NCBI GenBank assembly: GCA_028284225.1
Contig: JANQSD010000022.1
Coordinates: forward strand, 227,777-291,776
DNA length: 64,000 nucleotides
Reading direction: 5' to 3'
DNA from: Arenicellales bacterium
GTDB taxonomy: Bacteria > Pseudomonadota > Gammaproteobacteria > Arenicellales > JAHEKD01
The first letter of the stretch is position 1; the number at the start of each line of letters is the position of its first letter. Positions 1 to 64,000 of the stretch are shown here, piece by piece. Under the pieces are notes generated by a model that had not been told where the DNA came from, did not search any database, and worked only from the letters and a program-made list of their open reading frames with translations. The translations under genes were made by a program, and so were the position numbers.

Positions 1-438
1 CGCCAGCTCTGGCGCGCTGGCTGGATGCATAATCGTGTGCGTATGGTCTGCGCCTCGTTTTTAACAAAACACTTGTTGATTCACTGGCATCATGGCGCTA
101 ACTGGTTTTGGGATACATTAGTTGATGCGGATTTAGCTAATAATAGTTGTGGTTGGCAATGGGTGGCAGGCTGCGGGGCCGACGCAGCACCTTACTTCAG
201 AATTTTTAATCCGATAACTCAAAGCAAAAAGTTCGATGCAAAAGGTAACTATATCAGGCGCTGGGTACCTGAGTTGGCGGGCTTGGATACGAAATATATA
301 CACGAACCCTGGCTGGCAACAGAGGCTAAGGGCAAGCAAACAGGGCTTGAGTTAAATCAAAATTATCCGCATATAATTATAGAACACTCATTTGCCCGCC
401 AACGGGCGCTGCAGGCATATGCACAAATGCGCCGTTAA
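1..438 (+). CDS. phrB: Deoxyribodipyrimidine photolyase, C-terminal part (5' end outside window)
   Basis: This is the C-terminal ~145 residues of a class I CPD photolyase/cryptochrome-family flavoprotein, which repairs UV-induced cyclobutane pyrimidine dimers with blue light. The frame is open from base 1, and the ATG at 25 is an internal methionine. The family core is visible: MHNRVRM near the start, then GADAAPYFRIFNP and a KFD...YIRRWVPEL stretch, which line the FAD and lesion pocket. The usual HEPW follows before a short tail. The VWA gene begins 21 bp downstream on the same strand, so the two may be co-transcribed. A cryptochrome-like sensor cannot be excluded without the N-terminal half. 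Confidence 0.93.
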   Translation, partial: RQLWRAGWMHNRVRMVCASFLTKHLLIHWHHGANWFWDTLVDADLANNSCGWQWVAGCGADAAPYFRIFNPITQSKKFDAKGNYIRRWVPELAGLDTKYIHEPWLATEAKGKQTGLELNQNYPHIIIEHSFARQRALQAYAQMRR

Positions 439-459
439 CGGCAATTAATACGATTTTTG

Positions 460-1149
460 ATGGTTGCGAAAGATAAATCTATTACTCCGGTCTCGACTGA
501 GACGGATATTAATGCCTTTTTGCAAGATGCAAAGGCCATGACGCAGGCCAAAGAAAAAGGGACGGGGCGTTTGTTTTTTGCTATGGATGCGACATTCAGC
601 CGCGAACCAACCTGGGATATGGCTTGCCATATCCAGGCCGAAATGTTCTTGGCTACTGACCAAATTGGAAACCTGACTATTAAACTGGCTTACTATGGTG
701 GCTTTAACACCTTCAAGGTTTCAAACTGGGTGAGCAATTCGGCCCAATTACTGAAATTGATGTCGTCGGTGCGTTGTGAAGGCGGGAAAACGCAGATTGC
801 CAGAGTATTAAATTATGCACTACAACAGGCCAGGCAACAGTCTATTGACGCCATAGTGTTTGTTGGCGATTGTATGGAGGAGGATGCTGACCACTTGTCC
901 GATTTGGCAGGCCAGTTAGGCTTGCTCGGGGTTCCCATATTCATTTTTCAGGAAGGATCAAACACCACAGCCAGTAAAACTTTCAGGCATCTATGCAAGT
1001 TATCCAAGGGTGCATACTGCCGCTTTGACTCAGGCAGTGCGGAGCAACTCAAAGCATTGCTGGCGGCCGTGGCTGTTTATGCTACAGGCGGCAAGCAAGC
1101 TTACCTGGATTATGCGAAATCGAACAAAATTGCGGGGCTGTTGGAATGA
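460..1149 (+). CDS. VWA domain-containing protein
   Basis: A 229-residue cytosolic protein built almost entirely of one von Willebrand factor A-like domain. The metal-site motif is seen as FAMDATFSR (D-x-T-x-S type) near residue 45, and a central strand ends in IVFVGDCMEED. Such domains usually hold a divalent metal and mediate protein-protein contacts. No signal peptide is visible. A TTG lies directly before the ATG at 460, which I took as the start. The gene sits between a photolyase and a J-domain membrane protein. I recall VWA and J-domain genes occurring together in other proteobacteria, which hints at a shared chaperone-related task, but no specific function can be assigned. Confidence 0.8.
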   Translation: MVAKDKSITPVSTETDINAFLQDAKAMTQAKEKGTGRLFFAMDATFSREPTWDMACHIQAEMFLATDQIGNLTIKLAYYGGFNTFKVSNWVSNSAQLLKLMSSVRCEGGKTQIARVLNYALQQARQQSIDAIVFVGDCMEEDADHLSDLAGQLGLLGVPIFIFQEGSNTTASKTFRHLCKLSKGAYCRFDSGSAEQLKALLAAVAVYATGGKQAYLDYAKSNKIAGLLE

Positions 1150-1190
1150 CATGCCGCATTTACTGTGTCTCGCCACAATGATCATAGCCT

Positions 1191-1225
1191 GTCATTCTGA
1201 GCCGCGAAGCGGCGTGAGGATCTCC
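1191..1225 (+). repeat. Palindromic intergenic repeat (GTCAT...GAGGATC type)
   Basis: The element begins GTCATTCTGAG, contains a perfect GCCGC-GAA-GCGGC hairpin and ends GTGAGGATCTCC. It shares the GTCAT / stem / GCGAAG / stem / ATC layout of the elements at 2411, 12522 and 62536. It lies in the 199 bp gap between the VWA and J-domain genes. Confidence 0.7.
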
Positions 1226-1348
1226 TTATTGCCGTTTAGGCTTTTAATAAAAGTCAGTGAGCTATATCAAGCAGAGGCTGAGTTAAAAATACTAATGGAT
1301 ACTGGTTTTCACCGGTATGACGATATGGGTTACTAACGAAAAGTAGGG

Positions 1349-2062
1349 ATGTTACGCATATTCATCACCATTGCTGTTGTTGCCTTTTTGTGGTGGTTTT
1401 TATTTTCGTTTAATAAAGCGCCGGCAGCACAACGCAAGCAACTGCTGACCAAATTCTTGCTCTATGGTCTGGCAGGTGGTTTGCTGCTGTTAGTCGTGAC
1501 GGGGCGTGCGCCCTGGTTCTTTGCGCTTGTCGGCGCGGCAATACCTTGGCTACAACGTTTGCTGGTGTTGAAAAATGCTTGGAATGCGTTTAAGCCTAAG
1601 TCTGATTCTTCTGTCTCGTCCGGAAAAACATCCACGGTTCGCAGTGAATATCTGCAAATGAGTCTGGATCATGATTCAGCACAAATGAACGGCCAGGTTT
1701 TAAAGGGCAGTATGGCCGGTCAAGAATTAAATCAACTTAGTCTGGAGCAATTGTTGGATTTGTTAGCTGAATGTGCTGCTGATGCAGATTCGCAGAATTT
1801 GCTCACGGCTTATCTTGATTTTCGTTTTTCAGATGAGTGGCGCCAACATGCATCATTTTCTGGGGAGCCACCCGCCCAAGCATCAAATACAACCATGACC
1901 CAAGCGGAAGCATTGGCTATTCTTGGATTAGAGAGCGGGGCCAGTAAAGAAGAAATCATTCTTGCACATAAAAAACTAATGCAAAAACTACACCCGGACC
2001 GGGGTGGTTCCGAATATTTAGCTTCTAAAATCAATCAAGCCAAAGAATTCTTGTTGTCATAA
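1349..2062 (+). CDS. Membrane-anchored J-domain (DnaJ-like) co-chaperone
   Basis: A 237-residue type III J-protein. Two hydrophobic segments occupy roughly residues 4-17 and 36-65, followed by a Ser/Thr-rich linker and a C-terminal J domain of about 60 residues that ends the protein. The HPD tripeptide needed to stimulate Hsp70 ATPase is present in the sequence KLHPDRGG. This layout (membrane anchor, then C-terminal J domain) resembles the Tim14/Pam18-like bacterial family, so it probably recruits DnaK to the inner membrane. It is the last gene before the strong terminator at 2199. It differs from the DjlA-type gene at 38059 in lacking a TerB domain. Confidence 0.85.
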   Translation: MLRIFITIAVVAFLWWFLFSFNKAPAAQRKQLLTKFLLYGLAGGLLLLVVTGRAPWFFALVGAAIPWLQRLLVLKNAWNAFKPKSDSSVSSGKTSTVRSEYLQMSLDHDSAQMNGQVLKGSMAGQELNQLSLEQLLDLLAECAADADSQNLLTAYLDFRFSDEWRQHASFSGEPPAQASNTTMTQAEALAILGLESGASKEEIILAHKKLMQKLHPDRGGSEYLASKINQAKEFLLS

Positions 2063-2198
2063 ATCACATGATTTTTGTGAAATAGTTAACAGAACAGATT
2101 GTTAACAATTGTTACATTGTAATCGTGGCTGGCGAAAGAAGAAGAATAAACAGAAGAAGAATAAAGCCTAAACCACTAAGTTAAGAATAGGAGGATGT
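2063..2198 (+). other. Intergenic stretch with direct repeats; possible small-RNA body
   Basis: There is no gene here. The stretch holds two GTTAAC sites, a TTACA-T-TGTAA inverted repeat around 2112-2122, two direct copies of GAAGAAGAATAAA (about 2131-2158) and an AGGAGG at 2189-2194 just before the terminator hairpin. No good -35/-10 pair could be fixed. It may be a long 3' UTR of the J-domain gene or a small RNA. Confidence 0.4.
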
Positions 2199-2229
2199 GT
2201 ATTGCCTCAGTAGAGGCAATACTTTTTTT
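2199..2229 (+). terminator. Strong Rho-independent terminator
   Basis: A perfect 10 bp stem (GTATTGCCTC / GAGGCAATAC) with an AGTA loop is followed by a run of seven T. It ends transcription of the 460-2062 genes and/or of a small RNA encoded in 2063-2198. Confidence 0.9.
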
Positions 2230-2297
2230 ATGGGTAATTGCCAGCAAACCATGTAGCAATTCGTTCCCCGTCATGCCGGGCTTGACCCCACGGTCAA

Positions 2298-2450
2298 GGT
2301 CTCCATAATACCATTTGGGCATTAAGCATCGGTTACATTAATCCCATTAGAGGCTAAACCATGGAGATTCCTCGATCGCTTGGTGCCCACTCGGAATGAC
2401 AATGCTGTGTCATCCTGAGCAACGCGAAGGATCTGTTTGTAAAACCTTCT
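2298..2450 (-). repeat. ~150 bp dispersed repeat, inverted copy, no GIY-YIG gene
   Basis: Read on the minus strand, this segment matches 63194-63348 over nearly its whole length. The match includes the AGATCC...TCAGGATGACAC arm, the CATTCCGAG start, the GGTTTAGCtTCTGATcGGATTAATGT core and the CTTAATGCCC block. The other copies are at 62536-62675 and 62676-62815. The remaining gap down to 2560 holds a further palindrome and no gene. Confidence 0.85.
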
Positions 2451-2514
2451 ACCGTCACCATACTAGTGGAAAGCTGTATTCATAAAACTCTTAGGAACAT
2501 AATAGATTCCTCGT

Positions 2515-2540
2515 CATGCCGGGCTTGATCCGGCATCCAG
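2515..2540. repeat. REP-like palindrome (ATGCCGG/CCGGCAT)
   Basis: GTCATGCCGGGCTTGATCCG followed by GCATCC forms a 7 bp stem, ATGCCGG/CCGGCAT. A half-matching relative lies at 2269-2298. It has the same GTCAT-stem-ATCC frame as the other intergenic elements in this window. Confidence 0.65.
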
Positions 2541-2560
2541 ATGGCTGTTAGAGAAAACCG

Positions 2561-3229
2561 TTACCAGCCCGAGGGAAGTTTTTTGTGGATGGTAATTTGT
2601 TTGCTTTTGCTGCTGATATAACCGCCTTCAACCAAATCATGAAAAATTTTATTTACCATTTCTCTGGATGAACCGACCATATTGGCAATATCCTGTTGAG
2701 TTAACTTTTCTTCGACAATGAGCACGCCATCTTTTTCAATTGCCATTTTTAACAAGGTGTTTACAATCCTGCGGTAAACATTGCTTAACGCAAGGCTCTT
2801 AATGCTGCCTGTTAAATCACGTATGCGATCTGTCAATGCGCTGAGCATATTCATTGCAATGTCTATGTTGTCACGTAAACACTGCTGGAAATCACTGCGG
2901 CTGATGATTAAAAAGCTGGATGGTTCCAGCGTCATGACATTCGCTGATCTCGGTTCGCTATCCAATAACGCTATTTCCCCGAAATAAGACCCTTGTGGGA
3001 TGATGCCGAGTACTATTTCTCTGCCATTACGGTCAGTTAAGAAAGCTTTGGCACGTCCTTTTTCAACGACATAAAGCGAATCAGTATGATCTCCCTCGTT
3101 AATAATGGCTGCGTTTTTTGGAAAAGAACGCCTTATCGCATGTTTTGTGATGGTTTCTAAATCCTCATCCGAGAGGTTCGAGAAAAATGGCACTTGGCTC
3201 ATTAATTCTTTCATATGCTTCTCAGTCAT
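2561..3229 (-). CDS. CRP/FNR-family transcriptional regulator
   Basis: A 222-residue regulator. Residues ~12-130 form a cyclic-nucleotide-binding domain, with FGEIALLD..PRSAN matching the phosphate-binding cassette of cAMP receptors. A long dimer helix follows, then a C-terminal winged helix: LTQQDIANMVGSSREMVNKI is the HTH. There are no FNR-type cysteines at the N terminus, so a cyclic nucleotide rather than oxygen is the likely signal. The ATG is at 3229; the ATG five codons later is possible. The gene is divergent from the cyclase at 3454, with 224 bp of shared regulatory DNA between them, which suggests a signal-maker/signal-reader pair. I do not call it crp itself because the sequence differs clearly from the canonical protein. 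Confidence 0.88.
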   Translation of the reverse strand: MTEKHMKELMSQVPFFSNLSDEDLETITKHAIRRSFPKNAAIINEGDHTDSLYVVEKGRAKAFLTDRNGREIVLGIIPQGSYFGEIALLDSEPRSANVMTLEPSSFLIISRSDFQQCLRDNIDIAMNMLSALTDRIRDLTGSIKSLALSNVYRRIVNTLLKMAIEKDGVLIVEEKLTQQDIANMVGSSREMVNKIFHDLVEGGYISSKSKQITIHKKLPSGW

Positions 3230-3440
3230 TGTTCAACATTTTTCTTTAGTGACGTTCATAGGTTTAGTATAGCTTTAACTTATAAAACTACAAAAATTAA
3301 AATATGTTAATTCCCACATAAATATCAGTCATTTGCTTGGGATCATGGCTACAACGATCTAAAATAAGCAAATCAACCTAATAGGCGTTGGATTATTTGT
3401 TAATATTACGCGGCATGCTGTACCTAAGCAAATAAATCCA

Positions 3441-3456
3441 AAGGGAGATGTAGCTG
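3441..3456 (+). promoter_or_regulatory. Shine-Dalgarno and probable CTG start of the cyclase gene
   Basis: AAGGGAG at 3441-3447 is followed 6 nt later by CTG (3454), which opens the zinc-ribbon frame. An ATG-TAG start-stop pair (3448-3453) lies between them and blocks any upstream in-frame start. The only other upstream choice is ATT at 3460. The TTG at 3667 would remove both zinc ribbons. Confidence 0.65.
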
Positions 3457-6400
3457 ACAATTGAATGTTCAAAGTGTGGATTTTCCAATCCTGACGAAGC
3501 TCGGTTTTGTGGTGGCTGTGGGAATACTATAGCCTCTCTTGATTGCCAGCACTGCGGCAGCAGTAACCAGGCCGGTGCACGTTTTTGCTCATTCTGCGGT
3601 CAATCCCTAGCCGTCGAAACCAAATCAGAACAGACGCAGGAAGAATCGCAAGCGGAGCGACGCTTATTGACGGTTATGTTTTGTGATCTGGTTGATTCAA
3701 CCACCATTGTTGACAGTCTTGATCCTGAAGAAACCCGCTCCATAATCCGTAATTTTCAATCCCATGCCAAGCTTATTATTGAACAGTTCGGTGGACGTAT
3801 TACTGAATATTTAGGCGATGGGATTGTCGCTCAATTTACACGCCATGAAACCAATGCCGAGCGTGCAATTAATGCGGGTTTGGGATTAATTCGAAAACTC
3901 GAAGAAGAAAATATTATTATCAGTTCAACCGGAAATGCTGTAAAAGTACGTTGCGGAATTGCAACTGGGCTGGCCGTAGTGGGTGATATGCTGGGTGACA
4001 CTCGTATCCGTTCTGAGTCAGCCATTGGTTTGCCCTTGAATCTGGCAGCTCGAATTCAGGGTTTAGCCAACCCCAGCGAAATTGTGATAGCCGGTGATAC
4101 GTTTCGTCTGACTCGGGGATTGTTCGAGTTTGAAGATATAGGCAAACACACACTCAAAGGCATTAAAGATTCGCAACAAGTCTGGCGGGTAATCAAGGAA
4201 AAGCACGTTAGCTCACGGTTTATGGCAAATGCTGCCGAGATGACACCGATGGTGGATCGTGAGGATGCGATGGGCGTGTTACTAAATTGTTGGGAAAGCA
4301 GCAAGCGTGGTCATGCCGATGCGGTCATTTTTACCGGCGAAGCGGGTATTGGCAAGTCACGGATATTGCAGGAGTTGGGTAAAAAAATCTCTAAAGATGA
4401 TTTCTTTTATCTTGAATATCAGTGTGCACCTTACCACACCAATACCGCACTTTATCCCTTAACCAACAGGCTAGAGGTAGCAGCCGGTTTCGAGCGTGAT
4501 GACAGTAGTGAACAACGACTGACCAAATTAGAAAAACTGGTCGAGATGTCTTCTGAAGACATGGACTTTGACATGCCCGCATTTGTCAGCTTGATGGGGC
4601 TGCAGTCAGGCAAAAAGTGGCCAATGCCAAACCTTGATCCGGATGAAAAAAAGGAGCGTATATTCACAGCGTTAATCAAAAACATGTTTGCCCTGGCAAA
4701 GACTAAGCCACTGTTAATCAAAATTGAAGATGTACACTGGATTGATCCCACTACACTTGAGCTAATGGGACGTATGATTAAAGCCCTGAAGGGACACAAT
4801 ATTCTGTTATTGATTACATCCAGACCGGGATTTGATGCCGATTTTCTGCAGGAAACACATGTTACACGCCTGGAAATAGAGCGGCTGCCGCGTCAGTACA
4901 CCGCTCAATTGATTGAAGGTGTTCAAGGAGTAAAAGAATTACCCAAGGATGTCATTAACGAGATTATTCAGCGCACCGAGGGTATCCCTTTATTTGCAGA
5001 AGAGTTGAGCAAGAGCCTGATGGAAAGTTTACAAGCAGAAAGCGCTTCGGCCGACTCAAGTGTGCTAGTCAAAAAAGATATTCCAACAACCTTGCATGAT
5101 TCACTATTGGCCCGTCTGGATAGATTGCCCAAATCATCTAAATCAATCGCGCAATTAGCGGCCGTTATCGGCCGGGATTTTTCATTCGATTTGCTTGAGC
5201 ACATTGCAGATTATGAGCAAAAAAACCTTTATAAAGATTTAACGCCGTTACTTGAAGCCCAGCTGGTTTATCAGGATAAAGCACCACCCTATGCGGAGTT
5301 TTGTTTTAAACATGCCCTGGTGCGGGATGTTGCCTATGAAAATTTGTTGCAAAGTGAACGTGTTGATATTCACAAACGCATCGCCGAGGCGATTGAAAAA
5401 AATTACCCCGATATTATTAAGAAAACCCCAGAACTGATCGCACGCCACTTCACCGAAGGCAAGCAATACGAAAAAGCAGTCCAATATTGGTTACAAGCCG
5501 GGGAAAAGGCAAGTAAGCAGTTCGCATTATTAGAGGCCAGGGAACATCTTTCTACTGGACTAAATCTTTTAGAAAAACTTGAAGATAGCCAAGAAACCAA
5601 AACTAAAAAACTAGAATATTTAATAACATTGGGTCCTGTTTTAATGGCTTTAGAAGGATCAGGGTCGGAGATCACAAGGCAGAATTATTTAAACGCAGTC
5701 AATTTGTGTGATCAATTACCCGAATCAGCAAAACAATTTACAGCTTTATGGGGCCAGTGGCTGGTTTCCATGGATTATGAAGATGATCATGCATTCACAT
5801 GGTCAAATCGTATTCAGGATTTAGCACAAAGACTGGATGACATCGATCTCAAACTTCAAGCACATCATTGTCAATGGACAACCTACTTTCATCATGGTGA
5901 TTTTATTAATGCACATGAACATATAATTACCGGATTGAAGTTATATGATTTTGAGCAACATCACGATCATGCAAGTATTTATGGTGGACATGATCCAAAA
6001 GTATGTGGGACGGGTTTTCTATCTCATGCGTTATGGTTCTTGGGGGATGAAGAAAAAGCTCTGGAACAATCAAAGCAATGTTATGAATGGGCTGTTGATA
6101 TAAAACATAAAGGCTCTCTGTTTCATGCTGTTGAATTAAATTTACTTTTACAATTATTCAGAAAAGATCAAGCAGGAATTACATTATGGGCTAAAAAGTT
6201 ATTCGATATATGTGCTGAACTTAAATTGCCAGAATATGAGGGAAGACTTAAGCATTGTCAGGGTCTGGTCATGACCTTCAATGGGTCTTTAAATGATGGA
6301 ATTATTCTGATGCAGGAGGGACTAAATCAGCTAGTTGATGTTGGTACTACAGAGGACTATTTATTACTTTCTGAGATTATTGTTCAAGCATTAATTGCAA

Positions 6401-6759
6401 ATAATAAGCTTGACGATGCGATGGAAAAAATAAACTCAACAATTAGTATACTTGATTCACAAACTATTCAATATTGGAAGGCCGAAGTATTTAGGCGAAA
6501 AGGGAAAATATTATTTTTGTTAGGAAATAACTTAGAGGCATTAGAGTCCTACAAAATAGCCTTGAATACTGCCATAGACCAAAAAGCCAAACCGCTCGAA
6601 TTTAGGGCAATGATTAGTTTATGTGAACTTTATCAATCAACCGGCTTATTTCCCGAATCAAAAGAGATTTTGATTGATGCATATAAACAAGATAGTGAAA
6701 GCTCTATATCTAAAGAACTTCTCAGGGCTAAATCAATTCTAGATGAAATTTGCGGCTAA
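3454..6759 (+). CDS. Zinc-ribbon / class III nucleotide cyclase / AAA ATPase / TPR-like protein
   Basis: A giant signalling protein of about 1101 residues. The domains in order are two zinc ribbons (C5-C8/C19-C22 and C31-C34/C45-C48) and a class III adenylate/guanylate cyclase domain (~73-245) with MFCDLVDST, YLGDGIVAQF and NLAARIQ supplying the metal aspartates and the Asn/Arg pair. Next comes a STAND/AAA_16-like ATPase with Walker A GEAGIGKS (~295-302) and Walker B LLIKIEDVHW (~415-424), then a long helical, TPR-like C terminus (~620-1101). Family members make cAMP (or cGMP) under control of the sensor ATPase. The start is inferred as CTG at 3454; no ATG in frame exists before the cyclase domain. 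It is divergent from the CRP-like gene. Confidence 0.88.
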   Translation: MTIECSKCGFSNPDEARFCGGCGNTIASLDCQHCGSSNQAGARFCSFCGQSLAVETKSEQTQEESQAERRLLTVMFCDLVDSTTIVDSLDPEETRSIIRNFQSHAKLIIEQFGGRITEYLGDGIVAQFTRHETNAERAINAGLGLIRKLEEENIIISSTGNAVKVRCGIATGLAVVGDMLGDTRIRSESAIGLPLNLAARIQGLANPSEIVIAGDTFRLTRGLFEFEDIGKHTLKGIKDSQQVWRVIKEKHVSSRFMANAAEMTPMVDREDAMGVLLNCWESSKRGHADAVIFTGEAGIGKSRILQELGKKISKDDFFYLEYQCAPYHTNTALYPLTNRLEVAAGFERDDSSEQRLTKLEKLVEMSSEDMDFDMPAFVSLMGLQSGKKWPMPNLDPDEKKERIFTALIKNMFALAKTKPLLIKIEDVHWIDPTTLELMGRMIKALKGHNILLLITSRPGFDADFLQETHVTRLEIERLPRQYTAQLIEGVQGVKELPKDVINEIIQRTEGIPLFAEELSKSLMESLQAESASADSSVLVKKDIPTTLHDSLLARLDRLPKSSKSIAQLAAVIGRDFSFDLLEHIADYEQKNLYKDLTPLLEAQLVYQDKAPPYAEFCFKHALVRDVAYENLLQSERVDIHKRIAEAIEKNYPDIIKKTPELIARHFTEGKQYEKAVQYWLQAGEKASKQFALLEAREHLSTGLNLLEKLEDSQETKTKKLEYLITLGPVLMALEGSGSEITRQNYLNAVNLCDQLPESAKQFTALWGQWLVSMDYEDDHAFTWSNRIQDLAQRLDDIDLKLQAHHCQWTTYFHHGDFINAHEHIITGLKLYDFEQHHDHASIYGGHDPKVCGTGFLSHALWFLGDEEKALEQSKQCYEWAVDIKHKGSLFHAVELNLLLQLFRKDQAGITLWAKKLFDICAELKLPEYEGRLKHCQGLVMTFNGSLNDGIILMQEGLNQLVDVGTTEDYLLLSEIIVQALIANNKLDDAMEKINSTISILDSQTIQYWKAEVFRRKGKILFLLGNNLEALESYKIALNTAIDQKAKPLEFRAMISLCELYQSTGLFPESKEILIDAYKQDSESSISKELLRAKSILDEICG

Positions 6760-6772
6760 GATATAAAATTTA

Positions 6773-7453
6773 CTAATCTTGATGAGCTCCAACCATTTTA
6801 GAACGGGCCGCCATTTTAGAACGGGCCGCCATTTTAGAACGTGATGCCATTTTAGAACGAGCCGCTAGCTTAGAGCGTGATGTCATGAACCCTTCATCAT
6901 CACAAGGCTCAAGCAAGATTTCTTTAAATGTGCCTATATCCAGGTCAATGCAAATTGATTTGTCATGTCTGTCGATTTTCCAGACTCGAATATCGCTGCC
7001 GAAGCGCCAGTCTTTGCCTTCTATGCCTGTATTTCGGGTTAGAAACCTTGGCAAGCCTGAGGCACTGTCAACTTCTTCGGGTGGAATGCCGTTACCCCAG
7101 ACCATGTAAATTAAAGGATAGTCAAGCTTGTAATAATTTCCCTCGTAGGAAAAACTGTATATTCTGGCTAAGATAGGTTCCAATCCTTGACCACTACTGA
7201 TATCTGAAGCAGTCGGAATGGTGTTATCACAATTGTCGTCAAGTTCCTCTCCAAAGCGGATACGTCGGTATTCTTGTTCCAGGGTTCCTGGCGGCATTGG
7301 GGAATCACCGTTTGCATCAGCAGTTGCGTTATAAGGGGTTTGATTCAATTCATCCAGAGCTAATCGTAGCCCTCTGAATTTTTTCCCAAAAAGATAAATT
7401 TTAGTAGGCTCGTAGAGGTCTTCGGAAAGAAGTTGAAGTGGGTCTAGCGCCAT
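6773..7453 (-). CDS. Hypothetical protein with a C-terminal six-residue repeat tail
   Basis: A 226-residue protein I do not recognise. It has no signal peptide or membrane segment. The first ~190 residues look globular and mixed in composition, with several Trp/Tyr-rich strands. The last ~35 residues are five tandem copies of R-S-K-M/L-A-A/S/T, a strongly basic tail encoded by 18 bp repeats. A good GGAGG lies 7 nt before the ATG, so the gene is likely expressed. It is convergent with the cyclase gene (13 bp between stops). The tail could bind nucleic acid, membrane or a partner; that is a guess. Confidence 0.6.
   Translation of the reverse strand: MALDPLQLLSEDLYEPTKIYLFGKKFRGLRLALDELNQTPYNATADANGDSPMPPGTLEQEYRRIRFGEELDDNCDNTIPTASDISSGQGLEPILARIYSFSYEGNYYKLDYPLIYMVWGNGIPPEEVDSASGLPRFLTRNTGIEGKDWRFGSDIRVWKIDRHDKSICIDLDIGTFKEILLEPCDDEGFMTSRSKLAARSKMASRSKMAARSKMAARSKMVGAHQD
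6793..6882 (-). repeat. Five tandem 18 bp repeats inside the coding sequence
   Basis: Five in-frame 18 bp units start at 6793, 6811, 6829, 6847 and 6865. Units 1 and 2 are identical (CCATTTTAGAACGGGCCG). Units 3 and 4 differ by a few bases, and unit 5 is the most diverged. Each encodes one RSKxAx hexapeptide. This is a slippage-prone, probably length-variable tract. Confidence 0.92.
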
Positions 7454-7872
7454 AGAGTGCCTCCATTTATTTATTATTGGTTCAGTATTTAATTATATTA
7501 ACATAAAGATAACAAAAATTTGACTCAATGTCTTGAGGCATTTTGATTGAATGTAGATGGATGCGGGATATTCACTCCAGCTTCGGTAATGACTTTGTGG
7601 GTTTTATTTACTTAAGTTTGATATGTTTTGTTTAACTCTTAAATTCTCATTGAAAGGGGGAAAACGTAATATTCCTCGGTAATTCATGCTGAGTGAAAAC
7701 GTTATCAAAGCTAAAATAATTCGGGCAAGATAGTTGGAGTGACAAATGAGTCATGTTATTGAAGCGTTATGTTAAGTTGATCTGATTGATGCATCGACTA
7801 ACATCTGATTTCAAGCCACAACAAAAACTCGGAAGATAAACGAGATACTAATCAGATTGTCTTTGCGCCCTG
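7454..7872. other. Gene-free stretch, nothing recognised
   Basis: This 419 bp AT-rich gap separates two minus-strand genes. I found no RNA gene, no clear terminator, no copy of the dispersed repeats and no convincing small reading frame. It presumably carries the promoter of the 6773-7453 gene. Confidence 0.5.
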
Positions 7873-9681
7873 CTACAGACGATTGCCCATTACGTTGTAG
7901 ATTACGTGCAGGAATCGGTGTGCAACAACCGGATCAGTGGAAAAGGGCCACTCTCTGACAGCTACCTCGGTCAAACTAGCCGGTGCCTCATAAACTAATT
8001 CATCCTTCTTGATCGTGGCCCGAACTGTCAGGTCCGCAAGCAATTCTGGATCAACAGCAGTTGGGTCATCGGACAGAATGACGAAATCGGCTATCTTGCC
8101 CACTTCGATTGAGCCTTTACTTTGTTCCTCGAAGTGCTGCCAGGCTGGCCAGATAGTCATCGCTTTCAAGGCCGTCATTACGTCGACTCTTTGATGAGGA
8201 CCGAGAATGTCGCCCGAGCGTGTGCGTCGGGTTACTATCGCAGCAAGGACACGCATACTGTCAGGAAACGCAACAGGGGCGTCATGGTGAGTGCCGAACA
8301 TCATGCCACGACTTCTTATCCAACCCGTTGGTGAAATATTTTCGGCATTGACCGGTCCGACCGTATGATCACGGTGCCAGTCACCCCAGTAAAAGGTATG
8401 CATCGGAAAGACCGAGGGGAAGACTCCCAGACGTTGGTAATTGTCGACCTGATCTTCGCGCATGAACTGACCGTGTATTAGTACGGGGCGAGTATCTGGT
8501 GTGCCGAATTTAGACTGTGCATCATCTATGGCTGAAACAAGCATATCTGAAGCACCTTCGCCGTTTGCATGGACTAATAGTTGGATGCTGTTGTCATAGG
8601 CCCAGTTTACAGCGTCCTGCACCTGCTCCATGGTTGCGGATGCATAGCCCGCATAGCCGGGAGGATAATTCCCGATCGGATTGTAGTATGGTCTGTCGCG
8701 AAGTGCGGTAAAACCCTGTGGGGAGCCGTCTATGGTTAATTTTGCACCACCTACACGTACACCATCCTGATAATGCATCGACATGTTTTCGGCTATATAG
8801 CTTCGATCTAGTAATACGTCCGGATAGCTAACAATGTCGATTGCAATTTGACCTTCGGCTGCGGCCTTTCTGAGTGCCTCCACAACCTGTTGAGAACTTC
8901 GGCCATCCTGAGCCGTGGTATAACCAAACTTTGCCCAGAGTTCCGCGCCTGCCCGGGCGAATGTTTGCAAGCCCTCCTCACCCAGACGGCCGAGCAAAGG
9001 CATGAGTACCGCAATTAACGCATTTTCCTCAAAGACGCCAGTCGGTTCACCAGAATCGTCAAATCGAATGACACCACCCGGTGGTGTCATTGACCCTTTG
9101 CCAATCCCGGTAGCGGCTAACGCCTTAGAGTTTGCCACACCAAAATGCCCTGACTGGTGCCAGATAAAGACCGGAATATCTTTCGAAACTTCATCGAGTT
9201 CGTAACGGGTGGGATGGCGTTTCTCTGCTAGCTGACTATCATCATAGCCAAAGCCGATAATCAGTTTGACCTTGTCGACGGCTGCCTGGTTTTCAGATAC
9301 CCATTCACGCAATGAATTTTGAAGCGAAGGGATGTCCGTGTTAACGCCATCTGGAGGTGGAAGAAGATTTGCAGATAGAGCCTGTATGCCGCCCATTACA
9401 ACATGACCATGGCTATCAAAAAAACCTGGCAGCATGGTGCGGCCTTGCAGATCGAACATCCTGGTATCTTCATCCTGGTACTTCGATACCTCGGCAACTG
9501 GACCAACTGCAATGATGACCCCATCCTTCACCGCAACTGCCTCCACCCTTGGTAACGTGTCGTTAATGGTATGAATGGGGCCGCCAGAATAGATTGTATC
9601 GGCTATATCGTTAGCAGCAAATGTTGTACCGGAAGTAATTGAAGCGCATGCAAAGATGCTGGCGAGAACAGTTCTATTCAT
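7873..9681 (-). CDS. Exported amidohydrolase, YtcJ-like (Amidohydro_3)
   Basis: About 602 residues from the ATG at 9681. A more upstream frame start at 9723 would bury the signal peptide, so I prefer MNRTVLASIFACASITSGTT, a clear Sec signal ending near AANDIA. The mature protein fits the Amidohydro_3 family: DSHGH gives the first metal-binding histidines, IWHQSGHFGVANSKAL follows mid-protein, then LTIDGSPQG and LLVHANGEG, and a C-terminal GKIADFVILSDDP typical of the composite beta domain. Members hydrolyse N-substituted formamides, imides or similar C-N bonds; the substrate here is unknown. Location is probably periplasmic. It stands alone on the minus strand, about 260 bp downstream of the metallopeptidase gene. 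Confidence 0.85.
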   Translation of the reverse strand: MNRTVLASIFACASITSGTTFAANDIADTIYSGGPIHTINDTLPRVEAVAVKDGVIIAVGPVAEVSKYQDEDTRMFDLQGRTMLPGFFDSHGHVVMGGIQALSANLLPPPDGVNTDIPSLQNSLREWVSENQAAVDKVKLIIGFGYDDSQLAEKRHPTRYELDEVSKDIPVFIWHQSGHFGVANSKALAATGIGKGSMTPPGGVIRFDDSGEPTGVFEENALIAVLMPLLGRLGEEGLQTFARAGAELWAKFGYTTAQDGRSSQQVVEALRKAAAEGQIAIDIVSYPDVLLDRSYIAENMSMHYQDGVRVGGAKLTIDGSPQGFTALRDRPYYNPIGNYPPGYAGYASATMEQVQDAVNWAYDNSIQLLVHANGEGASDMLVSAIDDAQSKFGTPDTRPVLIHGQFMREDQVDNYQRLGVFPSVFPMHTFYWGDWHRDHTVGPVNAENISPTGWIRSRGMMFGTHHDAPVAFPDSMRVLAAIVTRRTRSGDILGPHQRVDVMTALKAMTIWPAWQHFEEQSKGSIEVGKIADFVILSDDPTAVDPELLADLTVRATIKKDELVYEAPASLTEVAVREWPFSTDPVVAHRFLHVIYNVMGNRL

Positions 9682-9861
9682 AATAAAAAGATCCGTGGAA
9701 ACGTTGGATATATTACATGGCAAAAAATGATAAATATTTGCTCGTGAATTTAACGTGAAACAATGCCCAGGTTTTGATTTTTACAAAAGCTCTTCATGAA
9801 AAGATTCGAGCTCTGGTCGGAAAAAGGAGAGGGTATGTGTCAGAGCAAGCAAAGTAGGTTT

Positions 9862-9895
9862 TTTTAATGCCGGTTTCATTTTCCGGTGAAAGTGG
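9862..9895 (-). repeat. Partial copy of the CCGGGAA/GAAACGGG intergenic repeat
   Basis: On the minus strand, TTTCACCGGAAAATGAAACC followed by GGCATTA resembles the 3' ends of the repeats at 43021-43140 and 45623-45739. The rest of 9682-9942 contains no gene. Confidence 0.5.
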
Positions 9896-9927
9896 TTGTG
9901 TAAGCTTGGACTGTATTACTCTGAATC

Positions 9928-9943
9928 ATTGCCCATGGGCAAT
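9928..9943. repeat. Perfect 16 bp palindrome at the end of the metallopeptidase gene
   Basis: ATTGCCCATGGGCAAT is its own reverse complement and abuts the stop codon of the peptidase gene. No T-run follows on either strand, so it is not a standard intrinsic terminator. It could be a protein-binding site or 3'-end protection structure. Confidence 0.5.
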
Positions 9944-11205
9944 TAATACTCTATTTCGCGCCAATCAAAAACCTCAGCAATCTCAACGCTATATTGCCCG
10001 TCTGATAGCTCTTGGTCAGCGTTGAATAATGATTGGACAATCTGCGGAAATGTTAAGTTCCAGGAAAGCTGTTCCCAGCTTAAACTGAGCAATAATCCAG
10101 TGTAATCGCGTGCATCTACCAAGGCTTGTTTAAATCCCAGTGGATTTGCCTCATAGGCGGAATCAAAAGCTTCTTGTACCTGTTGCTCGTTGTCCATTTT
10201 TTCAGTCAATCCGCGTGATAATTCATCCAGCTCAGGGTCTATAAGTTCTTTCTCCAGTAATTTTTGTTGAAAGATTTCAACGAATAAATCAAACAGGGCC
10301 CCGGTAAAAGGCAAACTCATGTCGTGCAATTGTTTGATGGTTAATTGATCAAGAGGTGTGTCAGGGTCGGGGACATTTTTCATTTTTATATCATTACTGG
10401 CCATGCGGATCTGACGTGTATTGGACTCTTCTCCAACGCGATTTAATTCGTTGCGTGAGTAAAGATTTCCACTTGACTGCTCAAGTAAGCGGTCAATGAC
10501 GGAGTTAAAATGTAATAATGAAATGATTGCTACAATATCACTCGCTGTTTCATGAAAGGCAAAAAATTGGGGCGTAGCTGTATCATCAGTCGGCATGCCG
10601 ATCACTGAATAAAGCAGTTGATGGCCAAATTCATGGGCCAGCACATCAAAGTTCAGGTTGTAAGGGAATTTATGGCCTTCATCGTCTTTACCGTATCCCA
10701 TTTCAATGAAGCCGTAACCGGCATGGGCATTGTCCCAATCCACCCAGGGTACCAGTTCCATCTGCTCAAATGTATCGCTAAAACTCCATTCTATCTCGTG
10801 GCCGAAATAAGTTTCCCAGATATCCAGTACAAAGCGCAGGGTGCCGTACATGTGTGCCGCTTCGAATTCATGGGTCCCGATCTCCAAATGATCAAAATGT
10901 CCATCAGGTCCGGCTATGGCAGGTGGATTAATTGCCCCATTATAGGGCGGTAATCGAGGGCCGTCGTAATAATCTTTATCAATTGCATCGACCACATACA
11001 TCCGGTCATCACTTGGTCCGGGGCCGATCTCCCAAGGTGCAATGGAAACCCAAACGGTTTCAGGTTCCTGGTAGTCGGTTAACAATGGTGATTGTGGGAA
11101 TAGTCTGAACCGAGTGCCGGCCTCGCGGAAATCGATCTCGAGTTCGCTAAGTTCACAACCGGGGCATATGTCCTCATTGCGCTTTTTGTAATTATCCACC
11201 CTCAT
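9943..11205 (-). CDS. Putative gluzincin zinc metallopeptidase linked to tfuA/ycaO
   Basis: A 420-residue protein without signal peptide or membrane segments. HEFGH (191-195) is a zinc-binding HExxH, and HETASD (218-223) 23 residues on supplies the third ligand Glu and the Asp seen as NExxSD in thermolysin-like gluzincins. So the fold is probably M4-like, though overall similarity to known M4 enzymes is low. The N terminus carries a CPGC pair (C14, C17). The start overlaps the end of tfuA by 14 bp, indicating translational coupling. In such a locus the natural role would be leader removal or processing of a modified peptide; this is inference from position. Confidence 0.72.
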   Translation of the reverse strand: MRVDNYKKRNEDICPGCELSELEIDFREAGTRFRLFPQSPLLTDYQEPETVWVSIAPWEIGPGPSDDRMYVVDAIDKDYYDGPRLPPYNGAINPPAIAGPDGHFDHLEIGTHEFEAAHMYGTLRFVLDIWETYFGHEIEWSFSDTFEQMELVPWVDWDNAHAGYGFIEMGYGKDDEGHKFPYNLNFDVLAHEFGHQLLYSVIGMPTDDTATPQFFAFHETASDIVAIISLLHFNSVIDRLLEQSSGNLYSRNELNRVGEESNTRQIRMASNDIKMKNVPDPDTPLDQLTIKQLHDMSLPFTGALFDLFVEIFQQKLLEKELIDPELDELSRGLTEKMDNEQQVQEAFDSAYEANPLGFKQALVDARDYTGLLLSLSWEQLSWNLTFPQIVQSLFNADQELSDGQYSVEIAEVFDWREIEY

Positions 11206-12487
11206 GATTTTGCTTTAAATAGTAATATTCATCCAAAATCTTAGCATAAAAATCATCGCCATCAACAAAACCCAGTTGAGTAGCATAGTTTTCAATTCTA
11301 TCCGGTAATTCGGTGCCTAGTGTTTGGGTAAAGTACCAATCGCCTAATTGCAACAGATCAAGCTCAGTTAGATCATGGATGGTTAATCGATTATTTTGTT
11401 GAGTTAACTTTGCTTTTTTATCTTGTGCACGGCTGGAAAATTCAGACAACTCGCCTGAATGTTTCAGATAAGCAAGTAAAAGCTGGTCCAGTTGATAAGG
11501 CGAAAGCTGATTCGCGGTCGCTTGACTTTGCTTTATTTGCCATTCACGAGCTAAGCCAAGTTTGAGTGCATCTGGGGATTGGTGTAGCTTGTTCAAATCA
11601 AGATCGCTTGCAGTTTCCGGCTGGGAACCAGTCAAATTCGAGGCCAATGCCTGATCTAATAATTCAAAATAACGCTCGCCTGTCAATCGCAGCTCATCTA
11701 GCACCGGGTTTTCCAAGTGATGTGTTTGATCGATCTCATCAATAGCGGTTTGCCATTGAGTAGTATGTTGGAAAGCAGGCTGACTAATTTTTTGGCTGGA
11801 TGATTGCATAGTTTTATGCCGATTAATTTGATCGAGCATGGTCAGCGCGTCAAGGTGTTTTTGGTCAATCTTATTTTCCTGTACCCATTGCCCCAGATCG
11901 GATAATCGTTCGGCGGCAATATCGTATTGCTTGGCAAGCATGAAAACTTCAGCGTAATTTCGCTGAGGGTAAAAAAGTGATTTAGTGATATCGGTTAGCG
12001 TTTTAAGTTCTTCAGCGTTAATGAGTTTTTGCTGTTGTGCCTTGGCGAGTGTAAAGCGAATGTTGACCATGGCCTCGCTAGCCGGTTTATAACCGAGCTC
12101 CGCCGGACCGTGAATGACCGCAACTTCATCATCGTCTTCAAAAACGTCATCAATAAATGGCGGCAACACTCCCGATTGATAAGCCTGATAAATCTTGCCG
12201 CAACCTTGCATACCAAACTGATCTAATTCTGCTGCCCGTAGCGCCCCCATGCTTGCTGCCCCAAACACTGTTACGCCTTGATTCATCGCCCATAGAATTT
12301 CTTTATGCCAGGCTGCAGGAACCTGATTGAAGTAACCATCGATAATGCCGATTATCTCAGGTTGATAAAGTTCGGTGATTCGGTAGACATCACCGTATTT
12401 AACAGGCGGCAAGTAAGTTGCAGTCAGACGCTGCTGAGCATCTTCAAGCGTAATAGTCGGGCCGATGAAAATGAAGGTTTTGTTCAT
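11192..12487 (-). CDS. tfuA: TfuA-like protein, partner of YcaO
   Basis: A 431-residue protein. The first ~210 residues match the TfuA core: FIFIGPTITLEDA, PEIIGIIDGYF, then WAMNQGVTVFGAASMGALRAAEL and a GVLPPFIDDVFEDDDEVAV segment. The remaining ~220 residues are a helical, Gln-rich extension. TfuA proteins act with YcaO enzymes. In thioviridamide-type peptides and archaeal methyl-CoM reductase the pair installs backbone thioamides, with TfuA thought to deliver sulfur or aid the YcaO. It overlaps the peptidase gene and follows ycaO on the same strand, separated from it by a 477 bp gap that holds the GIY-YIG cassette. There is no clear Shine-Dalgarno before its ATG. Confidence 0.85.
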   Translation of the reverse strand: MNKTFIFIGPTITLEDAQQRLTATYLPPVKYGDVYRITELYQPEIIGIIDGYFNQVPAAWHKEILWAMNQGVTVFGAASMGALRAAELDQFGMQGCGKIYQAYQSGVLPPFIDDVFEDDDEVAVIHGPAELGYKPASEAMVNIRFTLAKAQQQKLINAEELKTLTDITKSLFYPQRNYAEVFMLAKQYDIAAERLSDLGQWVQENKIDQKHLDALTMLDQINRHKTMQSSSQKISQPAFQHTTQWQTAIDEIDQTHHLENPVLDELRLTGERYFELLDQALASNLTGSQPETASDLDLNKLHQSPDALKLGLAREWQIKQSQATANQLSPYQLDQLLLAYLKHSGELSEFSSRAQDKKAKLTQQNNRLTIHDLTELDLLQLGDWYFTQTLGTELPDRIENYATQLGFVDGDDFYAKILDEYYYLKQNHEGG

Positions 12488-12512
12488 TTAATCGCAAATT
12501 GCCAGAAAACAG

Positions 12513-12548
12513 TTAGCACTTGTCATACTGGCGAAGGCCAGTATCCAG
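12513..12548. repeat. 36 bp palindromic direct repeat, copy 1
   Basis: The element has the perfect 8 bp stem ATACTGGC / GCCAGTAT with a GAAG loop, inside the GTCAT...ATCCAG frame. It is identical to copy 2 at 12921-12956 except for one base (position 6). The two copies flank the GIY-YIG gene in the same orientation. Confidence 0.93.
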
Positions 12549-12549
12549 T

Positions 12550-12840
12550 CTAGAGTAACTCTGGATATAAATCTTTCCATTTAGGATTTATCGTTTCGAT
12601 TAACTTTATTTTCCATTGGCGTTTCCAGTTTTTAAGCGCCTTTTCTCTAGAAAAAGCTGATTCCATTGTACTGTGTAGCTCATACCACATGAGGTTATAC
12701 ACTTTATACTTTTTTGTAAAACCAGGAACCAAAGATTGTTTATGTTCCCAGACACGCTTTATTAAATTGGATGTTACTCCAACATAAAGCGTACCGTTCT
12801 TCCTACTAGCCATAATATAAACACAGGGTTGTTTACCCAT
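12550..12840 (-). CDS. Small GIY-YIG nuclease-domain protein (YhbQ/UPF0213-like)
   Basis: A 96-residue stand-alone GIY-YIG domain. The family motif is seen as VYIMASRKNGTLYVGVTSN, followed by a catalytic-type arginine/histidine segment, LIKRVWEHK, the conserved FTKKY, the glutamate-containing MESAFSREKALKNWKR and a final WKDLYPEL. Such small proteins have the nuclease fold, but many have no known target. The gene lies exactly between two near-identical 36 bp palindromic direct repeats and in the same direction as ycaO and tfuA, which it separates. A paralogue at 62895 has the same kind of surroundings. This suggests a repeat-associated, perhaps mobile, cassette. Confidence 0.88.
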   Translation of the reverse strand: MGKQPCVYIMASRKNGTLYVGVTSNLIKRVWEHKQSLVPGFTKKYKVYNLMWYELHSTMESAFSREKALKNWKRQWKIKLIETINPKWKDLYPELL

Positions 12841-12920
12841 CCTTGAGTCCTTATGTAACTTCCTTGTTTAAAGATACTGGATTGCGGCGTTCGCCACAAT
12901 GACGTAAATAAAGCGATCAT

Positions 12921-12956
12921 TTAGCTCTTGTCATACTGGCGAAGGCCAGTATCCAG
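12921..12956. repeat. 36 bp palindromic direct repeat, copy 2
   Basis: Same orientation as copy 1, 408 bp away (start to start), with one mismatch. It ends 8 bp from the 3' end of ycaO. A second weak hairpin (GCGGCGTTCGCC) lies between this copy and the GIY-YIG gene near 12884. Confidence 0.93.
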
Positions 12957-12964
12957 AAATATTG

Positions 12965-14188
12965 TTACCCCATCTCAAACGGTAAATCTATCAATGCCTT
13001 GGCTCTTGGGCCGGGAATATAGCTGCTGTGCCAGTGGCCGTAGGCCCCTTCGAGACCTGGGATAACAACCTTGACCACCGATAGTCCGTATTCTGGTTTG
13101 GTTAAATCAACAGCAATAATTTGTTTGATTCCTACAGCGGTGAGCCGGGAAATGCATAATTGTAAATCTTCAGACATATCTGCATGGTCAAAGCTTGGAA
13201 GTTGATTGAACTGTTTGATGGGTTGATGTTTCTCCAGCAACTCGTAGCCCTGGATGCGGCGTTTTTGCCGTTGGTCAGCCTGGTATTCTGACCAGCCAAC
13301 GTCATCACGACTGCCGGCAATATATGTCGCTCTGGACTGTGCGGCTTCGGTTAAGGCTCGGGAAAGGGCGACTTCTTTGCTGGCATGGGTCCCGGCTCCA
13401 GATTCGGGGTCGGCCCAATCATCTTCATCGCCTATCGCCAGGCAAATGAAACTGGGTAATCCAATATCGCTGGTCATGTCCCAGATTTTTATCTGAATGT
13501 CGGCATTCTCGAATTGTTTGATCAGCCATTGGCAGTTTTTGTCCTGGATAGATTCAATATCTACACCGGTTGCAATCAGTGCAGAAAGCGGTTGTTGATT
13601 CCACAATGCTTCGGCATCACGCTCAACGACTTCGTAAACGGCATGGCAAATCGCCTCATTTAATGTGTTGCCGGATGCAAGTCCGTTAGTGTTGGCAGCA
13701 AAATAACCGCTGCCGTTCAAATATGGCAGGGTGTAATCCGTACTGACCATTTCAAAGGGTAACCACAGTGGTTGCTGGTTGACCAGGTTAATCCCTTCAA
13801 TCCAGAAAATAGGGATATCAGCGTGTAAAGACTTGGTACTGGATTTAGGCAAAAGCTGAATATCGGCCAGCGGCAGTTGTCCCTGTAAATCATTAATACT
13901 GCCAAATCGCAGTTCGTGGGTGATTCGCTCTGCGTGAAATGTTTCGACCGATTCCATCAATGCAGATACTTTTGCTGCATCAGTTTCGAATCCTTTGCCT
14001 TGTGATACTGAAATCGAGCGTGATTGTGGTCGAAAAGAGGTATAAACAGGAATCCCTACTCTGTCGAGCCCAGTTACATTAGCGACCCGGGTAATACCCA
14101 TTTTACTCATTAAAGGCTGAACTCTTTTCAAAGTATCAGCGGGTGTCAATGTTCGATGAGTGCCTAAGTGATATGCTTTGGGTTCCAT
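12965..14188 (-). CDS. ycaO: YcaO-domain ATP-dependent cyclodehydratase/thioamidase-like protein
   Basis: A 407-residue YcaO protein of the TfuA-associated type. Typical blocks are TGLDRVGIPVYTSFRP, ISVSQGKG, ALMESVETFHAERI (the glutamates that bind Mg-ATP), AICHAVYEVVERDAEALW and the late VKVVIPGLEG. The C terminus ends LPFEMG, not the PxPxP tail of azole-forming TOMM enzymes, which favours a thioamide or other backbone chemistry. YcaO proteins activate a peptide amide oxygen with ATP. The gene opens the minus-strand set ycaO, (GIY-YIG), tfuA, metallopeptidase. It is divergent from the transpeptidase gene at 14318. No precursor peptide was found nearby. Confidence 0.88.
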   Translation of the reverse strand: MEPKAYHLGTHRTLTPADTLKRVQPLMSKMGITRVANVTGLDRVGIPVYTSFRPQSRSISVSQGKGFETDAAKVSALMESVETFHAERITHELRFGSINDLQGQLPLADIQLLPKSSTKSLHADIPIFWIEGINLVNQQPLWLPFEMVSTDYTLPYLNGSGYFAANTNGLASGNTLNEAICHAVYEVVERDAEALWNQQPLSALIATGVDIESIQDKNCQWLIKQFENADIQIKIWDMTSDIGLPSFICLAIGDEDDWADPESGAGTHASKEVALSRALTEAAQSRATYIAGSRDDVGWSEYQADQRQKRRIQGYELLEKHQPIKQFNQLPSFDHADMSEDLQLCISRLTAVGIKQIIAVDLTKPEYGLSVVKVVIPGLEGAYGHWHSSYIPGPRAKALIDLPFEMG

Positions 14189-14317
14189 CTGTTACAGTTT
14201 TTTTCTTTGTTCGGTTTCGTCAGACGACGTTAACGAATAAAATAACACGATTCAATAATTTATTGTGATAAACCATGCTTAACCCTATCTTTGGGCAACT
14301 AATAACCGAACGCTTAA

Positions 14318-15763
14318 GTGACTGACAGAGAACCACAGCAACCGGGTGGCGATATGCCCAATTTGGCAGCGCATCGCATTAGCCGCCATAAAAAAGCCCG
14401 ACTAACAGCACCAAGGCGAAGAATTTCACGTACAAAAAGACGTAATAAGGATACTTCTGCAGGCAAGATGGTGGCGGTTGCTGCGCTATTTTTTGCGGCT
14501 GTCATTATCGCTAAAGTGATATTGTTTCCAGGCCAAGTTATCCAGCCAGAAATTAACCAGGTTGGTGATGATGGGATTTCGCTTGACCAATCTGAAGCTG
14601 TTCAATCAAAACCCAAAGGTTTAGTTTTAAAACCCGAAGATTTTGCTTCAAGTTTGTTGTTTGCGGCCGGGCAAAATGATTTTCCAACTCGTATGGATAT
14701 CGAAGTTCAAAGTCATGAATTTCCTTTGAAGCTTGAATATACACTTGACCATGGCCTGCAGTTCGCCTTGTCAGAATGGCTGGATCGTTATGATCCTGAC
14801 TTTGCGGTAGCAGTAGCCATGGATCCGGACAGCGGGCGCATTTTGGCCTTGACCACTTATGTCAGTGACGGTGAGCCGTTGGGGAATCTTGCCATGTCCT
14901 CAGCCTTTCCAGCGGCTTCGGTGTTTAAAATAATCACTGCGGCAGCGGCCATGGATATGGGCAAGCTTAACCCTGAGTCTATTCTTCCATTTAATGGCAA
15001 GTCATCGTCGTTATATAAACAGAATGTCTATAAGCACAAAAACACCAAATGGACTCGTAAGCCTACTTTGGCTGAGGCATTTGCTAAATCAATTAATACT
15101 GTTTTTGGGCGAATCGGTTTGTATACAGTCGGGCCACAACAGCTCAGTAATTATGCCCAGCGGTTTTATTTTAATACGCATATCAACACTGATATTCCTA
15201 TTGACCCCAGCCAAACCTATATCCCGGTTGGTGGAGATGATTGGGCGGTCGTAGAAGCGGCATCAGGTTATACCAATAAAGTCACCTTGAGCCCTTTACA
15301 TGGGGCCGCGCTGGCTGCCAGCATGATAAACGGCGGTAAATTAATGCGGCCATTCATGGTTGATCGAGCCTTTGATGAAAAAGGCCGTTTGGTTTATAAG
15401 GGTAATCCGGAGCAGTTGATGTTGGCCATTACACCGGAAACAGCAGCAAATATGCAGCAGTTAATGGCCAAGACAGTATCAATTGGTACAGCTCGGCGCT
15501 CTTTCCGTGATTTTTTCAAAGGGCAGTACGCGGATATAAAAGTCGGAGGCAAAACCGGTACGCTGACGGGCGGTAATTTAAAAGGGTTGAATGACTGGTT
15601 TGTCGGTTATGCCTATAATGATCAGCGCAAATTGGCCTATGCCGTGTTAAATATTAATCTGGATAAGTGGAAAGTTAAATCGCATTATCTTTCACGCTTG
15701 ATGATCGAGCATTATTTTGACACTAGTGCCGATGTTGAAATGACAGCAAGCTTAATCGAATAA
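14318..15763 (+). CDS. Penicillin-binding transpeptidase-domain protein
   Basis: A 481-residue bitopic inner-membrane protein. It has a basic cytosolic tail (about 50 residues, Arg/Lys-rich), one membrane helix (~51-67) and a periplasmic transpeptidase domain. The serine-DD-transpeptidase motifs are all present: SVFK (SxxK) after FPAA, SIN (SxN) in AFAKSINT, and KTGTLTG. It is shorter than the class B PBPs that have a large N-terminal domain, so it may be a specialised cross-linking enzyme. GTG at 14318 is the probable start; an ATG lies 12 codons later. thyA follows after 13 bp, with its own AGGA, so the two are probably co-transcribed. Confidence 0.85.
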   Translation: MTDREPQQPGGDMPNLAAHRISRHKKARLTAPRRRISRTKRRNKDTSAGKMVAVAALFFAAVIIAKVILFPGQVIQPEINQVGDDGISLDQSEAVQSKPKGLVLKPEDFASSLLFAAGQNDFPTRMDIEVQSHEFPLKLEYTLDHGLQFALSEWLDRYDPDFAVAVAMDPDSGRILALTTYVSDGEPLGNLAMSSAFPAASVFKIITAAAAMDMGKLNPESILPFNGKSSSLYKQNVYKHKNTKWTRKPTLAEAFAKSINTVFGRIGLYTVGPQQLSNYAQRFYFNTHINTDIPIDPSQTYIPVGGDDWAVVEAASGYTNKVTLSPLHGAALAASMINGGKLMRPFMVDRAFDEKGRLVYKGNPEQLMLAITPETAANMQQLMAKTVSIGTARRSFRDFFKGQYADIKVGGKTGTLTGGNLKGLNDWFVGYAYNDQRKLAYAVLNINLDKWKVKSHYLSRLMIEHYFDTSADVEMTASLIE

Positions 15764-15776
15764 AAGGAACATCAAT

Positions 15777-16655
15777 GTGCAACAATATTTAGACACCGTG
15801 CGGGAAGTGCTGGAAAAAGGCACACGTAAAGAAAACAGAACCGGTGTCGACACGATTTCCACTTTCAATATCAATTATGAAATTGATTTACGTGAAGGTT
15901 TTCCGCTGTTAACGACCAAGGAAATTTCCTGGAAGAATATTGTTGTGGAAAATCTGTGGTTTCTGTCGGGTGATACTCATATCGGCCTGTTAAAAAAGCA
16001 TAATTGTAAATTCTGGGACCCCTGGGCTGATGAAAATGATTTAGTCCCCAGCGCTTATGGAAATTTTTGGCGTCATTATCCAGTGCATCAGGATGGTCGA
16101 GCCGAATTTAATGACCAAGTTGCTTATGCCTTAAACACCTTGAAAAACAGCCCGATGAGCCGTCGCATGGTAGTGTTAGCCTGGGCGCCGGGTAATGCAC
16201 AAACAAGTGCTTTGCCGCCTTGCCATGCCATGTGGGTGTTGAATGTACAAAATGATGAGCAGGGTCAGCCGCTGCTGAACCTGCATCTCACTCAGCGTAG
16301 TTGTGACGTGGCTCTGGGTGTGCCTTACAACATAGCCGGTTATGCTTTTTTGCTGGAATTATTTGCGCATCTAAGCGGTATCCGGGCCGGAATTTTTGCC
16401 CATACATTAATTGATGCCCATATTTACACCGTAAAAGCAGATGGTTCCATGGCCGACTATGACCATATTCCGGGATTGAAACAACAGCTTGATCGCGAGA
16501 TTAGAACGCGGCCCATACTTACCATTGATCCTTCTATTACCAGTTTGGATGATATAACACCGCTGCTTCGAGCCGATACAGATGAGCTATTGCAAAAGTT
16601 CAGACTAGACGGCTACAACCCGCATCCGTTTATTCCATTTAAGGTGGCGGTTTGA
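15777..16655 (+). CDS. thyA: Thymidylate synthase
   Basis: A 292-residue ThyA, which methylates dUMP to dTMP using methylenetetrahydrofolate. Visible motifs are ENRTGVDT near the N terminus, the catalytic cysteine in ALPPCHAMW, QRSCDVALGVPYNIAGYA and the DAHIYT block. The length is between the short E. coli form and the longer Gram-positive form. The start is GTG at 15777, preceded by AAAGGA; the ATG two bases earlier is out of frame. folA follows on the same strand after a 166 bp repeat-filled gap, so the dihydrofolate produced here would be recycled by the neighbouring gene product. Confidence 0.97.
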   Translation: MQQYLDTVREVLEKGTRKENRTGVDTISTFNINYEIDLREGFPLLTTKEISWKNIVVENLWFLSGDTHIGLLKKHNCKFWDPWADENDLVPSAYGNFWRHYPVHQDGRAEFNDQVAYALNTLKNSPMSRRMVVLAWAPGNAQTSALPPCHAMWVLNVQNDEQGQPLLNLHLTQRSCDVALGVPYNIAGYAFLLELFAHLSGIRAGIFAHTLIDAHIYTVKADGSMADYDHIPGLKQQLDREIRTRPILTIDPSITSLDDITPLLRADTDELLQKFRLDGYNPHPFIPFKVAV

Positions 16656-16660
16656 ATTTA

Positions 16661-16815
16661 CCCCACCTAACCTCCCCTGAAAGGGGAGGAAAGTCTTTTT
16701 CGGAGTTAGAGGGAACGGCAAGTAACGAAGCGAAATTAACTTAAAGATGTCGCAACACAAAATCAAAATCCAGGAACCAGACAGTTCTCCCTCTTTCAGG
16801 GGGAGTTAGAGGGGG
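16661..16815 (+). repeat. CCTCCCCT/AGGGGAGG palindromic repeats between thyA and folA
   Basis: Two palindromes are seen. CCTCCCC-TGAAA-GGGGAGG (16671-16689) is followed by GTCTTTTT and may terminate thyA transcripts. CTCCC...GGGGGAG lies at 16788-16805, followed by TTAGAGGGGG. The same elements recur at 26791, 43328, 43437 and 45753. The final GAGGGGG serves as the folA ribosome-binding site. Confidence 0.75.
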
Positions 16816-16821
16816 TATACA

Positions 16822-17307
16822 TTGAACCAACCCAAACGAACCATCACCGCCATTGTAGGCATGACGAAAGATCGTGTAATCGGCAAAGGCGGAGCCCTGC
16901 CCTGGCGTTATTCTGAAGATTTGAAGCGCTTTAAGCGTAAAACACTTGATTCAACCATTATCATGGGCCGTAAAACCTGGGAGTCGATAGGCAGTAAACC
17001 ATTGCCACGTCGCCGTAATATTGTTATTTCCAGCCGGGTGCTAACAGATATAGAGTGTTATAGTTCGATTGAAAGAGTCCTTGAGCAGTTGGATGGGCAA
17101 ATCTGGATTATCGGTGGTGGGCAGATTTATCGAACAGCGCTGAATTACTGTGATGCAGTGGATGTCACCTGGATACCGGAAAAAATCCAGGGTGAGGGCC
17201 TGGTTAAGTTTCCGGTTTTAGATGAATCCCAGTGGCAGCCACAAGAATCGGTGGTTAACGAATTTGATCCGCGGCTGATTCACCAGTTATTTGTTCGCAG
17301 GTCTTAA
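16822..17307 (+). CDS. folA: Dihydrofolate reductase
   Basis: A 161-residue FolA, which reduces dihydrofolate to tetrahydrofolate with NADPH and is the trimethoprim target. Recognised blocks are MTKDRVIGKGGALPWRYSED (substrate loop with catalytic-acid region), IMGRKTWESIG, PLPRRRNIVISSR and IWIIGGGQIYRTAL. The start is TTG at 16822, since the family needs the TITAIVGM strand upstream of the first internal ATG. The ribosome-binding site GAGGGGG (16809-16815) lies within a palindromic repeat. The 3' end overlaps the convergent Sel1 gene by 4 bp. Confidence 0.96.
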   Translation: MNQPKRTITAIVGMTKDRVIGKGGALPWRYSEDLKRFKRKTLDSTIIMGRKTWESIGSKPLPRRRNIVISSRVLTDIECYSSIERVLEQLDGQIWIIGGGQIYRTALNYCDAVDVTWIPEKIQGEGLVKFPVLDESQWQPQESVVNEFDPRLIHQLFVRRS

Positions 17308-17933
17308 CCGCAAATTCCATCATATAGATTAAACTGAGGTTGAGTTTGCTTGACCAGTCCCAGTGTTTGGCATAGTTCAGTCCGGGCATCGGGAATATTT
17401 TGATCCGCAGCTTGTTTATACCAGTAAAGTGATCGTTCCAGATCAATAGGAGTGCCGGAACCCAGCGCTAATTTTCTGGCCAGGGCCAATTGAGTCGGAC
17501 CGTCGCCACGTTGTGCGGCTAATTTATACCATTGAACACAGGCTTCTTCATTTTTGGTGACTCCTTTGCCACTGCAATACATCACGCCTAACATGCTCAT
17601 GGCACCGACGCGGCCACCAGCCGCTGCCTGCTGGGCATATTGAAAGGCTTTGATGTAATTCTGGGCAACACCGCGACCGCCATGATAGTAACGCCTGGCC
17701 AGCGCTTCCTGTGCCAGTGGACTGCCATTGTTGGCTGCCTGGGTGAACCAGTATATTGATTTTTCATCGTTTTGCTCCAGGCCATCACCTTGAGAATATC
17801 GACGTCCTAACTCGACCTGGGCTTCAACATCACCACGTTTAGCTTTAATTTGATCGGTCAAGCCTCGGGTTGTGGCGCAGGAGGTCATTAGCAGACTTAT
17901 CAGAATAAAAAATACAAGTTTTACAGCATTCAT
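17304..17933 (-). CDS. Sel1-repeat lipoprotein
   Basis: A 209-residue outer-envelope lipoprotein. The N terminus is a type II signal (LVFFILISLLMTSCATTRG) with a LMTSC lipobox, so Cys19 should be lipidated. Four Sel1-like helical repeats follow (for example YSQGDGLEQNDEKSIYWFTQ and YYHGGRGVAQNYIKAFQYAQ). Such proteins are scaffolds for protein-protein contacts in the periplasm. It overlaps the end of folA by 4 bp in convergent orientation. Its partner is unknown. Confidence 0.82.
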   Translation of the reverse strand: MNAVKLVFFILISLLMTSCATTRGLTDQIKAKRGDVEAQVELGRRYSQGDGLEQNDEKSIYWFTQAANNGSPLAQEALARRYYHGGRGVAQNYIKAFQYAQQAAAGGRVGAMSMLGVMYCSGKGVTKNEEACVQWYKLAAQRGDGPTQLALARKLALGSGTPIDLERSLYWYKQAADQNIPDARTELCQTLGLVKQTQPQFNLYDGICG

Positions 17934-18040
17934 AGGTTTTAATTAAACGGATTATCCTAAAAGTATAGCCAGTTCAATATTAGAATTAAATGAATATATC
18001 GAGGTTGAATCACTTCGCAAATTACTCTTCAACCACTTTC

Positions 18041-18094
18041 TGTCATTGCGAGTACCCAAAGGGCATAAAGAGCCAAGCGACGTGGCAATCTACC
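18041..18094. repeat. GTCATTGCGAG...GGCAATCTACC intergenic repeat
   Basis: The outer arms ATTGC/GCAAT enclose AAAGGGCATAAAGAGCC and GCGACG. It has the same GTCAT...ATC frame as the other elements. Its right end contains the TAG stop codon of gloA (18090-18092, read on the minus strand). Confidence 0.6.
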
Positions 18095-18512
18095 ACTCAC
18101 CGGTATTCGGCATCGACGCCCATGGCTCTTGTGCGGGCAAGCTATCTCCGGCTTGCAGTAATTCCACTGAGATACCATCCGGTGAGCGCACGAAGGCCAT
18201 ATGTCCATCCCTGGGTGGTCGATTGATAGTCACACCGCCATCCATGAGCTTTTGACATAAATCATAAATGTTGTCGACTCTATAAGCCAGATGACCAAAG
18301 TTACGCCCGCCCGTATAGACTTCGTCTGATCCCCAGTTGTAAGTCAGTTCAACCTGGGCATCTTCTTGTCCTTCAGGTGCCAGAAAAATTAAAGTGAATT
18401 TTCCGGCTTCATTTTCGTAGCGGCGTATTTCTTTTAAACCAAGCAAATCACAATAAAAATGTAGTGATTCATCAACGTCCGTAACCCGGACCATGGTGTG
18501 TAAATATTGCAT
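18090..18512 (-). CDS. gloA: Lactoylglutathione lyase (glyoxalase I)
   Basis: About 140 residues from the ATG at 18512 ([10 protein letters not shown]). An upstream in-frame start at 18539 would overlap the hydrolase gene and adds nothing conserved. GloA isomerises the methylglyoxal-glutathione hemithioacetal to S-lactoylglutathione. The four metal ligands are seen: His5 in YLHTMVRV, Glu in [10 protein letters not shown], His in FGHLAYRV and Glu in ISVELLQAG. It is the last gene of the minus-strand run from cutA. Its stop codon lies in a dispersed repeat. Confidence 0.94.
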
Positions 18513-18523
18513 CGTGTTTTCCT

Positions 18524-19372
18524 TTAATTGTTCAACCAATTGCTGATAATGTTAATTTGATCTTTATCCATTAACGCAGGAGCATGACCGACAGCTTTAA
18601 TCATTGTTGAGGTTAGGTTCGGTTGAAGTTGTTTCATTTTCTTCAAAATTGAAGGCAGAAGAATATCAGAATTTTCGCCATGAATCAGGTAAATAGGGGC
18701 TTTGATCGATTGGAACAGTGGCCATAAGTCGGCTTTAGCATTGCTGGCGGTTTTAAAAGGAACAACAATTCCCGGGTCATAATTTGAGGTGATTTTCCCA
18801 TCACCATCAGTTTGATAACTATACTTGGCTAAATGTCGCCATTGCTCATCTGTAAGTTGACCAAACGGTGCGTAAACCTGGCGCACATGCTGTTCAAAAT
18901 CTTCTAAATTCGAAAATTTTTCTGACTTCGATAAATAGTCAATAATTCGATTTGCTGCTGCAGAAGGAACTTCAGGGCCGACATCGTTTATGATTAGGCG
19001 CTGAAATGATTGAGGATTCTGTGCAGCAAGTATCATCCCAATCAAACCTCCCATGGACGTGCCCAACCAGTTAAACGAACGGATGGATAATTCCTGCAAT
19101 AGTGTGCTTACTACTTGTAAATAGGTTGGGATGACATAATCGTTTTTATCTTCCAGCCAGTCACTTGAGCCACGTCCCGGAAAATCAATCGCGATAACCC
19201 TGAACTGATCGCAGATTGCACTGGCCAGATAATCAAAGTCGTGTGTGTTTCTGGTCAAGCCGTGAGCGCAGATCACTACTGGGGATTCAGTTTTACCCCA
19301 GTCTAAATAATGGATTCTGTAGGACTTGCCTTTATGATCAAAAGCAAAAAATTGACTATCAGGTTTAGTCAT
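18524..19372 (-). CDS. Alpha/beta hydrolase
   Basis: A 282-residue alpha/beta-fold hydrolase. The oxyanion HG appears in [15 protein letters not shown], the nucleophile elbow is GTSMGG, the acid is likely Asp in [13 protein letters not shown] and the histidine is in [11 protein letters not shown]. The substrate is unknown; esterase or lactonase activity on a small molecule is plausible. The gene overlaps the end of the cyclase gene by 8 bp and is followed 11 bp later by gloA, so it belongs to the same transcript. Confidence 0.85.
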
Positions 19373-21017
19373 GTTCGATTAGGTTGATAAGTTCAGATAA
19401 CTGTTCATCAGCAGTAATCGGATAAACAGTCATGCCATTTTCGCGGCCGCGAATGGGGACTTGAGTGGCGCTCAAATGATGCTGCCTGATTCCAGATTCG
19501 ATAAGTAATTCTTTGGATATAACAACTTTACAGCCCAAATTCTTGGTTTGAGCTTCAAGCCTGGCTGCAATATTAATATTGTCGCCGATGGCGGAATAGT
19601 TAGGTGATTTCGGTGGCCCCATGTTGCCGACTATTGCTTCACCACAATGCAGTCCGATACCCATTTTAAGCGGTTGCTCAAGGTCAGCTTGCATTTTTTC
19701 ATTCAGTTTTTGCAAGCGCTCGAGCATATCAAGTGCACCTTTGAGTGCCTCGCGGCATGCGGTTTTTAAATCTGTATTAACACCGTACAAAGCCATGAGT
19801 CCATCGCCGGCAAACTGGGCATAATGACCGTTTGTATTGTGCAAAGATTTGGACATTTCAACAAAAAACTGATTCAGAATAAAAAGCACATCATAAGGCA
19901 GTTTGTACTCGGCTAATTGAGTTGATCCACGCAGGTCGACAAACATGGCCACAACTGCTTTTTCTTCACCGCTCACTCCGCCAGCCGGTTGAGCCAGTTT
20001 CATACTGGCATCAGCAGGTAATAGTGGGGTCACTTCAATATCACCGTTAACCACCGCCTGACACGCCAGTCTGACGTCCGGTGCGGCTTTGATTCGTGTT
20101 AGTGCGAGTCGCTCAAGTTCACTCACGCTCCCCAGGTTTTCAGCGCCGTGATTAACACGCACCCGGCAAGTGGTGCAGCGAGCCCGGCCACCGCAGACGG
20201 ATGCATGCGGCAAGTCGGCAAAACGAATCGCATTAAGAATACTTTGCCCGGATGATGCTTTGATGCTGTGATCAGAAATTGAAATTGTGCAACGATCCTT
20301 GCTCAGCACCATTTTGCGGCGCAGCTGCTTAAGCAGCAACATTAAAATGCTACACACTACTACAAACCACAGTAATGCCATTTTTAAAGTATAAATCTGC
20401 TGTGTGATTTCAGGATCTTTTAGCTCTGGAACATCATACTCAAAAGCTTGATAGCCTGATTGAACAAAACCAATCAATGCCAGTAAAGGCCAGATAATCG
20501 CCAGGGCATATATCCAGTAAAGATTTTTGCGATACCAGTGCTTGGTTTTTAACCAGTAATGAAAACCAAGACAAATATGAAACCAGGCGACAATGACTAA
20601 TGCAAACTGACGAATTACTTCTCCCATGTCCAGCCAGATTGCTTGCAAAATTAACGGATAGGTCGTGTCGACTTCGAAACCATGATAATAGCCGCGAACT
20701 GGAATTACGTGAGGGATGAGCAATAGAATCATCGCAATTCCACTGAGAATTTGTAATTGTTGCCAGCGATGCAGGTGTAAAAACGGCCGTTGATAAAGCG
20801 CCCTCATCGCAATGAAGAAATGAACGGCAATACTAAGGCCGAGTATAGTGGTTGCAAACGGATGACGAACAATTTTAGTCACAAGGTTGCGCATGGCTTC
20901 CATCGCTTCGATGCTAACCAGGCCAAGGATGTGATTACCCAGATGGATAAAGACATAGCTGAACATAATCAGCGCGGTCATTGAACGCAGTCGATTAATT
21001 AAATAGCGAGAAACCAA
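19365..21017 (-). CDS. Membrane [2Fe-2S]-ferredoxin / class III nucleotide cyclase fusion
   Basis: A 550-residue three-part protein. Residues 1-230 hold about six membrane helices with several histidines. Residues ~243-335 are a plant/adrenodoxin-type ferredoxin with cluster ligands C275, C281, C284 and C319. Residues ~350-530 form a class III cyclase with MFVDLRGST, FAGDGLMALYG and GDNINIAARLE, so the catalytic metal and Asn/Arg residues are intact. The architecture suggests that cAMP (or cGMP) synthesis responds to electron flow or redox state at the inner membrane. It is co-directional with tlpA (26 bp upstream) and overlaps the hydrolase gene downstream. Confidence 0.92.
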   Translation of the reverse strand: MVSRYLINRLRSMTALIMFSYVFIHLGNHILGLVSIEAMEAMRNLVTKIVRHPFATTILGLSIAVHFFIAMRALYQRPFLHLHRWQQLQILSGIAMILLLIPHVIPVRGYYHGFEVDTTYPLILQAIWLDMGEVIRQFALVIVAWFHICLGFHYWLKTKHWYRKNLYWIYALAIIWPLLALIGFVQSGYQAFEYDVPELKDPEITQQIYTLKMALLWFVVVCSILMLLLKQLRRKMVLSKDRCTISISDHSIKASSGQSILNAIRFADLPHASVCGGRARCTTCRVRVNHGAENLGSVSELERLALTRIKAAPDVRLACQAVVNGDIEVTPLLPADASMKLAQPAGGVSGEEKAVVAMFVDLRGSTQLAEYKLPYDVLFILNQFFVEMSKSLHNTNGHYAQFAGDGLMALYGVNTDLKTACREALKGALDMLERLQKLNEKMQADLEQPLKMGIGLHCGEAIVGNMGPPKSPNYSAIGDNINIAARLEAQTKNLGCKVVISKELLIESGIRQHHLSATQVPIRGRENGMTVYPITADEQLSELINLIEHD

Positions 21018-21043
21018 CAGTGTCTGAAGTTTTTACTTGGACG

Positions 21044-21568
21044 TCAGTTTAACAGAGGTTCGATCATTGATTTAAGCTCTTCACTGGTAAAGACACCGAG
21101 TTTTTTGTCTACTACGACACCGCTTCGATCAGTGATGAGAGTGAAAGGAATTGCACCAACCTCATTATATTTGTACATTAAATCGGGCGTGGTGTCGTCA
21201 GAGATTAATAGCGGATAATTAATATCCATGGTGTCAGCAAAACGCTGAACAGGCTCAGGATCATCAATTGCGACACCGAGTATTTGCAGACCCTGTTCAC
21301 GATAGCGATCCTGGAAATCGGCCAACATCGGCATTTCTTCACGACAAGGTGCGCACCAGGTAGCCCAAAAATTAATTAACAAAACTTTACCTTGCCATTG
21401 TTCATGGGGTTGTTCGTTGCCCAAATAATCCTTGAGTGCTAGTTGGATAGCATCTTGAGGAGGTTGTTCAGCATAAAACTGCTTTTTAGCGAAAAACACA
21501 CCGGCATAAAGTGCAATTGCTGCAACGACTGCGATCAGTATCGAGGAAAGTAAACGGGTGATGGACAT
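21044..21568 (-). CDS. TlpA/ResA-like membrane-anchored thioredoxin
   Basis: A 174-residue periplasmic thiol-disulfide protein. One N-terminal membrane anchor (~8-28) is followed by a thioredoxin-fold AhpC/TSA-like domain with the active site WATWCAPCREE. A later cis-Pro-type segment, GAIPFTLITD, completes the fold. It likely reduces disulfides, for example in apocytochrome c, taking electrons from DsbD. Only 2 bp separate it from dsbD, which supports that partnership. Confidence 0.9.
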   Translation of the reverse strand: MSITRLLSSILIAVVAAIALYAGVFFAKKQFYAEQPPQDAIQLALKDYLGNEQPHEQWQGKVLLINFWATWCAPCREEMPMLADFQDRYREQGLQILGVAIDDPEPVQRFADTMDINYPLLISDDTTPDLMYKYNEVGAIPFTLITDRSGVVVDKKLGVFTSEELKSMIEPLLN

Positions 21569-21570
21569 AC

Positions 21571-23742
21571 TTAACCTGTTACACGTTTTAGAATTTGCAT
21601 AAACTCCTCACTATCCCGATAGCCATAGAACTTTAAGTCTGCGAATTCATTTCCGTCTGCGCTAAAAAATAACGTCGCAGGCGGACCAAAAACATTGAAA
21701 CGTTTTTTGACTGATTTTACTGCTTCATCTGAAGCATCAGTCACATCAACTTTAACGTTGATAAACTTTTCGTTGAGTAGATTTGCAATGCCAGGATCTT
21801 TAAATGTTGAGCCTTCCATACGCAAACAGTCCAGACACCAATCTGCATAATAGTCTAGCATGACAAATTTGTTTTCTGTCCGTGCTTGTGCAAACAGTTC
21901 ATCAATTTCACTGTTGCTGGTGACAATAGTAAATAAATCAGTTTTAAGCTGAGTTTGAGTTGAACTACCGGCGACTAGTTGCTTGATAGGCAAGGGATTC
22001 ATGATATCTCGATAACCGTTTAAGCCACCGATAAAGGCTAATACTCCCCAGACCAGGCTTAATACCGCGGCTGTTTTGGCTATGATCGTAAAGCCCTTAT
22101 TGAATTGTTTGCTGAACAAAAATATCGCCATTGAAACGAGTAATAGACTCCACAAAAACAGAACAGGTATGGCTGGAATAAAGCTAAGTAAATAGATTGC
22201 TACCGCAAGTAGTAAAAAGCCGATGATCTTGTTGATATCTTCCATCCAGGTGCCGGCCTTGGGGACTAAATGACCGAATTCAAAGCCGAAGAAAATCAAC
22301 ACTACTCCCATACCCATCGCCATTGAGAACATTAATGCCGCACCCAGCAAGGCACTGCCTTTGGCGATGGCGATACTGAGCGTTGAAATCAATAGCGGCG
22401 AGACGCAGGCACCGACGATCAAAGCTGAAATCAGACCCATTGCAAATACAGAAATGGCTCCGCCACTGGCCAATTTTTGGCTGTGCCCGGATAAGCTGGT
22501 CTGCATAAATGCGGGAACTTGCAGCTTAAAAAAACCGAACATAGATAATGACATTAATAGCAGCAGGACACTTAAAAAGCCAATTGCCCAAGGCGTTTGG
22601 AAATAGGCCTGCAATTGTTCTCCGCTAGCACCGGCCACTGCACCGATCAGACTGTAACTGACTGCTGTACCTAGAACGTATATTACCGATAGTAATCCGG
22701 AATGATGCAGGCCGCCTTTGCCACGCTCGGCCATAATGATGCCTGAAAGAATAGGAATCATTGGCAGCACACAGGGGGTGAATGTTAATAGCAGCCCACC
22801 ACCAAAAGCAGCTAATAAATACCAAAACAGACTCTTATCATTGCTGACGTCCTGATTGTTCACGCCAGCATCGGCAAACGGGCCGTCAAAGTCTGCCAGC
22901 GTCATTTCAATTTTACGGGTTTGCGGTTGATAGCAAATACCATCTTCGGCACAACCTTGATATTCTGCAACTAAACTCAGATCGTTGGTTTTAGCTAACC
23001 TGGCCAAATTGATCGGGATGGTTGCATTGCCGTAATAAACCTCAATTTCTCCAAAATGGGGGTCATCTTTGACAATACCTTCTGGGTAGTTAATCTCACT
23101 GAGGATGATTTGGGGATTCTCAGAATTGAATTTGATATGCGGTTTATATAAATAGTAGCCTTCTGCTGCTTCAAAATTAGCGACAACTCGATTGGTATCT
23201 GTGTTGGTGATGACAAGTTGAAAAGCTTCATCTACGGGAAGGAATTCTTCATCAGGGTTTATAGTAAATACGTTGCCTTGAGAAAAAATGCCTGTTTTAG
23301 CCGGAGAATCCGAAGCTTGTGCTTGTGAAATCAGATTGAAGCTTTCGGTTTGGGGTGGATAGCAAATACCTAAGGGCTCGTAGCAGCCCTGGTACGATAC
23401 AGTTAAGTTGACCGCTGGATTCGTCTGTCGGTTGGCAATGGAAAATGCAAGCTGGTTTTTGTAAATATTAACCAGGCCAAACAGCGGATCTTCGATGGGT
23501 ATGCCTTCAGGCAATTCCAGCTGCGAATAATCAATAACCTGACCATTTAAGTCCAGCTTGAGCTTTTGCTTGTATAAGTAATAACCCTCGGCTATGTCCC
23601 AGCGTAGATCAATTTGATTGCTTTCGCTCAATTGTGTCGATAACACAAAAGCCTGCTCGGGCGGCAATAATTCTTCCTCATTGGCTACAGCCAATGCTGA
23701 AAACAGCAAAAACAATAATATAATGAGGTTGAATTTAAACAT
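21571..23742 (-). CDS. dsbD: Thiol:disulfide interchange protein DsbD with two N-terminal domains
   Basis: About 723 residues. DsbD carries electrons from cytosolic thioredoxin across the inner membrane to periplasmic thiol proteins. A Sec signal (~1-20) is followed by two tandem DsbD-alpha domains, each with its own cysteine pair (YQGCYEPLGICYPP near 115 and YQGCAEDGICYQP near 265). An eight-helix membrane domain follows, with FTPCVLPM and GACVSPLL, then a C-terminal thioredoxin domain with DWCLDC near 635. The usual protein has one alpha domain, so this one is duplicated. GTG at 23745 directly precedes the ATG I chose. cutA lies 10-13 bp upstream. Confidence 0.95.
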   Translation of the reverse strand: MFKFNLIILLFLLFSALAVANEEELLPPEQAFVLSTQLSESNQIDLRWDIAEGYYLYKQKLKLDLNGQVIDYSQLELPEGIPIEDPLFGLVNIYKNQLAFSIANRQTNPAVNLTVSYQGCYEPLGICYPPQTESFNLISQAQASDSPAKTGIFSQGNVFTINPDEEFLPVDEAFQLVITNTDTNRVVANFEAAEGYYLYKPHIKFNSENPQIILSEINYPEGIVKDDPHFGEIEVYYGNATIPINLARLAKTNDLSLVAEYQGCAEDGICYQPQTRKIEMTLADFDGPFADAGVNNQDVSNDKSLFWYLLAAFGGGLLLTFTPCVLPMIPILSGIIMAERGKGGLHHSGLLSVIYVLGTAVSYSLIGAVAGASGEQLQAYFQTPWAIGFLSVLLLLMSLSMFGFFKLQVPAFMQTSLSGHSQKLASGGAISVFAMGLISALIVGACVSPLLISTLSIAIAKGSALLGAALMFSMAMGMGVVLIFFGFEFGHLVPKAGTWMEDINKIIGFLLLAVAIYLLSFIPAIPVLFLWSLLLVSMAIFLFSKQFNKGFTIIAKTAAVLSLVWGVLAFIGGLNGYRDIMNPLPIKQLVAGSSTQTQLKTDLFTIVTSNSEIDELFAQARTENKFVMLDYYADWCLDCLRMEGSTFKDPGIANLLNEKFINVKVDVTDASDEAVKSVKKRFNVFGPPATLFFSADGNEFADLKFYGYRDSEEFMQILKRVTG

Positions 23743-23755
23743 CACAAGAAAGTTT

Positions 23756-24085
23756 CTAATTTATATTCTCATCCAGCCAGTTTAGATAAGCAGCCGAACC
23801 TGCAGATAATGGGACAGTAATTATCTCTGGTAGTTCATAAGAATGTATATCTTCAATCACTTGTTTAACCTGTTCAAACTGACTGCTGCGTGTTTTTATG
23901 ATCAGTAACAACTCTTTGTCACGGACGACTTTTTGTTCCCATAAATAAACCGACTCAGCCTTGGTGATAATATTCACGCAAGCCGCTAACCGGGCTTCAA
24001 CTAAAGCAGATGCTATCGCTCTAGCCTGCTTTTTACCTGCGCAAGTTGATAATACAAGTTGAAAGGTATTTGAGTTATCCGTCAT
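23756..24085 (-). CDS. cutA: Divalent-cation tolerance protein CutA
   Basis: A 109-residue CutA1-like protein, a small trimer linked to copper and other divalent-metal tolerance. The family core is visible: LVEARLAACVNII, the KAESVYLWEQKV strand and the ending ELPEIITVPLSAGSAAYLNWL. cutA next to dsbD is a common gammaproteobacterial order. It is the first gene of the minus-strand run cutA-dsbD-tlpA-cyclase-hydrolase-gloA. No clear promoter was fixed in the 44 bp gap upstream. Confidence 0.95.
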   Translation of the reverse strand: MTDNSNTFQLVLSTCAGKKQARAIASALVEARLAACVNIITKAESVYLWEQKVVRDKELLLIIKTRSSQFEQVKQVIEDIHSYELPEIITVPLSAGSAAYLNWLDENIN

Positions 24086-24129
24086 ACTTTTGCTAAGTGT
24101 ATTGTTTTGAAAACTAGATTATAAAACAG

Positions 24130-24942
24130 TTAATCAAAAATCAGGCTGGGATTAAAAGCCTGAAAAGTAAAGTCGTCAGGGTTTTTGCTGTTATCGATTA
24201 ATTTGATAATGGTTTGAGAAATACTTGGGTCATTCTGTGCAAATAAACCGCATTGGCTCAAAGCTTTCCTTTTATTTATGTTTTTACCCAGGTAGGCATA
24301 AGCGATTCTGGCACAACTTGGGATTCTACCCAGTGTTGGACAACCAATCGTAAGGCCATGAAGATAATTGATATGGCTTTGATACGTCGGGTAGAGTACA
24401 GTCATATTGAAGGCTTTGCCCCAGAGTATTTCCCTGTCTATGATAAAAATCCGATTACAGGAATATGAAACAATGCCGGTGTATTTGTTGATAAATTTAT
24501 CTTCCTGGTTTTGTTGTTGCTTATCATATAAATGTTCAATCGATTTGGTGAAAATCCGATCTTTAAATTCATACATACAAATCAAAGAACAAACTATTTT
24601 TCCCGGATAGCCTAGAGAATAAAAATAACTGTAGTAATAGCCAAGATAACGTTTTAAATCTCCGCTTGAACTGGGAAAGAGTGTCTGGAACTGCTGCTCA
24701 AAATAAAAATCCGGTTGTTCAAATTTTGCAACGAATTCGTCATGTTGTAAAAACAGTTGTCCATCGTTAACCCTGAAATACTTGGCAATACGATTGAGAT
24801 TTCTTGGTGAAGGGCGAGAATTTCCGCTTAAATATTTATTAAATTGTTGCCGGTTAATTCCAATATTTCGACAAACCTCAGAAATTGAAGCATGCCTGCC
24901 ACAGAGAAAGCGCAGATTTTGAGTGAAGTGATTATTTGACAT
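24130..24942 (-). CDS. XRE-family transcriptional regulator
   Basis: A 270-residue regulator. The N-terminal helix-turn-helix (~15-65) reads ISEVCRNIGINRQQFNKYLS and then PSPRNLNRIAKYF. The rest is an effector-like region without a recognised fold, rich in Tyr and Phe. The promoter region carries two tandem 10 bp repeats and a 38 bp palindrome starting 1-19 bp from its start, so autoregulation is likely. It is divergent from the solute-binding protein/peptidase genes at 25123 onward and may control them. Confidence 0.82.
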   Translation of the reverse strand: MSNNHFTQNLRFLCGRHASISEVCRNIGINRQQFNKYLSGNSRPSPRNLNRIAKYFRVNDGQLFLQHDEFVAKFEQPDFYFEQQFQTLFPSSSGDLKRYLGYYYSYFYSLGYPGKIVCSLICMYEFKDRIFTKSIEHLYDKQQQNQEDKFINKYTGIVSYSCNRIFIIDREILWGKAFNMTVLYPTYQSHINYLHGLTIGCPTLGRIPSCARIAYAYLGKNINKRKALSQCGLFAQNDPSISQTIIKLIDNSKNPDDFTFQAFNPSLIFD

Positions 24943-24998
24943 TATTGAGCAATATTGAGCAAAAATAGCATAAACTAGCGTCAGTTTAAGCTATTTTT
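24943..24998. promoter_or_regulatory. Tandem repeats and 38 bp palindrome upstream of the XRE regulator
   Basis: TATTGAGCAA occurs twice in tandem (24943-24952, 24953-24962). Overlapping it is a near-perfect palindrome, AAAAATAGC-a-TAAACT-agcgtc-AGTTTA-a-GCTATTTTT (24961-24998). It lies in the divergent gap between the regulator and the solute-binding protein, as expected for an operator. The plus-strand T-run could also end readthrough. Confidence 0.6.
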
Positions 24999-25122
24999 GA
25001 GAAATTGTTAACTCTCCAATGCTGTTGCAAAATTAATGGCATTGTCTGCAGCAAGTGATTCATCAATATAAATAATTATTGCATTGATGTTTTCACCTAT
25101 AACGACCAAATAGGAGTTACCG

Positions 25123-26721
25123 ATGACTAAATTATCTAATAAACAAGCACTTAAACTGATCAATGCATTTCAAAATGGCAGTTTATCTCGGCGTAAATTT
25201 ATTGCTGGGTCTACCGCTCTGGCAGGAGCAGGGCTTTTTTCAACCTCCGCAATCAATCAAGTGTTGGCAGCTACGCCCAACAAAGGCGGGCACATGAAAG
25301 TCGCAATGGCTCACGGCAATACATCAGATACATTAGATCCTGCTACGATTGAAAATGGCCTGCAATGGGTGGCTGTGCACGGTGTGGCAAATACGCTCAC
25401 TGAAGTTGCACCAGACGGAAGATTAATGCCCTCTTTAGCCAGCAGTTGGGAAGCGTCAGCAGATGCTAAAACCTGGGTTTTTAAAATTCGCCGAGATGTT
25501 GAATTTCATAATGGCAAGACTCTAACCATTGATGATGTTATAGCTTCAATCAATTACCATCGTGGTGAAGAATCAAAGTCTGCCGGTAAACCGGTGATGG
25601 CTGGTGTGGCAAGCCTTAAAGCAGATGGCCCCGATACGCTAATTATCGAGTTATCTGGAGGTAATGCAGATTTCCCATTTAACTTTAATGAGGCTTTTTT
25701 CACGATTTATCCGGCCAAAGATAATTCTATCGATTGGCAAGGCGGTGGCTCGGGGCCTTATAAAATTAAAAATTACGACCCGGGTGTGCGCATCGATTTT
25801 GAACGTAATCCTAATTACTGGAAAGAAGGGCATGCACATGCAGAGACGATTGAACTACTAACAATTACAGACCCGGCCGCTCGTTCCTCAGCACTGATCA
25901 CCGGCGAGGTACACGTTATTGATCAGGTTGATCTGAAAACAGTAGAATTGTTGGGTCGTAATCCTGCCATTACAATTCTGGAAGGTGCCGGTCCCTTGCA
26001 CTATACATTTCCAATGGCAACGAATGTGGCCCCATTTGATAATCTGGATGTCCGCAAAGCACTCAAGTACGCTATTGATCGTGAGGAAATGGTCGAAAAA
26101 ATCCTCCAGGGTCATGGTGTTGTAGGCAATGATCATCCGATCGGTCCTTCATATCGTTATCATGCTGCTGATATTGAGCAAACTGCCTATGATCCCGACA
26201 AAGCAAAATTTCACTTAAAACAAGCAGGCCTTAGTGATTTAACTGTAGATCTTAGTACTGCTGATTCGGCTTTTGCGGGGGCTGTGGATGCGGTTCAGCT
26301 TTATCAGGCCTCCGCGGTCAAGGCCGGTATTAATATTAATGTGGTGCGTGAATCCAATGACGGTTATTGGTCTGATGTATGGATGAAAAAACCCTGGGCG
26401 GCCAGTTACTGGGGAGGCTATAGCACAGAAGATGCGATGTTCACCACGGGTTACTCAACAGGAGCCGCATGGAATGATACTTTCTGGAGTAATGAGGAAT
26501 TTGAAAAACTGTTGGTGCAATCCCGTGCTGAACTGGATGAAACTAAACGTGCTGAAATGTATCGAGATATGCAAATTCTTCTGCGTGATGAAGGAGGAGT
26601 TGTTGCGCCTATGTTTGCTAATTCAGTCATGGCGAGAAATGACAATGTTGGACATGGTGAATTATCCTGGATTCGACCAACGGATGGACGACGTATGTTA
26701 GAACGCTGGTGGGTGGCATAG
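25123..26721 (+). CDS. Tat-exported ABC solute-binding protein, family 5 (peptide type)
   Basis: A 532-residue periplasmic binding protein of the SBP_bac_5 (DppA/OppA-like) family. The leader has a twin-arginine motif (SRRKFIAGS) and a hydrophobic stretch ending at LAATPNKGG. Family blocks follow: DTLDPATIENG, LASSWEASADAKTWVFKIR, DDVIASINYH and DVRKALKYAIDREEMV. It should bind a peptide or related amphiphile. No ABC permease or ATPase gene is nearby, so it must borrow transport subunits or act as a sensor. GGAG lies 7 nt before the ATG. It is divergent from the XRE gene. Confidence 0.92.
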   Translation: MTKLSNKQALKLINAFQNGSLSRRKFIAGSTALAGAGLFSTSAINQVLAATPNKGGHMKVAMAHGNTSDTLDPATIENGLQWVAVHGVANTLTEVAPDGRLMPSLASSWEASADAKTWVFKIRRDVEFHNGKTLTIDDVIASINYHRGEESKSAGKPVMAGVASLKADGPDTLIIELSGGNADFPFNFNEAFFTIYPAKDNSIDWQGGGSGPYKIKNYDPGVRIDFERNPNYWKEGHAHAETIELLTITDPAARSSALITGEVHVIDQVDLKTVELLGRNPAITILEGAGPLHYTFPMATNVAPFDNLDVRKALKYAIDREEMVEKILQGHGVVGNDHPIGPSYRYHAADIEQTAYDPDKAKFHLKQAGLSDLTVDLSTADSAFAGAVDAVQLYQASAVKAGININVVRESNDGYWSDVWMKKPWAASYWGGYSTEDAMFTTGYSTGAAWNDTFWSNEEFEKLLVQSRAELDETKRAEMYRDMQILLRDEGGVVAPMFANSVMARNDNVGHGELSWIRPTDGRRMLERWWVA

Positions 26722-26790
26722 CGCTGTTGCTGGTACAACTTAGGGATCAAAAATACTCCGAAGTACTGAGTTCCAAATTATTGTCCGCCC

Positions 26791-26845
26791 TTCTGGAAAG
26801 GGGAGAACTTCGCTCCTCCCCTGATAGGGGAGGTTAGGTGAGGTG
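26791..26845. repeat. CCTCCCCT/AGGGGAGG palindromic repeat
   Basis: AAAGGGGAGAACTTCGCTCC followed by TCCCCTGATAGGGGAGGTTAGG. The CCTCCCC-TGATA-GGGGAGG stem is identical to that at 45763-45781. It lies in the 148 bp gap between the solute-binding protein and M81 genes. Confidence 0.75.
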
Positions 26846-26869
26846 TTATTAATATAGGTTAGTCTGCTA

Positions 26870-28381
26870 ATGAAGATTATTACCGCCATAATGCAGCATG
26901 AAACCAATACGTTTTCGAGTATTGAAACACCACTTCGTGCTTTTACTGAACTATTGGGTTCCAGGGAAATACTTTCAGGCCATAGGGCAATCAAGTTTTT
27001 CAAAGGAACACGAATGGCCATAGGTGCATTTATCGATTTGCTGCAAGCAGAGAATATTGACATTGCGTTGCCTCTGGCTGCTTATGCCGAGCCAAGTGCT
27101 GCAGTTGAGGATAATGCCTTTGATCAAATGTGTGATTGCATTTGTGATGCTGTGGCCCAGGGTTGTGACGGCATTATGCTTGATCTGCATGGAGCGATGG
27201 TTACTCAAAGTTATTTCGATGGAGAAGGTGAATTACTCAGGAGGATTCGGCAAGTCAACCCCCGAGTTCCAATCGCAGTGGCACTTGATTTTCATGCCAA
27301 TATCAGCGATGAAATTTGTCAGCACGCGGATATCGTTACCGGCTATCGAACCTATCCACATGTGGATATGTATGAGTGCGGGTTACGTGCCGGAAGACTA
27401 TTATTAAAGATGATCTATGGGCAAATTAAACCCTATACACGTTGGGCGAGAGCTCCAATGATGACTCACATGATCAAGCAAACACCTGCCCTGGCACCTA
27501 TGAAGCCGATTATGGATAAAGCTATTTGTAAAGAAACATCTGGTGATGTGCTGGCTGCAAGCGTATTCGGCGGCTTTCCTTTGGCAGATATTCCTTATGT
27601 AAGCCTGGCAGCTGTTGTTGTGCTGGACCAAAATGACCGTAAATCTCATCAATTAGCAGACGAACTGGTTTCGATGGCCTGGGAATCAAGAGCCGATTTT
27701 GTTTATGAACCTGAAACTTATGTCAATACTATTGCTTATGCTAAAACCTTAGCAGACGGACCTATCATACTGGCAGATCATGGAGACAATGCCGGCGCAG
27801 GCGGCTCGCACGACAACATGTCAGTGGTTGCCGAAGTATTAAGGCAGGAACTAAAAAATGTTGCCGTTGCACCTATCGCTGATCCACAGGCGGTGGATAT
27901 CTTATGGCAAGCTGGTGAAGGTGCCGAAATAACCTTGCCTGTCGGTGGCAAAACCCCAACACCTTCGATTGGCTTAAAGGCTGAACCACTGGAACTTAAT
28001 GGCTGTGTTAAAACTTTAACAGAACTTAAATTTGAAATTACGGGTCCGATGATGACTGGTTTTCAAGTCGACTTGGGGCGAAGTGTGCTATTTAAAGTCG
28101 GCTCAGTGGAAATGATTATAAGTGAGCGACGAACTGAACCCGCCGATCTGGGTTTTTTTACCAATATGGGGATTGAACCGCTGGAAAAACGCTATTTGCT
28201 ATTAAAATCCCGGCAACACTTTCGAGCAGGATTTGAGCAAATCGCCAAACAAATATTACTCGTCGCCGGACCGGGAGTTTGCAGTTCAGATTACAGCATA
28301 TTTCCATTTGAAAATCTAACCCGTCCGATTTACCCTCTAGATAAAGATATTACGTTCTCAGCTCAAACAAATAGAACCTGA
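26870..28381 (+). CDS. M81-family metallopeptidase (MlrC/microcystinase C-like)
   Basis: A 503-residue cytosolic protein of the M81 family, whose founder MlrC cleaves linearised microcystin peptides. The N terminus carries IMQHETNTFS, followed by MLDLHGAMV and ALDFHANIS, whose His, Glu and Asp residues form the expected zinc site. ADHGDNAGAGGSHDN marks the second domain. The protein has full length for the family. It follows the peptide-type solute-binding protein and precedes a CocE/S15-type hydrolase, so the set may import and degrade an unusual peptide or amide. No toxin specificity should be assumed. Confidence 0.9.
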   Translation: MKIITAIMQHETNTFSSIETPLRAFTELLGSREILSGHRAIKFFKGTRMAIGAFIDLLQAENIDIALPLAAYAEPSAAVEDNAFDQMCDCICDAVAQGCDGIMLDLHGAMVTQSYFDGEGELLRRIRQVNPRVPIAVALDFHANISDEICQHADIVTGYRTYPHVDMYECGLRAGRLLLKMIYGQIKPYTRWARAPMMTHMIKQTPALAPMKPIMDKAICKETSGDVLAASVFGGFPLADIPYVSLAAVVVLDQNDRKSHQLADELVSMAWESRADFVYEPETYVNTIAYAKTLADGPIILADHGDNAGAGGSHDNMSVVAEVLRQELKNVAVAPIADPQAVDILWQAGEGAEITLPVGGKTPTPSIGLKAEPLELNGCVKTLTELKFEITGPMMTGFQVDLGRSVLFKVGSVEMIISERRTEPADLGFFTNMGIEPLEKRYLLLKSRQHFRAGFEQIAKQILLVAGPGVCSSDYSIFPFENLTRPIYPLDKDITFSAQTNRT

Positions 28382-28446
28382 TTCTTCACAAGATATTAAA
28401 CAATAGTGCCTGCTACAAATAGTTAACAATTTATAGAATTTTCACT

Positions 28447-30453
28447 ATGGATCAGTCCCTGACTTGTCAAGTCAACGAAATTGAAAATACCTGGATCAGG
28501 TTAAGTGATGGCGTCAAACTGGCTGCCAGAATCTGGATGCCGGAAAATTCCGGATCGAATCCAGTGCCGGGTATATTGGAATATTTACCCTATCGTAAAC
28601 GCGATGGAACGGCGATACGCGATGCATTGACTCATCCTTATTTTGCTGCGCATGGTTATGCATGTGTGCGGGTTGATATTCGTGGCAATGGAGAATCGGA
28701 TGGCTTGATGGAAGATGAGTATCTCAAGCTCGAACAGGATGATGGGTTGGAAGTGATTAACTGGATTGCAGCTCAGCCCTGGTGTGATGGTAACGTAGGT
28801 ATGATGGGCATCTCATGGGGTGGGTTTAATGGTTTGCAAATCGCTGCCCGCCAACCTGAAGCGCTCAAGGCTATTATTACCTTGTGCTCGACCGATGATC
28901 GATATGCTGACGATATTCATTATAAGGGCGGCGCAATGTTGCTGGAAAATATCGGTTGGGCGGCGACCATGTTTAGTTACTCAACTTCGCCACCTGACCC
29001 GCTGCTGGTGGGTAACGACTGGCTGGCGATCTGGCAGAACCGGCTTGAAAATATGCCTTTGCTGGCGCAAAAGTGGATGCAGCATCAAAGTCGGGATGAA
29101 TATTGGCAGCATGGATCGATCTGTGAAGATTACTCTTCCATCAAAGCGGCAGTTTATTGCATGACAGGGTGGGCCGATGCCTATATTAATAGCGTTCCGC
29201 GGATGATGGAACATTTACAATGCCCCAAAAAAGCCTTAATCGGGCCCTGGCTGCATAAGTACCCGCATTTAGCATTACCGGAACCGCGAATAGGGTTCTT
29301 GCAAGAAGCTTTGCGTTGGTGGGATTATTGGCTTAAAGGCATTGATACCGGTATCATGGAAGAACCAGCTTGTACACTTTATCTGCAAGAAAGTGTGCCG
29401 CCCAAAGCAAATTATGAGTACCGCGCCGGTCAGTGGATACAAACCGATGGTTGGCCTGATTCAAATAAGGTCACCATGCAACACTGGTCGCTATCCGGTT
29501 ACGGTCTGATTAATGAACCTCATAGTCTTGATACTAGCGTGAAAGTCGATTCGGCATTAACCACAGGCGTGCATAGCGGCGAATATATGGCGTTGTGGTT
29601 TGGGCCGGACTACCCTACCGATCAGCGCCGTGACGATGCCTTGTCAGTTTGTTTTGACACTGAAGTTTTGACCGCTGATTTGAACGTTGTTGGTAATCCA
29701 AAATTAAAGTTGAAGGTCAGCAGTGACAAAGCATGTGGTCAGTTGACAGCCCGTTTATCAGATATTGCCTCGGATGGACAAGTGACTCGTGTCACCTATG
29801 GCATGATAAATCTGAGCAATCGTGATGCACTGGAATCGGCGCAAGACGTTGCGCCAGGTGAAGCTTATGAAATCGAGTTGCAGCTGGACTTTATTGCCCA
29901 GACCATTCCCAAAGGTCACAAAATGCGGATTGCGTTATCCAGCAGTTATTTTCCATTACTCTGGCCGACACCCGAGAAAGCCGCTATTACACTTGAACCG
30001 GGAGCTCAATCACTGCTTTTGCCTGTTTATAACGGTGAACCCATTGAGAACCCATTCGAGCCACCAGTCAGCGCAGAACCGGAGAAAATTACCCAGCTGC
30101 GTGAGGCTTCAAACAAAAGAACAATCACTGAAGATGTGGCTACTGGCATCGTCAGTATTGATATTGAAGATGATTTCGGCTCTATGCGGTTTGACCAGCA
30201 CGGAATGTGTGTCGAGCAAATTGCAAAGGAACATTACTCTGTTCATCTTGATGATCCGAACCAGACTAAAGCGCAAACGCATTGGTATTACCGAACATCC
30301 AGAGACGGCTGGCAGGTTTCCACTGATACCTATATGACGATTACCTGTGACAAGGACAATTTTTATATCAAGGCCGAGTTGGTTGCATTTTTAGACGAGA
30401 AATTAGTGTTAGAAAAAAATTGGGATGAATCGGTTGCGCGTGTCGCAGTTTAA
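28447..30453 (+). CDS. CocE/NonD-family hydrolase (X-Pro dipeptidyl-peptidase S15 type)
   Basis: A 668-residue alpha/beta hydrolase. The nucleophile elbow is GISWGGFNG; the preceding RVDIRGNGESDG and the acid and histidine regions (TGWADAYINS, GPWLHKYPH) fit the CocE/S15 family. The C-terminal ~350 residues match the jelly-roll domain of these enzymes, which cleave esters or X-Pro peptides. No signal peptide is visible, so it is cytosolic. It is the last gene of the 25123-30453 set, with 65 bp between it and the M81 gene. Confidence 0.9.
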   Translation: MDQSLTCQVNEIENTWIRLSDGVKLAARIWMPENSGSNPVPGILEYLPYRKRDGTAIRDALTHPYFAAHGYACVRVDIRGNGESDGLMEDEYLKLEQDDGLEVINWIAAQPWCDGNVGMMGISWGGFNGLQIAARQPEALKAIITLCSTDDRYADDIHYKGGAMLLENIGWAATMFSYSTSPPDPLLVGNDWLAIWQNRLENMPLLAQKWMQHQSRDEYWQHGSICEDYSSIKAAVYCMTGWADAYINSVPRMMEHLQCPKKALIGPWLHKYPHLALPEPRIGFLQEALRWWDYWLKGIDTGIMEEPACTLYLQESVPPKANYEYRAGQWIQTDGWPDSNKVTMQHWSLSGYGLINEPHSLDTSVKVDSALTTGVHSGEYMALWFGPDYPTDQRRDDALSVCFDTEVLTADLNVVGNPKLKLKVSSDKACGQLTARLSDIASDGQVTRVTYGMINLSNRDALESAQDVAPGEAYEIELQLDFIAQTIPKGHKMRIALSSSYFPLLWPTPEKAAITLEPGAQSLLLPVYNGEPIENPFEPPVSAEPEKITQLREASNKRTITEDVATGIVSIDIEDDFGSMRFDQHGMCVEQIAKEHYSVHLDDPNQTKAQTHWYYRTSRDGWQVSTDTYMTITCDKDNFYIKAELVAFLDEKLVLEKNWDESVARVAV

Positions 30454-30461
30454 GTTGCGTT

Positions 30462-30538
30462 TATCTCAAAATGCACATTTAGACTGAGTAAACTGTGCCT
30501 TTTCGCTCACCTGAACATCGTTCGGCTATTTTGAGATA
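30462..30538 (+). terminator. Large stem-loop after the CocE-type gene
   Basis: Perfect 11 bp arms, TATCTCAAAAT and ATTTTGAGATA, enclose 55 nt that contain a second stem (GCACA/TGTGC). ATTTT follows the right arm. It may terminate or protect the upstream message. Confidence 0.5.
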
Positions 30539-30586
30539 GATTTTAATAATGACTATAATCCAGCCTTTAATTGATATGGTTCTATT

Positions 30587-31063
30587 TTGATTTCCGAACA
30601 AGAAATTTCCTCTGTGGCTGCTGTTATTCAAATAGCGATTGCACCTGTTTTTTTATTGGCAGGTATCTCAGCCTTGCTGGCGGTGATGACTAACCGATTG
30701 ACTCGAGTGATTGACCGATGGCGCACCCTGGAACGGGCTTTAGCAAAAATGACGGATAAAGAAAGTCAGCGAATTTTAGAAAAAGAAATGAAGAACCAGT
30801 TCAAACGTGGACGTTATATTAATGTTGCCATCACGCTAGCGACCGTCAGTGCGCTATTAGTTTGTGCAGTGATTGTGTCGTTATTTTTAGGCACATTTTT
30901 TGGTAAAAATGCCACCTTGATTATTGCGGCATTATTTATTTGCTGCATGTGTGTGTTGATTTTCGCCTTGGGATTTTTTCTGGCAGAGGTACTGATTGCA
31001 ACACGCACACTGCGTAAAGGCTTGTATACCATTGAATCACTTATTCATTTCGATAAGCCATAG
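30587..31063 (+). CDS. DUF2721 membrane protein
   Basis: A 158-residue protein matching the DUF2721 family, function unknown. Three hydrophobic helices are seen (~10-32, ~80-105, ~107-135), with the conserved IAPVFLLAGISALLAVMTNR and RVIDRWRTLE between the first two. The start is TTG at 30587; no ATG is available because an upstream ATG runs into a stop. It is convergent with the NnrU-like gene, 8 bp apart. Confidence 0.82.
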   Translation: MISEQEISSVAAVIQIAIAPVFLLAGISALLAVMTNRLTRVIDRWRTLERALAKMTDKESQRILEKEMKNQFKRGRYINVAITLATVSALLVCAVIVSLFLGTFFGKNATLIIAALFICCMCVLIFALGFFLAEVLIATRTLRKGLYTIESLIHFDKP

Positions 31064-31071
31064 TGCAACCG

Positions 31072-31638
31072 TTATCCACCAACCAGGCTGACACCGGCAA
31101 TATATTTATGCAGTGAGAAAAATACAACATACATGACCAGAGATATAATCAAATTTCTGAGCGTGCGTGCCATTGGTGCAGGTTCAGGTTTGACCCATTC
31201 GCCTTCGCGTTTATTGACAAAAATCATTTGAATAATAATCCAGACAAAAAACGATCCGAACAACAGCACAGATCGGGTCTCTCCATTCGCTAGAAGGTGC
31301 GCCGCTGCCCAGATTAATACAGCGGTCATCATGGGATGGCGAACCAGACGCTGAATAATAGTTTTGCCATTGGACGCACCGAACAAAATAAAGGCGATCA
31401 GCATCAGTAGCATAGTAATATGCTTGGTCCAATAGGGCGCAACATAAGCATATTCGACAGGTGTACTGCGCCAACCGAATATGATCATCAGCATGGCTGC
31501 TAGAACCACCAATGAAAAAATACCACGCCAGGTTTTTTCACCGGCGGCATTGATCACACCGTTTTTGATGCCCGGTGCTAGTGCGAGTGAAAGATGGGCT
31601 AGAATGAATAGACTGATTCCTGCAATAAGTAAGGTCAT
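31072..31638 (-). CDS. NnrU-family membrane protein
   Basis: A 188-residue protein with about six membrane helices, matching the NnrU/MAPEG-like isoprenylcysteine-type family. The conserved RHPMMTAVLIWAAAHLLANG segment (with RHP) is present, as is the charged NKREGEWVK loop. NnrU is associated with denitrification in some bacteria, but no nitrogen-oxide genes are nearby and the molecular role is unclear. The gene stands alone on the minus strand. Confidence 0.86.
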   Translation of the reverse strand: MTLLIAGISLFILAHLSLALAPGIKNGVINAAGEKTWRGIFSLVVLAAMLMIIFGWRSTPVEYAYVAPYWTKHITMLLMLIAFILFGASNGKTIIQRLVRHPMMTAVLIWAAAHLLANGETRSVLLFGSFFVWIIIQMIFVNKREGEWVKPEPAPMARTLRNLIISLVMYVVFFSLHKYIAGVSLVGG

Positions 31639-31701
31639 GGTGGTTCAACTTTATGTATATTCGGGCGTTATTTTATCACTGCAGATGAATATAATTGCTG
31701 C

Positions 31702-32634
31702 ATGAAGCAAAATAATAGTTTTAAAAATTTAATTGATGCAGGTAAGCTAATTGTCCTTGACGGAGGGTTGTCAAATCAGCTTGAAGCGCAAGGTTGCAAC
31801 TTAACTACCTCACTGTGGTCGGCAGAATTATTGCTGAATAATCCACAAGCCATCATCGATGCGCATCTTGCTTATTTGAATGCCGGTGCCCAGATCATTA
31901 CCAGCTCGAGTTATCAGGCTTCGATTGAAGGATTTATGTCAAAGGGGTTATCCGAATCACAAGCCGAAGACTTGATATTGATTTCAGTCAAGTTGGCTGA
32001 AAAAGCAATTGAAAATTTCATGGTTAATCATCCAAATTCTGTCAGACCATTAATTGCAGCCAGCATTGGGCCTTATGGCGCGTATCTGGCTGATGGCTCG
32101 GAATATACAGGTCATTATGGTACTAGCAATGATGAGCTAATGAAATTTCATTCGCAGAGGCTCCGCCTTCTTGATCAAAGTAGAGCAGATATTCTGGCCT
32201 GTGAAACCATCCCGAGCTATCAAGAAGCCAAGATATTAGTAGAGCTGCTGAATAGGGTTGAAACACCGGCCTGGATAAGTTTTTCCTGCTCCAGCGGGCA
32301 GCATATAAACGACGGCACTGATATTGAGCAGGTAGCCAGATTATTTGTTCATCATTCAAAGGTATTGGCGCTCGGCATTAATTGCACCGCCCCCGAGTAC
32401 GTCAGTGAGCTGATTGATCGGATTAAATCTGTAGTTGCCGATAAAGCAATTGTGGTTTATCCAAATGCAGGTGAAGATTATGATGCGAACACCAAAACCT
32501 GGCTAACTGATGGTGCTGATTTCGATTTTTGCGATAGGGTCGGTCAGTGGTACCAACAGGGTGCACAAATTATCGGTGGTTGTTGCCGGATTGGTCCTGA
32601 GCAGATCAAAGCTATCACTGACAAGCTTAGTTAA
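31702..32634 (+). CDS. mmuM: Homocysteine S-methyltransferase family protein (MmuM-like)
   Basis: A 310-residue zinc-dependent methyltransferase, likely moving a methyl group from S-methylmethionine or SAM to homocysteine to give methionine. Core motifs are VLDGGLSNQLE near the N terminus, the first zinc cysteine in GINCTAP and the GGCC pair in IIGGCCRIGPEQI. Family length is normal. The next gene starts 2 bp after its stop, so they form an operon. The methyl donor is not certain from sequence alone. Confidence 0.9.
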   Translation: MKQNNSFKNLIDAGKLIVLDGGLSNQLEAQGCNLTTSLWSAELLLNNPQAIIDAHLAYLNAGAQIITSSSYQASIEGFMSKGLSESQAEDLILISVKLAEKAIENFMVNHPNSVRPLIAASIGPYGAYLADGSEYTGHYGTSNDELMKFHSQRLRLLDQSRADILACETIPSYQEAKILVELLNRVETPAWISFSCSSGQHINDGTDIEQVARLFVHHSKVLALGINCTAPEYVSELIDRIKSVVADKAIVVYPNAGEDYDANTKTWLTDGADFDFCDRVGQWYQQGAQIIGGCCRIGPEQIKAITDKLS

Positions 32635-32636
32635 CT

Positions 32637-33299
32637 ATGAGTAGTAAGGTAAATTTCGATCACCTGGTTATCGCCGCAACCGATTTATCCTGCGGTGTTG
32701 ATTATGTCAAACAGGTTTTGGGTGTTGAAATGCCGTATGGTGGCGAACATGAAAAAATGGGCACTCACAACCACTTGATGTGCTTGGGGCGCGATTGCTT
32801 TATTGAAGTTATTGCTGTCAATCCGGTTGCTAATCAGCCTCTTAGGCCACGTTGGTATGGCCTGGACGATCCGTTTGTGCGTCAAACTATCACACAAGGC
32901 CCAAGGTTGATCGGCTGGGTGGTCAATACCGATAACATCACTAATCTACTGGGACAAGTGCAATTTCAATTTGGTCAAGCGGAGTTGATATCCCGTGGAA
33001 TGCTGGACTGGTATTTTGCACTGCCACAGGATGGCAGATTGCTTGGGTCTGGATTGATACCCTATGTGATGCAATGGAATACGGACATTCATCCTGCAAC
33101 ATCGATGTCGGATTTAGGTTGCAGATTACAGTGCTTAGAGATTTATCATCCACAGGCGGATTGGCTGCAAGGCATTTTGGCCCAGTTAAATGCAGTTGAG
33201 TTAGTTACTGTGCATCAGCTTGAAAAAAATACAAGTGCTTATATGACTGCGACTATTCAGACACCTTTAGGTTCTAAGCAGTTATGCACTGGAGTCTAG
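32637..33299 (+). CDS. VOC-superfamily / glyoxalase-like domain protein
   Basis: A 220-residue protein of the Glyoxalase_3-like type. It opens with FDHLVIAATDLSCGVDYVKQVLGVEM, and GTHNHLMCLGRDCFIEVIAV gives a histidine and glutamate at the usual VOC metal positions. The second half is a less conserved VOC-like repeat. The reaction is unknown. It is translationally close to mmuM (2 bp gap). Confidence 0.78.
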   Translation: MSSKVNFDHLVIAATDLSCGVDYVKQVLGVEMPYGGEHEKMGTHNHLMCLGRDCFIEVIAVNPVANQPLRPRWYGLDDPFVRQTITQGPRLIGWVVNTDNITNLLGQVQFQFGQAELISRGMLDWYFALPQDGRLLGSGLIPYVMQWNTDIHPATSMSDLGCRLQCLEIYHPQADWLQGILAQLNAVELVTVHQLEKNTSAYMTATIQTPLGSKQLCTGV

Positions 33300-33315
33300 G
33301 GTCGATTTACTGCTG

Positions 33316-34488
33316 CTAGTCTTCTTCCAGTATTAACATCAAAATCGGCAAAATATTATTTGCCCTGGTTGACGGTGGTGATGGTATGGGGGGTGGCTGT
33401 CTACCCCATCCCGCACCAGTGATACTGATTTTATTCAACCAGGTATTCCAGCGCCCCCATTCGCCACTTGGGCCGGTATAAGCATAGGCGATGTACTCGG
33501 AAGCTCCCATCTGGGACTGACCCAGAAAATTGCCGGACATACCCAGGTTATGTGCTGTGGGTTGTATATTGGCTGTGATATTATCGTTGGTGATGGGTTG
33601 AAATCTTAGGCCATCAGAGGATTGCCAGACATGCACATAGCTATTGGTTGAGAAGCGATTACCGATAGCCATGGCGATAAAACGATTTACTTCGGGCAAA
33701 TATTTGACGGCAGTCTGATCTTCTTTGAAGTCTCGATTAGCGATTGCATAGCCACGATCAGTTAGATTGCCCGGCCAGTTGGCATTATTAATTGCAGTGG
33801 TGGCAACACGGGTCTTTGGTGTACCTTGATTTTCCGTGTAGTAAAGGTAAAGTGTGTTTCCTTTGACGATCATATTAGGTTCACCCAAACCCCATCTGTT
33901 GGCCAGGCCGGTGTAGCGCAGTATAGCCTTGGGATTGCCTCCCCAGCCGCTACCATTCCACTTCTGGTAATTCCTGTCGGGGCTGGTTGAACGAGCAACA
34001 AACACATGATTATTTAAGCCGCCGGTTGCGCCGATGTCATCGGTTGCAGTGTAAGCCATATAATAATAACCGCCTACCTTGATGACATTCGGATCACACA
34101 CTGCAGTGCCGTCCTCACTGCCAGGGGTGGCACTAAGAGCAATAGTTTCTTCGCTCCAGGTCACACCACCGTTGGTGGAGTGTTTATAGCGTATGAAATC
34201 AGCAATACCTTGTTCTTCATCACCCTCTGAGCAGGCCCAGAAATGCAGGTGATTATTGTTGTAGCGAATCAGTGCAGGACCATAGCGGTAGGATGCATCT
34301 GTATTTAGACCTGTTCCATCCCAGGGCCAATCGGGTGGCCAATAAGACGGTCTGGGTAAATAAGTTGCGTCATGAATCATGCGGCCGGGTAAAGCACTGA
34401 CTGACAATGAGGATTGTGCAATGACCTGGCTAGGTGAAGCCAGTGACAGGCATAGGTAAAGTAATAGTGTGAATGAAAAAAATTTCAA
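33316..34488 (-). CDS. Secreted five-bladed-propeller protein, glycosidase-like
   Basis: A 390-residue exported protein with a Sec signal (~1-24, ending VIAQ). Repeated Trp/Tyr-rich strands (RYGPALIRYNNNHLHFWACS, VCDPNVIKVGGYYYMAYTA, WGLGEPNMIVKGNTLYLYYT) are typical of the GH43/GH62-like five-bladed beta-propeller, where an aspartate and a glutamate per active site sit in such blades. Specific catalytic residues cannot be assigned with confidence. It is probably a periplasmic or secreted carbohydrate-active or binding protein. It has no glycan-utilisation neighbours. Confidence 0.6.
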   Translation of the reverse strand: MKFFSFTLLLYLCLSLASPSQVIAQSSLSVSALPGRMIHDATYLPRPSYWPPDWPWDGTGLNTDASYRYGPALIRYNNNHLHFWACSEGDEEQGIADFIRYKHSTNGGVTWSEETIALSATPGSEDGTAVCDPNVIKVGGYYYMAYTATDDIGATGGLNNHVFVARSTSPDRNYQKWNGSGWGGNPKAILRYTGLANRWGLGEPNMIVKGNTLYLYYTENQGTPKTRVATTAINNANWPGNLTDRGYAIANRDFKEDQTAVKYLPEVNRFIAMAIGNRFSTNSYVHVWQSSDGLRFQPITNDNITANIQPTAHNLGMSGNFLGQSQMGASEYIAYAYTGPSGEWGRWNTWLNKISITGAGWGRQPPPIPSPPSTRANNILPILMLILEED

Positions 34489-34581
34489 AAAACAATTTCA
34501 GATCATAGAGTTACGTGAACTTTAACAGGTAACTTGCCAACTATTCAAGCTGAAAATACTATTTAAGTGATACGAGGGTGT

Positions 34582-35826
34582 TCAATCATAGGCAGGTTGG
34601 GTTAGATCATCACGACTGAGGCGGTAAGCATACCATGCCAATAAACTGGCAATTAAAACATACACAGAACCTGCGAAAGTCAGTTTTTCTACACTGACGC
34701 CACGATCGAAAAACCATCCCAGAATAAAGGGTGATAGTGCCGATGAAAATACCATCATTGAAGTCGATAAGGACTTAATCGAACCCAGGTATTTATTGCC
34801 GTAAAGTTCAGAATAAAAAGGGCCGGAAAGTGTGTTTACAAAGCCTGACGAAAGTCCCAGTAATAACATAAAGCCCACTGCCGTAAATGTATGAGACGAC
34901 ATAGAGAGTAATAGTAAACCTAAGCCAAGTGGTAAGGGTGCTATAGCAATAAGCCTTGCTGCATCATATTTGTCCACCAGATGGCCGGCGTAGAGTGAAA
35001 ATAAAAAAGCTACGCTGGCATAGACACTGAACAACATACCCCACATCGACAACGACCAACCTTTAGACTCAATTAAATGAATCTGGTGGAAGATGAAGCC
35101 CGTGAATAATATCGAGTGAGCAAGCAATCCAGGCAGGAACATATAAAAACGTTTGTCTGCAAGTACTTCCGAACGAGTCCACTGCCGACGCCTATAAGTT
35201 CTTTCAGTGATTTGTGGGTTTTCTACATCCTTTAAATAATTTGCATGGCGAATATCATGATTGCGTAGTAAATATAAAATTGCAGGAACCATGATAATTA
35301 ATAAAGTTACACCTGTAACTTGCCAGGTGCTGCGCCAGCCGAGCCAGAATATCAGACCAATAATGATGCTGGGCATCACTGCCTCGGAGAGTGAATAGCC
35401 AGTCTGACTAATGGCCGTGGCTTTACCCTTTATAGGCTCCAGGTACCGGACCATGGTGGTAACACTGGTGAGTGTTTTTAAACCTTGCCCAATATGTCTG
35501 GTGACAAAGATGCTGATTAAAAGCATGATTGCACCATGGCTGAACGAAATCAGCAGGCAGCCAATAAAAGAACCGACGACGATAAAAATACTGAATTTTT
35601 TTAGATCGATGCGATCAACCAGTGTGCCTGTGTAAACGATCGCAGCAGCACTGAGCAAGGTTGCAAACGAATAAATGCCACCGAACTGACCATGTGTTAA
35701 CGACAATTCTTCACGAATGGCACCACTGAATAAAGATATAAAAAACGTTTGGCCAGGTGCTGACCAGAAAGAAAGTAAAAATCCGAACAGCAAAAGCCGC
35801 CACTCGGTAGCAAGTAGTTTGTTCAC
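34582..35826 (-). CDS. Major facilitator superfamily transporter
   Basis: A 414-residue protein with about 12 membrane helices in two halves. The loop between helices 2 and 3 reads GTLVDRIDLKKF and its counterpart in the second half is GHLVDKYDAARL, both resembling the MFS G-x-x-x-D-(R/K) signature. The N terminus has no cleaved signal. The substrate is unknown. It lies 93 bp upstream (in gene direction) of the propeller gene, so the two could be co-transcribed. Confidence 0.85.
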   Translation of the reverse strand: MNKLLATEWRLLLFGFLLSFWSAPGQTFFISLFSGAIREELSLTHGQFGGIYSFATLLSAAAIVYTGTLVDRIDLKKFSIFIVVGSFIGCLLISFSHGAIMLLISIFVTRHIGQGLKTLTSVTTMVRYLEPIKGKATAISQTGYSLSEAVMPSIIIGLIFWLGWRSTWQVTGVTLLIIMVPAILYLLRNHDIRHANYLKDVENPQITERTYRRRQWTRSEVLADKRFYMFLPGLLAHSILFTGFIFHQIHLIESKGWSLSMWGMLFSVYASVAFLFSLYAGHLVDKYDAARLIAIAPLPLGLGLLLLSMSSHTFTAVGFMLLLGLSSGFVNTLSGPFYSELYGNKYLGSIKSLSTSMMVFSSALSPFILGWFFDRGVSVEKLTFAGSVYVLIASLLAWYAYRLSRDDLTQPAYD

Positions 35827-35949
35827 AGGCCGAAGTAGATTTAATCAGCCTGAGTGTATATCAATTATTATTTGAACTAACAACTATTTACAAGACGAGG
35901 TCTTATCTAAAAGCAAAAATCCTATTTATGAGATAACTTGTATGCAATC

Positions 35950-36150
35950 TTAAGCTTGCTCATAAGCTAACATTACAACGCCAAGCTTCTTTTCAGCTTG
36001 CTGCAGATTCGCCAGTTCAGATTCTGAAAGTTCAGCAAATTTGGGTTCCGGTTCGACCGCGACAATAACTTTATCGATGTCATCTTCCAGTGTTTGTATT
36101 ACTTCCAGCTCCTGATCAGAGATCTGTGCGGGATGATATTGAGATGCCAT
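35950..36150 (-). CDS. Small acidic hypothetical protein
   Basis: A 66-residue acidic protein, predicted mostly helical (QELEVIQTLEDDIDKVIVAV, then ELANLQQAEKKLGVVMLAYE). It has no membrane segment or signal. A clear GGAGG lies 6 nt before the ATG, which supports real translation. I recall similar small conserved proteins in gammaproteobacteria but no function. Confidence 0.68.
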   Translation of the reverse strand: MASQYHPAQISDQELEVIQTLEDDIDKVIVAVEPEPKFAELSESELANLQQAEKKLGVVMLAYEQA

Positions 36151-36290
36151 AACGTCCTCCGTATCTGAGACATATTGTCCAGTATAGCAAATTTAAGGTG
36201 AAGCTTAATCACGTTCAGCCTGCCTCGATTGAGTCCAAACCCATCTCAGCGAGATGATTTTAGCAATGGGCAACAGACCCTAGGTCAAGG

Positions 36291-36773
36291 CTAAACCGGA
36301 TCATCTAATGCAACACGAATTACGGCTGATGTCATCCAGCAGTTTTCATAAGGGGCATCGCTTTGTTTGTTGAGCCTGAAAATATACGCCGCTTTAGTGC
36401 CGTCTTCTGCAGTGATGATAATAGGTACATTAGCACTGGTGTTATAGTTTTGAGTTGGTCCGATTTCTAAATTCGAATAACCCAACATAGGTGCATAGGT
36501 CGGATTATCAAAAAGTGTTTTAAAGCGCTCTAGTGGTCCTGTTTGAGCTTTATTAGCCGGTGAGGCAAATCGATAAGTGATTTCGATGCCGGTACCCTGA
36601 ACTGGAGAGTCATGATTCTTAAGTGCATTCATCTGGATTTGCACCACATCAGCAGGGGAATATTTAGGATCCGGAACAAGCTTATCAGACTCAGATGTAT
36701 TAGCGCTTAAACACCCCATCAAGCTCAGTAAAAAAGAAAGCGTAATAATTACTTTTTTTGTCTGATTCTTCAT
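36291..36773 (-). CDS. DUF4864-like lipoprotein
   Basis: About 160 residues from the ATG at 36773. The N terminus is a lipoprotein signal with the lipobox SLMGC, so it is likely anchored in the envelope. The body (YSPADVVQIQMNALKNHD, then FASPANKAQTGP and CWMTSAVIRV) fits the DUF4864 family, an NTF2-like fold of unknown function. It follows the YcaQ-like gene on the same strand. Confidence 0.65.
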   Translation of the reverse strand: MKNQTKKVIITLSFLLSLMGCLSANTSESDKLVPDPKYSPADVVQIQMNALKNHDSPVQGTGIEITYRFASPANKAQTGPLERFKTLFDNPTYAPMLGYSNLEIGPTQNYNTSANVPIIITAEDGTKAAYIFRLNKQSDAPYENCWMTSAVIRVALDDPV

Positions 36774-36807
36774 ACGAATAAGTTTATTTAGTCTTAGCAA
36801 ACATCTA

Positions 36808-37998
36808 TTAGTTCAACATTAACATTTTTTTCGCAGACTGTTTTACTCTAGAGCCAAATTTAAGATTTGGACAGCGATTGAATTGTGCAAAACGTTGTAT
36901 TTCTCTGGTTAAATAGTAACCAAATTTATCCCGTTGTTTTAAGTTTGGTTCCAGAATTAAACTTCTAATAATGAAGTTGCCGTTTTTGCGATCAGCTTTG
37001 GCATCCATGCGTGCAGCAATACCACCTTGCCATAAAATCGGCAGGACAAAATAACCATGCATGCGTTTTTTCTCCGGTACATAACATTCAAGCTGATAGT
37101 CAAAATCAAATAGCCTAAGTATGCGTTTGCGCTGTATCACCAGGTTGTCAAAAGGCGAGAGTATCTTGACTTTGCTAAGCGCCAAACGTTGATCGACCAA
37201 TGACTCAAAATCCGGTCTTAAGTAATAAATTTCTGATCGCTTGTGAATTTTAGCGGGTATTAGTTTTTTTTCTTCAACCTGCTCATTCACCGCTTGTTTG
37301 ATAGCAGGCCCCATACCTTTGCGCAAATAACCGAACTCACTCATATGTCCGATGCCGTGCGCGTCTATATGCCTGTTTATTAGAAAATGAGCAAATTCTT
37401 GTTTTGAAGGAGGGCTGGTATTGATATTCGAGGGCAAAACCCGTTCAGTAAGGTCAAACACCTTCTGAAAATTATTGCGCCGTGTAACCAGCAAATCACC
37501 TTGCATAAATAACTGTTCAATGGCTTGCTTAATCGGCCCCCATTCCCACATGCCACCGGTAAAACCTTGGTGTTCCTCAAAGTCCTTAGCCTGTAAAGGG
37601 CCATCGATTTCTATTCTTTCGAGTACGTGTTGCATTAATTTGGTATTTTTTTGATACCAGTGCCGTTGTCCGCTTTTTATGGCATGCATCCTCGGCAGGC
37701 AAAAGCGAAAATCTTCAATCGGCAAATAGGCGGCTGCGTGTGACCAGTATTCGAAGGCTTGCCGCTGTTCAACAAGTTTGTCTAAATATTGATGTCGATA
37801 ATGCGGTACCCGATTCCAGAGTGTGTGATGATGGGCGCGTTCAACCACCGAAATAGTGTCTATTTGTATATAACCCAAATGCACAATAGTCTGCAAAGTG
37901 CCTTTCAAACCTCTGTTAAAACCTGAAATCGGCAGTCCCTGGCTAGTTAAGGCCAGTCTGCGAGCTTGTGTTTTTGTTATATGTTCGTAGTATTGCAT
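36808..37998 (-). CDS. YcaQ-family winged-helix DNA glycosylase
   Basis: A 396-residue member of the YcaQ/AlkZ superfamily (HTH_42), built of tandem winged-helix domains. E. coli YcaQ unhooks interstrand crosslinks by excising alkylated bases. The catalytic-type Q-x-D is seen in LGYIQIDTISVVERAHH, followed by the conserved FEYWSHAAAYLP and the C-terminal LSPFDNLVIQRKRILRLFDFDY. The length is normal. Base-excision activity is inferred from the family. It is divergent from djlA. Confidence 0.87.
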   Translation of the reverse strand: MQYYEHITKTQARRLALTSQGLPISGFNRGLKGTLQTIVHLGYIQIDTISVVERAHHHTLWNRVPHYRHQYLDKLVEQRQAFEYWSHAAAYLPIEDFRFCLPRMHAIKSGQRHWYQKNTKLMQHVLERIEIDGPLQAKDFEEHQGFTGGMWEWGPIKQAIEQLFMQGDLLVTRRNNFQKVFDLTERVLPSNINTSPPSKQEFAHFLINRHIDAHGIGHMSEFGYLRKGMGPAIKQAVNEQVEEKKLIPAKIHKRSEIYYLRPDFESLVDQRLALSKVKILSPFDNLVIQRKRILRLFDFDYQLECYVPEKKRMHGYFVLPILWQGGIAARMDAKADRKNGNFIIRSLILEPNLKQRDKFGYYLTREIQRFAQFNRCPNLKFGSRVKQSAKKMLMLN

Positions 37999-38013
37999 TC
38001 AATAATAACCGTG

Positions 38014-38033
38014 TATCATCCCTACGGATGATA
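38014..38033. promoter_or_regulatory. Hairpin/operator-like inverted repeat before djlA
   Basis: TATCATCC-CTAC-GGATGATA is a perfect 8 bp inverted repeat in the 60 bp gap between divergent genes, 25 bp before the djlA start. It could be an operator or an mRNA leader hairpin. Confidence 0.45.
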
Positions 38034-38058
38034 ATACAGAACAAAGAGGAATAATCGA

Positions 38059-38847
38059 ATGGCCTGGTGGGGAAAATTAGTCGGTGGTGCCTTAGGTTTT
38101 ATGATAGGTGGCCCAATTGGGGCGATGCTGGGTGCAACGTTTGGTCACAACTTTGACGCCAAGTCAGAGCGGCGACAAACCAAGCGTTATTTGCCTGGCG
38201 ATCAAGAGCGTACTCAAGCTGCATTTTTTGCAGCCACCTTCTCAGTAATGGGACATATTGCCAAAGCAGACGGGCGCGTTTCCAAAAGTGAGATCGCGCT
38301 GGCCGAGCAATTAATGATACACATGCAGCTTAGCCCCGAGCAAAAGAAAATTGCCATTAATTTATTCAAGCAAGGCAAAAATCCAAGTTTCCAACTCGAT
38401 GAGGTCTTGCACCAATTTAAGCAAGAGTGTCATCGTCGTACCACATTAATCCGCATGTTTGTGGAGATTCAGGTTCAGGCTGCATTTGCTGATGGCAAAC
38501 TTGATCCAAGCGAATCAAGAATTCTTCAGCATGTTGCTCAGACACTTGGTTTTACCCAGGCTGACTTAGATCAAATCATTAGTTTGATTACTTCAGGTGG
38601 CGCCAGCGAAGCTGGCCAGCAAATGACGCTGGAAGAGGCCTACAACATACTCGGAGCTGATGAAAAAATGACTACAGCCGACATACGCAAGCTTTATCGC
38701 AAACTGCTCAGTCAGCATCACCCGGATAAACTTGTTGCCAAAGGTCTGCCGGAAGAAATGATTAAACTTGCTAACGAAAAAACCCATGAAATTCAGACGG
38801 CCTGGAAACTGGTGCAAAAATCACGTGGAGCGGTTACGCATAAATAG
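38059..38847 (+). CDS. djlA: Co-chaperone DjlA
   Basis: A 262-residue membrane-anchored J-protein. A glycine-rich N-terminal membrane segment (WWGKLVGGALGFMIGGPIGA) is followed by a TerB-like helical domain (~50-170) and a C-terminal J domain with QHHPDK (HPD intact). DjlA stimulates DnaK at the inner membrane and affects envelope-stress signalling in E. coli. AGAGG lies 10 nt before the ATG. Confidence 0.95.
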   Translation: MAWWGKLVGGALGFMIGGPIGAMLGATFGHNFDAKSERRQTKRYLPGDQERTQAAFFAATFSVMGHIAKADGRVSKSEIALAEQLMIHMQLSPEQKKIAINLFKQGKNPSFQLDEVLHQFKQECHRRTTLIRMFVEIQVQAAFADGKLDPSESRILQHVAQTLGFTQADLDQIISLITSGGASEAGQQMTLEEAYNILGADEKMTTADIRKLYRKLLSQHHPDKLVAKGLPEEMIKLANEKTHEIQTAWKLVQKSRGAVTHK

Positions 38848-38914
38848 CATTGAGCCTGACTGAACTTGTTATTAAAATGCCGCTGACTTTATCGTTTAAT
38901 AACTGGAGATAAAA

Positions 38915-39379
38915 ATGTATAAATATATTTTGCTTGCTTTAGCATTGATTCTACAAGGTTGCGCAACAACCTCTTCGACAACCGTGGTCGAGGAAATTCA
39001 AACAGATAAGATTTACAATGTCGTGATTGAAGGTAAGCCCGAGTTGACCGGTGATGTAAAAAATGAATCTAATGTTGTGATTGGCGAAGTTTTGACCAAC
39101 AAAACTTCAAGTTCAGGCGTTACTGTGGCAAAGATTTCTATTGAGCAAGAGTACGATGAGATCATCCAAACTAACTCCGTGTTTTATGCCAATGACGGCG
39201 ATCTTGTTCATACCAAGTTGAACGATGACGAGGGTGAAGCGCTTGAAGAGGGCGACAAGATGATGGGCTTTACCGGGAAAACCCAGCTTTATTGGCACAA
39301 AACCAAATCAGCGATCAAAGGTGCGACCAACGCCACCATTTCCAAAGCCCAGGAATTGTATAAAGGCGCGACTCAATAG
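38915..39379 (+). CDS. Putative lipoprotein, possibly MCE/MlaD-like
   Basis: A 154-residue protein with lipobox LQGCATTSS after a short hydrophobic leader, so it is likely lipidated at Cys15. The segment IEGKPELTGDVKNESNVVIGEV resembles part of an MCE/MlaD domain, and the C terminus is an amphipathic helix. The MCE assignment is weak. It follows djlA by 67 bp on the same strand and has its own GGAG. Confidence 0.55.
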   Translation: MYKYILLALALILQGCATTSSTTVVEEIQTDKIYNVVIEGKPELTGDVKNESNVVIGEVLTNKTSSSGVTVAKISIEQEYDEIIQTNSVFYANDGDLVHTKLNDDEGEALEEGDKMMGFTGKTQLYWHKTKSAIKGATNATISKAQELYKGATQ

Positions 39380-39396
39380 AATTTTATTTGCCTATC

Positions 39397-39473
39397 GTGC
39401 ATTTAGAAGGTTAACCTGTCTAAGTGACGAGTTGATAATATACTGTTGAATAGGGATTTGAGTTTAAATGCAC
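39397..39473. terminator. Inverted repeat between convergent genes
   Basis: Arms GTGCATTTA (39397-39405) and TAAATGCAC (39465-39473) flank a 59 nt loop between the lipoprotein and EamA 3' ends. It is a possible bidirectional 3' structure, without a strong T-run. Confidence 0.35.
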
Positions 39474-39484
39474 AATGGGTTTGG

Positions 39485-40387
39485 TTATTGTTTTGAACTT
39501 TGTAATCGCTCTAGTGACAGACCTGTTCTCCGATTAACCAGATAGATTGCGGCCAAGACTATTAGCAGGGCCGCAATCATTGTCCAGCGGAACAGCTCTT
39601 CCAGCCATACAATCCCAATCAAAGCGCCGAGGATGGGGACAACAAAATTGATTAGGGACATTTTGCCAGCTCCGATTCGGGGGATTAAATAAAAGTAAAT
39701 GAGGTTAGCTAATGCGGTTGAAAACAGTCCTAGATAGATCATGGCATACAATGAATGTAAATCGGGCAGGTCCTGAGTGAAGGGTTTTTCAAGAATTAAG
39801 GCAATAGGAAAGATTAGGAACAATCCTACAATTGTTGAGCCGGTGGCCATAATAGGTGCGGGTAAGCGTACAAATTTACGAACATATAATGTTGTCATCG
39901 CATAGCAGGTAGCTGCTCCCAGAATGGCTAACTGACCGCCCGGATGTTTGCCAATGCCGGAAAGCACGTCAATGCCTACAAGTATAATTAAACCTACTAC
40001 ACCCAAATTGGCACCGAGCAGTGAAGAAAAATTTAACCGTTCATCTTCAAATAATATGTGGGCAAGTAACACAGTCAATACTGGAGCAATACCCATCATC
40101 ACAGCAGCGAGTCCGCTGTCAACATAGATTTCCCCCCAGCTAATCAGAAAAAATGGGACAACGTTTCCAAATGCTCCAATAAAAACAAAATGAAGCCAAT
40201 CACTGCTAATTGATGGCAATGCCATGTGTTGATACTTCATGAACAAGTATAACAATCCCGCAGCAATCAATATTCTTCCGGTGACCAGTGTCATCGGTGC
40301 AATGCTTTGGATGCCGATTTTAATAAAGGCGTATGAAGAGCTCCAAATAAGCGCCAACAAGCACCAGAAAAATATATTTTTTAACAT
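39485..40387 (-). CDS. EamA/DMT-family transporter
   Basis: A 300-residue protein with ten membrane helices in two EamA repeats (SSYAFIKIGIQSIAP in the first, the ALIGIVWLEELFRW region in the second). Such drug/metabolite transporters usually export amino acids or small metabolites. It is divergent from the HxlR regulator, which very likely controls it. The substrate is unknown. A second, distinct EamA gene occurs at 58096. Confidence 0.9.
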   Translation of the reverse strand: MLKNIFFWCLLALIWSSSYAFIKIGIQSIAPMTLVTGRILIAAGLLYLFMKYQHMALPSISSDWLHFVFIGAFGNVVPFFLISWGEIYVDSGLAAVMMGIAPVLTVLLAHILFEDERLNFSSLLGANLGVVGLIILVGIDVLSGIGKHPGGQLAILGAATCYAMTTLYVRKFVRLPAPIMATGSTIVGLFLIFPIALILEKPFTQDLPDLHSLYAMIYLGLFSTALANLIYFYLIPRIGAGKMSLINFVVPILGALIGIVWLEELFRWTMIAALLIVLAAIYLVNRRTGLSLERLQSSKQ

Positions 40388-40409
40388 CTGAAATTCGGTG
40401 TAACCAAGA

Positions 40410-40456
40410 TTGAGCCGGAAAATAAACCTCTATATAATCTGCTACAGATATAGCAG
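40410..40456 (+). promoter_or_regulatory. hxlR promoter with overlapping operator
   Basis: TTGAGC (40410-40415), a 17 bp spacer and TATAAT (40433-40438) make a strong sigma-70-type promoter. Immediately downstream, CTGCTA-cagata-TAGCAG (40439-40456) is a perfect 6 bp inverted repeat over the likely transcription start, as expected for autoregulation. Confidence 0.65.
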
Positions 40457-40484
40457 CACTTAATGCTATTAAAAATGTAGCAAT

Positions 40485-40829
40485 ATGTCAACAGATACCA
40501 AAAGAATAAAAATACCCAGACCCGGGAAGCCGGTGCGTGGTTCTCGCACTGGGCAACCCATAATGGTTTTATTCGATTTGCTAGGACGCCGCTGGGCAAT
40601 GGGTATCATCTGGAACTTGCATAATACACCTTGTACGTTTCGAGCATTGCAAGAGCGATGTGACTCTATTTCCCCAACTGTTTTAAATGCTCGTTTAAAA
40701 GAATTGCGTGCGTCAAATTTGGTCACAACCTGCGACAAGGGTTACTGTTTGACCGGTGAAGGTGAAAAACTCTATACCTGTCTTGAACCGTTAGGTGCCT
40801 GGGCCAAAGGTTGGTCTAAAGACCTATAA
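40485..40829 (+). CDS. HxlR-family transcriptional regulator
   Basis: A 114-residue winged-helix regulator. The family signature is seen as LLGRRWAMGIIWNLHNTP, then FRALQERCDSISPTVLNARLKELRA and the wing. The usual N-terminal cysteine of redox-sensing HxlR proteins is absent; the cysteines present are inside the domain. It is divergent from the EamA gene with a shared 97 bp control region and probably represses both. Confidence 0.9.
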   Translation: MSTDTKRIKIPRPGKPVRGSRTGQPIMVLFDLLGRRWAMGIIWNLHNTPCTFRALQERCDSISPTVLNARLKELRASNLVTTCDKGYCLTGEGEKLYTCLEPLGAWAKGWSKDL

Positions 40830-40926
40830 TCCTTACCTTATGTACTCAAAAATTTGATTAAGTGTAATGGTTGCTGACTCAAAAGCACCGTGATAGGGTT
40901 CCATTTTTTATTAAAATTGGATTGGT

Positions 40927-41811
40927 ATGTCAAACAACACCATTATCACTTGCGCCATTACCGGTGGTCATAATAGTTATGCCAACAACTTTAGGGGTCA
41001 TCCGGATTACCCTGTCAGCCCTGAGCAGATTGCCAATAATGCGATTGAAGCGGCAAAGGCGGGTGCTGCAATTGCTCATATCCATGTGCGTGATCCCGAA
41101 ACCGGCGCACGCTCAGGTGATCCGGTGTTATTCAAGGAGGTGGTTGAGCGCATTCGTGATTCCGGCAGTGATGTGCTCATTAATCTAACCTCTAGTGAAG
41201 GTGCACGTTTCATCCCAGGCAAAGATGATCCCAAAACAGGTGGTGAGGGGACAACTTTAATCAAGCCTCTGGATCGGCTTAAACATATAGAAGAACTACG
41301 GCCTGATATTTGCACTCTGGACGTCGGTACATTCAATTTTGGTGATGTGATTTTTGTTAATACACCTGAAGATCTTCGCATCATGGCAAAACGAATTCAA
41401 CAAATCGGCGTAAAGCCAGAGATTGAAGTTTTTGAGCTGGGTCATATCGAATTTGCCAAAAAACTGATCGATGAAGGTTTGATTGATACGCCGCCGATGT
41501 TCCAGGTTTGTTTAGGGATTCCACATGCGGCACCGGCTGTGCCGGAAGTACTGAATTTGATGCAAAGTCGCTTGCCTGAAAATGCGCGTTGGAGTGCATT
41601 CGGCATTTCGCGAGCAGAATTCCATATCGCTGCTCAGTCTGTCGGTCTGGGAGGTAATGTTCGGGTTGGTTTAGAGGACAATTTATATTTGTCTAAAGGT
41701 GAATTTGCCTCTAATGTGCAACTAGTTGAAAAGGCAGTCAGAGTTGTCCGTGAATTAGGGGCAGAACCGGCTAGCTCTGCACAAGCCAGAGCTATATTAG
41801 GGCTGAGTTAG
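40927..41811 (+). CDS. BKACE-family beta-keto acid cleavage enzyme (Kce-like)
   Basis: A 294-residue TIM-barrel enzyme. The founder Kce converts 3-keto-5-aminohexanoate and acetyl-CoA to aminobutyryl-CoA and acetoacetate. The N-terminal ITCAITGG, the zinc-binding HIHVRDPETGARSGD and the LINLTSSEG loop are conserved. BKACE enzymes act on many beta-keto acids, so the substrate here is open. No lysine-fermentation genes are nearby. The unknown gene at 41819 follows after 7 bp. Confidence 0.9.
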   Translation: MSNNTIITCAITGGHNSYANNFRGHPDYPVSPEQIANNAIEAAKAGAAIAHIHVRDPETGARSGDPVLFKEVVERIRDSGSDVLINLTSSEGARFIPGKDDPKTGGEGTTLIKPLDRLKHIEELRPDICTLDVGTFNFGDVIFVNTPEDLRIMAKRIQQIGVKPEIEVFELGHIEFAKKLIDEGLIDTPPMFQVCLGIPHAAPAVPEVLNLMQSRLPENARWSAFGISRAEFHIAAQSVGLGGNVRVGLEDNLYLSKGEFASNVQLVEKAVRVVRELGAEPASSAQARAILGLS

Positions 41812-41818
41812 CTGACAG

Positions 41819-42154
41819 ATGGTGACCAGGCTGGTCAAGTTTTCAGATCATATGCTCAAAGGGAAGTGGGCCAGAATTATCATGAGCGACGAACAACCTT
41901 GTTTTATTGCCGTAGGTCCAAGATCGTTAGTGCTTAAAAGATCAAAAACTGGCATTGTTGGACCCAGGCTATTTGAAATCAGGCGATTGCAACATCTGGA
42001 AAAAATCGCAGCTTCACTCAATCAACAATTCCCTAAGGATCTAACTCCGGCAGGAATGACTAACTCCTTGTTAAGGCCGATTGTCAACGCCGTGTTGCAT
42101 TGCCGCGATCTGGATGAGACATTAACAACACTAAAAAATGTAGAGCTAACTTGA
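41819..42154 (+). CDS. Hypothetical protein
   Basis: A 111-residue protein I do not recognise. It is basic in its first half (GPRSLVLKRSKTGIVGPRLF) with no signal peptide or membrane helix. It starts 7 bp after the BKACE stop, so it is probably co-transcribed with it. The ATG at 41819 has no strong ribosome-binding site, and a later start is possible. Confidence 0.5.
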   Translation: MVTRLVKFSDHMLKGKWARIIMSDEQPCFIAVGPRSLVLKRSKTGIVGPRLFEIRRLQHLEKIAASLNQQFPKDLTPAGMTNSLLRPIVNAVLHCRDLDETLTTLKNVELT

Positions 42155-42243
42155 ACTCCAATTAAAGAACTATTCTTTCTAATGACTTAGGTCAATGATT
42201 AGTCTAGTGATTTTGGTTAAAGTTATCTTACCTAAAGGAGTAA

Positions 42244-43002
42244 ATGATGTTTGAAGGAATTGAAAATTTACCTGAACATGTTATCGGTATAAGAGTCAGT
42301 GGCAAAGTCACTGCAGATGACTATCGTCAACACTTCATTCCAGTAGTTGAAGAAAAACTAACCTCGCACAAACGAGTGGATTGTTTATGTGTGATTGAAA
42401 AAGATTTTTCAGGCGCACAGCCGGCTGCGGTGTGGGAAGATTTTCGCTATGGAATGGCAAAAATCAATCGCTGGGGGCGTGTTGCGGTGGTGACGGATAT
42501 CGACTGGATAGAGAATTCGATTAATATTTTTAAAATTTTTTGGCCTGGGCATTTGCAGCAGTTCGATTCAGATGACTATGACAAAGCCAAAGACTGGGTT
42601 TGTGATATTAACCGCGTGGCTCTGGAGGCCGAAATTGACGAGCAAAACGGACTGATTATTTTAAAACCAAGTCAGGAAGAGTCTTTGTCCGAGTATGATT
42701 TTGATTATGTCACTAAACTCACTGATGATTATTTAAAAGATCATAGTCAAATAAATGGAATTCTGATTTGCTCGCGTAAATTTCCAGGTTGGCAAGGTCT
42801 GGGAGCAATGATGTCACATCTGAAATTTGTTCATGATCACCACCGAAAAATTGAGCGCATTGCTGTGGTCACTAATAGTCCTCTAGGGCAATTCGCTGAT
42901 CATGTAACTGATCATTTTGTCAAAGCTGAAATCAAAAGTTTCGATTACGATCAGCAAGATAAAGCGGTGGATTGGCTGACTGAAGACGACAGTTTGATTT
43001 GA
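42244..43002 (+). CDS. Tandem SpoIIAA-like (STAS-fold) domain protein
   Basis: A 252-residue cytosolic protein made of two SpoIIAA-like domains (PF11964 type). The first is ~1-122 (HVIGIRVSGKVTADDYRQHF ... WGRVAVVTDIDWIE ... FWPGHLQQFDSDDYDKAKDW). The second is ~130-248, with the parallel IERIAVVTNSPLGQ ... FVKAEIKSFDYDQQDKAVDW. Most family members have one domain; this one is a duplication. The role is unknown, perhaps lipid or partner binding. AAGGAG is well placed before the ATG. Confidence 0.85.
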   Translation: MMFEGIENLPEHVIGIRVSGKVTADDYRQHFIPVVEEKLTSHKRVDCLCVIEKDFSGAQPAAVWEDFRYGMAKINRWGRVAVVTDIDWIENSINIFKIFWPGHLQQFDSDDYDKAKDWVCDINRVALEAEIDEQNGLIILKPSQEESLSEYDFDYVTKLTDDYLKDHSQINGILICSRKFPGWQGLGAMMSHLKFVHDHHRKIERIAVVTNSPLGQFADHVTDHFVKAEIKSFDYDQQDKAVDWLTEDDSLI

Positions 43003-43020
43003 AGGATCGGTCACGATTCG

Positions 43021-43140
43021 CAGTTAAGCTACTCGGACTAATTGTGATCTTGTTCACCGGGAAGTGGAACGATCGGCAATAATAAAGGACTCTATAATTG
43101 CAGTCTTGCACAAAACTGTTTTACCGGAAAACGAAACGGG
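43021..43140 (+). repeat. ~120 bp dispersed repeat B, copy 1
   Basis: It matches 45623-45739 in the same orientation across blocks ACCGGGAA...GAACGATCGGCAAT, then AATTGCAGTCTTGCA and a final GAAACGGG. A shorter third copy (CTGATCTAATTAACCGGGAA and onward) is at 43276-43313. The whole 43003-43474 gap is repeat material without genes. Confidence 0.8.
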
Positions 43141-43275
43141 AATTAAAATGACACTTGTTTAATGCATGCTTCAATTCCCCGGTTAATGAGGTCGATAATA
43201 ACCCGAATTGCCTTGCTTCGAATAATTGCCCATGGGGAGTTAGAGGGACGGGCAGTTATCCGCAGTTCAACAATT

Positions 43276-43313
43276 CAGTTTAGTTCTGATCTAATTAACC
43301 GGGAAGTGGAACA
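43276..43313 (+). repeat. Repeat B, partial copy
   Basis: CAGTTTAGTTCTGATCTAAT followed by TAACCGGGAAGTGGAAC parallels 43021-43070 of copy 1, then the similarity is lost. Confidence 0.6.
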
Positions 43314-43327
43314 TGTATCAAAATAAA

Positions 43328-43468
43328 ACCTCCCCTGGTTCTCCCCCTTTCAGGGGGAGTTAGAGGGAACGGGGCTTCATAAAATGCTAGAATTGAAGTT
43401 GCCTCAATCTATGATTAGAAACCCAGGAATCATCAGTTCTCCCCCTTTAAGGGGGAGTTAGAGGGGGT
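43328..43468. repeat. CTCCCCCTTT/AAGGGGGAG palindromic repeats
   Basis: Two palindromes lie at 43340-43359 and 43438-43459, each followed by TTAGAGGG. They are the same family as 16785-16815. The last one ends 6 bp from the stop codon of the lysE-like gene. Confidence 0.75.
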
Positions 43469-43474
43469 CAACAA

Positions 43475-44077
43475 TCAAATCCATAAAAATAATGCACAAC
43501 CGGCGGTTAACCCACCTGTCACCCAGCTAAAAATTGTCCAACGAAAAGGTGTGGACAAGAACCTTCGAATCGATTGCCCGGCGAAAACCCATGGTGTTAC
43601 AGCTATAAAGCCCAATAGCGGAGTGATCAACAGTACAGCCCAAAGTAATGTGGGTTCTGTTTCCATGGCAACCAAAATCAAACTGACTAATGCGAGTGTC
43701 GCAACGACTGCTTTCGGATTGACGAACTGAAATAAAGTTGCAGCAATAAATGACATTGGTTTTTGATTCTCGGGTTTTTCAGAAATTTGACTGGCCCGTG
43801 CCATTTTCCAGCCGATCAATACCAGCCAGCTGCTGCCAATTATTTTCAAAACAAGCAAGGTTTGTGGCCATTTCTCGATTAATGGTTCTAGACCGATGAT
43901 GGCAAAAACAATAAGTAGAATACCACCAAACTCGATTCCAAATATATGCGGTAAAGTAGCTTTAAAACCAAATCGGGCACCGGAGTAAGTCAGCATCATG
44001 TTATTAGGCCCAGGTGTAGCCCACATAGTGTAAGCGGCAGTTATAAAAGGCAACAACAATTCAATATGTTCAAACAT
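43475..44077 (-). CDS. LysE-family exporter
   Basis: About 200 residues from the ATG at 44077. A longer frame to 44218 has no conserved content and crosses the operator region. It has five to six membrane helices, with the family motif WATPGPNNMMLTYSGARFGF near the N terminus and FVNPKAVVATLAL in the middle. It should export an amino acid or derivative. It is divergent from a MocR-type regulator, a common sensor/exporter pair. Confidence 0.9.
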   Translation of the reverse strand: MFEHIELLLPFITAAYTMWATPGPNNMMLTYSGARFGFKATLPHIFGIEFGGILLIVFAIIGLEPLIEKWPQTLLVLKIIGSSWLVLIGWKMARASQISEKPENQKPMSFIAATLFQFVNPKAVVATLALVSLILVAMETEPTLLWAVLLITPLLGFIAVTPWVFAGQSIRRFLSTPFRWTIFSWVTGGLTAGCALFLWI

Positions 44078-44125
44078 CTTGTGTTCATACGTAAATATTG
44101 GATTTATTCTAAACTTTTTGTCAAA

Positions 44126-44167
44126 ATAGACACAGACACAATATTTTATATTTTTGATAGACACAGA
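44126..44167. promoter_or_regulatory. Probable MocR operator: two ATAGACACAGA direct repeats
   Basis: Identical 11 bp repeats at 44126-44136 and 44157-44167 are 31 bp apart start to start (about three helical turns). They flank an AT-rich core and abut the regulator's ATG, in the divergent gap with the lysE-like gene. Paired direct repeats are the known operator type of MocR proteins. Confidence 0.7.
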
Positions 44168-45574
44168 ATGGATCAGCAGCCTGCATACATGAGAATTTCC
44201 CGGCAGTTGGAGCGGCAAATACGTTCAGGTCAACGCAAGCCGGGTGAGAAACTGGAATCGATTCGACAATTGGCGAAAACCGAAGGTGTGAGTGTCAATA
44301 CCATTCGCTCTGCTATGGATATGTTGGCTCAGACCGGCCTGGTGCTCAGTCAACCGCGTAAAGGTATCGTTGTTGCCAGCTCGAGTGATGAACTGGATTA
44401 TCAACCTTATGAGCAGTTCGAACCTGACGCACGATTAGCCCGGCAGTCCCGAGAGTGGTTGAACACTGCAGTCGCACCGGATAGAGCATCAAATTTATTT
44501 GTAAATATGGTGGTTCCGACTGATAACCCTTTATTCAAAACTTTTCAACGGCATTATCGACAAAGCCTGTCGTCACCACCCAAAGCCGCAGTTGAGATGT
44601 CGGCGGGCAATGCTCAATTGCGGGAGAAGTTAGCCGAGCTTGCTTTAAAAAGGCAAATGCGGATTAGCGCTGCTGAGATCCAAATTACAAATGGTTGTCA
44701 GAATGCAATTGAGCATGCACTGAGGGTGATTTGCCGTCCGGGTGATGCAGTAGCGCTGCCGACTCCGGCATTTCCAGGTTACCTTGCTTTGTTAAGCTTG
44801 TTAAGGTTAAAACTGATTGAGCTGCCGATGACGCCCGCTGGGCCTGATCCGATATTATTAAAAAAAGTGATGAGTTCGGGTCAAGCAAAAGCATTGATTA
44901 TTAACCCTATTTGCCACAATCCAACCGGGGTATCGATCAGTGACGATTTCAAACGGGATATCGCCTTATGGGCTAATCAGTACAACATGCCTGTGATAGA
45001 GGATGATATTTGCGCTGAGCTTAGTTTTTGTGAGCATCATCCAAGGCTTATTGCAAGTTTTGATAAAAAAGGCTGGGTATTATTAGTGAGCTCAATTTCA
45101 AAGCTGATGGGTGATAGTGAGCGAATTGGTTGGTGTTTTCCAGGCCGCTTTAAAGATGCTTATATGACCCAATGTGCAGTCAGCCAAATCGGCAGCTCGT
45201 ATTATCGGCAAAAGGCTCTGGCGTTATATTTGAATGGTTCAAGGTTTCCGAGTCAGTTGAGGCAATGGCGGCAGGATATCGGGCGTGCTATTAATCAAGC
45301 TAAAGAAATGTTGGATTTAGAATTACGAGATCGTGTGCAAATTACTCAGCCCAGCGGCGGTTATTCGCTTTGGGTCAAGTTGCCTAAAATTATAGATGCC
45401 AAAAAACTCAGACAACAAGCGAATAAAGATGGACTGGATTTTCTGCCGGGCGAGTTTTTTTCTCTGCAGCCGCGTTTCAAAAATTACTTAAGGTTGGTTG
45501 TTATTCCACCATTGACTGAAAAGCATAAAGACGAATTATTGAGTTTGAGCAAGCTCATCCTACAAAATCTTTAA
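44168..45574 (+). CDS. MocR-type GntR regulator with aminotransferase domain
   Basis: About 468 residues from the ATG at 44168; upstream in-frame ATGs lie inside the operator. The N-terminal GntR winged helix (ISRQLERQIRSGQRKPGEKL, then SVNTIRSAMDMLAQTGLV) is joined to a fold-type I aminotransferase domain. Expected PLP features are NPICHNPTG, the Schiff-base lysine in SSISKLMGDSERIGW and the late arginine region. The effector is likely an amino acid or PLP-amine adduct. It should regulate itself and the divergent lysE-like exporter. Confidence 0.92.
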   Translation: MDQQPAYMRISRQLERQIRSGQRKPGEKLESIRQLAKTEGVSVNTIRSAMDMLAQTGLVLSQPRKGIVVASSSDELDYQPYEQFEPDARLARQSREWLNTAVAPDRASNLFVNMVVPTDNPLFKTFQRHYRQSLSSPPKAAVEMSAGNAQLREKLAELALKRQMRISAAEIQITNGCQNAIEHALRVICRPGDAVALPTPAFPGYLALLSLLRLKLIELPMTPAGPDPILLKKVMSSGQAKALIINPICHNPTGVSISDDFKRDIALWANQYNMPVIEDDICAELSFCEHHPRLIASFDKKGWVLLVSSISKLMGDSERIGWCFPGRFKDAYMTQCAVSQIGSSYYRQKALALYLNGSRFPSQLRQWRQDIGRAINQAKEMLDLELRDRVQITQPSGGYSLWVKLPKIIDAKKLRQQANKDGLDFLPGEFFSLQPRFKNYLRLVVIPPLTEKHKDELLSLSKLILQNL

Positions 45575-45622
45575 TTGAATTGTTTGGACCCCACCGCCTC
45601 TCCATCGGCAATGATTCAAGGT

Positions 45623-45739
45623 TCAGCTATTCGGATTAGGCGCGATCTGTTTCACCGGGAAACGAAACGATCGGCAATGATAAAGAATTGTATGAATTGC
45701 AGTCTTGCAAATGACTGTTTTCCCGGGAAATGAAACGGG
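45623..45739 (+). repeat. ~120 bp dispersed repeat B, copy 2
   Basis: Same orientation as the copy at 43021. The best blocks are GTTTCACCGGGAAACGAAAC, GATCGGCAATGATAAAG and AATTGCAGTCTTGCAAATGA, then CCCGGGAAATGAAACGGG. With copy 1 it brackets the lysE-like/mocR pair. Confidence 0.8.
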
Positions 45740-45752
45740 CATTAATGAAGAA

Positions 45753-45783
45753 CCCCTCCTAACCTCCCCTGATAGGGGAGGAA
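45753..45783. repeat. CCTCCCCT/AGGGGAGG palindromic repeat
   Basis: CCCTCCTAACCTCCCCTGAT followed by AGGGGAGGA, the same stem as at 26791-26845 and 16671. It lies in the gap upstream of the ABC-F gene, which otherwise holds no gene. Confidence 0.75.
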
Positions 45784-45865
45784 CTATATCTCCCTATTCT
45801 TGAGGGATCAGAGAGTCAAATAAAAATCAAGATTCAAATTAATATCAAACCTATAATTCGAACCT

Positions 45866-47770
45866 ATGATCGTACTGAATAACATCACCCTGCAACGTGG
45901 GCGAGAAAATGTGCTGGAAGATACCTCGCTGACGATTTATGAAGGCCGTAAAGTTGCCTTGATCGGTCGTAATGGTTGTGGGAAATCCAGTTTGTTTGAA
46001 TTGCTGCTTGATAACATCAGTGCAGAAAAGGGTGATGCATCAGTTCCATCTGATTGCCAGATCGCACATATGGCTCAGGAGATAACCGACAGCGACACAG
46101 ATGCTTTAAATTATGTCTTGGATGGTCATGCACAATTCAGAGTTATTCAATACAAGATTCAGCAAGCCGAGTCTGATGATGATAATCACGCTTTAAGTCA
46201 TCATTATGAAGAACTTCAGACTATCGGCGGCTATCAACTAGAGAGTAAAGCGGCAGAGTTGTTGAGTGGATTGGGGTTTGCTAATGACGAATTAAACAAT
46301 CCGGTGAATTCATTTTCCGGTGGTTGGCGTATTCGCTTGAATCTTGCTAAAGCACTGATGAGCCCATCAGATGTTTTGTTATTAGACGAACCGACCAATC
46401 ACCTTGATTTGGATACGACATTTTGGTTGGAGCAATGGCTAAAGCGATACCCGGGTACACTAATCATAATTTCTCATGATCGTGATTTTATTGATAATGT
46501 GGCGAAAGAAATTGTACATATAGAATCCAAAAAACTGAACTTCTATAAGGGCAATTACTCAGCGTTTGAAAAACAACGTGCTGAAAGACTGGCATTACAA
46601 CAAGCCAATTTTGACAAACAGCAAAGACAGATCAAGCACATTCAAAAATTTATTACTCGCTTTAAAGCCAAAGCCAGTAAAGCTAAACAAGCTCAAAGTC
46701 GTATCAAGCAGCTCAATAACATGGAGCTGGTAGCCAGTGTGCAGATTGACAGTCCATTTAAATTTGAATTTACTGAAAGCGAGAAAACCTCCAACCCGCT
46801 CATTACCTTACGTGATATCGCACTTGGTTATGGTGCACATAAAGTTCTGGAAAATGTTGGTTTAAGTTTACATCCAGGTGCCAGGATAGGATTGCTGGGC
46901 GTCAATGGTGCCGGTAAGTCGACATTGATAAAGGGTATTCGAGGTGAATTAACCCCGTTTACTGGAGAAATAGTTAAAGGTGAGCATTGCTATATCGGCT
47001 ATTTTGCCCAACATCAACTTGAGGCTTTGGATCTGAATGCGAGTGCGGTGACCCACATTCAAAGAATCTCTCCACAAGCAAGTGAGCAACAAGCCAGAAA
47101 CTTCCTCGGAGGATTCGACTTTCATGGCGATAAAGCAGTGGAACCAATTGTGCCGTTTTCAGGCGGCGAAAAAGCCCGCCTGGCTCTAGCCTTGATTGTC
47201 TGGCAAAAACCTAATGTATTACTACTCGATGAGCCCACCAATCATCTAGATCTGGATATGCGTAGTGCGTTGACGTTAGCACTGCAGAGTTTTACCGGGG
47301 CGCTAATTGTTGTCTCTCATGATCGCCATTTGCTGCGTCACAGTGTTGATGAATATTTGTTGATTGATCAAGGCAGAGTGGAGCAATTTGATGGCACACT
47401 CACAGACTACCATCGATGGATCAATGGCGGTGAGCTAAAGAAATCTGAAGCACAAACTATTGAAAAACCCTCAGCCAGTCTGACCAAAACCAATAAAAAG
47501 CTAGAACGTCAGCACACTGCTGAATTGCGCAAAGCACAAGCGCCTATTAAAAATCGGATTAAGCGTATTGAGAAAAAAATGGACCAGACTCAGACCAGGC
47601 TTAATGATGTAGAAAAAGTCTTGGCAGATGAGTCGATTTACCAACCCGACCAAAAACATAAACTGGAAGATTTGATTTTCGAGCAGACTGATCTTCGAAA
47701 GGAGTTAACGGCGTTGGAAGAGAGTTGGTTATCTTTAACTGACCAACTAGAAAGCATGACGCTAAGTTAA
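45866..47770 (+). CDS. yheS: ABC-F ATPase, YheS-like
   Basis: A 634-residue soluble ABC-F protein with two nucleotide-binding domains. Walker A motifs are GRNGCGKSS and GVNGAGKST, signatures FSGGWRIRL and FSGGEKARL, and both Walker B motifs are LLLDEPTNHLDLD. The interdomain linker is Arg/Lys/Gln-rich, as needed to enter the ribosomal E site, and a C-terminal coiled coil is predicted (~530-630). ABC-F proteins act on stalled or initiating ribosomes; length and start match E. coli YheS. It is a single gene, convergent with the next one. Confidence 0.94.
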   Translation: MIVLNNITLQRGRENVLEDTSLTIYEGRKVALIGRNGCGKSSLFELLLDNISAEKGDASVPSDCQIAHMAQEITDSDTDALNYVLDGHAQFRVIQYKIQQAESDDDNHALSHHYEELQTIGGYQLESKAAELLSGLGFANDELNNPVNSFSGGWRIRLNLAKALMSPSDVLLLDEPTNHLDLDTTFWLEQWLKRYPGTLIIISHDRDFIDNVAKEIVHIESKKLNFYKGNYSAFEKQRAERLALQQANFDKQQRQIKHIQKFITRFKAKASKAKQAQSRIKQLNNMELVASVQIDSPFKFEFTESEKTSNPLITLRDIALGYGAHKVLENVGLSLHPGARIGLLGVNGAGKSTLIKGIRGELTPFTGEIVKGEHCYIGYFAQHQLEALDLNASAVTHIQRISPQASEQQARNFLGGFDFHGDKAVEPIVPFSGGEKARLALALIVWQKPNVLLLDEPTNHLDLDMRSALTLALQSFTGALIVVSHDRHLLRHSVDEYLLIDQGRVEQFDGTLTDYHRWINGGELKKSEAQTIEKPSASLTKTNKKLERQHTAELRKAQAPIKNRIKRIEKKMDQTQTRLNDVEKVLADESIYQPDQKHKLEDLIFEQTDLRKELTALEESWLSLTDQLESMTLS

Positions 47771-47790
47771 TCAGTTTAGTTGAGGGAATA

Positions 47791-48414
47791 TCAACGAGGT
47801 AGAGCCGCTAATCCGATTCCAAAACTAACAAACAGGCCGCCCAAGACACGGCGAATAATCCCTGCGTGAGTATCATTAGTTAAGAAATGTTGTAATTTTT
47901 CAGCGAAATAAATTAAAACCATATGATTGATCAGACACAGCGTAGAAAAAGTGATAACTAAAATGCTGGCCTGTATAAATAAATCGTTGTTCTGATCCAG
48001 AAAAGGAGGAAACAACGCTGCCAATAAAGCAATTGCTTTGGGATTGGTCAGTGAAATGAACAAACCTTCAAAAAACAAGCGTAAATGGGAACGGTTTTGA
48101 ACATTGATATGATGTTGTGTGCGGCCTATCGAGTCATCCTTCCAGACTTTATAGCCTAGAAAAATCAAATAGGCGGCACCTACCAATTTAATTGTAGTGA
48201 ACAGTAGCGCAGATGTATTCATTAGCGCACCCAAACCGAAGCATACCGCATAGCCAAGAACCGATACGCCCACGGCATTGCCGGTTGCTGAAAACAGAGT
48301 TCGGCGTGCGCCATGAGTAATTGAATTTTTTATAGTTAAAAAAATTGCCGGCCCCGGACTAACAACCGGTACGATGCTGACAACAAGAAAAAGTAACCAG
48401 GTATTTAAAGACAT
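47791..48414 (-). CDS. LysE/RhtB-family exporter
   Basis: A 207-residue protein with about six membrane helices. The motif VSPGPAIFLTIKNSITHGAR near the N terminus and FISLTNPKAIALLAALFP mid-protein are typical of RhtB-type amino-acid exporters. It is not closely similar to the 43475 gene. No regulator is adjacent. Confidence 0.9.
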   Translation of the reverse strand: MSLNTWLLFLVVSIVPVVSPGPAIFLTIKNSITHGARRTLFSATGNAVGVSVLGYAVCFGLGALMNTSALLFTTIKLVGAAYLIFLGYKVWKDDSIGRTQHHINVQNRSHLRLFFEGLFISLTNPKAIALLAALFPPFLDQNNDLFIQASILVITFSTLCLINHMVLIYFAEKLQHFLTNDTHAGIIRRVLGGLFVSFGIGLAALPR

Positions 48415-48536
48415 GCTACGTCAATGATTTGAATAATCATATTCTAAATAATCAGTTAAGTGTGTGCCATGTTGTTAGTAGTCGATTTCAATTTACAGCC
48501 TGGTTAATAACTGGGTTAGTTGTAGTTATTGTTTGA

Positions 48537-48606
48537 TATGTGCCGCCCAGGCTGCTCACAGAGGAATTTTAGGTAACAGGAGTTTATTTTATTTGGGCGG
48601 CACATA
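48537..48606. repeat. 70 bp element with 13 bp inverted repeats
   Basis: Arms TATGTGCCGCCCA (48537-48549) and TGGGCGGCACATA (48594-48606) are perfect. They enclose 44 nt with two GAGG/CAGGAG motifs. A smaller AATAACT/AGTTATT repeat precedes it (~48506-48530). It lies between two minus-strand genes and resembles a structured RNA or miniature element. Confidence 0.65.
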
Positions 48607-48648
48607 ATCTGACTGTTAATCAGTCGGCGGTGTCAAAGGCGATACGTT

Positions 48649-49065
48649 TTAATACTGCGGGTCAAATTCACCCTTAAACAATCCTTGCGAATCTGATTTT
48701 GCAACATAGATCTTGTCGTCAAGATAAATAGCATAACAATTTTCAGTACTGCCATCCCATTGATTCCAGTGAATACATAGTTCATTATCACGAATTATCC
48801 AGCTGCCATTATCCACATCGTTGTCAGGTGTTTTGGCTGACAAAAAGTCACTGCTGAATAAATAGCCGATCATATTGCCGTCTGCTAGGAAACGGAAATG
48901 AGCAGAGTCCCAACCCTTAGTTTGTTGCTTCTCTCTCATATCGAAAAAAATATCTTTACCGGAGAAGAGGTCGGCTAACTGTGGGTCTGAGACACGTGTA
49001 GAATTGCCCCAGGCAAGTGAAGAGATCAAAACGCTGCACAATAAGAATTTGCTTTTACTTAACAT
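48649..49065 (-). CDS. Secreted hypothetical protein
   Basis: A 138-residue exported protein with a Sec signal (KFLLCSVLISSLAWG, cleavage around residue 20). The mature part is rich in Asp and Trp, with two cysteines (ELCIHWNQWDGSTENCYAIY) that could form a disulfide in the periplasm. The fold looks like a small beta-barrel or lipocalin-like domain, but I do not recognise a family. Confidence 0.6.
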   Translation of the reverse strand: MLSKSKFLLCSVLISSLAWGNSTRVSDPQLADLFSGKDIFFDMREKQQTKGWDSAHFRFLADGNMIGYLFSSDFLSAKTPDNDVDNGSWIIRDNELCIHWNQWDGSTENCYAIYLDDKIYVAKSDSQGLFKGEFDPQY

Positions 49066-49204
49066 ATCGTCACCTTACATAATTGTTTATAACAATTTGA
49101 ATATGGTTTAAATCGTATTTAAAGTTTGACTGTCAATTTAATTTTAAAAGCAGATAAACCATATCAATGAACAAATAGTAGTTGCAATCGGGGTCTATAA
49201 AAAT

Positions 49205-49232
49205 GCATAATACATTGATTTTAAAGCATTAT
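49205..49232. promoter_or_regulatory. Possible MocR operator upstream of the second mocR gene
   Basis: Imperfect direct repeats GCATAATaCATTG and GCATTATTGtATTG start at 49205 and 49226, 21 bp apart (two helical turns), just upstream of the gene. They are compatible with a MocR/PdxR-type paired operator. Confidence 0.4.
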
Positions 49233-49260
49233 TGTATTGGTATAGATAGGCTGACACGTC

Positions 49261-50661
49261 ATGAAACTTCACATTGACTGTACTGGTAGAGGTGACAGTA
49301 CAATTACAGATTATCTGGTTAGTAAGATAACTGAACAAATCGAATTATCAAATTTACCGGCCGGTACCCGCTTACCATCGATTCGCGGCTTTGCTGATAT
49401 CAATGACGTTAGCCGTTTTACAGTAGTACAGGTTTATGATCGGTTAGTTGCAGATGGTTTATTGCAATCACGTCCTGGAGCGGGTTTTTATGTTACCGAT
49501 ATTTCGATAACTAAAAAGTTAACCGATGACATTATTGAAAGTGAAAATTGTGGCGTTATTGGAGGTGCGATAACCAACAAAAACTTCTTAAGTGTTGGTC
49601 GTGGATCACTGCCTTATAACTGGTTGGAAAACGCCGGATTGGAAAAAGCAATACGTAAGGTCGGCCGTAGCTCATTAACGGAATTATTAGAGGGTTACTC
49701 AAATATATATGGGTATGAGCCCTTACGGGAACAGCTTCGGCAAAGGCTGATTAATATAGGGATTTCCGCCGGTATTGATCAAATCCTCACAGTTAATGGC
49801 GCGTTGTCCGGTATAGATATTGTCTGCCGTACTTTGCTCAAAAGTGGTGATGTTGTGCTTATTGATGATCCGGGTTATCACATGCTTAGTGAGCTAATGG
49901 AGAGTCTTGAAGTCAAGATTTTAGGTGTACCCTGGAATAGGCAAGGGCCGGATATTGAAGCGTTAGATAAACTAGCCAGTAAATACCAGCCTAAATTATT
50001 CATCACCTCAGGCGTTAATCAGAATCCGACTAATCTGACTGTTTTGCCGGCTGTAATGCATCAGGTGTTGACTATGGCTGAGCGACATAATTTCCGGATT
50101 ATTGAAGACGATGTGTTTGGTGTATTTCATCTTGAATCGCCACTTCGCTATGCCACCTTAGACCAGCTTAACCGTGTGATTTATATTAATTCATACTCCA
50201 AAACGATCTCAGGACGACTTCGAATTGGTTACCTGGCGCTACCCGAGTCATTAGTGGAAAATGTACTGCAAACACGCAGGTTAGGTGGACGTACCAGCGA
50301 ACTTGCTGAACGAGTGGTGTATGAATTGTTGCGGGAAGGTAATTATCGCAAGCATATTCAATACCTGGTAGGACGTTTACAGAAATCACGAGAGAAAACA
50401 ATAAAGTTCCTTTCGCAGCTAGGGTTTGAGTTTTTCGTTATACCTGAATATGGAGAATTCTTGTGGGTAAGACTCCCGTGGCTGGAGAATAGTAAAGAGC
50501 TAGCTGATGAGGGCCTGAAAAACGAAATTCATTTTATGTCGGGCGACCATTTTACCGCAGATAGCCGCGCTAGCCCCTGGATTCGGTTCAGCATAGCCTG
50601 GTGTCAGGATCCAAGGTTAGTAAAGTTTTTAAACGAATTTGTTGCAAGGAAACAACCATGA
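49261..50661 (+). CDS. MocR/PdxR-like GntR regulator with aminotransferase domain
   Basis: A 466-residue regulator. The GntR domain (~10-80; KITEQIELSNLPAGTRLPSI, then VSRFTVVQVYDRLVADGLL) precedes a fold-type I aminotransferase domain with NQNPTNLTV, IEDDVFGVFH and the PLP-lysine segment NSYSKTISGRLRIGY. Its stop overlaps the start of the GST gene (ATGA), so regulator, GST and PhzF-like protein form one operon. This unusual co-transcription suggests it senses a compound handled by those enzymes. Confidence 0.92.
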   Translation: MKLHIDCTGRGDSTITDYLVSKITEQIELSNLPAGTRLPSIRGFADINDVSRFTVVQVYDRLVADGLLQSRPGAGFYVTDISITKKLTDDIIESENCGVIGGAITNKNFLSVGRGSLPYNWLENAGLEKAIRKVGRSSLTELLEGYSNIYGYEPLREQLRQRLINIGISAGIDQILTVNGALSGIDIVCRTLLKSGDVVLIDDPGYHMLSELMESLEVKILGVPWNRQGPDIEALDKLASKYQPKLFITSGVNQNPTNLTVLPAVMHQVLTMAERHNFRIIEDDVFGVFHLESPLRYATLDQLNRVIYINSYSKTISGRLRIGYLALPESLVENVLQTRRLGGRTSELAERVVYELLREGNYRKHIQYLVGRLQKSREKTIKFLSQLGFEFFVIPEYGEFLWVRLPWLENSKELADEGLKNEIHFMSGDHFTADSRASPWIRFSIAWCQDPRLVKFLNEFVARKQP

Positions 50662-51296
50662 AACTTTATTATTCGCCCGGTGCGTGTTCGTTAGCGCCGC
50701 ATATCGTGCTGGAAGAAATTGGTCGGCCTTATCAAACTCATTTAGTTTCTTCTATGGATGGTTCAACCAAAACTGCGGAATATCTAGAAATTAACCCCAA
50801 GGGTAGAGTACCGGTCCTGGATACAGGAACAGATGTTATTACCGAAGTACCAGCGATAATGACCTATCTGGCACGCACATATTCTGATAGTAAGTTGTTG
50901 GATGATTCACCGATAAATTCTGCCCGGGCGCTGGAGTGGATGAATTGGCTAGCCAGTGGTGTGCATGCCTTGCCGGTTGCGCAAATCTGGCGGGTGGAGC
51001 GATTTGCAGACGATCCTGACGCCTATTCAAGCATTAAACGCCAGGGTATGCTGAATTTAGAATCGTCTTATCAAATGATTGAGCAGAAATTACAAGAGCT
51101 GCCGGATCTCTGGGTTATAGCAAATAGCTACTCAATTGTTGATGCGTACCTTCTGGTTTTTTATCGTTGGGGAAATCGTTTGGGGCTCGATATGAAACCC
51201 ACATTCCCGATTTGGACAAAACATGCCTTGGCTCTACTGGAGAGGGAAGCAGTGCAAAAGGTTTTGGAACATGAACAGATTTCAATTTGGGAGTAG
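50658..51296 (+). CDS. Glutathione S-transferase (beta class)
   Basis: About 212 residues from the ATG at 50658, overlapping the upstream stop as ATGA. The N-terminal thioredoxin-like domain reads MKLYYSPGACSLAPHIVLEE, with the beta-class cysteine (Cys10) and serine; NPKGRVPVLDTG gives the glutathione-binding cis-Pro. A helical C-terminal domain follows. It conjugates or transfers glutathione; the substrate is unknown. The PhzF-like gene starts 3 bp after its stop. Confidence 0.92.
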   Translation: MKLYYSPGACSLAPHIVLEEIGRPYQTHLVSSMDGSTKTAEYLEINPKGRVPVLDTGTDVITEVPAIMTYLARTYSDSKLLDDSPINSARALEWMNWLASGVHALPVAQIWRVERFADDPDAYSSIKRQGMLNLESSYQMIEQKLQELPDLWVIANSYSIVDAYLLVFYRWGNRLGLDMKPTFPIWTKHALALLEREAVQKVLEHEQISIWE

Positions 51297-51299
51297 CTC

Positions 51300-52136
51300 A
51301 TGCAACGAAGATTTATACAATGTGACGTATTTTCTGCAACTCCGATCAAAGGTAACGGTTTGGCTGTAATTATAGATGCAGAAGGTTTAAGCGATCAGCA
51401 AATGCAGGAGTTTGCGGCCTGGACAAATCTGGCCGAAACTACATTTTTATTTCCACCGGATGATCCATCGGCTGATTACAAGGTTCGAATTTTTTCACCT
51501 GGCAGGGAAATGCTATTTGCCGGCCATCCTACTTTAGGGAGCTGTGCCGCCTGGTTACATGCAGGCGGAGTGCCGCATGATCCAAACAGTATCCGCCAGG
51601 AATGTGCTATTGGTATTGTAGAAATTAATATGCAGGGAACAGTTCCGGCTTTTATTGCACCACCGACTTCGATTGATGATTTGCCGAGTGAGGAATCAAA
51701 TAAACTCATAGATGCTCTGGAACTCGATTCAGAACAAGTCATCAATACTGTCAAACTAGACAATGGACCTGTCTGGCAGGTGCTGGAATTAGAAAATGCT
51801 GATCAAGTTTTAGCTGTAGATTCTTTGAAAGTACGCTGGCCTGAGTTTAGAGCGGTCGGCTTGTTAGGTGCACACCCTCAAGGCTCTGAATGTGACTATG
51901 AAGTGCGCATGCTGGCGCCATCCAGTGGCATGAGTGAGGATCCGATTACCGGTTCGCTTAATTCGGCTTTAGCGTGCTGGTTATATGATCAAGGTAGATT
52001 AAACCAAGAAATTGTTATGGCTCAGGGTACCAGTATCAACCGCCAGGGGCGGGTTTATATCAAACCCGATTTAGATGGTCGGATTCTAATAGGTGGTCAA
52101 ACCAGCATTGTGATCGAAGGAACAATAGAACTATAA
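51300..52136 (+). CDS. PhzF-family isomerase/epimerase-like protein
   Basis: A 278-residue member of the PhzF (DapF-like fold) family. Expected motifs are the N-terminal CDVFSATPIKGNGLAVI, the FAGHPTLGS loop and DPITGSLNSALACWL. In phenazine synthesis PhzF isomerises trans-2,3-dihydro-3-hydroxyanthranilate, but no other phz genes are here, so this is a general family member. It is the last gene of the MocR-GST-PhzF operon, convergent with the next gene at 2 bp. Confidence 0.9.
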   Translation: MQRRFIQCDVFSATPIKGNGLAVIIDAEGLSDQQMQEFAAWTNLAETTFLFPPDDPSADYKVRIFSPGREMLFAGHPTLGSCAAWLHAGGVPHDPNSIRQECAIGIVEINMQGTVPAFIAPPTSIDDLPSEESNKLIDALELDSEQVINTVKLDNGPVWQVLELENADQVLAVDSLKVRWPEFRAVGLLGAHPQGSECDYEVRMLAPSSGMSEDPITGSLNSALACWLYDQGRLNQEIVMAQGTSINRQGRVYIKPDLDGRILIGGQTSIVIEGTIEL

Positions 52137-52138
52137 AG

Positions 52139-53707
52139 TCAGTTGTAATCAGTGCTCTTGTAAGCGGTTATGTTATCTGAATCAGTTGCAGGAGGTAATG
52201 TCTGAGGAATATTACAGGCATACTCTGATGGTGTGACCAGCATGTCAGGAAAAACCGCTTTGGCTAAAATAAAGCTCATGACCTGGAATTCTGGTCGCCA
52301 GGTTTGAAGGTTTTTATTTTCCTGCAATATCCCGCAAGGCCGGGCATTGCTGTGACAACCTTTGCAACTGTAATTTTTAGGCAAATTCGTGTAGGGATCG
52401 ACCAATTGGGTATAAGACTCCAGTGCTGAATTGATCAACCGTTCAATATTTGCAGTCGGACAGGTTTTCGGTGACCATTGCTGAGGTTTTGCCCAGTTAT
52501 CGGTCAACTTCATGCGGCAGTTTTCAGCTACATGTTGAACGTTTACCATTTGATAATACTTTAGCGGCGAATTTTGATATCTGTCCTGATAACTCTTGTT
52601 AATTAGCTGTAACCACAATGGGATGTCGTTGGCACGTGAAATATTTACGGGTTGCCGCTTCCAGATATCCGCCAGATTATCTTTGCTAGTGATAACGGCT
52701 GGCAGATTACCATTAAAACCCCTATTTCCATAGGGAGGCCAGATATTGACTTGTGTTTTGTTAGCTTTGCCGGGATTAAAAGAGGGTTTGAGCCCTGATT
52801 GATTAGTCGGTTGTAGAATTTCGACATTATCAATTTGTTCAAAAGTGCTCGCAACGTGACTTAATCGAGTAATACGATGTATATGTAAAGCAACTAACGC
52901 TGCAGTACCACGAAAACAATTTGTTCTGTCTGGACTGATGATAACGGCTGCTTGCGTATAGTAACGCTTTGGGTCGTCATGTTCAGGGTCAAGAATGCGC
53001 CACGCTGCCTTGGTTTCCAGCATTCCGACTTTGCCAGGCTGATCAAAGGGTAAGGCCCGAAAACCGCCTTGAGGTGAATTTTTTGCTTGCATGAATTGTG
53101 CCTGTTGGCTGATCGCTACCGATTTAGATTGTATTTGTGCGTTGTAATAGTCGTTATCACGTAAATAATTAAAGAAGGTTTTATTAAGCGTGACCTGATA
53201 GCGAACGTAGCGACCAAATTGATCCTGCAAAGGAGCTACTGGTCCTTTGCGGGCACTTTCACTGGGTTGATTAATATCATACAGAGCAATTTCTGTTTCC
53301 CGGTCATAACCGCCACATAGTTCGGCAATAGCTTTATCCGTCATTCCAGCTGGTAGCTGTGGCAGGTCATCCCAGCTCGGATAATTTTCCCAGTAAGAAG
53401 GTGGTAGTAACGCTTCCTGAGGCTGGGCATAAGTCTGCCAAACTAATGGAGATTTAATTGCGGGTTGATTTTGGGTGGTGTCAGCCTGCCCTCGAACACC
53501 CGGCTTAGCTGGCCAACTTAAGGCAACAAAAGATGCCCACATATAGTCCACATAGTCTAATTCTGTCCGATTAACGAAATAGCCGTCTGCATCAGTTGAA
53601 AATGTCATTACAGGTAACTCGTAATCCTGAGCCATAGTGTGAGTTGGTGAAATGACTATAGTGCTAGCAAAGAAACAGAAATAGGGGAAAAGCTTTAATT
53701 TTGACAT
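52139..53707 (-). CDS. Exported protein with a single c-type haem motif
   Basis: A 522-residue protein with a Sec signal (~1-26, ending HTMAQ). Most of it is of unknown fold, with many Tyr/Trp/Pro-rich loops. Near residue 450, NYSCKGCHSNARPC contains one CxxCH haem-attachment motif, which would allow covalent haem c binding in the periplasm. No cytochrome oxidase or other redox partner is adjacent. A methionine ligand cannot be chosen. AGGAGG precedes the ATG. Confidence 0.65.
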   Translation of the reverse strand: MSKLKLFPYFCFFASTIVISPTHTMAQDYELPVMTFSTDADGYFVNRTELDYVDYMWASFVALSWPAKPGVRGQADTTQNQPAIKSPLVWQTYAQPQEALLPPSYWENYPSWDDLPQLPAGMTDKAIAELCGGYDRETEIALYDINQPSESARKGPVAPLQDQFGRYVRYQVTLNKTFFNYLRDNDYYNAQIQSKSVAISQQAQFMQAKNSPQGGFRALPFDQPGKVGMLETKAAWRILDPEHDDPKRYYTQAAVIISPDRTNCFRGTAALVALHIHRITRLSHVASTFEQIDNVEILQPTNQSGLKPSFNPGKANKTQVNIWPPYGNRGFNGNLPAVITSKDNLADIWKRQPVNISRANDIPLWLQLINKSYQDRYQNSPLKYYQMVNVQHVAENCRMKLTDNWAKPQQWSPKTCPTANIERLINSALESYTQLVDPYTNLPKNYSCKGCHSNARPCGILQENKNLQTWRPEFQVMSFILAKAVFPDMLVTPSEYACNIPQTLPPATDSDNITAYKSTDYN

Positions 53708-53905
53708 GGTACATCCTCCTTTATGCTATTGAGTGTAACATGTCTGATGTTTGCTAAATAAATTTCAAGAGTAACTAAAAATTTCGGTTGTCTTGCAATA
53801 AAAAGTCAGTGGTTGGAAATGAAAATTAATCGAAGTTTATTAAGCGCGGACGTATTATAATAATCGTGGAATAATTAAAAACTACACCAAAGAAGGAGAA
53901 TCAAG

Positions 53906-53947
53906 ATGATACTAAGGCCTGTATCATTTCGGTTATCAACAAAATGA
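53906..53947 (+). promoter_or_regulatory. 13-codon upstream reading frame inside a hairpin, before the lysozyme gene
   Basis: The frame starts at ATG 53906, behind AGGAG, and encodes 13 residues. The start codon lies in the arm of ATGATAC-taaggcct-GTATCAT (53906-53927). It may be a leader affecting the GH25 gene 32 bp downstream. Confidence 0.4.
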
Positions 53948-53978
53948 AGAAGCTGAAAAAATCACGGAGAAATAAGCC

Positions 53979-54689
53979 ATGTTCAATGTTAGCGATGGTT
54001 TTTACATAAAACCTTTTTTTTCAATTATTGTTGCTTTGTTCGCTCATTTTGATTTTGTGATGGCGGATGAAGAGTCCTCCGTCCAGGGGATTGATGTATC
54101 ACATTATCAGGGCGATGTTGACTGGCAAGCGGTCAGCAATGCAGGCACGGCGTTTGCTTTCATCAAGTGTACCGATAGTACAACTGATAAGGACTCTAAA
54201 TTCGAAACCAATTGGGCAGCAACACAGGCGCTAGGCATCCCGCGCGGGGCGTATCATTTTTTTCATCCTGAAATAGATGCTGTTACACAAGCCGATTTCT
54301 TTCTTACATGCTTTGATACTAGCCTTGGCGAACTACCGCCAGTGATTGATGTTGAACGATACAAAGATGATTTTGCAAAATTACGATGCCAGGATGTTAT
54401 TGATAAAATCAACGCGTTCGCCGCTGCAGTCATCCAAAAACTTAACGGAACAATCATCATCTACACGAATCCAAGCACTTGGGAACAGAATATGTGCAGT
54501 GCAGATATATTCGACAATTATGGTATTTGGATTGCCGAGTATAGCGACACACTCGATATCAGTAGTAAATGGGAAAAGTGGAATTTCTGGCAGTACAGTC
54601 AGACTGGCACCATTGATGGCATTGACGGTAATGTAGACCTAAATCGATTTAATGGCTCAACCGATCAATTTCAGGCGTACTTAAGGTAA
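53979..54689 (+). CDS. GH25 lysozyme-family protein
   Basis: A 236-residue exported muramidase-like protein. The signal peptide (~10-30) is followed by the GH25 barrel: GIDVSHYQGDVDWQ gives the catalytic Asp, then FAFIKCTDS, GAYHFFHP and PPVIDVER, where the Asp-x-Glu supplies the second acid. The WNFWQYSQTGTIDGIDGNVD ending is typical. It should cut the beta-1,4 bond of peptidoglycan after N-acetylmuramate. GGAG lies 9-10 nt before the ATG. Confidence 0.93.
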   Translation: MFNVSDGFYIKPFFSIIVALFAHFDFVMADEESSVQGIDVSHYQGDVDWQAVSNAGTAFAFIKCTDSTTDKDSKFETNWAATQALGIPRGAYHFFHPEIDAVTQADFFLTCFDTSLGELPPVIDVERYKDDFAKLRCQDVIDKINAFAAAVIQKLNGTIIIYTNPSTWEQNMCSADIFDNYGIWIAEYSDTLDISSKWEKWNFWQYSQTGTIDGIDGNVDLNRFNGSTDQFQAYLR

Positions 54690-54822
54690 ACAATCTGCAA
54701 CTAATTCTCTTAACTATAATTTAACGGCTAATCTATCGCCCCATTAGCGCCCGACAATACTAGCGAGGCCAATAAGTGCAGGAGCCAGGAAAATTTTCAA
54801 TAAAGTAGTAATAATTTTCTAT

Positions 54823-55614
54823 TTATATAGCGTTGGGATAAGTTGTTTTTAGATAATGCGTCGGCGTTATGCCCAGGCAGCGTTTAAACATAGCAATAAA
54901 GGCACTACTGTTCTCATAACCCAGTTCTAGGGCAACTTGAGTGATGTTATCACCAACCGCTAATAACTCCAGGCTACGCTGTAACTTCAGCTGCTGGCGC
55001 CAGGACTGGAATGACATGCCGGTCTGCTTGGAAAAAAGGCGATTGATTGTGCGTTTGCTTGCTCCGGTATAGTGCGCCCATTCGCCCAGGCTGCGGGCAT
55101 CGGCAGGGTTGTTTATTAACGCATCTGTAATTCGTACCAGGCGCTGATCAGTAGGTAATGGCAAGGATAGTGAAAGCGTTGGTTGAATCAATATCTGGTC
55201 GAGAATCACTTGCATTAATCTGCCCTGTGGACTGTCAATTTGATAATCGTTACCTAATGAAACCATGTGGACAATTAATTCACGCAAAAGAGGTGTGATC
55301 TGAATTACACAAGGCTCAGCTGGAAATTCAGTGATCAGGCTCGGCAGAATATAAAGCGATTGCATTGATAATGTTCGAATTGTATCTATCCGGTGCTGCA
55401 TATTAGCGGGCATCAATACCGCACGCTGTGGAGGTATAACATAGCACGCGGATTTGGTAGTAACGCTCATTACACCGCTGTTGGCATAGACCAATTGTGC
55501 CCGTTGATGTTGATGGAACGGGATATGTTCGCCTTTAGCCAGCTCATTGTGGTAACTCACAATGGGTAATGGTGATTCGTCGTCAATCTTGGAGGTAATT
55601 TTTGATTGTGTCAT
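54823..55614 (-). CDS. AraC-family transcriptional regulator
   Basis: A 263-residue regulator. The N-terminal part is a cupin-like sensor (YHNELAKGEHIPFHQHQRAQ), and the C-terminal two-HTH domain contains WAHYTGASKRTINRLFSKQT and VALELGYENSSAFIAMFKR. It is divergent from the MFS transporter at 55709, with 94 bp between, so it is likely its direct regulator. Confidence 0.93.
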   Translation of the reverse strand: MTQSKITSKIDDESPLPIVSYHNELAKGEHIPFHQHQRAQLVYANSGVMSVTTKSACYVIPPQRAVLMPANMQHRIDTIRTLSMQSLYILPSLITEFPAEPCVIQITPLLRELIVHMVSLGNDYQIDSPQGRLMQVILDQILIQPTLSLSLPLPTDQRLVRITDALINNPADARSLGEWAHYTGASKRTINRLFSKQTGMSFQSWRQQLKLQRSLELLAVGDNITQVALELGYENSSAFIAMFKRCLGITPTHYLKTTYPNAI

Positions 55615-55708
55615 TTTGGCGTGTTTAAAGTATTTTTTGGCCTAAATCAATAAGCACGTCAATCAGATTATGCTCATACTTGCTTTATAGTCAACCTGAG
55701 TGTTAGCC

Positions 55709-56923
55709 ATGAAAACTAATCAATTGAGATTTTTCTTCCTGAATCTTGGTCATTTTCTGGATCACTTTTTTATGCTGATTTTTGCCAGTGTGGCCGCTCT
55801 ACGTCTGAACACCGAATGGGGAATGAGTTATGCTGAGCTGATCCCCTATGCCACACCTGGCCTGGTTGCATTTGGTCTTTGTGCTCTTCCCGCAGGTTGG
55901 TTAGCGGATAAATGGAGCCGTTCAGCGATGATGGTTATTTTCTTTGTCGGTATTGGTATTAGCTCGATTTATACCAGTTTTGCTGATAGTCCAGCAGCAG
56001 TGGGTGTTGGGTTAACGCTGATTGGTGTATTTGCGGCGATTTATCATCCAGTTGGCATAGCCATGCTTGTGCAAGGACGTCAGAAGACAGGAGTAATGCT
56101 GGCCGTCAATGGTATCTTTGGCAACTTGGGGGTTGCATCCGCAGCCCTGGTTACAGGTTTGTTAATTGATAATATTGGTTGGCGTGGTGCATTTTATCTG
56201 CCGGGGATCTTTGCCATTATCATAGGACTATTGTATTTTGTTCTTGAGTATAAGATGGATAAGTTGGAGACGATTCAAGCTGAAAATAATCTGCAAGCAT
56301 CTGCTACTTCAGCTTCAATGCAATCACAGTTAAGTCGAATCTTTGCCGTCATACTTTTTACCACCGCACTAGGCGGGTTGATTTTCCAGAGCACAACCTT
56401 TGCTTTACCCAAGATATTTGAGGAAAGACTGGGCGATTTCGCAGGCAGTGCCACGTTGATTGGATTCTATACATTTATAGTATTTACTATTGCTGCCTTC
56501 GCCCAACTAGTCGTCGGATACTTGTTAGATAACCACAGTGTTCGAGCTGTTTTTGCCTGGGTAGCACTATTACAAACATTGTTTCTTTCACTGATGATAC
56601 ATGTAACCGGCTTGCAAACACTGATTGTTGCCATTGCATTTATGCTAGTGGTATTTGGCGCTATCCCGATTAATGATGTTCTTGTGGGGCGTGTGGTAAA
56701 AAGCGAATGGCGAAGTAGAGCCTATGCGCTGACTTATCTAGTCAGTTTTACGGTCAGTGCGTCAGCCGTGCCTTTGATAGCCGTCATACATGGCTCGTAT
56801 GGGTTTGACAGATTATTTTTATTGCTTTCCCTATCGGCACTTTTAATTTTTATCGCGGCGCTGTTTTTGCCTAAACAAGCAAAGCAAACAAACTTAAACA
56901 CCAACAATGTAGTTACTGATTAA
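55709..56923 (+). CDS. MFS transporter
   Basis: About 404 residues from the ATG at 55709; a GTG three codons earlier is possible. It has 12 membrane helices, with GWLADKWSRSAMMV as the helix 2-3 loop signature. The substrate is unknown. Divergence from an AraC gene suggests inducible uptake or efflux. A weak 7 bp stem (56934-56951) follows the stop. Confidence 0.9.
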   Translation: MKTNQLRFFFLNLGHFLDHFFMLIFASVAALRLNTEWGMSYAELIPYATPGLVAFGLCALPAGWLADKWSRSAMMVIFFVGIGISSIYTSFADSPAAVGVGLTLIGVFAAIYHPVGIAMLVQGRQKTGVMLAVNGIFGNLGVASAALVTGLLIDNIGWRGAFYLPGIFAIIIGLLYFVLEYKMDKLETIQAENNLQASATSASMQSQLSRIFAVILFTTALGGLIFQSTTFALPKIFEERLGDFAGSATLIGFYTFIVFTIAAFAQLVVGYLLDNHSVRAVFAWVALLQTLFLSLMIHVTGLQTLIVAIAFMLVVFGAIPINDVLVGRVVKSEWRSRAYALTYLVSFTVSASAVPLIAVIHGSYGFDRLFLLLSLSALLIFIAALFLPKQAKQTNLNTNNVVTD

Positions 56924-56933
56924 AAAGTTTGCC

Positions 56934-56951
56934 TGTAGTTTGGGAACTACA
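56934..56951. terminator. Short stem-loop between convergent genes
   Basis: TGTAGTT-TGGG-AACTACA, a 7 bp stem with a 4 nt loop between the MFS and cupin genes. T-tracts on either side are short, so terminator strength is uncertain. Confidence 0.4.
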
Positions 56952-56971
56952 TATATAAAAACGTTATGGAA

Positions 56972-57475
56972 TTAAGAGTCAGACTCGTCTTGCCAGTAAT
57001 CGACATCCGAATCAGCCGGAAAAAACTTTGTAATACCCGGTTTTGTTGTGCGGCCGGGTGCATTGCCGGCCAGTACGCCGATTTTGTCTGAATCGGGGTA
57101 ATAGGCGACTTCAGGCTCCAGCATCGTGCTGACGCACAAATAAACCAGTTCCTGGTCAGAGTTATTAAAAATCTGGTGGGCCTGTTTCGGATTTGCCGGA
57201 GCCGCAATAAAATCGCCCTTTCGGATTTGGTGTTCATCATCACCTAAAATAAATACACCATTACCTTCGAGTACAAAAAACATTTCTTCATTGGCAAAGT
57301 GTGCATGTTTGGGAAAAGCACGTTTGCCGGCGGCCAGTTTAGTGATTCGGTAGCCAAGCTTGTCGGCAGCGAGCCGATTAGCGATAGGTCCGAGTTGAGC
57401 TTGAAAAGCAGTACCATACTCGAGCTTTTCATAGGTTAATTCATCGAAGTTGATGATGTGCGGTTTTTTGTTCAT
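56972..57475 (-). CDS. Cupin-domain protein
   Basis: A 167-residue protein with one cupin fold. The two cupin motifs are KHAHFANEEMFFVLEGNG (His, His and Glu metal ligands) and PKQAHQIFNNSDQ (final His). The metal-binding set looks complete, so enzymatic or small-molecule-binding activity is possible. It lies 48 bp downstream of the DUF3291 gene on the same strand. Confidence 0.88.
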   Translation of the reverse strand: MNKKPHIINFDELTYEKLEYGTAFQAQLGPIANRLAADKLGYRITKLAAGKRAFPKHAHFANEEMFFVLEGNGVFILGDDEHQIRKGDFIAAPANPKQAHQIFNNSDQELVYLCVSTMLEPEVAYYPDSDKIGVLAGNAPGRTTKPGITKFFPADSDVDYWQDESDS

Positions 57476-57523
57476 CTTGATGTGCAGTTGTATTTAGTGA
57501 TTAAGCATCGATAGCCACAACAT

Positions 57524-58027
57524 TTAGCTGGCAGGGCATAAATCCTCAAATTCAGCAAAGCAGTCATTATGCTGGGCATCAGGAGGTGCAAATGATTTTT
57601 TAAAGGTAAACGCATCTGGCGTAGGACCATTTGCTCTAAGTAAGTCGAGCTTTTGCCTGGCTTCAAGAATCGTTGGAATTGTTCCGGCCGGTATCCACCA
57701 TAATACTGTATAAGCTTCGCGTAGATGTTCAAACCATTCCTTACGGCGGCTCATGATCTTGGCATGTGAAGTCCGATAAACATAATTATGCAGTGATTCA
57801 ATATCGCTCCAGACACTCATATTAACCAGCGTATCATCTTCAAAGAATTTGGTATTTGATTGATCAATCACACCGGCATCTGTGATCAATCGCCAGACAA
57901 AACCCGGCGCCGTGTCGGCAAGCTGATTAATGCGATCAAGATTATTGATAAAGTCCGTCATCACTGGGTCTTCCAGTGAGAATTTCATCTTGGCGATATT
58001 CAATTGTGCTAGGTGATATGAGGGCAT
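57524..58027 (-). CDS. DUF3291 protein
   Basis: A 167-residue protein matching DUF3291, an ABM/monooxygenase-like ferredoxin fold of unknown function. Conserved parts are YHLAQLNIAKMKFSLEDP, GFVWRL and NMSVWSDIESLHNYVYRTSH. It is flanked on the same strand by the EamA gene upstream and the cupin gene downstream; all three may be one transcript. Confidence 0.85.
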   Translation of the reverse strand: MPSYHLAQLNIAKMKFSLEDPVMTDFINNLDRINQLADTAPGFVWRLITDAGVIDQSNTKFFEDDTLVNMSVWSDIESLHNYVYRTSHAKIMSRRKEWFEHLREAYTVLWWIPAGTIPTILEARQKLDLLRANGPTPDAFTFKKSFAPPDAQHNDCFAEFEDLCPAS

Positions 58028-58095
58028 AATATAGTTGTGAAGTGCTTAAAGTTTAAATATTACCAACCATGAAACATAAAGTTAAGTCTTATAGT

Positions 58096-58974
58096 TCATG
58101 ACTGGATTCGGGCCAATAGCACACCACCGCCCATAATCAAAACACTACCCAAAATGGTGGTCATAGATGGTTCTTCTCCAAAGTAGAAAAAACCTATTAT
58201 TGCAGCAAACACAATCCAGGAATAATTCACTGGGCCAACGATGCTTACGTCCGCGAGTCGATACCCTCTAATGGTTAGATATTGGGCAAAAATTGCTAAT
58301 GGACCCAAAACCAGAAATGGCAGATTGTCGGTAAGTTTTGTAGATTGCCAGGAAAATAGTGCCGGAAACAGCAGTAGCACCATACCAAAAAAGTTCACAT
58401 ATAACAGTACGGTCATGGGATTTTCCTTGACTGATAATTGCTTAATCAAAATACATTCCAAAGCAATAAGCACCGCGCCGAGCAGCGCCACTGAGGCAGG
58501 CCAGATGTAATTCATATTCAATGTTTCAAAAACATTTTTATCGATTAGCATACTCATTGCACCAGCAAAACAGATTAGTATTGCCAGCCAATGTTTTGCA
58601 GAAACTGTTTCCTTTAGAATAAAAATCCCTAGCAATACAACTAAGGCGCCGTCCAATAAGCCGATAGCTGTAGCATCAACAATGGGCATATTTTGAGCTG
58701 CATAAATTGCACAAACACCTCCAAATGAACCGCAAATGGCACGGGCCAGGTGAGTTAATGGCACCTGGCTTTGATGGGCATGTAACTTATTACCTGTGCC
58801 GAAGTTGAACAAAATAAGAGTGCTAAAACCACTGATGTAGCGTAGTAGTAGAATTTGTAGCGCCGAGGCGCTTTCGCCGGCAAACTTGCCTGAAGCAAAC
58901 ACAATGGAAAACAGTGCTGTACTTGCAGTTACCCACAATACGGCCTGACAGTTTGTTGATATTGCAGTTACCAA
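58096..58974 (-). CDS. EamA/DMT-family transporter
   Basis: A 292-residue protein with ten membrane helices in two EamA repeats (the DATAIGLLDGALVVLLGIFI and SIVGPVNYSWIVFAAIIGFF segments). It likely exports a metabolite. No ATG is available near the start, so TTG at 58974 is assumed, although no ribosome-binding site is clear. It is divergent from the LysR gene. Confidence 0.85.
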   Translation of the reverse strand: MVTAISTNCQAVLWVTASTALFSIVFASGKFAGESASALQILLLRYISGFSTLILFNFGTGNKLHAHQSQVPLTHLARAICGSFGGVCAIYAAQNMPIVDATAIGLLDGALVVLLGIFILKETVSAKHWLAILICFAGAMSMLIDKNVFETLNMNYIWPASVALLGAVLIALECILIKQLSVKENPMTVLLYVNFFGMVLLLFPALFSWQSTKLTDNLPFLVLGPLAIFAQYLTIRGYRLADVSIVGPVNYSWIVFAAIIGFFYFGEEPSMTTILGSVLIMGGGVLLARIQS

Positions 58975-59017
58975 AAGTGAAATTTGTTTGTTAAGATGAT
59001 TGAATTTATCTCACTTT
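58974..59017. promoter_or_regulatory. Inverted repeat in the EamA-LysR divergent region
   Basis: AAAGTGA (58974-58980) and TCACTTT (59011-59017) form an inverted repeat with a TTAAGAtGATTGAATTTA core. It is compatible with LysR binding, although the left arm touches the assumed EamA start. Confidence 0.4.
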
Positions 59018-59053
59018 GGGATTAGCAAATCAAAGGATTAAAATTCAATCAGC

Positions 59054-59938
59054 ATGAAAAAAATAGATGCAGGATATAATCACGTATCACTGAACTCCTT
59101 GCGTGTGTTTGAGGCAGTGGTCAGGCATGGCAGCTTAAAACAAGCAGCTGATGAGATTTGTGTTTCACCCAGTGCGGTTAGTCATCAAATCAAGTCTCTG
59201 GAGCAAAGTCTTCATGTGCAATTGTTTAAACGCGCACATAACTCGATTACATTGACCCGGCAGGGCCGGCAATTTTTCCAGGAGATTCAACCTGCATTGG
59301 CTTCAATTGATCATGCTGTCAACCGTTTGACACAGCGTTCTAATCATTTAGTCATAAGGGTGGGTTTATCGTTGGCCATGCGCTGGTTGATTCCAAAGCT
59401 TGAAGAATTCAAAACTAAATTTCCTAAAGTGCGTGTACGAGTCGAAACTACACATGAGTCAGGATTCGATTTGACACCTGGAATTGATATTGCTTTGGTT
59501 TATAGGCCTGATCATGTCAAAAACCTGGATGGCAAGCTGATATTAAAAGAAACCTGTCAGCCCTTAATATCGCCATTATTGTTGCAGAAGTATCAGCACA
59601 ACAATATTCTGGAATATCATCGTATACCTGCAGTGTCCAGTAATTCGACAGATTGGGATTGGCAGCTATGGGAGCAGGCTAATAACCTACCTCAAGGTAG
59701 TATAAATATTGTAGACCGTTTCGATACAGACGATGCCGCCATTCATGCAGCAGCTAGTGGAATGGGCATGGTGTTAAGTTCAGAATTCATGGCCCAAAAA
59801 GAACTAAGCATGGGTTCTCTTGTTAAACTACCAATGTGCAAGCCATTAATACTGGGTGGTTATTGGCTAATTTCTGCTAATTATCCAACTGCTGCCAGCA
59901 GGCAATTCGAATCATGGATATTTAAAATGCTGAAGTAA
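59054..59938 (+). CDS. LysR-family transcriptional regulator (GcvA-like)
   Basis: A 294-residue LysR-type regulator. The N-terminal winged helix is LRVFEAVVRHGSLKQAADEI followed by VSPSAVSHQIKSLEQSL, and the C-terminal ~200 residues are a periplasmic-binding-like effector domain. The sequence style resembles GcvA-type regulators. It is probably the regulator of the divergent EamA exporter; the effector is unknown. Confidence 0.93.
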   Translation: MKKIDAGYNHVSLNSLRVFEAVVRHGSLKQAADEICVSPSAVSHQIKSLEQSLHVQLFKRAHNSITLTRQGRQFFQEIQPALASIDHAVNRLTQRSNHLVIRVGLSLAMRWLIPKLEEFKTKFPKVRVRVETTHESGFDLTPGIDIALVYRPDHVKNLDGKLILKETCQPLISPLLLQKYQHNNILEYHRIPAVSSNSTDWDWQLWEQANNLPQGSINIVDRFDTDDAAIHAAASGMGMVLSSEFMAQKELSMGSLVKLPMCKPLILGGYWLISANYPTAASRQFESWIFKMLK

Positions 59939-60056
59939 TTAGAATTATTGTATCGCATTATGTCGATCGAACTTTACTACTGTTGGGTGATAAGGATTCG
60001 GAAAACTTTATTACCTTTTGAGCCAAATCAACTTTAATTGCCTTAAAGAACTGCTG

Positions 60057-60479
60057 TTATTTACGAAAATGTGTTTGATATTTTTCAACACCATCTGGAA
60101 TTTCTGACCAGGTTTGTTTTGATTTTAGATATACGTGCTTAAAAGTGTAATCTTTTGCATTAATCCAGCTTGGATCATCAAATGTACCGGCAGCTATTGT
60201 TCTGATACCGGTTGCAGCTTCCAAGATGAATCCTAAATTTGTCCCACAATTAGGGCAAAAAAATACTTTTAACCAGCGCTTTGATTCGTCTGATTTATGT
60301 GTGTAATGCGACAACTCACCATCAAAGACAATCTGTTCATCCTTATAGACGACTTCGATGCCAAATGCTGCCCCCGTTCGCCTCTGACACCAAGTACAAT
60401 GACATACTGTGATGTGCATTGGCTCGCCGATACATTGGTAATGCACGCTGCCGCATACGCACTGCCCAGTTTTTACCAT
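60057..60479 (-). CDS. GFA-family protein (Gfa/CENP-V fold)
   Basis: A 140-residue small zinc protein. Cysteines are placed as in the family: GQCVCGSVHYQC near the N terminus, TVCHCTWCQRRTG, and FFCPNCGTNLG. Gfa proteins were described as glutathione-dependent formaldehyde-activating, but most members have unproven activity. It lies 41 bp after leuA on the same strand and may be co-transcribed. Confidence 0.88.
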   Translation of the reverse strand: MVKTGQCVCGSVHYQCIGEPMHITVCHCTWCQRRTGAAFGIEVVYKDEQIVFDGELSHYTHKSDESKRWLKVFFCPNCGTNLGFILEAATGIRTIAAGTFDDPSWINAKDYTFKHVYLKSKQTWSEIPDGVEKYQTHFRK

Positions 60480-60520
60480 TAATAGACGTTTCTACTGCCA
60501 ATCCTAAAGCTAAACCAGAA

Positions 60521-62236
60521 TCAAGCTGATTTTGCATCAACAGATTGAATAGCTGAGTTGGCGTTGATTGCATTGTTGATAGCGCGCAGTACGGCCGTCA
60601 TCGAAGCCGTCATAATATCGCTATCCAGGCCCACACCAAAATAATACTGATTTTCGACTTTGATCTGGATGTAGCAAGCGGCTTTAGCATCTGAGCCGGC
60701 GCCAATCGCATGTTCATGGTAGTCGATCAGGTTAAAGCTCAAGTCATAATGATTTTTTAATACGCTAACGAATGCTTCAATTGGACCGGAACCTGAACCG
60801 CTTAATGTTTGCTCGGTTCCATCTGCTTCTTGTAGGCGCACGCTAATGGTATCGGCCTGCTTTTGCACATCCTGACTGATCGTATAAGCAAGCAAAGAGA
60901 GTGGCTTATCGCAGTTGATGTAAGCATTCTGGAAACTTTCCCAAATAACATGATTGGGCACTTCCGTTTCTGTTTCTTCCGAATATTTTTGAATCACATG
61001 GCTAAAATCAATCTGTAGCGCTCGTGGCATTTTGAAGCCGAAATCCTGTTCCATGATATAAGCGACACCGCCTTTGCCGGATTGACTGTTAATGCGAATC
61101 ACGGCTTGGTAATCACGGTTTATATCTTTCGGATCAATCGGCAAATAAGCAATATCCCAGGGATCATCTGCTTGATACTCGTTCAGGCACTTTCGAATCG
61201 CGTCCTGATGAGAGCCACTGAATGCTGTAAAAACTAACTCACCGACATACGGATGACGCGGATTCGTATCGATTTGGGTGCAGTATTCAGCACAGCGGCG
61301 GATTTCGTCCATATTGGCGAAGTTCAAGCCCGAGTCGATACCTTGGCTGTACATATTCATGGCCATAGTAACAATATCCAGGTTGCCGGTACGTTCGCCA
61401 TTGCCGAACAAAGTGCCTTCGACACGATCAGCACCAGCCATCAAACCAAACTCAGAGGAAGCAATACCAGTGCCGCGATCATTATGGGTGTGCAGGCTGA
61501 CAATTAAATTTTCTCTGTTCTTTAAATGACGGCACATCCATTCAATTTGATCGGCATAAACATTAGGTGTGGTCATTTCTACCGTTGAAGGCAAGTTAAT
61601 GATTACCTTTTTATCTGCAGTCGGTTGCCAAACATCAATGACAGCATTGCAAACTTCGGCCGCATAATCCATTTCAGTGCCGGTAAAACTTTCCGGTGAA
61701 TACTGGAATGTCCAATCGGTACCGGTTTGTTTGTCGGCATATTCTTTTACCCATTGTGCACCTTGCACAGCTATGTTGGTAATGCCCGCACGGTCAAGCC
61801 CGAATACATGCTTGCGTTGCACTGTAGACGTTGAGTTATAGACGTGCACAATGGCCTGCTTGCAACCTTGCAGTGCTTCATAAGTACGCTCAATCAAGGG
61901 TTCACGAGCCTGCACCAACGCCTGAATAGTGACATCATCAGGAATGCGGTTTTCTTCAATGATCATGCGGGTGAAGTCGAAGTCAGGTTGAGAAGCTGCC
62001 GGAAATCCGATTTCGATTTCTTTAAAGCCGATTTCAATCAGCAAATCCCATAGCCGTGACTTTTGTTCCACATTCATGGGTTCAACCAATGCCTGGTTGC
62101 CGTCACGTAGATCAACACTGCACCAGATCGGTGCCTGCTCGATCATGTTATCCGGCCAGGTACGATCAGGCAGATTTAACGGCGGATAAGGCCGATATTT
62201 GCGATGGTCGAAATTCTGTTTTGTAGTTGCTGACAT
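60521..62236 (-). CDS. leuA: 2-isopropylmalate synthase
   Basis: A 571-residue LeuA of the longer type. It condenses 2-oxoisovalerate with acetyl-CoA, the first committed step of leucine synthesis. The catalytic TIM barrel shows WCSVDLRDGNQALVEPM, EIGFPAASQPDFDF and SLHTHNDRGTG (metal histidines). The C-terminal ~130 residues form the leucine-feedback (LeuA_dimer) domain. UUUUAGGA precedes the ATG and is complementary to an upstream leader hairpin loop. A leucine-rich leader peptide is encoded just upstream. No other leu gene lies in this window. Confidence 0.96.
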   Translation of the reverse strand: MSATTKQNFDHRKYRPYPPLNLPDRTWPDNMIEQAPIWCSVDLRDGNQALVEPMNVEQKSRLWDLLIEIGFKEIEIGFPAASQPDFDFTRMIIEENRIPDDVTIQALVQAREPLIERTYEALQGCKQAIVHVYNSTSTVQRKHVFGLDRAGITNIAVQGAQWVKEYADKQTGTDWTFQYSPESFTGTEMDYAAEVCNAVIDVWQPTADKKVIINLPSTVEMTTPNVYADQIEWMCRHLKNRENLIVSLHTHNDRGTGIASSEFGLMAGADRVEGTLFGNGERTGNLDIVTMAMNMYSQGIDSGLNFANMDEIRRCAEYCTQIDTNPRHPYVGELVFTAFSGSHQDAIRKCLNEYQADDPWDIAYLPIDPKDINRDYQAVIRINSQSGKGGVAYIMEQDFGFKMPRALQIDFSHVIQKYSEETETEVPNHVIWESFQNAYINCDKPLSLLAYTISQDVQKQADTISVRLQEADGTEQTLSGSGSGPIEAFVSVLKNHYDLSFNLIDYHEHAIGAGSDAKAACYIQIKVENQYYFGVGLDSDIMTASMTAVLRAINNAINANSAIQSVDAKSA

Positions 62237-62309
62237 GGTTCATTCCTAAAAGTCTGTAAGTTTGGTTTTTAACTGTGGCGGTTAGGAACTGGCCGCCGGG
62301 TACCACATT
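62237..62309 (-). promoter_or_regulatory. leuA leader hairpin with anti-Shine-Dalgarno loop
   Basis: On the leuA strand, GGCGG (62297-62293) and CCGCC (62281-62277) form a stem whose loop carries UUCCUAA (62288-62282). That loop is perfectly complementary to UUAGGAA (62249-62243) covering the leuA ribosome-binding site. No U-run follows the stem, so control is more likely translational than by termination. Confidence 0.6.
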
Positions 62310-62393
62310 CTAGACCCGAAGACCGATGACTAGGCCTAGGCTCAGCAGTAGTAAGAGGCTGGTAGTGTTAGTGTGTGTGTTGAAAATATTCAT
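62310..62393 (-). CDS. leuL: Leucine-rich leader peptide of leuA
   Basis: A 27-residue peptide, MNIFNTHTNTTSLLLLLSLG followed by LVIGLRV. It has eight leucine codons, five in a row (CTC, TTA, CTA, CTG, CTG), including rare ones, plus valine and isoleucine. It ends 73 bp before leuA. This is the expected form of a branched-chain amino-acid attenuator: ribosome stalling on leucine codons would change downstream RNA folding. A weak AGG lies 10-12 nt before its ATG. Confidence 0.85.
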   Translation of the reverse strand: MNIFNTHTNTTSLLLLLSLGLVIGLRV

Positions 62394-62487
62394 GTTACTT
62401 GACCTGTTGGTGTGTAAGTGCCCTTGAACTGCTTAGAGCAGGCCAAGTAGTAGAGTGTTGTTTAAGGACACTATATTCATAGTTGTA

Positions 62488-62517
62488 ATGCTAGTCTGTA
62501 TCCGCTTTTGTTGTCAA
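62488..62517 (-). promoter_or_regulatory. Probable leuA leader promoter
   Basis: On the minus strand, TTGACA (62517-62512), an 18 bp spacer and TAGCAT (62493-62488) form a plausible sigma-70 promoter. It lies about 95 bp upstream of the leader-peptide start. Confidence 0.5.
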
Positions 62518-62535
62518 GCATCAAATAAACGAATC

Positions 62536-62815
62536 GTCATTCCGAGCGAGCGACAAGCGAACCGAGAAACCTGTATGGTTTAGCTTCTGATCGGATTAAT
62601 GTAGCTGACGCTTAATACCCGAACAGTCTTATGGAGATCCTCACGCCACTTTGTGGCTCAGGATGACACAGTATTGTCGTTCCGAGCGAGCGACAAGCGA
62701 ACCGAGGAATCTGTATGGTTTAGCTTCTGATCGGATTAATGTAACCGACGCTTAATGCCCGAACAGTCTTATGGAGATCCTCACGCCACTTTGTGGTTCA
62801 GGATGACACAGTATT
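62536..62815 (+). repeat. Two tandem 140 bp repeats (62536-62675 and 62676-62815)
   Basis: Two nearly identical 140 bp units each start GTCATTCCGAG or GTCGTTCCGAG and end at CACAGTATT. Each contains the CTGATCGGATTAATGTA core and a GCCAC-TTT-GTGGC hairpin flanked by ATCCT/AGGAT. A third copy in the same orientation lies at 63246, beyond the GIY-YIG gene, and an inverted one at 2298. Confidence 0.95.
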
Positions 62816-62894
62816 GTCGCTCTCTCGGGATGACACTAGCTTAAGAATCTTGATGATAAGATATGTATTCGATTAAAAACGGAATCTGAGTATC

Positions 62895-63197
62895 ATGGAT
62901 GATAAATCGTTCTATATCTATATCCTGACTAATTGTAATAACACGGTTCTTTATACAGGTGTTACGAATGATTTGATGCGAAGAGTTTTCGAGCATAAAA
63001 ATCACGTCATTAAAGGCTTTACAGACAAATATAATTGTACAAAGTTGGTTTATTTTGAATCGACATCATGCATCAACTCGGCGATTACTAGAGAGAAACA
63101 ACTCAAGGGTTGGCGTAGAGCGAAGAAAGAATCTCTGATTAGTTTTAAAAAACCCGAAGTGGATCGATTTATCAGAGAACTGGTATTGAAAGGGTAG
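62895..63197 (+). CDS. Small GIY-YIG nuclease-domain protein (paralogue of 12550-12840)
   Basis: A 100-residue single-domain GIY-YIG protein. YIYILTNCNNTVLYTGVTN is the GIY-YIG motif, LMRRVFEHKNHVIKGFTDKY and the Glu in SAITREKQLKGWRRAKK complete the catalytic-type set. It differs clearly from the copy at 12550 but shares the layout. It is flanked by 140 bp dispersed repeats, tandem upstream and single downstream, all in the same orientation. The role is unknown; the context suggests a link to repeat spread or maintenance. Confidence 0.9.
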   Translation: MDDKSFYIYILTNCNNTVLYTGVTNDLMRRVFEHKNHVIKGFTDKYNCTKLVYFESTSCINSAITREKQLKGWRRAKKESLISFKKPEVDRFIRELVLKG

Positions 63198-63404
63198 AAG
63201 GCTTTATAAACAGATCCTTCGCGTTGCTCAGGATGACACAGAATTGTCATTCCGAGTGAGCGATACGCGAGCCGAGGAATCTGTATGGTCTAGCTTCTGA
63301 TCGGATTAATGTAACCGACGCTTAATGCCCGAGCAGTGTTATGGAGATCCTCACGGTGCTAAAGCCTGTCCCTGCGAAGGCTGGGACACCTCAGGATGAT
63401 ACTT
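63194..63404 (+). repeat. Third repeat copy with nested palindrome
   Basis: A short arm (AGATCCTTCGCGTTGCTCAG, 63211-63230) is followed by a 140 bp-type unit from 63246. At about 63355-63390 the GCCAC/GTGGC hairpin is replaced by another palindrome, GTCCC-t-GC-GAAG-GC-t-GGGAC, sharing the GCGAAGGC core of the 12513 repeats. The end supplies the last codons and stop of benE. Confidence 0.85.
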
Positions 63405-64000
63405 GTGTGTCACTCTTGAGGCGATGTAATCCTAGAATGATTACACCGGCAATCAAGCCCCATAATGCTGAGCCAATTCCAAACAGGGTCAAGCCGGAGA
63501 TGGTGACGACAAAAGTGACTACAGCAGCCTCTGTTTCCTTGTTGTCGCCGCTTAGTGCTGACTTGAGTGAACCTTTTAATGGTCCGAATAATGCCAAGCC
63601 TGCGAAAGTAGTAATCAGTACGGCAGGTAACGCTAATAGAAACTCGACAAAAGCCTGAGCGAATAGCGCAAACAAAACATACATTAAGGCGTAAACCGGG
63701 CCTACTTTCCAACGCTGATCGCGATCAGGATGACAAGAGACTCCCGAACAAATGGATGCGGTAATTGCTGCTAAGCAAACACCGTGTGCTGCAAATGGAG
63801 CAAGCAACAATGAAACGACACCGGTTGGGATGATTGAACCTGCCGGTGAGAAGGTAAAGTTATCGGCCTTGAGCACGGCCAGGCCGGTTAAGTTCTGTGA
63901 TGCCATGGTGATGAAGTAAAGTGGTACACCCAGGCCAATTAAAACCGGCACCTCAAAAACAGGTTGTACCAGCGACAGCGTTGATAACTGAACATTACAG
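63391..64000 (-). CDS. benE: BenE-family benzoate/aromatic transporter, C-terminal part (5' end outside window)
   Basis: The visible ~202 residues are the C-terminal half of a BenE-type membrane transporter; the frame is open to base 64000. TMASQNLTGLAVLKAD and the SICSGVSCHPDRDQRWKVGP segment are family hallmarks, with five to six membrane helices here. It is presumed to import benzoate or a related aromatic acid, but no catabolic genes are visible. The last residues (SDTQVSS) and the stop codon are encoded by a dispersed repeat, so the original C terminus may have been replaced. Confidence 0.85.
   Translation of the reverse strand, partial: CNVQLSTLSLVQPVFEVPVLIGLGVPLYFITMASQNLTGLAVLKADNFTFSPAGSIIPTGVVSLLLAPFAAHGVCLAAITASICSGVSCHPDRDQRWKVGPVYALMYVLFALFAQAFVEFLLALPAVLITTFAGLALFGPLKGSLKSALSGDNKETEAAVVTFVVTISGLTLFGIGSALWGLIAGVIILGLHRLKSDTQVSS

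Follow-up and report, generated by a model that had tools for sequence, protein, structure and literature searches.

A double-zinc-ribbon class III nucleotide cyclase gene of an Arenicellales bacterium that probably starts at a noncanonical codon, CTG or ATT

Noncanonical start codons are a known but uncommon means of keeping protein output low. According to excerpts of the cited reports, the Escherichia coli genes infC and pcnB start with AUU (PMC5472188, PMC13009471, PMC1780047), and the output from AUU starts is reduced (PMC13009471, PMC1780047). CUG represents 0.024% of bacterial starts and its output is 0.86% of that of AUG (PMC11497404). In Staphylococcus aureus, AUU and AUA starts accompany extended Shine-Dalgarno motifs (PMC13009471), and in Streptomyces the GTC start of sigR is repressed by initiation factor IF3 (PMC5472188); these statements are likewise taken from excerpts. 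With respect to the enzyme family treated here, no relevant report on a class III adenylyl cyclase with a zinc ribbon was found in the limited collection of literature searched.

The window, that is, the whole stretch of 64,000 nucleotides that was analysed, carries on its forward strand a gene (3454-6759) that probably encodes a protein composed of a double zinc ribbon, a class III cyclase domain and an AAA ATPase domain, with a noncanonical start located just upstream of the first cysteine codon (3466). The protein, which has full-length relatives, would consist of 1101 codons from CTG or 1099 from ATT. A preliminary description of this DNA had proposed that the frame is open back to 3454 and lacks any in-frame ATG or GTG upstream of 3667. 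The sequence and a frame check agree: the frame runs from 3454 to the stop codon at 6757-6759, TTG is likewise absent from the stretch before 3667, and the first standard start codon is the TTG at 3667-3669. Upstream of the ribbons, the order is AAGGGAG (3441-3447), ATG-TAG (3448-3453), CTG (3454-3456), ACA (3457) and ATT (3460-3462). The same description had placed AAGGGAG 6 nt before the CTG and an ATG-TAG start-stop between them, and both elements are found there, the purine-rich motif ending at 3447.

The domain layout of the protein is ordinary, the start alone being unusual. The two ribbons, each with two CxxC pairs and together holding the eight cysteines previously announced, are CSKC-x10-CGGC (3466-3519, Pfam DZR PF12773 and Zn_Ribbon_1) and CQHC-x10-CSFC (3544-3597, PF12773). 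The Double zinc ribbon match reaches 37.3 bits (E 3e-9) and exceeds its cut-off of 27.3, so that the ribbons are beyond chance; by analogy, they may bind zinc and a partner. The class III nucleotide cyclase domain (3667-4185, PF00211, E 1.8e-13; solved relatives 3r5g and 2w01) is followed by an AAA_16 ATPase domain (4258-4806, PF13191, E 2.5e-17, 64.3 bits versus a cut-off of 32.6) and by a TPR-like tail in which TPR_12 scores 22.3 bits and so falls short of its 30.1 cut-off. A further candidate, the TOMM system kinase/cyclase fusion TIGR03903, was rejected, since it scored 454.7 bits versus a curated cut-off of 705.75 over model positions 276-1266 of 1267.

In the cyclase domain, the residues D76, D120, N194 and R198 (ATT numbering) are also found at the aligned positions of 3r5g and are identical in A1, an alignment of three sequences that contains the window protein and its two closest relatives. 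We take D76 and D120 to be the metal-binding aspartate pair, and N194 and R198 the catalytic asparagine and arginine. Glu116 and Ser187 (ATT numbering; 3805-4020) occupy the positions that are assumed to select the base; they stand opposite Lys and Thr in CyaB (3r5g), and opposite Glu and Gly in 2w01. The latter is the guanylyl cyclase Cya2, although the structure match list names it an adenylate cyclase. With Glu/Ser in place of the Lys/Thr pair of CyaB, GTP may be the preferred substrate, and cGMP would be a possible product.

Different lines of evidence indicate that the ribbons hidden upstream of the TTG, as first proposed from the open frame, are real and conserved. Besides the PF12773 match, all eight ribbon cysteines are identical across the three sequences of A1, and so is the motif ERR just before 3667. 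When the window is compared with L051, the cyclase locus of a gammaproteobacterial metagenome-assembled genome of the same genus, codons 3-50 differ at 15, 12 and 32 sites in codon positions 1, 2 and 3, which is a coding pattern; the 16 triplets upstream differ at 11, 11 and 12 sites, without such a pattern. L051 is the gene of locus L009 with more flanking sequence, identical where the two were compared, and identity to L009 amounts to 32/50 in the ribbons, 5/14 in the linker, 144/182 in the cyclase, 324/454 in the ATPase part and 118/369 in the tail. On this comparative basis, the ribbons are presumably translated now, or were until recently. The Pfam cyclase match starts exactly at the TTG 3667, and initiation at this codon, which would cut off both ribbons and the conserved ERR, is very unlikely; the TTG is judged a false start. 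A gene finder limited to ATG, GTG and TTG has no earlier codon at which to start the protein and drops both zinc ribbons.

Where the relatives of this gene start was judged from a set of homologues. Hits by tblastn were obtained in 147 loci. Removal of the 73 without the four-CxxC pattern and of 7 duplicates left 67 rows (the window and 66 homologues), and one further homologue, added later, brought the homologues to 67. The set is made of high-scoring matches, namely loci retained by the searches and ribbon-reaching rows picked by hand (11, 20 and 1); they are not phylogenetically independent and include several close groups. The ribbon pattern was an entry condition, and the count is therefore silent on how common ribbons are. 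Among the matches listed, 63 of the 67 ribbon-bearing homologues carry a standard start codon (ATG, GTG or TTG) at position -2, counted in codons from the first cysteine. These codons were ATG in 36, GTG in 18 and TTG in 8 of the 62 cases among the first 66 homologues, and ATG in the added one. Elsewhere in frame between -1 and -12, a standard start codon occurs at each position in 0 to 7 of the 67 rows, the window being one of them. The rule that the start lies two codons before the first cysteine thus offers a cheap way to flag misannotated or rare-start genes.

The four exceptions (L016, L099, L101 and L140) carry ACG, CTG, ATA and CTG at -2, and have their standard start at -7, -7, -6 and -5, respectively. 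Slightly longer N termini are therefore acceptable in this family, and a start at -4, where the CTG lies, is thereby conceivable; none of the 67 homologues, however, has a standard codon at -4 without another at -2 (L046 and L164 have both). Among the matches listed, the window is the sole row without a standard start, and its -2 codon is the ATT 3460. The closest relatives, L009/L051 (58% identity), L010 (53%) and L038 (48%), are full-length and all read GTG-GAY-TGY, with GTG at -2. A scan of genome contigs with the single protein found no relative, and the same scan with A1 found 19 loci. One other genome of the genus was present among the 109 genomes of the order searched, and the start there is GTG. 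The comparison with homologues suggested at the outset upheld a conserved zinc-ribbon start, and the usual start position in the family corresponds to the ATT.

The Shine-Dalgarno motif is the second source of information on the start. AGGGAG (3442-3447), within AAGGGAG, can pair with the 16S tail; duplex energies were calculated with an assumed tail sequence, as the 16S 3' end was not found in the genome, whose sole 16S sequence found is a 319-base 5' part. For reference, 644 kb of the genome (the window and 29 stretches) yielded 324 first-ATG sites of long frames, which are not curated starts, so the tails of the spacing counts are noisy. A core tetramer lies 4-10 nt upstream of 85 of the 324 sites; a control zone 30-36 nt away holds one in 12 of the 324. 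The AGGGAG duplex (-8.4 kcal/mol) is equalled or exceeded at 4.9% of the 324 sites and at 0.3% of the 324 controls.

Spacings were compared at the 72 strong sites (-6 kcal/mol or better). The CTG lies 6 nt from the motif, as do the starts of 14/72 strong sites, and the ATT lies 12 nt from it (2/72); expressed as aligned spacing, the values are 4 (11/72) and 10 (1/72). The CTG therefore has a strong Shine-Dalgarno at a workable spacing, and for the ATT the strength is the same but the spacing is unusual. The ATG 3448 touches the motif (spacing 0, 2/72; aligned spacing -2, 1/72), and its use as a start is unlikely. The spacing test alone separates the CTG from both the ATT and the ATG 3448. The preliminary description had considered that an error at 3451 might free this ATG from its TAG; with such a spacing the artefact is unattractive, although by count the spacing of the ATT is equally rare.

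As regards spacing, comparison with the same-genus locus weakens the case for the CTG. The GTG of L051 has a Shine-Dalgarno of -6.1 kcal/mol at an aligned spacing of 10, the same as that of the ATT, which reduces the weight of the spacing argument and brings the two candidates near balance. Neither L010 nor L038 (represented by L052 and L053, respectively) has a real Shine-Dalgarno, the search zone giving +1.9 and +0.4. The intergenic region of the window is similar to that of L051 (score of 283 versus a maximum of 259 in 200 shuffles). From 3427 to the first cysteine, a MAFFT alignment is gap-free and sets the ATT 3460 opposite the L051 GTG, the CTG 3454 opposite TAA, and the window AGGGAG opposite GAGGAA. 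Two pairwise alignments with other gap costs instead introduce gaps equivalent to two extra codons in the window, match two GAG triplets and place the L051 GTG one base from the CTG. The alignments disagree on the homologous start codon; all that these comparisons settle is the distance that usually separates start and first cysteine in the family.

Neither candidate passes both tests, since the CTG faces a stop codon in L051 (MAFFT) and the ATT is 12 nt from the Shine-Dalgarno. The preliminary description had favored the CTG and mentioned the ATT as an alternative: the spacing (14/72) speaks for the former, while the family position (63/67) makes the latter a serious rival. That one of the two is needed is supported, barring a sequence error or a very recent mutation. 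Taken jointly, a noncanonical start at CTG or ATT is likely; this is a judgement, not a computation, and so are the gradings of each codon. The CTG 3454 is a tentative first choice that we rate somewhat short of an even chance, and the ATT 3460 is possible at a lower level, the CTG being slightly ahead in what is near parity. In the proposed mechanism, the strong Shine-Dalgarno AGGGAG would hold the ribosome, and the initiator tRNA would then begin at the CTG (likelier, by spacing), at the ATT (usual family position) or at both. Such starts would be weak and opposed by IF3, so little protein would be expected. We infer low expression whichever codon is used, and this expression would possibly be sensitive to IF3.

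Among the rival explanations, a sequence error, the true sequence having a standard start, is unlikely but would need little. A single change is enough, the ATT 3460 being really ATG or the CTG 3454 being really ATG, GTG or TTG. Alternatively, one A could be missing in ATTGAATGT, and the resulting TTG-AAA-TGT would provide a start precisely at -2; a restored start could thus fall at the family's usual position. Moreover, the genome is in 25 contigs and its 16S was found only as the short stretch mentioned above. However, no neighbouring pair of ORFs shares one broken domain in the Pfam tables (57 of the 59 window ORFs scanned, 50 matched), a check that covers insertions and deletions, not substitutions or the 7 ORFs without a match.

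It is also improbable that the strain has recently lost its start codon, the gene now being silent or producing a truncated cyclase from the TTG 3667, with decay not yet begun. The lack of a standard start upstream and the intact 1101-codon frame are what would be expected just after such a loss. Nevertheless, the strong Shine-Dalgarno persists, and the truncated form would be devoid of the ERR shared by the window and its two closest relatives. Compared with both explanations, a start at CTG or ATT is preferred.

Other routes to the ribbons deserve very little credence: read-through of the TAG that follows the ATG 3448, re-initiation after a short leader (ATG 3415 to TAA 3433-3435, or the ATG-TAG) or frameshifting by ribosomes that start in another frame would draw on the ATG-TAG and the six-codon leader, both present in frame. 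Against them, the Shine-Dalgarno directly adjoins the ATG 3448, 3400-3540 folds no better than its shuffles do (z -0.10), and the MAFFT alignment shows neither element at the corresponding position of L051. A structured leader was rejected on RNA folds no better than shuffles (z 0.09, 1.17 and -0.10). Scanning 3200-3700 for promoters and terminators was uninformative, with two sigma-70-like sites (1.2 expected) and a single terminator-like site, which falls within the ribbons (3514-3534; 0.5 expected).

Divergent from the cyclase gene lies that of a CRP/FNR-type regulator (2561-3229, reverse strand; cNMP_binding PF00027, E 4.8e-25, and HTH_Crp_2). The presence of a cyclic-nucleotide sensor beside a cyclase suggests a local circuit. 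In L051, as read by eye from the translation, the order is the same as in the window, the cyclase gene being preceded by a divergent CRP-like gene and this by a DnaJ-like one; no CRP-like gene was seen in the upstream flanks examined of L052 and L053. It is conceivable, but rather unlikely, that a true CTG or ATT start evolved from GTG and brought under IF3 control the synthesis of a nucleotide second messenger, encoded beside a divergent CRP-type regulator. If so, the level of the cyclase would track the state of the translation machinery.

Other features were observed in the window. The intergenic region 2400-2560 contains inverted repeat-like motifs read by eye, CATGCCGGGCTTGATCCGGCATCC and TCATCCTGAGCAACGCGAAGGATC, which may be dispersed palindromic repeats. 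On the reverse strand, the protein encoded at 6773-7453 has no Pfam match at 1e-3 and ends in five (A/S)RSK(M/L) repeats. A second class III cyclase is encoded at 19368-21017 (reverse strand), fused to a 2Fe-2S ferredoxin domain. Genes for a YcaO cyclodehydratase (12968-14188), a GIY-YIG protein (12553-12840) and a TfuA-like protein (11195-12487) stand in a row on the reverse strand, and the same row includes, with the TfuA-like gene, that of a 420-aa protein (9946-11205) without a Pfam match at 1e-5. From the role of such genes, 9946-14188 is presumably a YcaO-TfuA peptide-modification locus.

The nearest point of comparison for a rare start is found in the same genome, in infC, which encodes IF3. 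Its frame opens right after a stop codon and has no ATG, GTG or TTG before a TTG at the 26th codon, which falls inside the IF3-matching stretch. The gene reads GGAGG-ACTTAGC-ATA (L113 1465-1479, G000 contig C21), with a Shine-Dalgarno of dG -9.3 at a spacing of 7 nt (aligned spacing 6), and appears from its sequence to start with ATA behind this strong motif. At least one near-cognate start thus seems to be in use in this organism, this being a single case with an inferred ATA. Among long ORFs of this genome, 0/339 lack a standard start, in a test of little power that admits any start in the first 80 codons.

If the start proposed for the cyclase gene is real, a gene for a signalling enzyme joins the few for which noncanonical starts are known. 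It would resemble infC and pcnB in its near-cognate start codon and, as in the infC of this organism, a strong Shine-Dalgarno is present. In contrast, the spacing of infC here is the usual one (7 nt), and the cyclase is no translation factor, whereas the E. coli infC is described as self-regulating. With the other double-zinc-ribbon class III cyclases, the 67 homologues, it shares the ribbons and the cyclase domain, and with the nearest ones the full-length layout; a standard start lies no more than 7 codons from the first cysteine in all of them, and none does in the window gene. The Streptomyces sigR gene, as presented in the excerpted source, is similar in that it belongs to signalling and combines a rare start with a strong Shine-Dalgarno. 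It differs in that 32 of 34 species retain its codon, which was also tested by mutation, while the start of the cyclase gene is predicted from sequence.

Follow-up and report, generated by a model that had tools for sequence, protein, structure and literature searches.

A putative leucine-sensing leader with a stop-codon hairpin and pseudoknot upstream of leuA, and a candidate output in its connecting loop

Introduction

How could a run of leucine codons upstream of leuA govern this gene if no terminator lies between them? The question is raised by the leuA locus of a 64-kb stretch of DNA (hereafter the window, to which unprefixed coordinates refer), where the gene starts with the ATG at 62236 on the minus strand. 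The original prediction was that access of ribosomes to the leuA ribosome-binding site is controlled by stalling in a 27-codon leader with five consecutive leucine codons. We indeed read such a leader, ORF2, at 62393-62310, with the leucine run at 62357-62343 (Table 1). The predicted lack of a U-run was likewise borne out, as a terminator scan of the leuA leader found nothing resembling a terminator on the minus strand and no intrinsic terminator. An Rfam 15 scan of the leader region and of the entire window returned zero family matches, and the same scan of the loci of 18 relatives returned a single match, a tRNA. We describe the leader below by comparison with leuA leaders of other bacteria and by modeling of its folds.

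Table 1. Features of the leuA locus (window coordinates)
Feature	Position	Strand	Basis or remark
leuA, 2-isopropylmalate synthase (long-form), 571 aa	60521..62236	-	NF002991 875 bits, TIGR00970 763 bits, both above cut-off
Shine-Dalgarno (SD) of leuA, UUAGGAA, complementary to the anti-SD	62243..62249	-	AGGA core 62247-62244
Pseudoknot strand GCCACA, partner of 62307-62302	62274..62279	-	11 nt downstream of P2
GGCGG/CCGCC hairpin, incompatible with P2 and with the pseudoknot	62277..62297	-	present, -7.2 kcal/mol; no comparative support as main structure
Pseudoknot connecting loop L3, AGUUCCUAACC, 11 nt, holding the anti-SD UUCCUAA (62288-62282)	62280..62290	-	
P2, 3' strand, ACCCGGCGGCC	62291..62301	-	P2 -17.6 kcal/mol, z -2.9
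Pseudoknot strand UGUGGU within the P2 loop	62302..62307	-	position and pairing match the family
ORF2, downstream leucine leader, MNIFNTHTNTTSLLLLLSLGLVIGLRV*	62310..62393	-	27 sense codons
P2, 5' strand, GGUCUUCGGGU	62314..62324	-	covariance-model match 62339-62290; family covariation
Run of five Leu codons, CTC TTA CTA CTG CTG, of ORF2 (predicted stall site)	62343..62357	-	sequence
C-rich, G-poor rut-like stretch from behind ORF1 to the Leu codons of ORF2	62344..62421	-	composition
H1 hairpin, CUUGGCCUGCU-CUA-AGCAGUUCAAG, ORF1 stop codon UAA at the tip	62423..62447	-	-10.8 kcal/mol, z -1.7
ORF1, upstream leucine leader, MNIVSLNNTLLLGLL*	62433..62480	-	6 Leu of 15; tandem leaders also in relatives
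Promoter-like TTGACA-18-TAGCAT	62488..62517	-	10 of 12 matches in a consensus scan; by itself no proof of function

Results

Two leucine leaders precede leuA in tandem

Of 904 ORFs in the window that start with ATG and span 8-45 codons, only four are leucine-dense (five Leu in six codons), and two of these four, ORF1 and ORF2, are arranged in tandem just upstream of leuA. The leucine codons of the leaders exceed chance expectation, and the rare codons CTA and CTC make up 7 of their 14 leucine codons, compared with 15.7% in genes (p=0.003). Each leader enters a hairpin that holds its own stop codon, H1 in the case of ORF1 and P2 in the case of ORF2. An upstream leucine leader with a stop hairpin is a trait of the alpha- and gammaproteobacterial members of the family described below, and it is present here as ORF1 with H1; an H1-like hairpin surrounds the stop codon of the first leader at six other loci (L037, L041, L044, L111, L130 and L132). 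At three further loci, a hairpin of the upstream-leader type (CUACGACUG...CCCGG...CGGGG) was found about 91 bases (L123 and L128) or about 243 bases (L024) before leuA, with no match to the P2 model. These loci raise the possibility that either half of the tandem can exist without the other.

The promoter-like sequence places the predicted transcription start at about 62483-62480, at or beside the ATG of ORF1, so that ORF1, going by the promoter match alone, may be leaderless. Immediately beyond the leuA promoter on its upstream side, a repeat of about 140 bases is found in two copies, arranged head to tail (62536-62836, plus strand); they start near the motif TTCCGAGCGAGCGACAAGCGAACCGAG, which the whole genome has in these two places only. 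The repeats are adjoined by a gene for a small GIY-YIG domain protein of 100 aa (62895-63197, plus strand).

The P2 hairpin belongs to a family of leuA leaders

LeuA relatives came from three sources: the order, the class and a set of named genomes. In many of them GGUCGUCGGGCC-UAG...GCCCGGUGGCC comes after a leucine leader, and the window has the hairpin P2 (62324-62291), whose loop (62313-62302) contains the ORF2 stop codon UAG and whose stem has one mismatch. Thirteen alpha-, beta- and gammaproteobacterial leuA leaders, with the window left out, were aligned (alignment A2) and served as the source of the covariance model R1. In A2, 97% of the cells of P2 are paired and five pairs show double-sided changes, whereas the pairing reaches at most 55% when P2 is slid along the alignment. 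The sole match of R1 in the 64 kb of the window lies at 62339-62290 on the minus strand (28.6 bits, E=2.4e-4), and its sole match across the 4.1-Mb genome is again the leuA leader (E=0.015). None of the other genomes in a set of 109 from the order contained a match. In samples of the phylum and the class, every strong match was located directly upstream of leuA. The window's own match drops out of the phylum and class searches, which used stricter filters and cut-offs, and we accordingly regard the window as a diverged member of the family.

Two weak R1 matches in the class (L198 and L199) were set aside, there being no leuA match at these loci. At two other loci (L173, 581-690, and L178, 585-700), the P2 loop has no stop codon and the leader frame reads through (GRRAMETWQPAGR... 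and GCRAMDPWQPGSR..., respectively) towards leuA.

These results bear on the plainest explanation of the locus, a constitutive leader in which leucine-rich ORFs and hairpins occur by chance and regulate nothing. The restriction of the element to one genome of the order would suit it, but the covariation in the family, the strict link to leuA and the leucine codon statistics all speak against it, and we give it hardly any credence.

The P2 loop has a downstream pairing partner

The P2 loop and nucleotides 62279-62274 can form an H-type pseudoknot. Members of the family have GUGGC in the P2 loop, directly behind the stop codon, and GCCAC a few nucleotides past P2, and the rule that the P2 loop pairs 3-12 nt downstream of P2 also describes the window. 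Of 32 members, 27 have a perfect 5-bp partner of the loop. The two partners change together, to GCGGC/GCCGC (L037, L111 and L153), ACGGC/GCCGU (L161 and L187) or GCGCC/GGCGC (L154). The MAFFT alignment misplaced the 3' strand, and the co-change was judged by a swap test: among the 13 non-betaproteobacterial members, 10 had their own partner, as compared with 3.5 expected with swapped partners (p=2.5e-4). The pairing UGUGGU/GCCACA of the window, which reaches p=0.075 when judged alone in this sequence, was counted because it is placed where the family has its pairing.

The hairpin that the original prediction put at the center, GGCGG/CCGCC, can be read in the window, as GGCGG (62297-62293) is complementary to CCGCC (62281-62277). 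As the key structure, however, it clashes with the conserved pair of P2 and the pseudoknot, since 62297-62293 are also needed by P2 and 62279-62277 by the pseudoknot. Among the candidate structures, P2 and the predicted pseudoknot alone have comparative support.

The connecting loop is complementary to the Shine-Dalgarno sequence

The pairing of UUCCUAA (62288-62282) with UUAGGAA (62249-62243) over the SD, to which the original prediction had drawn attention, was confirmed and comprises 8 bp if a G-U pair is included. Shuffled sequences gave seven Watson-Crick pairs to the SD in 3% of cases (118 nt shuffled) or 1% (the 32 nt after P2), and an anti-SD of this length was found for 3 of the 33 genes scanned in the window, leuA among them. 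The complementarity thus exceeds chance at best weakly. Its conservation was checked, and it was not found at that place in distant relatives. The best LeuA identity elsewhere in the order, the class and the named genomes is about 60%, no close relative having been found there, and the only other genome of the genus yielded no leuA match; since the relatives compared are this distant, their lack of the anti-SD is not decisive. The SD complementarity may be a lineage-specific output or a product of chance.

In an arrangement built on the GGCGG/CCGCC hairpin, the loop UUCCUAA would form a pseudoknot with the SD under ample leucine, and stalling would lead to P2 instead. Its H-type geometry is good, with a 5-bp stem, helices that adjoin without a gap and an A-rich loop of 27 nt. 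However, relatives show nothing that clearly and consistently corresponds to this stem; in them the 3' partner (GCCAC or GCCGC) pairs with the P2 loop. Moreover, the computed fold with P2 keeps UUCCUAA on the SD, so this switch by itself would leave the SD closed. We consider such an arrangement improbable. The broader proposal of stalling-controlled access to the ribosome-binding site is still a good one in view of the leucine leader, the absence of a terminator and the anti-SD, but the hairpin was not retained as the key structure.

A model in which the pseudoknot holds the anti-SD away from leuA

We propose that leucine is sensed in cis at this locus by an element of the LEU type (see Discussion), with an output through L3, an explanation that, taken as a whole, we regard as evenly poised. 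Its two halves differ in strength. The leader is likely a leucine-responsive, ribosome-mediated sensor that works with no intrinsic terminator, as judged from its sequence and that of its relatives. Masking of the SD by L3 is about as probable as not. According to this model, a ribosome would halt on 62357-62343, just before P2, when Leu-tRNA is scarce, and P2 and the pseudoknot would stay folded. In the folded state L3 with its UUCCUAA would be stretched along P2, out of reach of the SD, and leuA would be translated. With ample leucine, ribosomes would reach the stop codon and repeatedly open P2, upon which UUCCUAA could pair with UUAGGAA and leuA translation would fall. ORF1 and H1 probably add another sensing step that is built in the same way.

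Folds computed with no pseudoknot mask the SD in every state, its mean unpaired probability being 0.27-0.46 (0.32 in the stalled state). Imposing the pseudoknot, by blocking its strands and loop, raised this mean from 0.32 to 0.61. The modeled unmasking of the SD depends on the imposed pseudoknot and describes the effect it would have if formed; it is not proof of its formation. The pseudoknot helix and the SD helix have similar computed strengths (-7.1 and -7.3 kcal/mol, respectively), so the switch may be weak.

A different output could act on transcription. In Rho-dependent attenuation, plentiful leucine would let Rho load on 62421-62344 and end transcription ahead of leuA, whereas a ribosome halted on the leucine codons, at the end of this stretch, would block Rho and let transcription proceed; the pseudoknot would then shape pausing or Rho access, and the SD complementarity would be incidental. 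In this stretch C exceeds G by 18 over 78 nt, a value reached by only 0.11% of the stretches scanned in the window. The bias extends to the family, with a median percentile of 0.09 and 16 of 28 members within the top tenth of their own loci. The lack of an intrinsic terminator in the window's leader and of a conserved anti-SD also favors this explanation, and Rho has been suggested for terminator-less cys operon leaders by Seliverstov et al. (PMC1262725). Nevertheless, a rut site is only weakly indicated by base composition, the C-rich, G-poor stretch is missing from L124, L041 and L044 among the family members, and the Rho model needs no conserved base pairing past the leucine codons. We regard a Rho-based output as a serious rival, albeit on balance an unlikely one, to the output through L3.

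Relatives lacking the element

A LeuA tree joins the window, as sister, with a clade of 37 rows that lack the element; the grouping has an SH-aLRT value of 100, and the window's branch is long and its exact place unsure. The element may have been lost in the sister clade or gained in the lineage of the window. Three LeuA relatives inside this clade, none with the leader element, have a gene for an Lrp/AsnC-family regulator that is divergent from leuA and adjoins it (L006, 886-1374, minus strand; L033, 2277-2762, minus strand; L117, 3407-3901, plus strand). The presence of these genes suggests that leuA is controlled there by a protein instead of a leader.

Discussion

Translational attenuators of the erm type offer a parallel to the proposed output step, as ribosome stalling in the leader peptide governs access to the downstream ribosome-binding site. 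In the model presented here, however, the signal would be uncharged Leu-tRNA rather than an antibiotic, and the anti-SD would be carried by the loop of a pseudoknot. The Leu_leader (Rfam family RF00512) has in common with the window the principle that a leader peptide with leucine codons controls leuA, but the window has no terminator/antiterminator pair, U-run or Rfam match. This transcription attenuator of leuABCD is known from enterobacteria and Shewanella (PMC2659441). In Streptomyces lividans, leuL1 encodes a leaderless leucine-rich peptide before leuA, with no terminator (PMC8079986). It is a single leader, whereas the leaders of the window are in tandem and the leaderlessness of ORF1 is deduced from the promoter match only. 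A search of the open-licence literature found no paper on a proteobacterial leuA pseudoknot.

The LEU element, predicted before actinobacterial leuA genes by Seliverstov et al. in 2005 (PMC1262725), shares with the window a leader peptide with a leucine run before leuA, a hairpin enclosing the stop codon, a pseudoknot from the loop to a downstream segment and the lack of a terminator. In our analysis of actinobacterial leuA leaders, the leucine run, the stop-codon hairpin and the downstream pairing of its loop were found in 23 of 25, and the leucine run matched an SD-like segment over at least 4 Watson-Crick bp in all 25, with most of the matches being longer. The window differs in its tandem leaders and its stem sequence. 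The base stem between leucine run and SD has no equivalent here, the best match being 5 bp with one G-U, and the anti-SD lies in the connecting loop of the pseudoknot instead of the leucine codons. As two features of the LEU element are found in the window and the third is not, we file the leader as a variant of that kind and not as a LEU element. Searches of the actinobacterial loci with R1 gave weak matches, none of which was confirmed as a LEU pseudoknot. Common descent is therefore not shown: the topology is shared, but R1 does not convincingly find the actinobacterial leaders.

Mutations of leader codons in the Streptomyces LEU element did not behave as in classical attenuation, which is why a protein-binding RNA was proposed (PMC1262725). 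The equivalent explanation for the window, in which a regulator binds the pseudoknot and the leader peptide is secondary, has this proposal as its precedent; the leucine runs, the over-use of rare codons, the tandem leaders and the stop codon in the loop point instead to a ribosome as the sensor, and we judge binding of a regulator very improbable.

With a ribosome as the likely sensor, the findings suggest how a stalling-based device could work with no terminator. For the puzzling LEU element of Actinobacteria, which in 2005 had no settled mechanism, they supply proteobacterial counterparts with covariation support, some of them in cultivable genera (Massilia, Duganella, Janthinobacterium and Herbaspirillum). 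These counterparts could found an Rfam-style family; none in Rfam matches the element of the window. We also put forward, tentatively and at somewhat less than even confidence, that a widespread, previously undescribed proteobacterial leuA leader RNA shares ancestry with the LEU element and is maybe as old as this LeuA branch, the sensor having been kept while the output changed or an Lrp/AsnC-type regulator took over instead. If this is true, the outputs differ among lineages: leucine codons mask the SD in Actinobacteria, the loop of a pseudoknot does so here, and elsewhere Rho perhaps takes this part.
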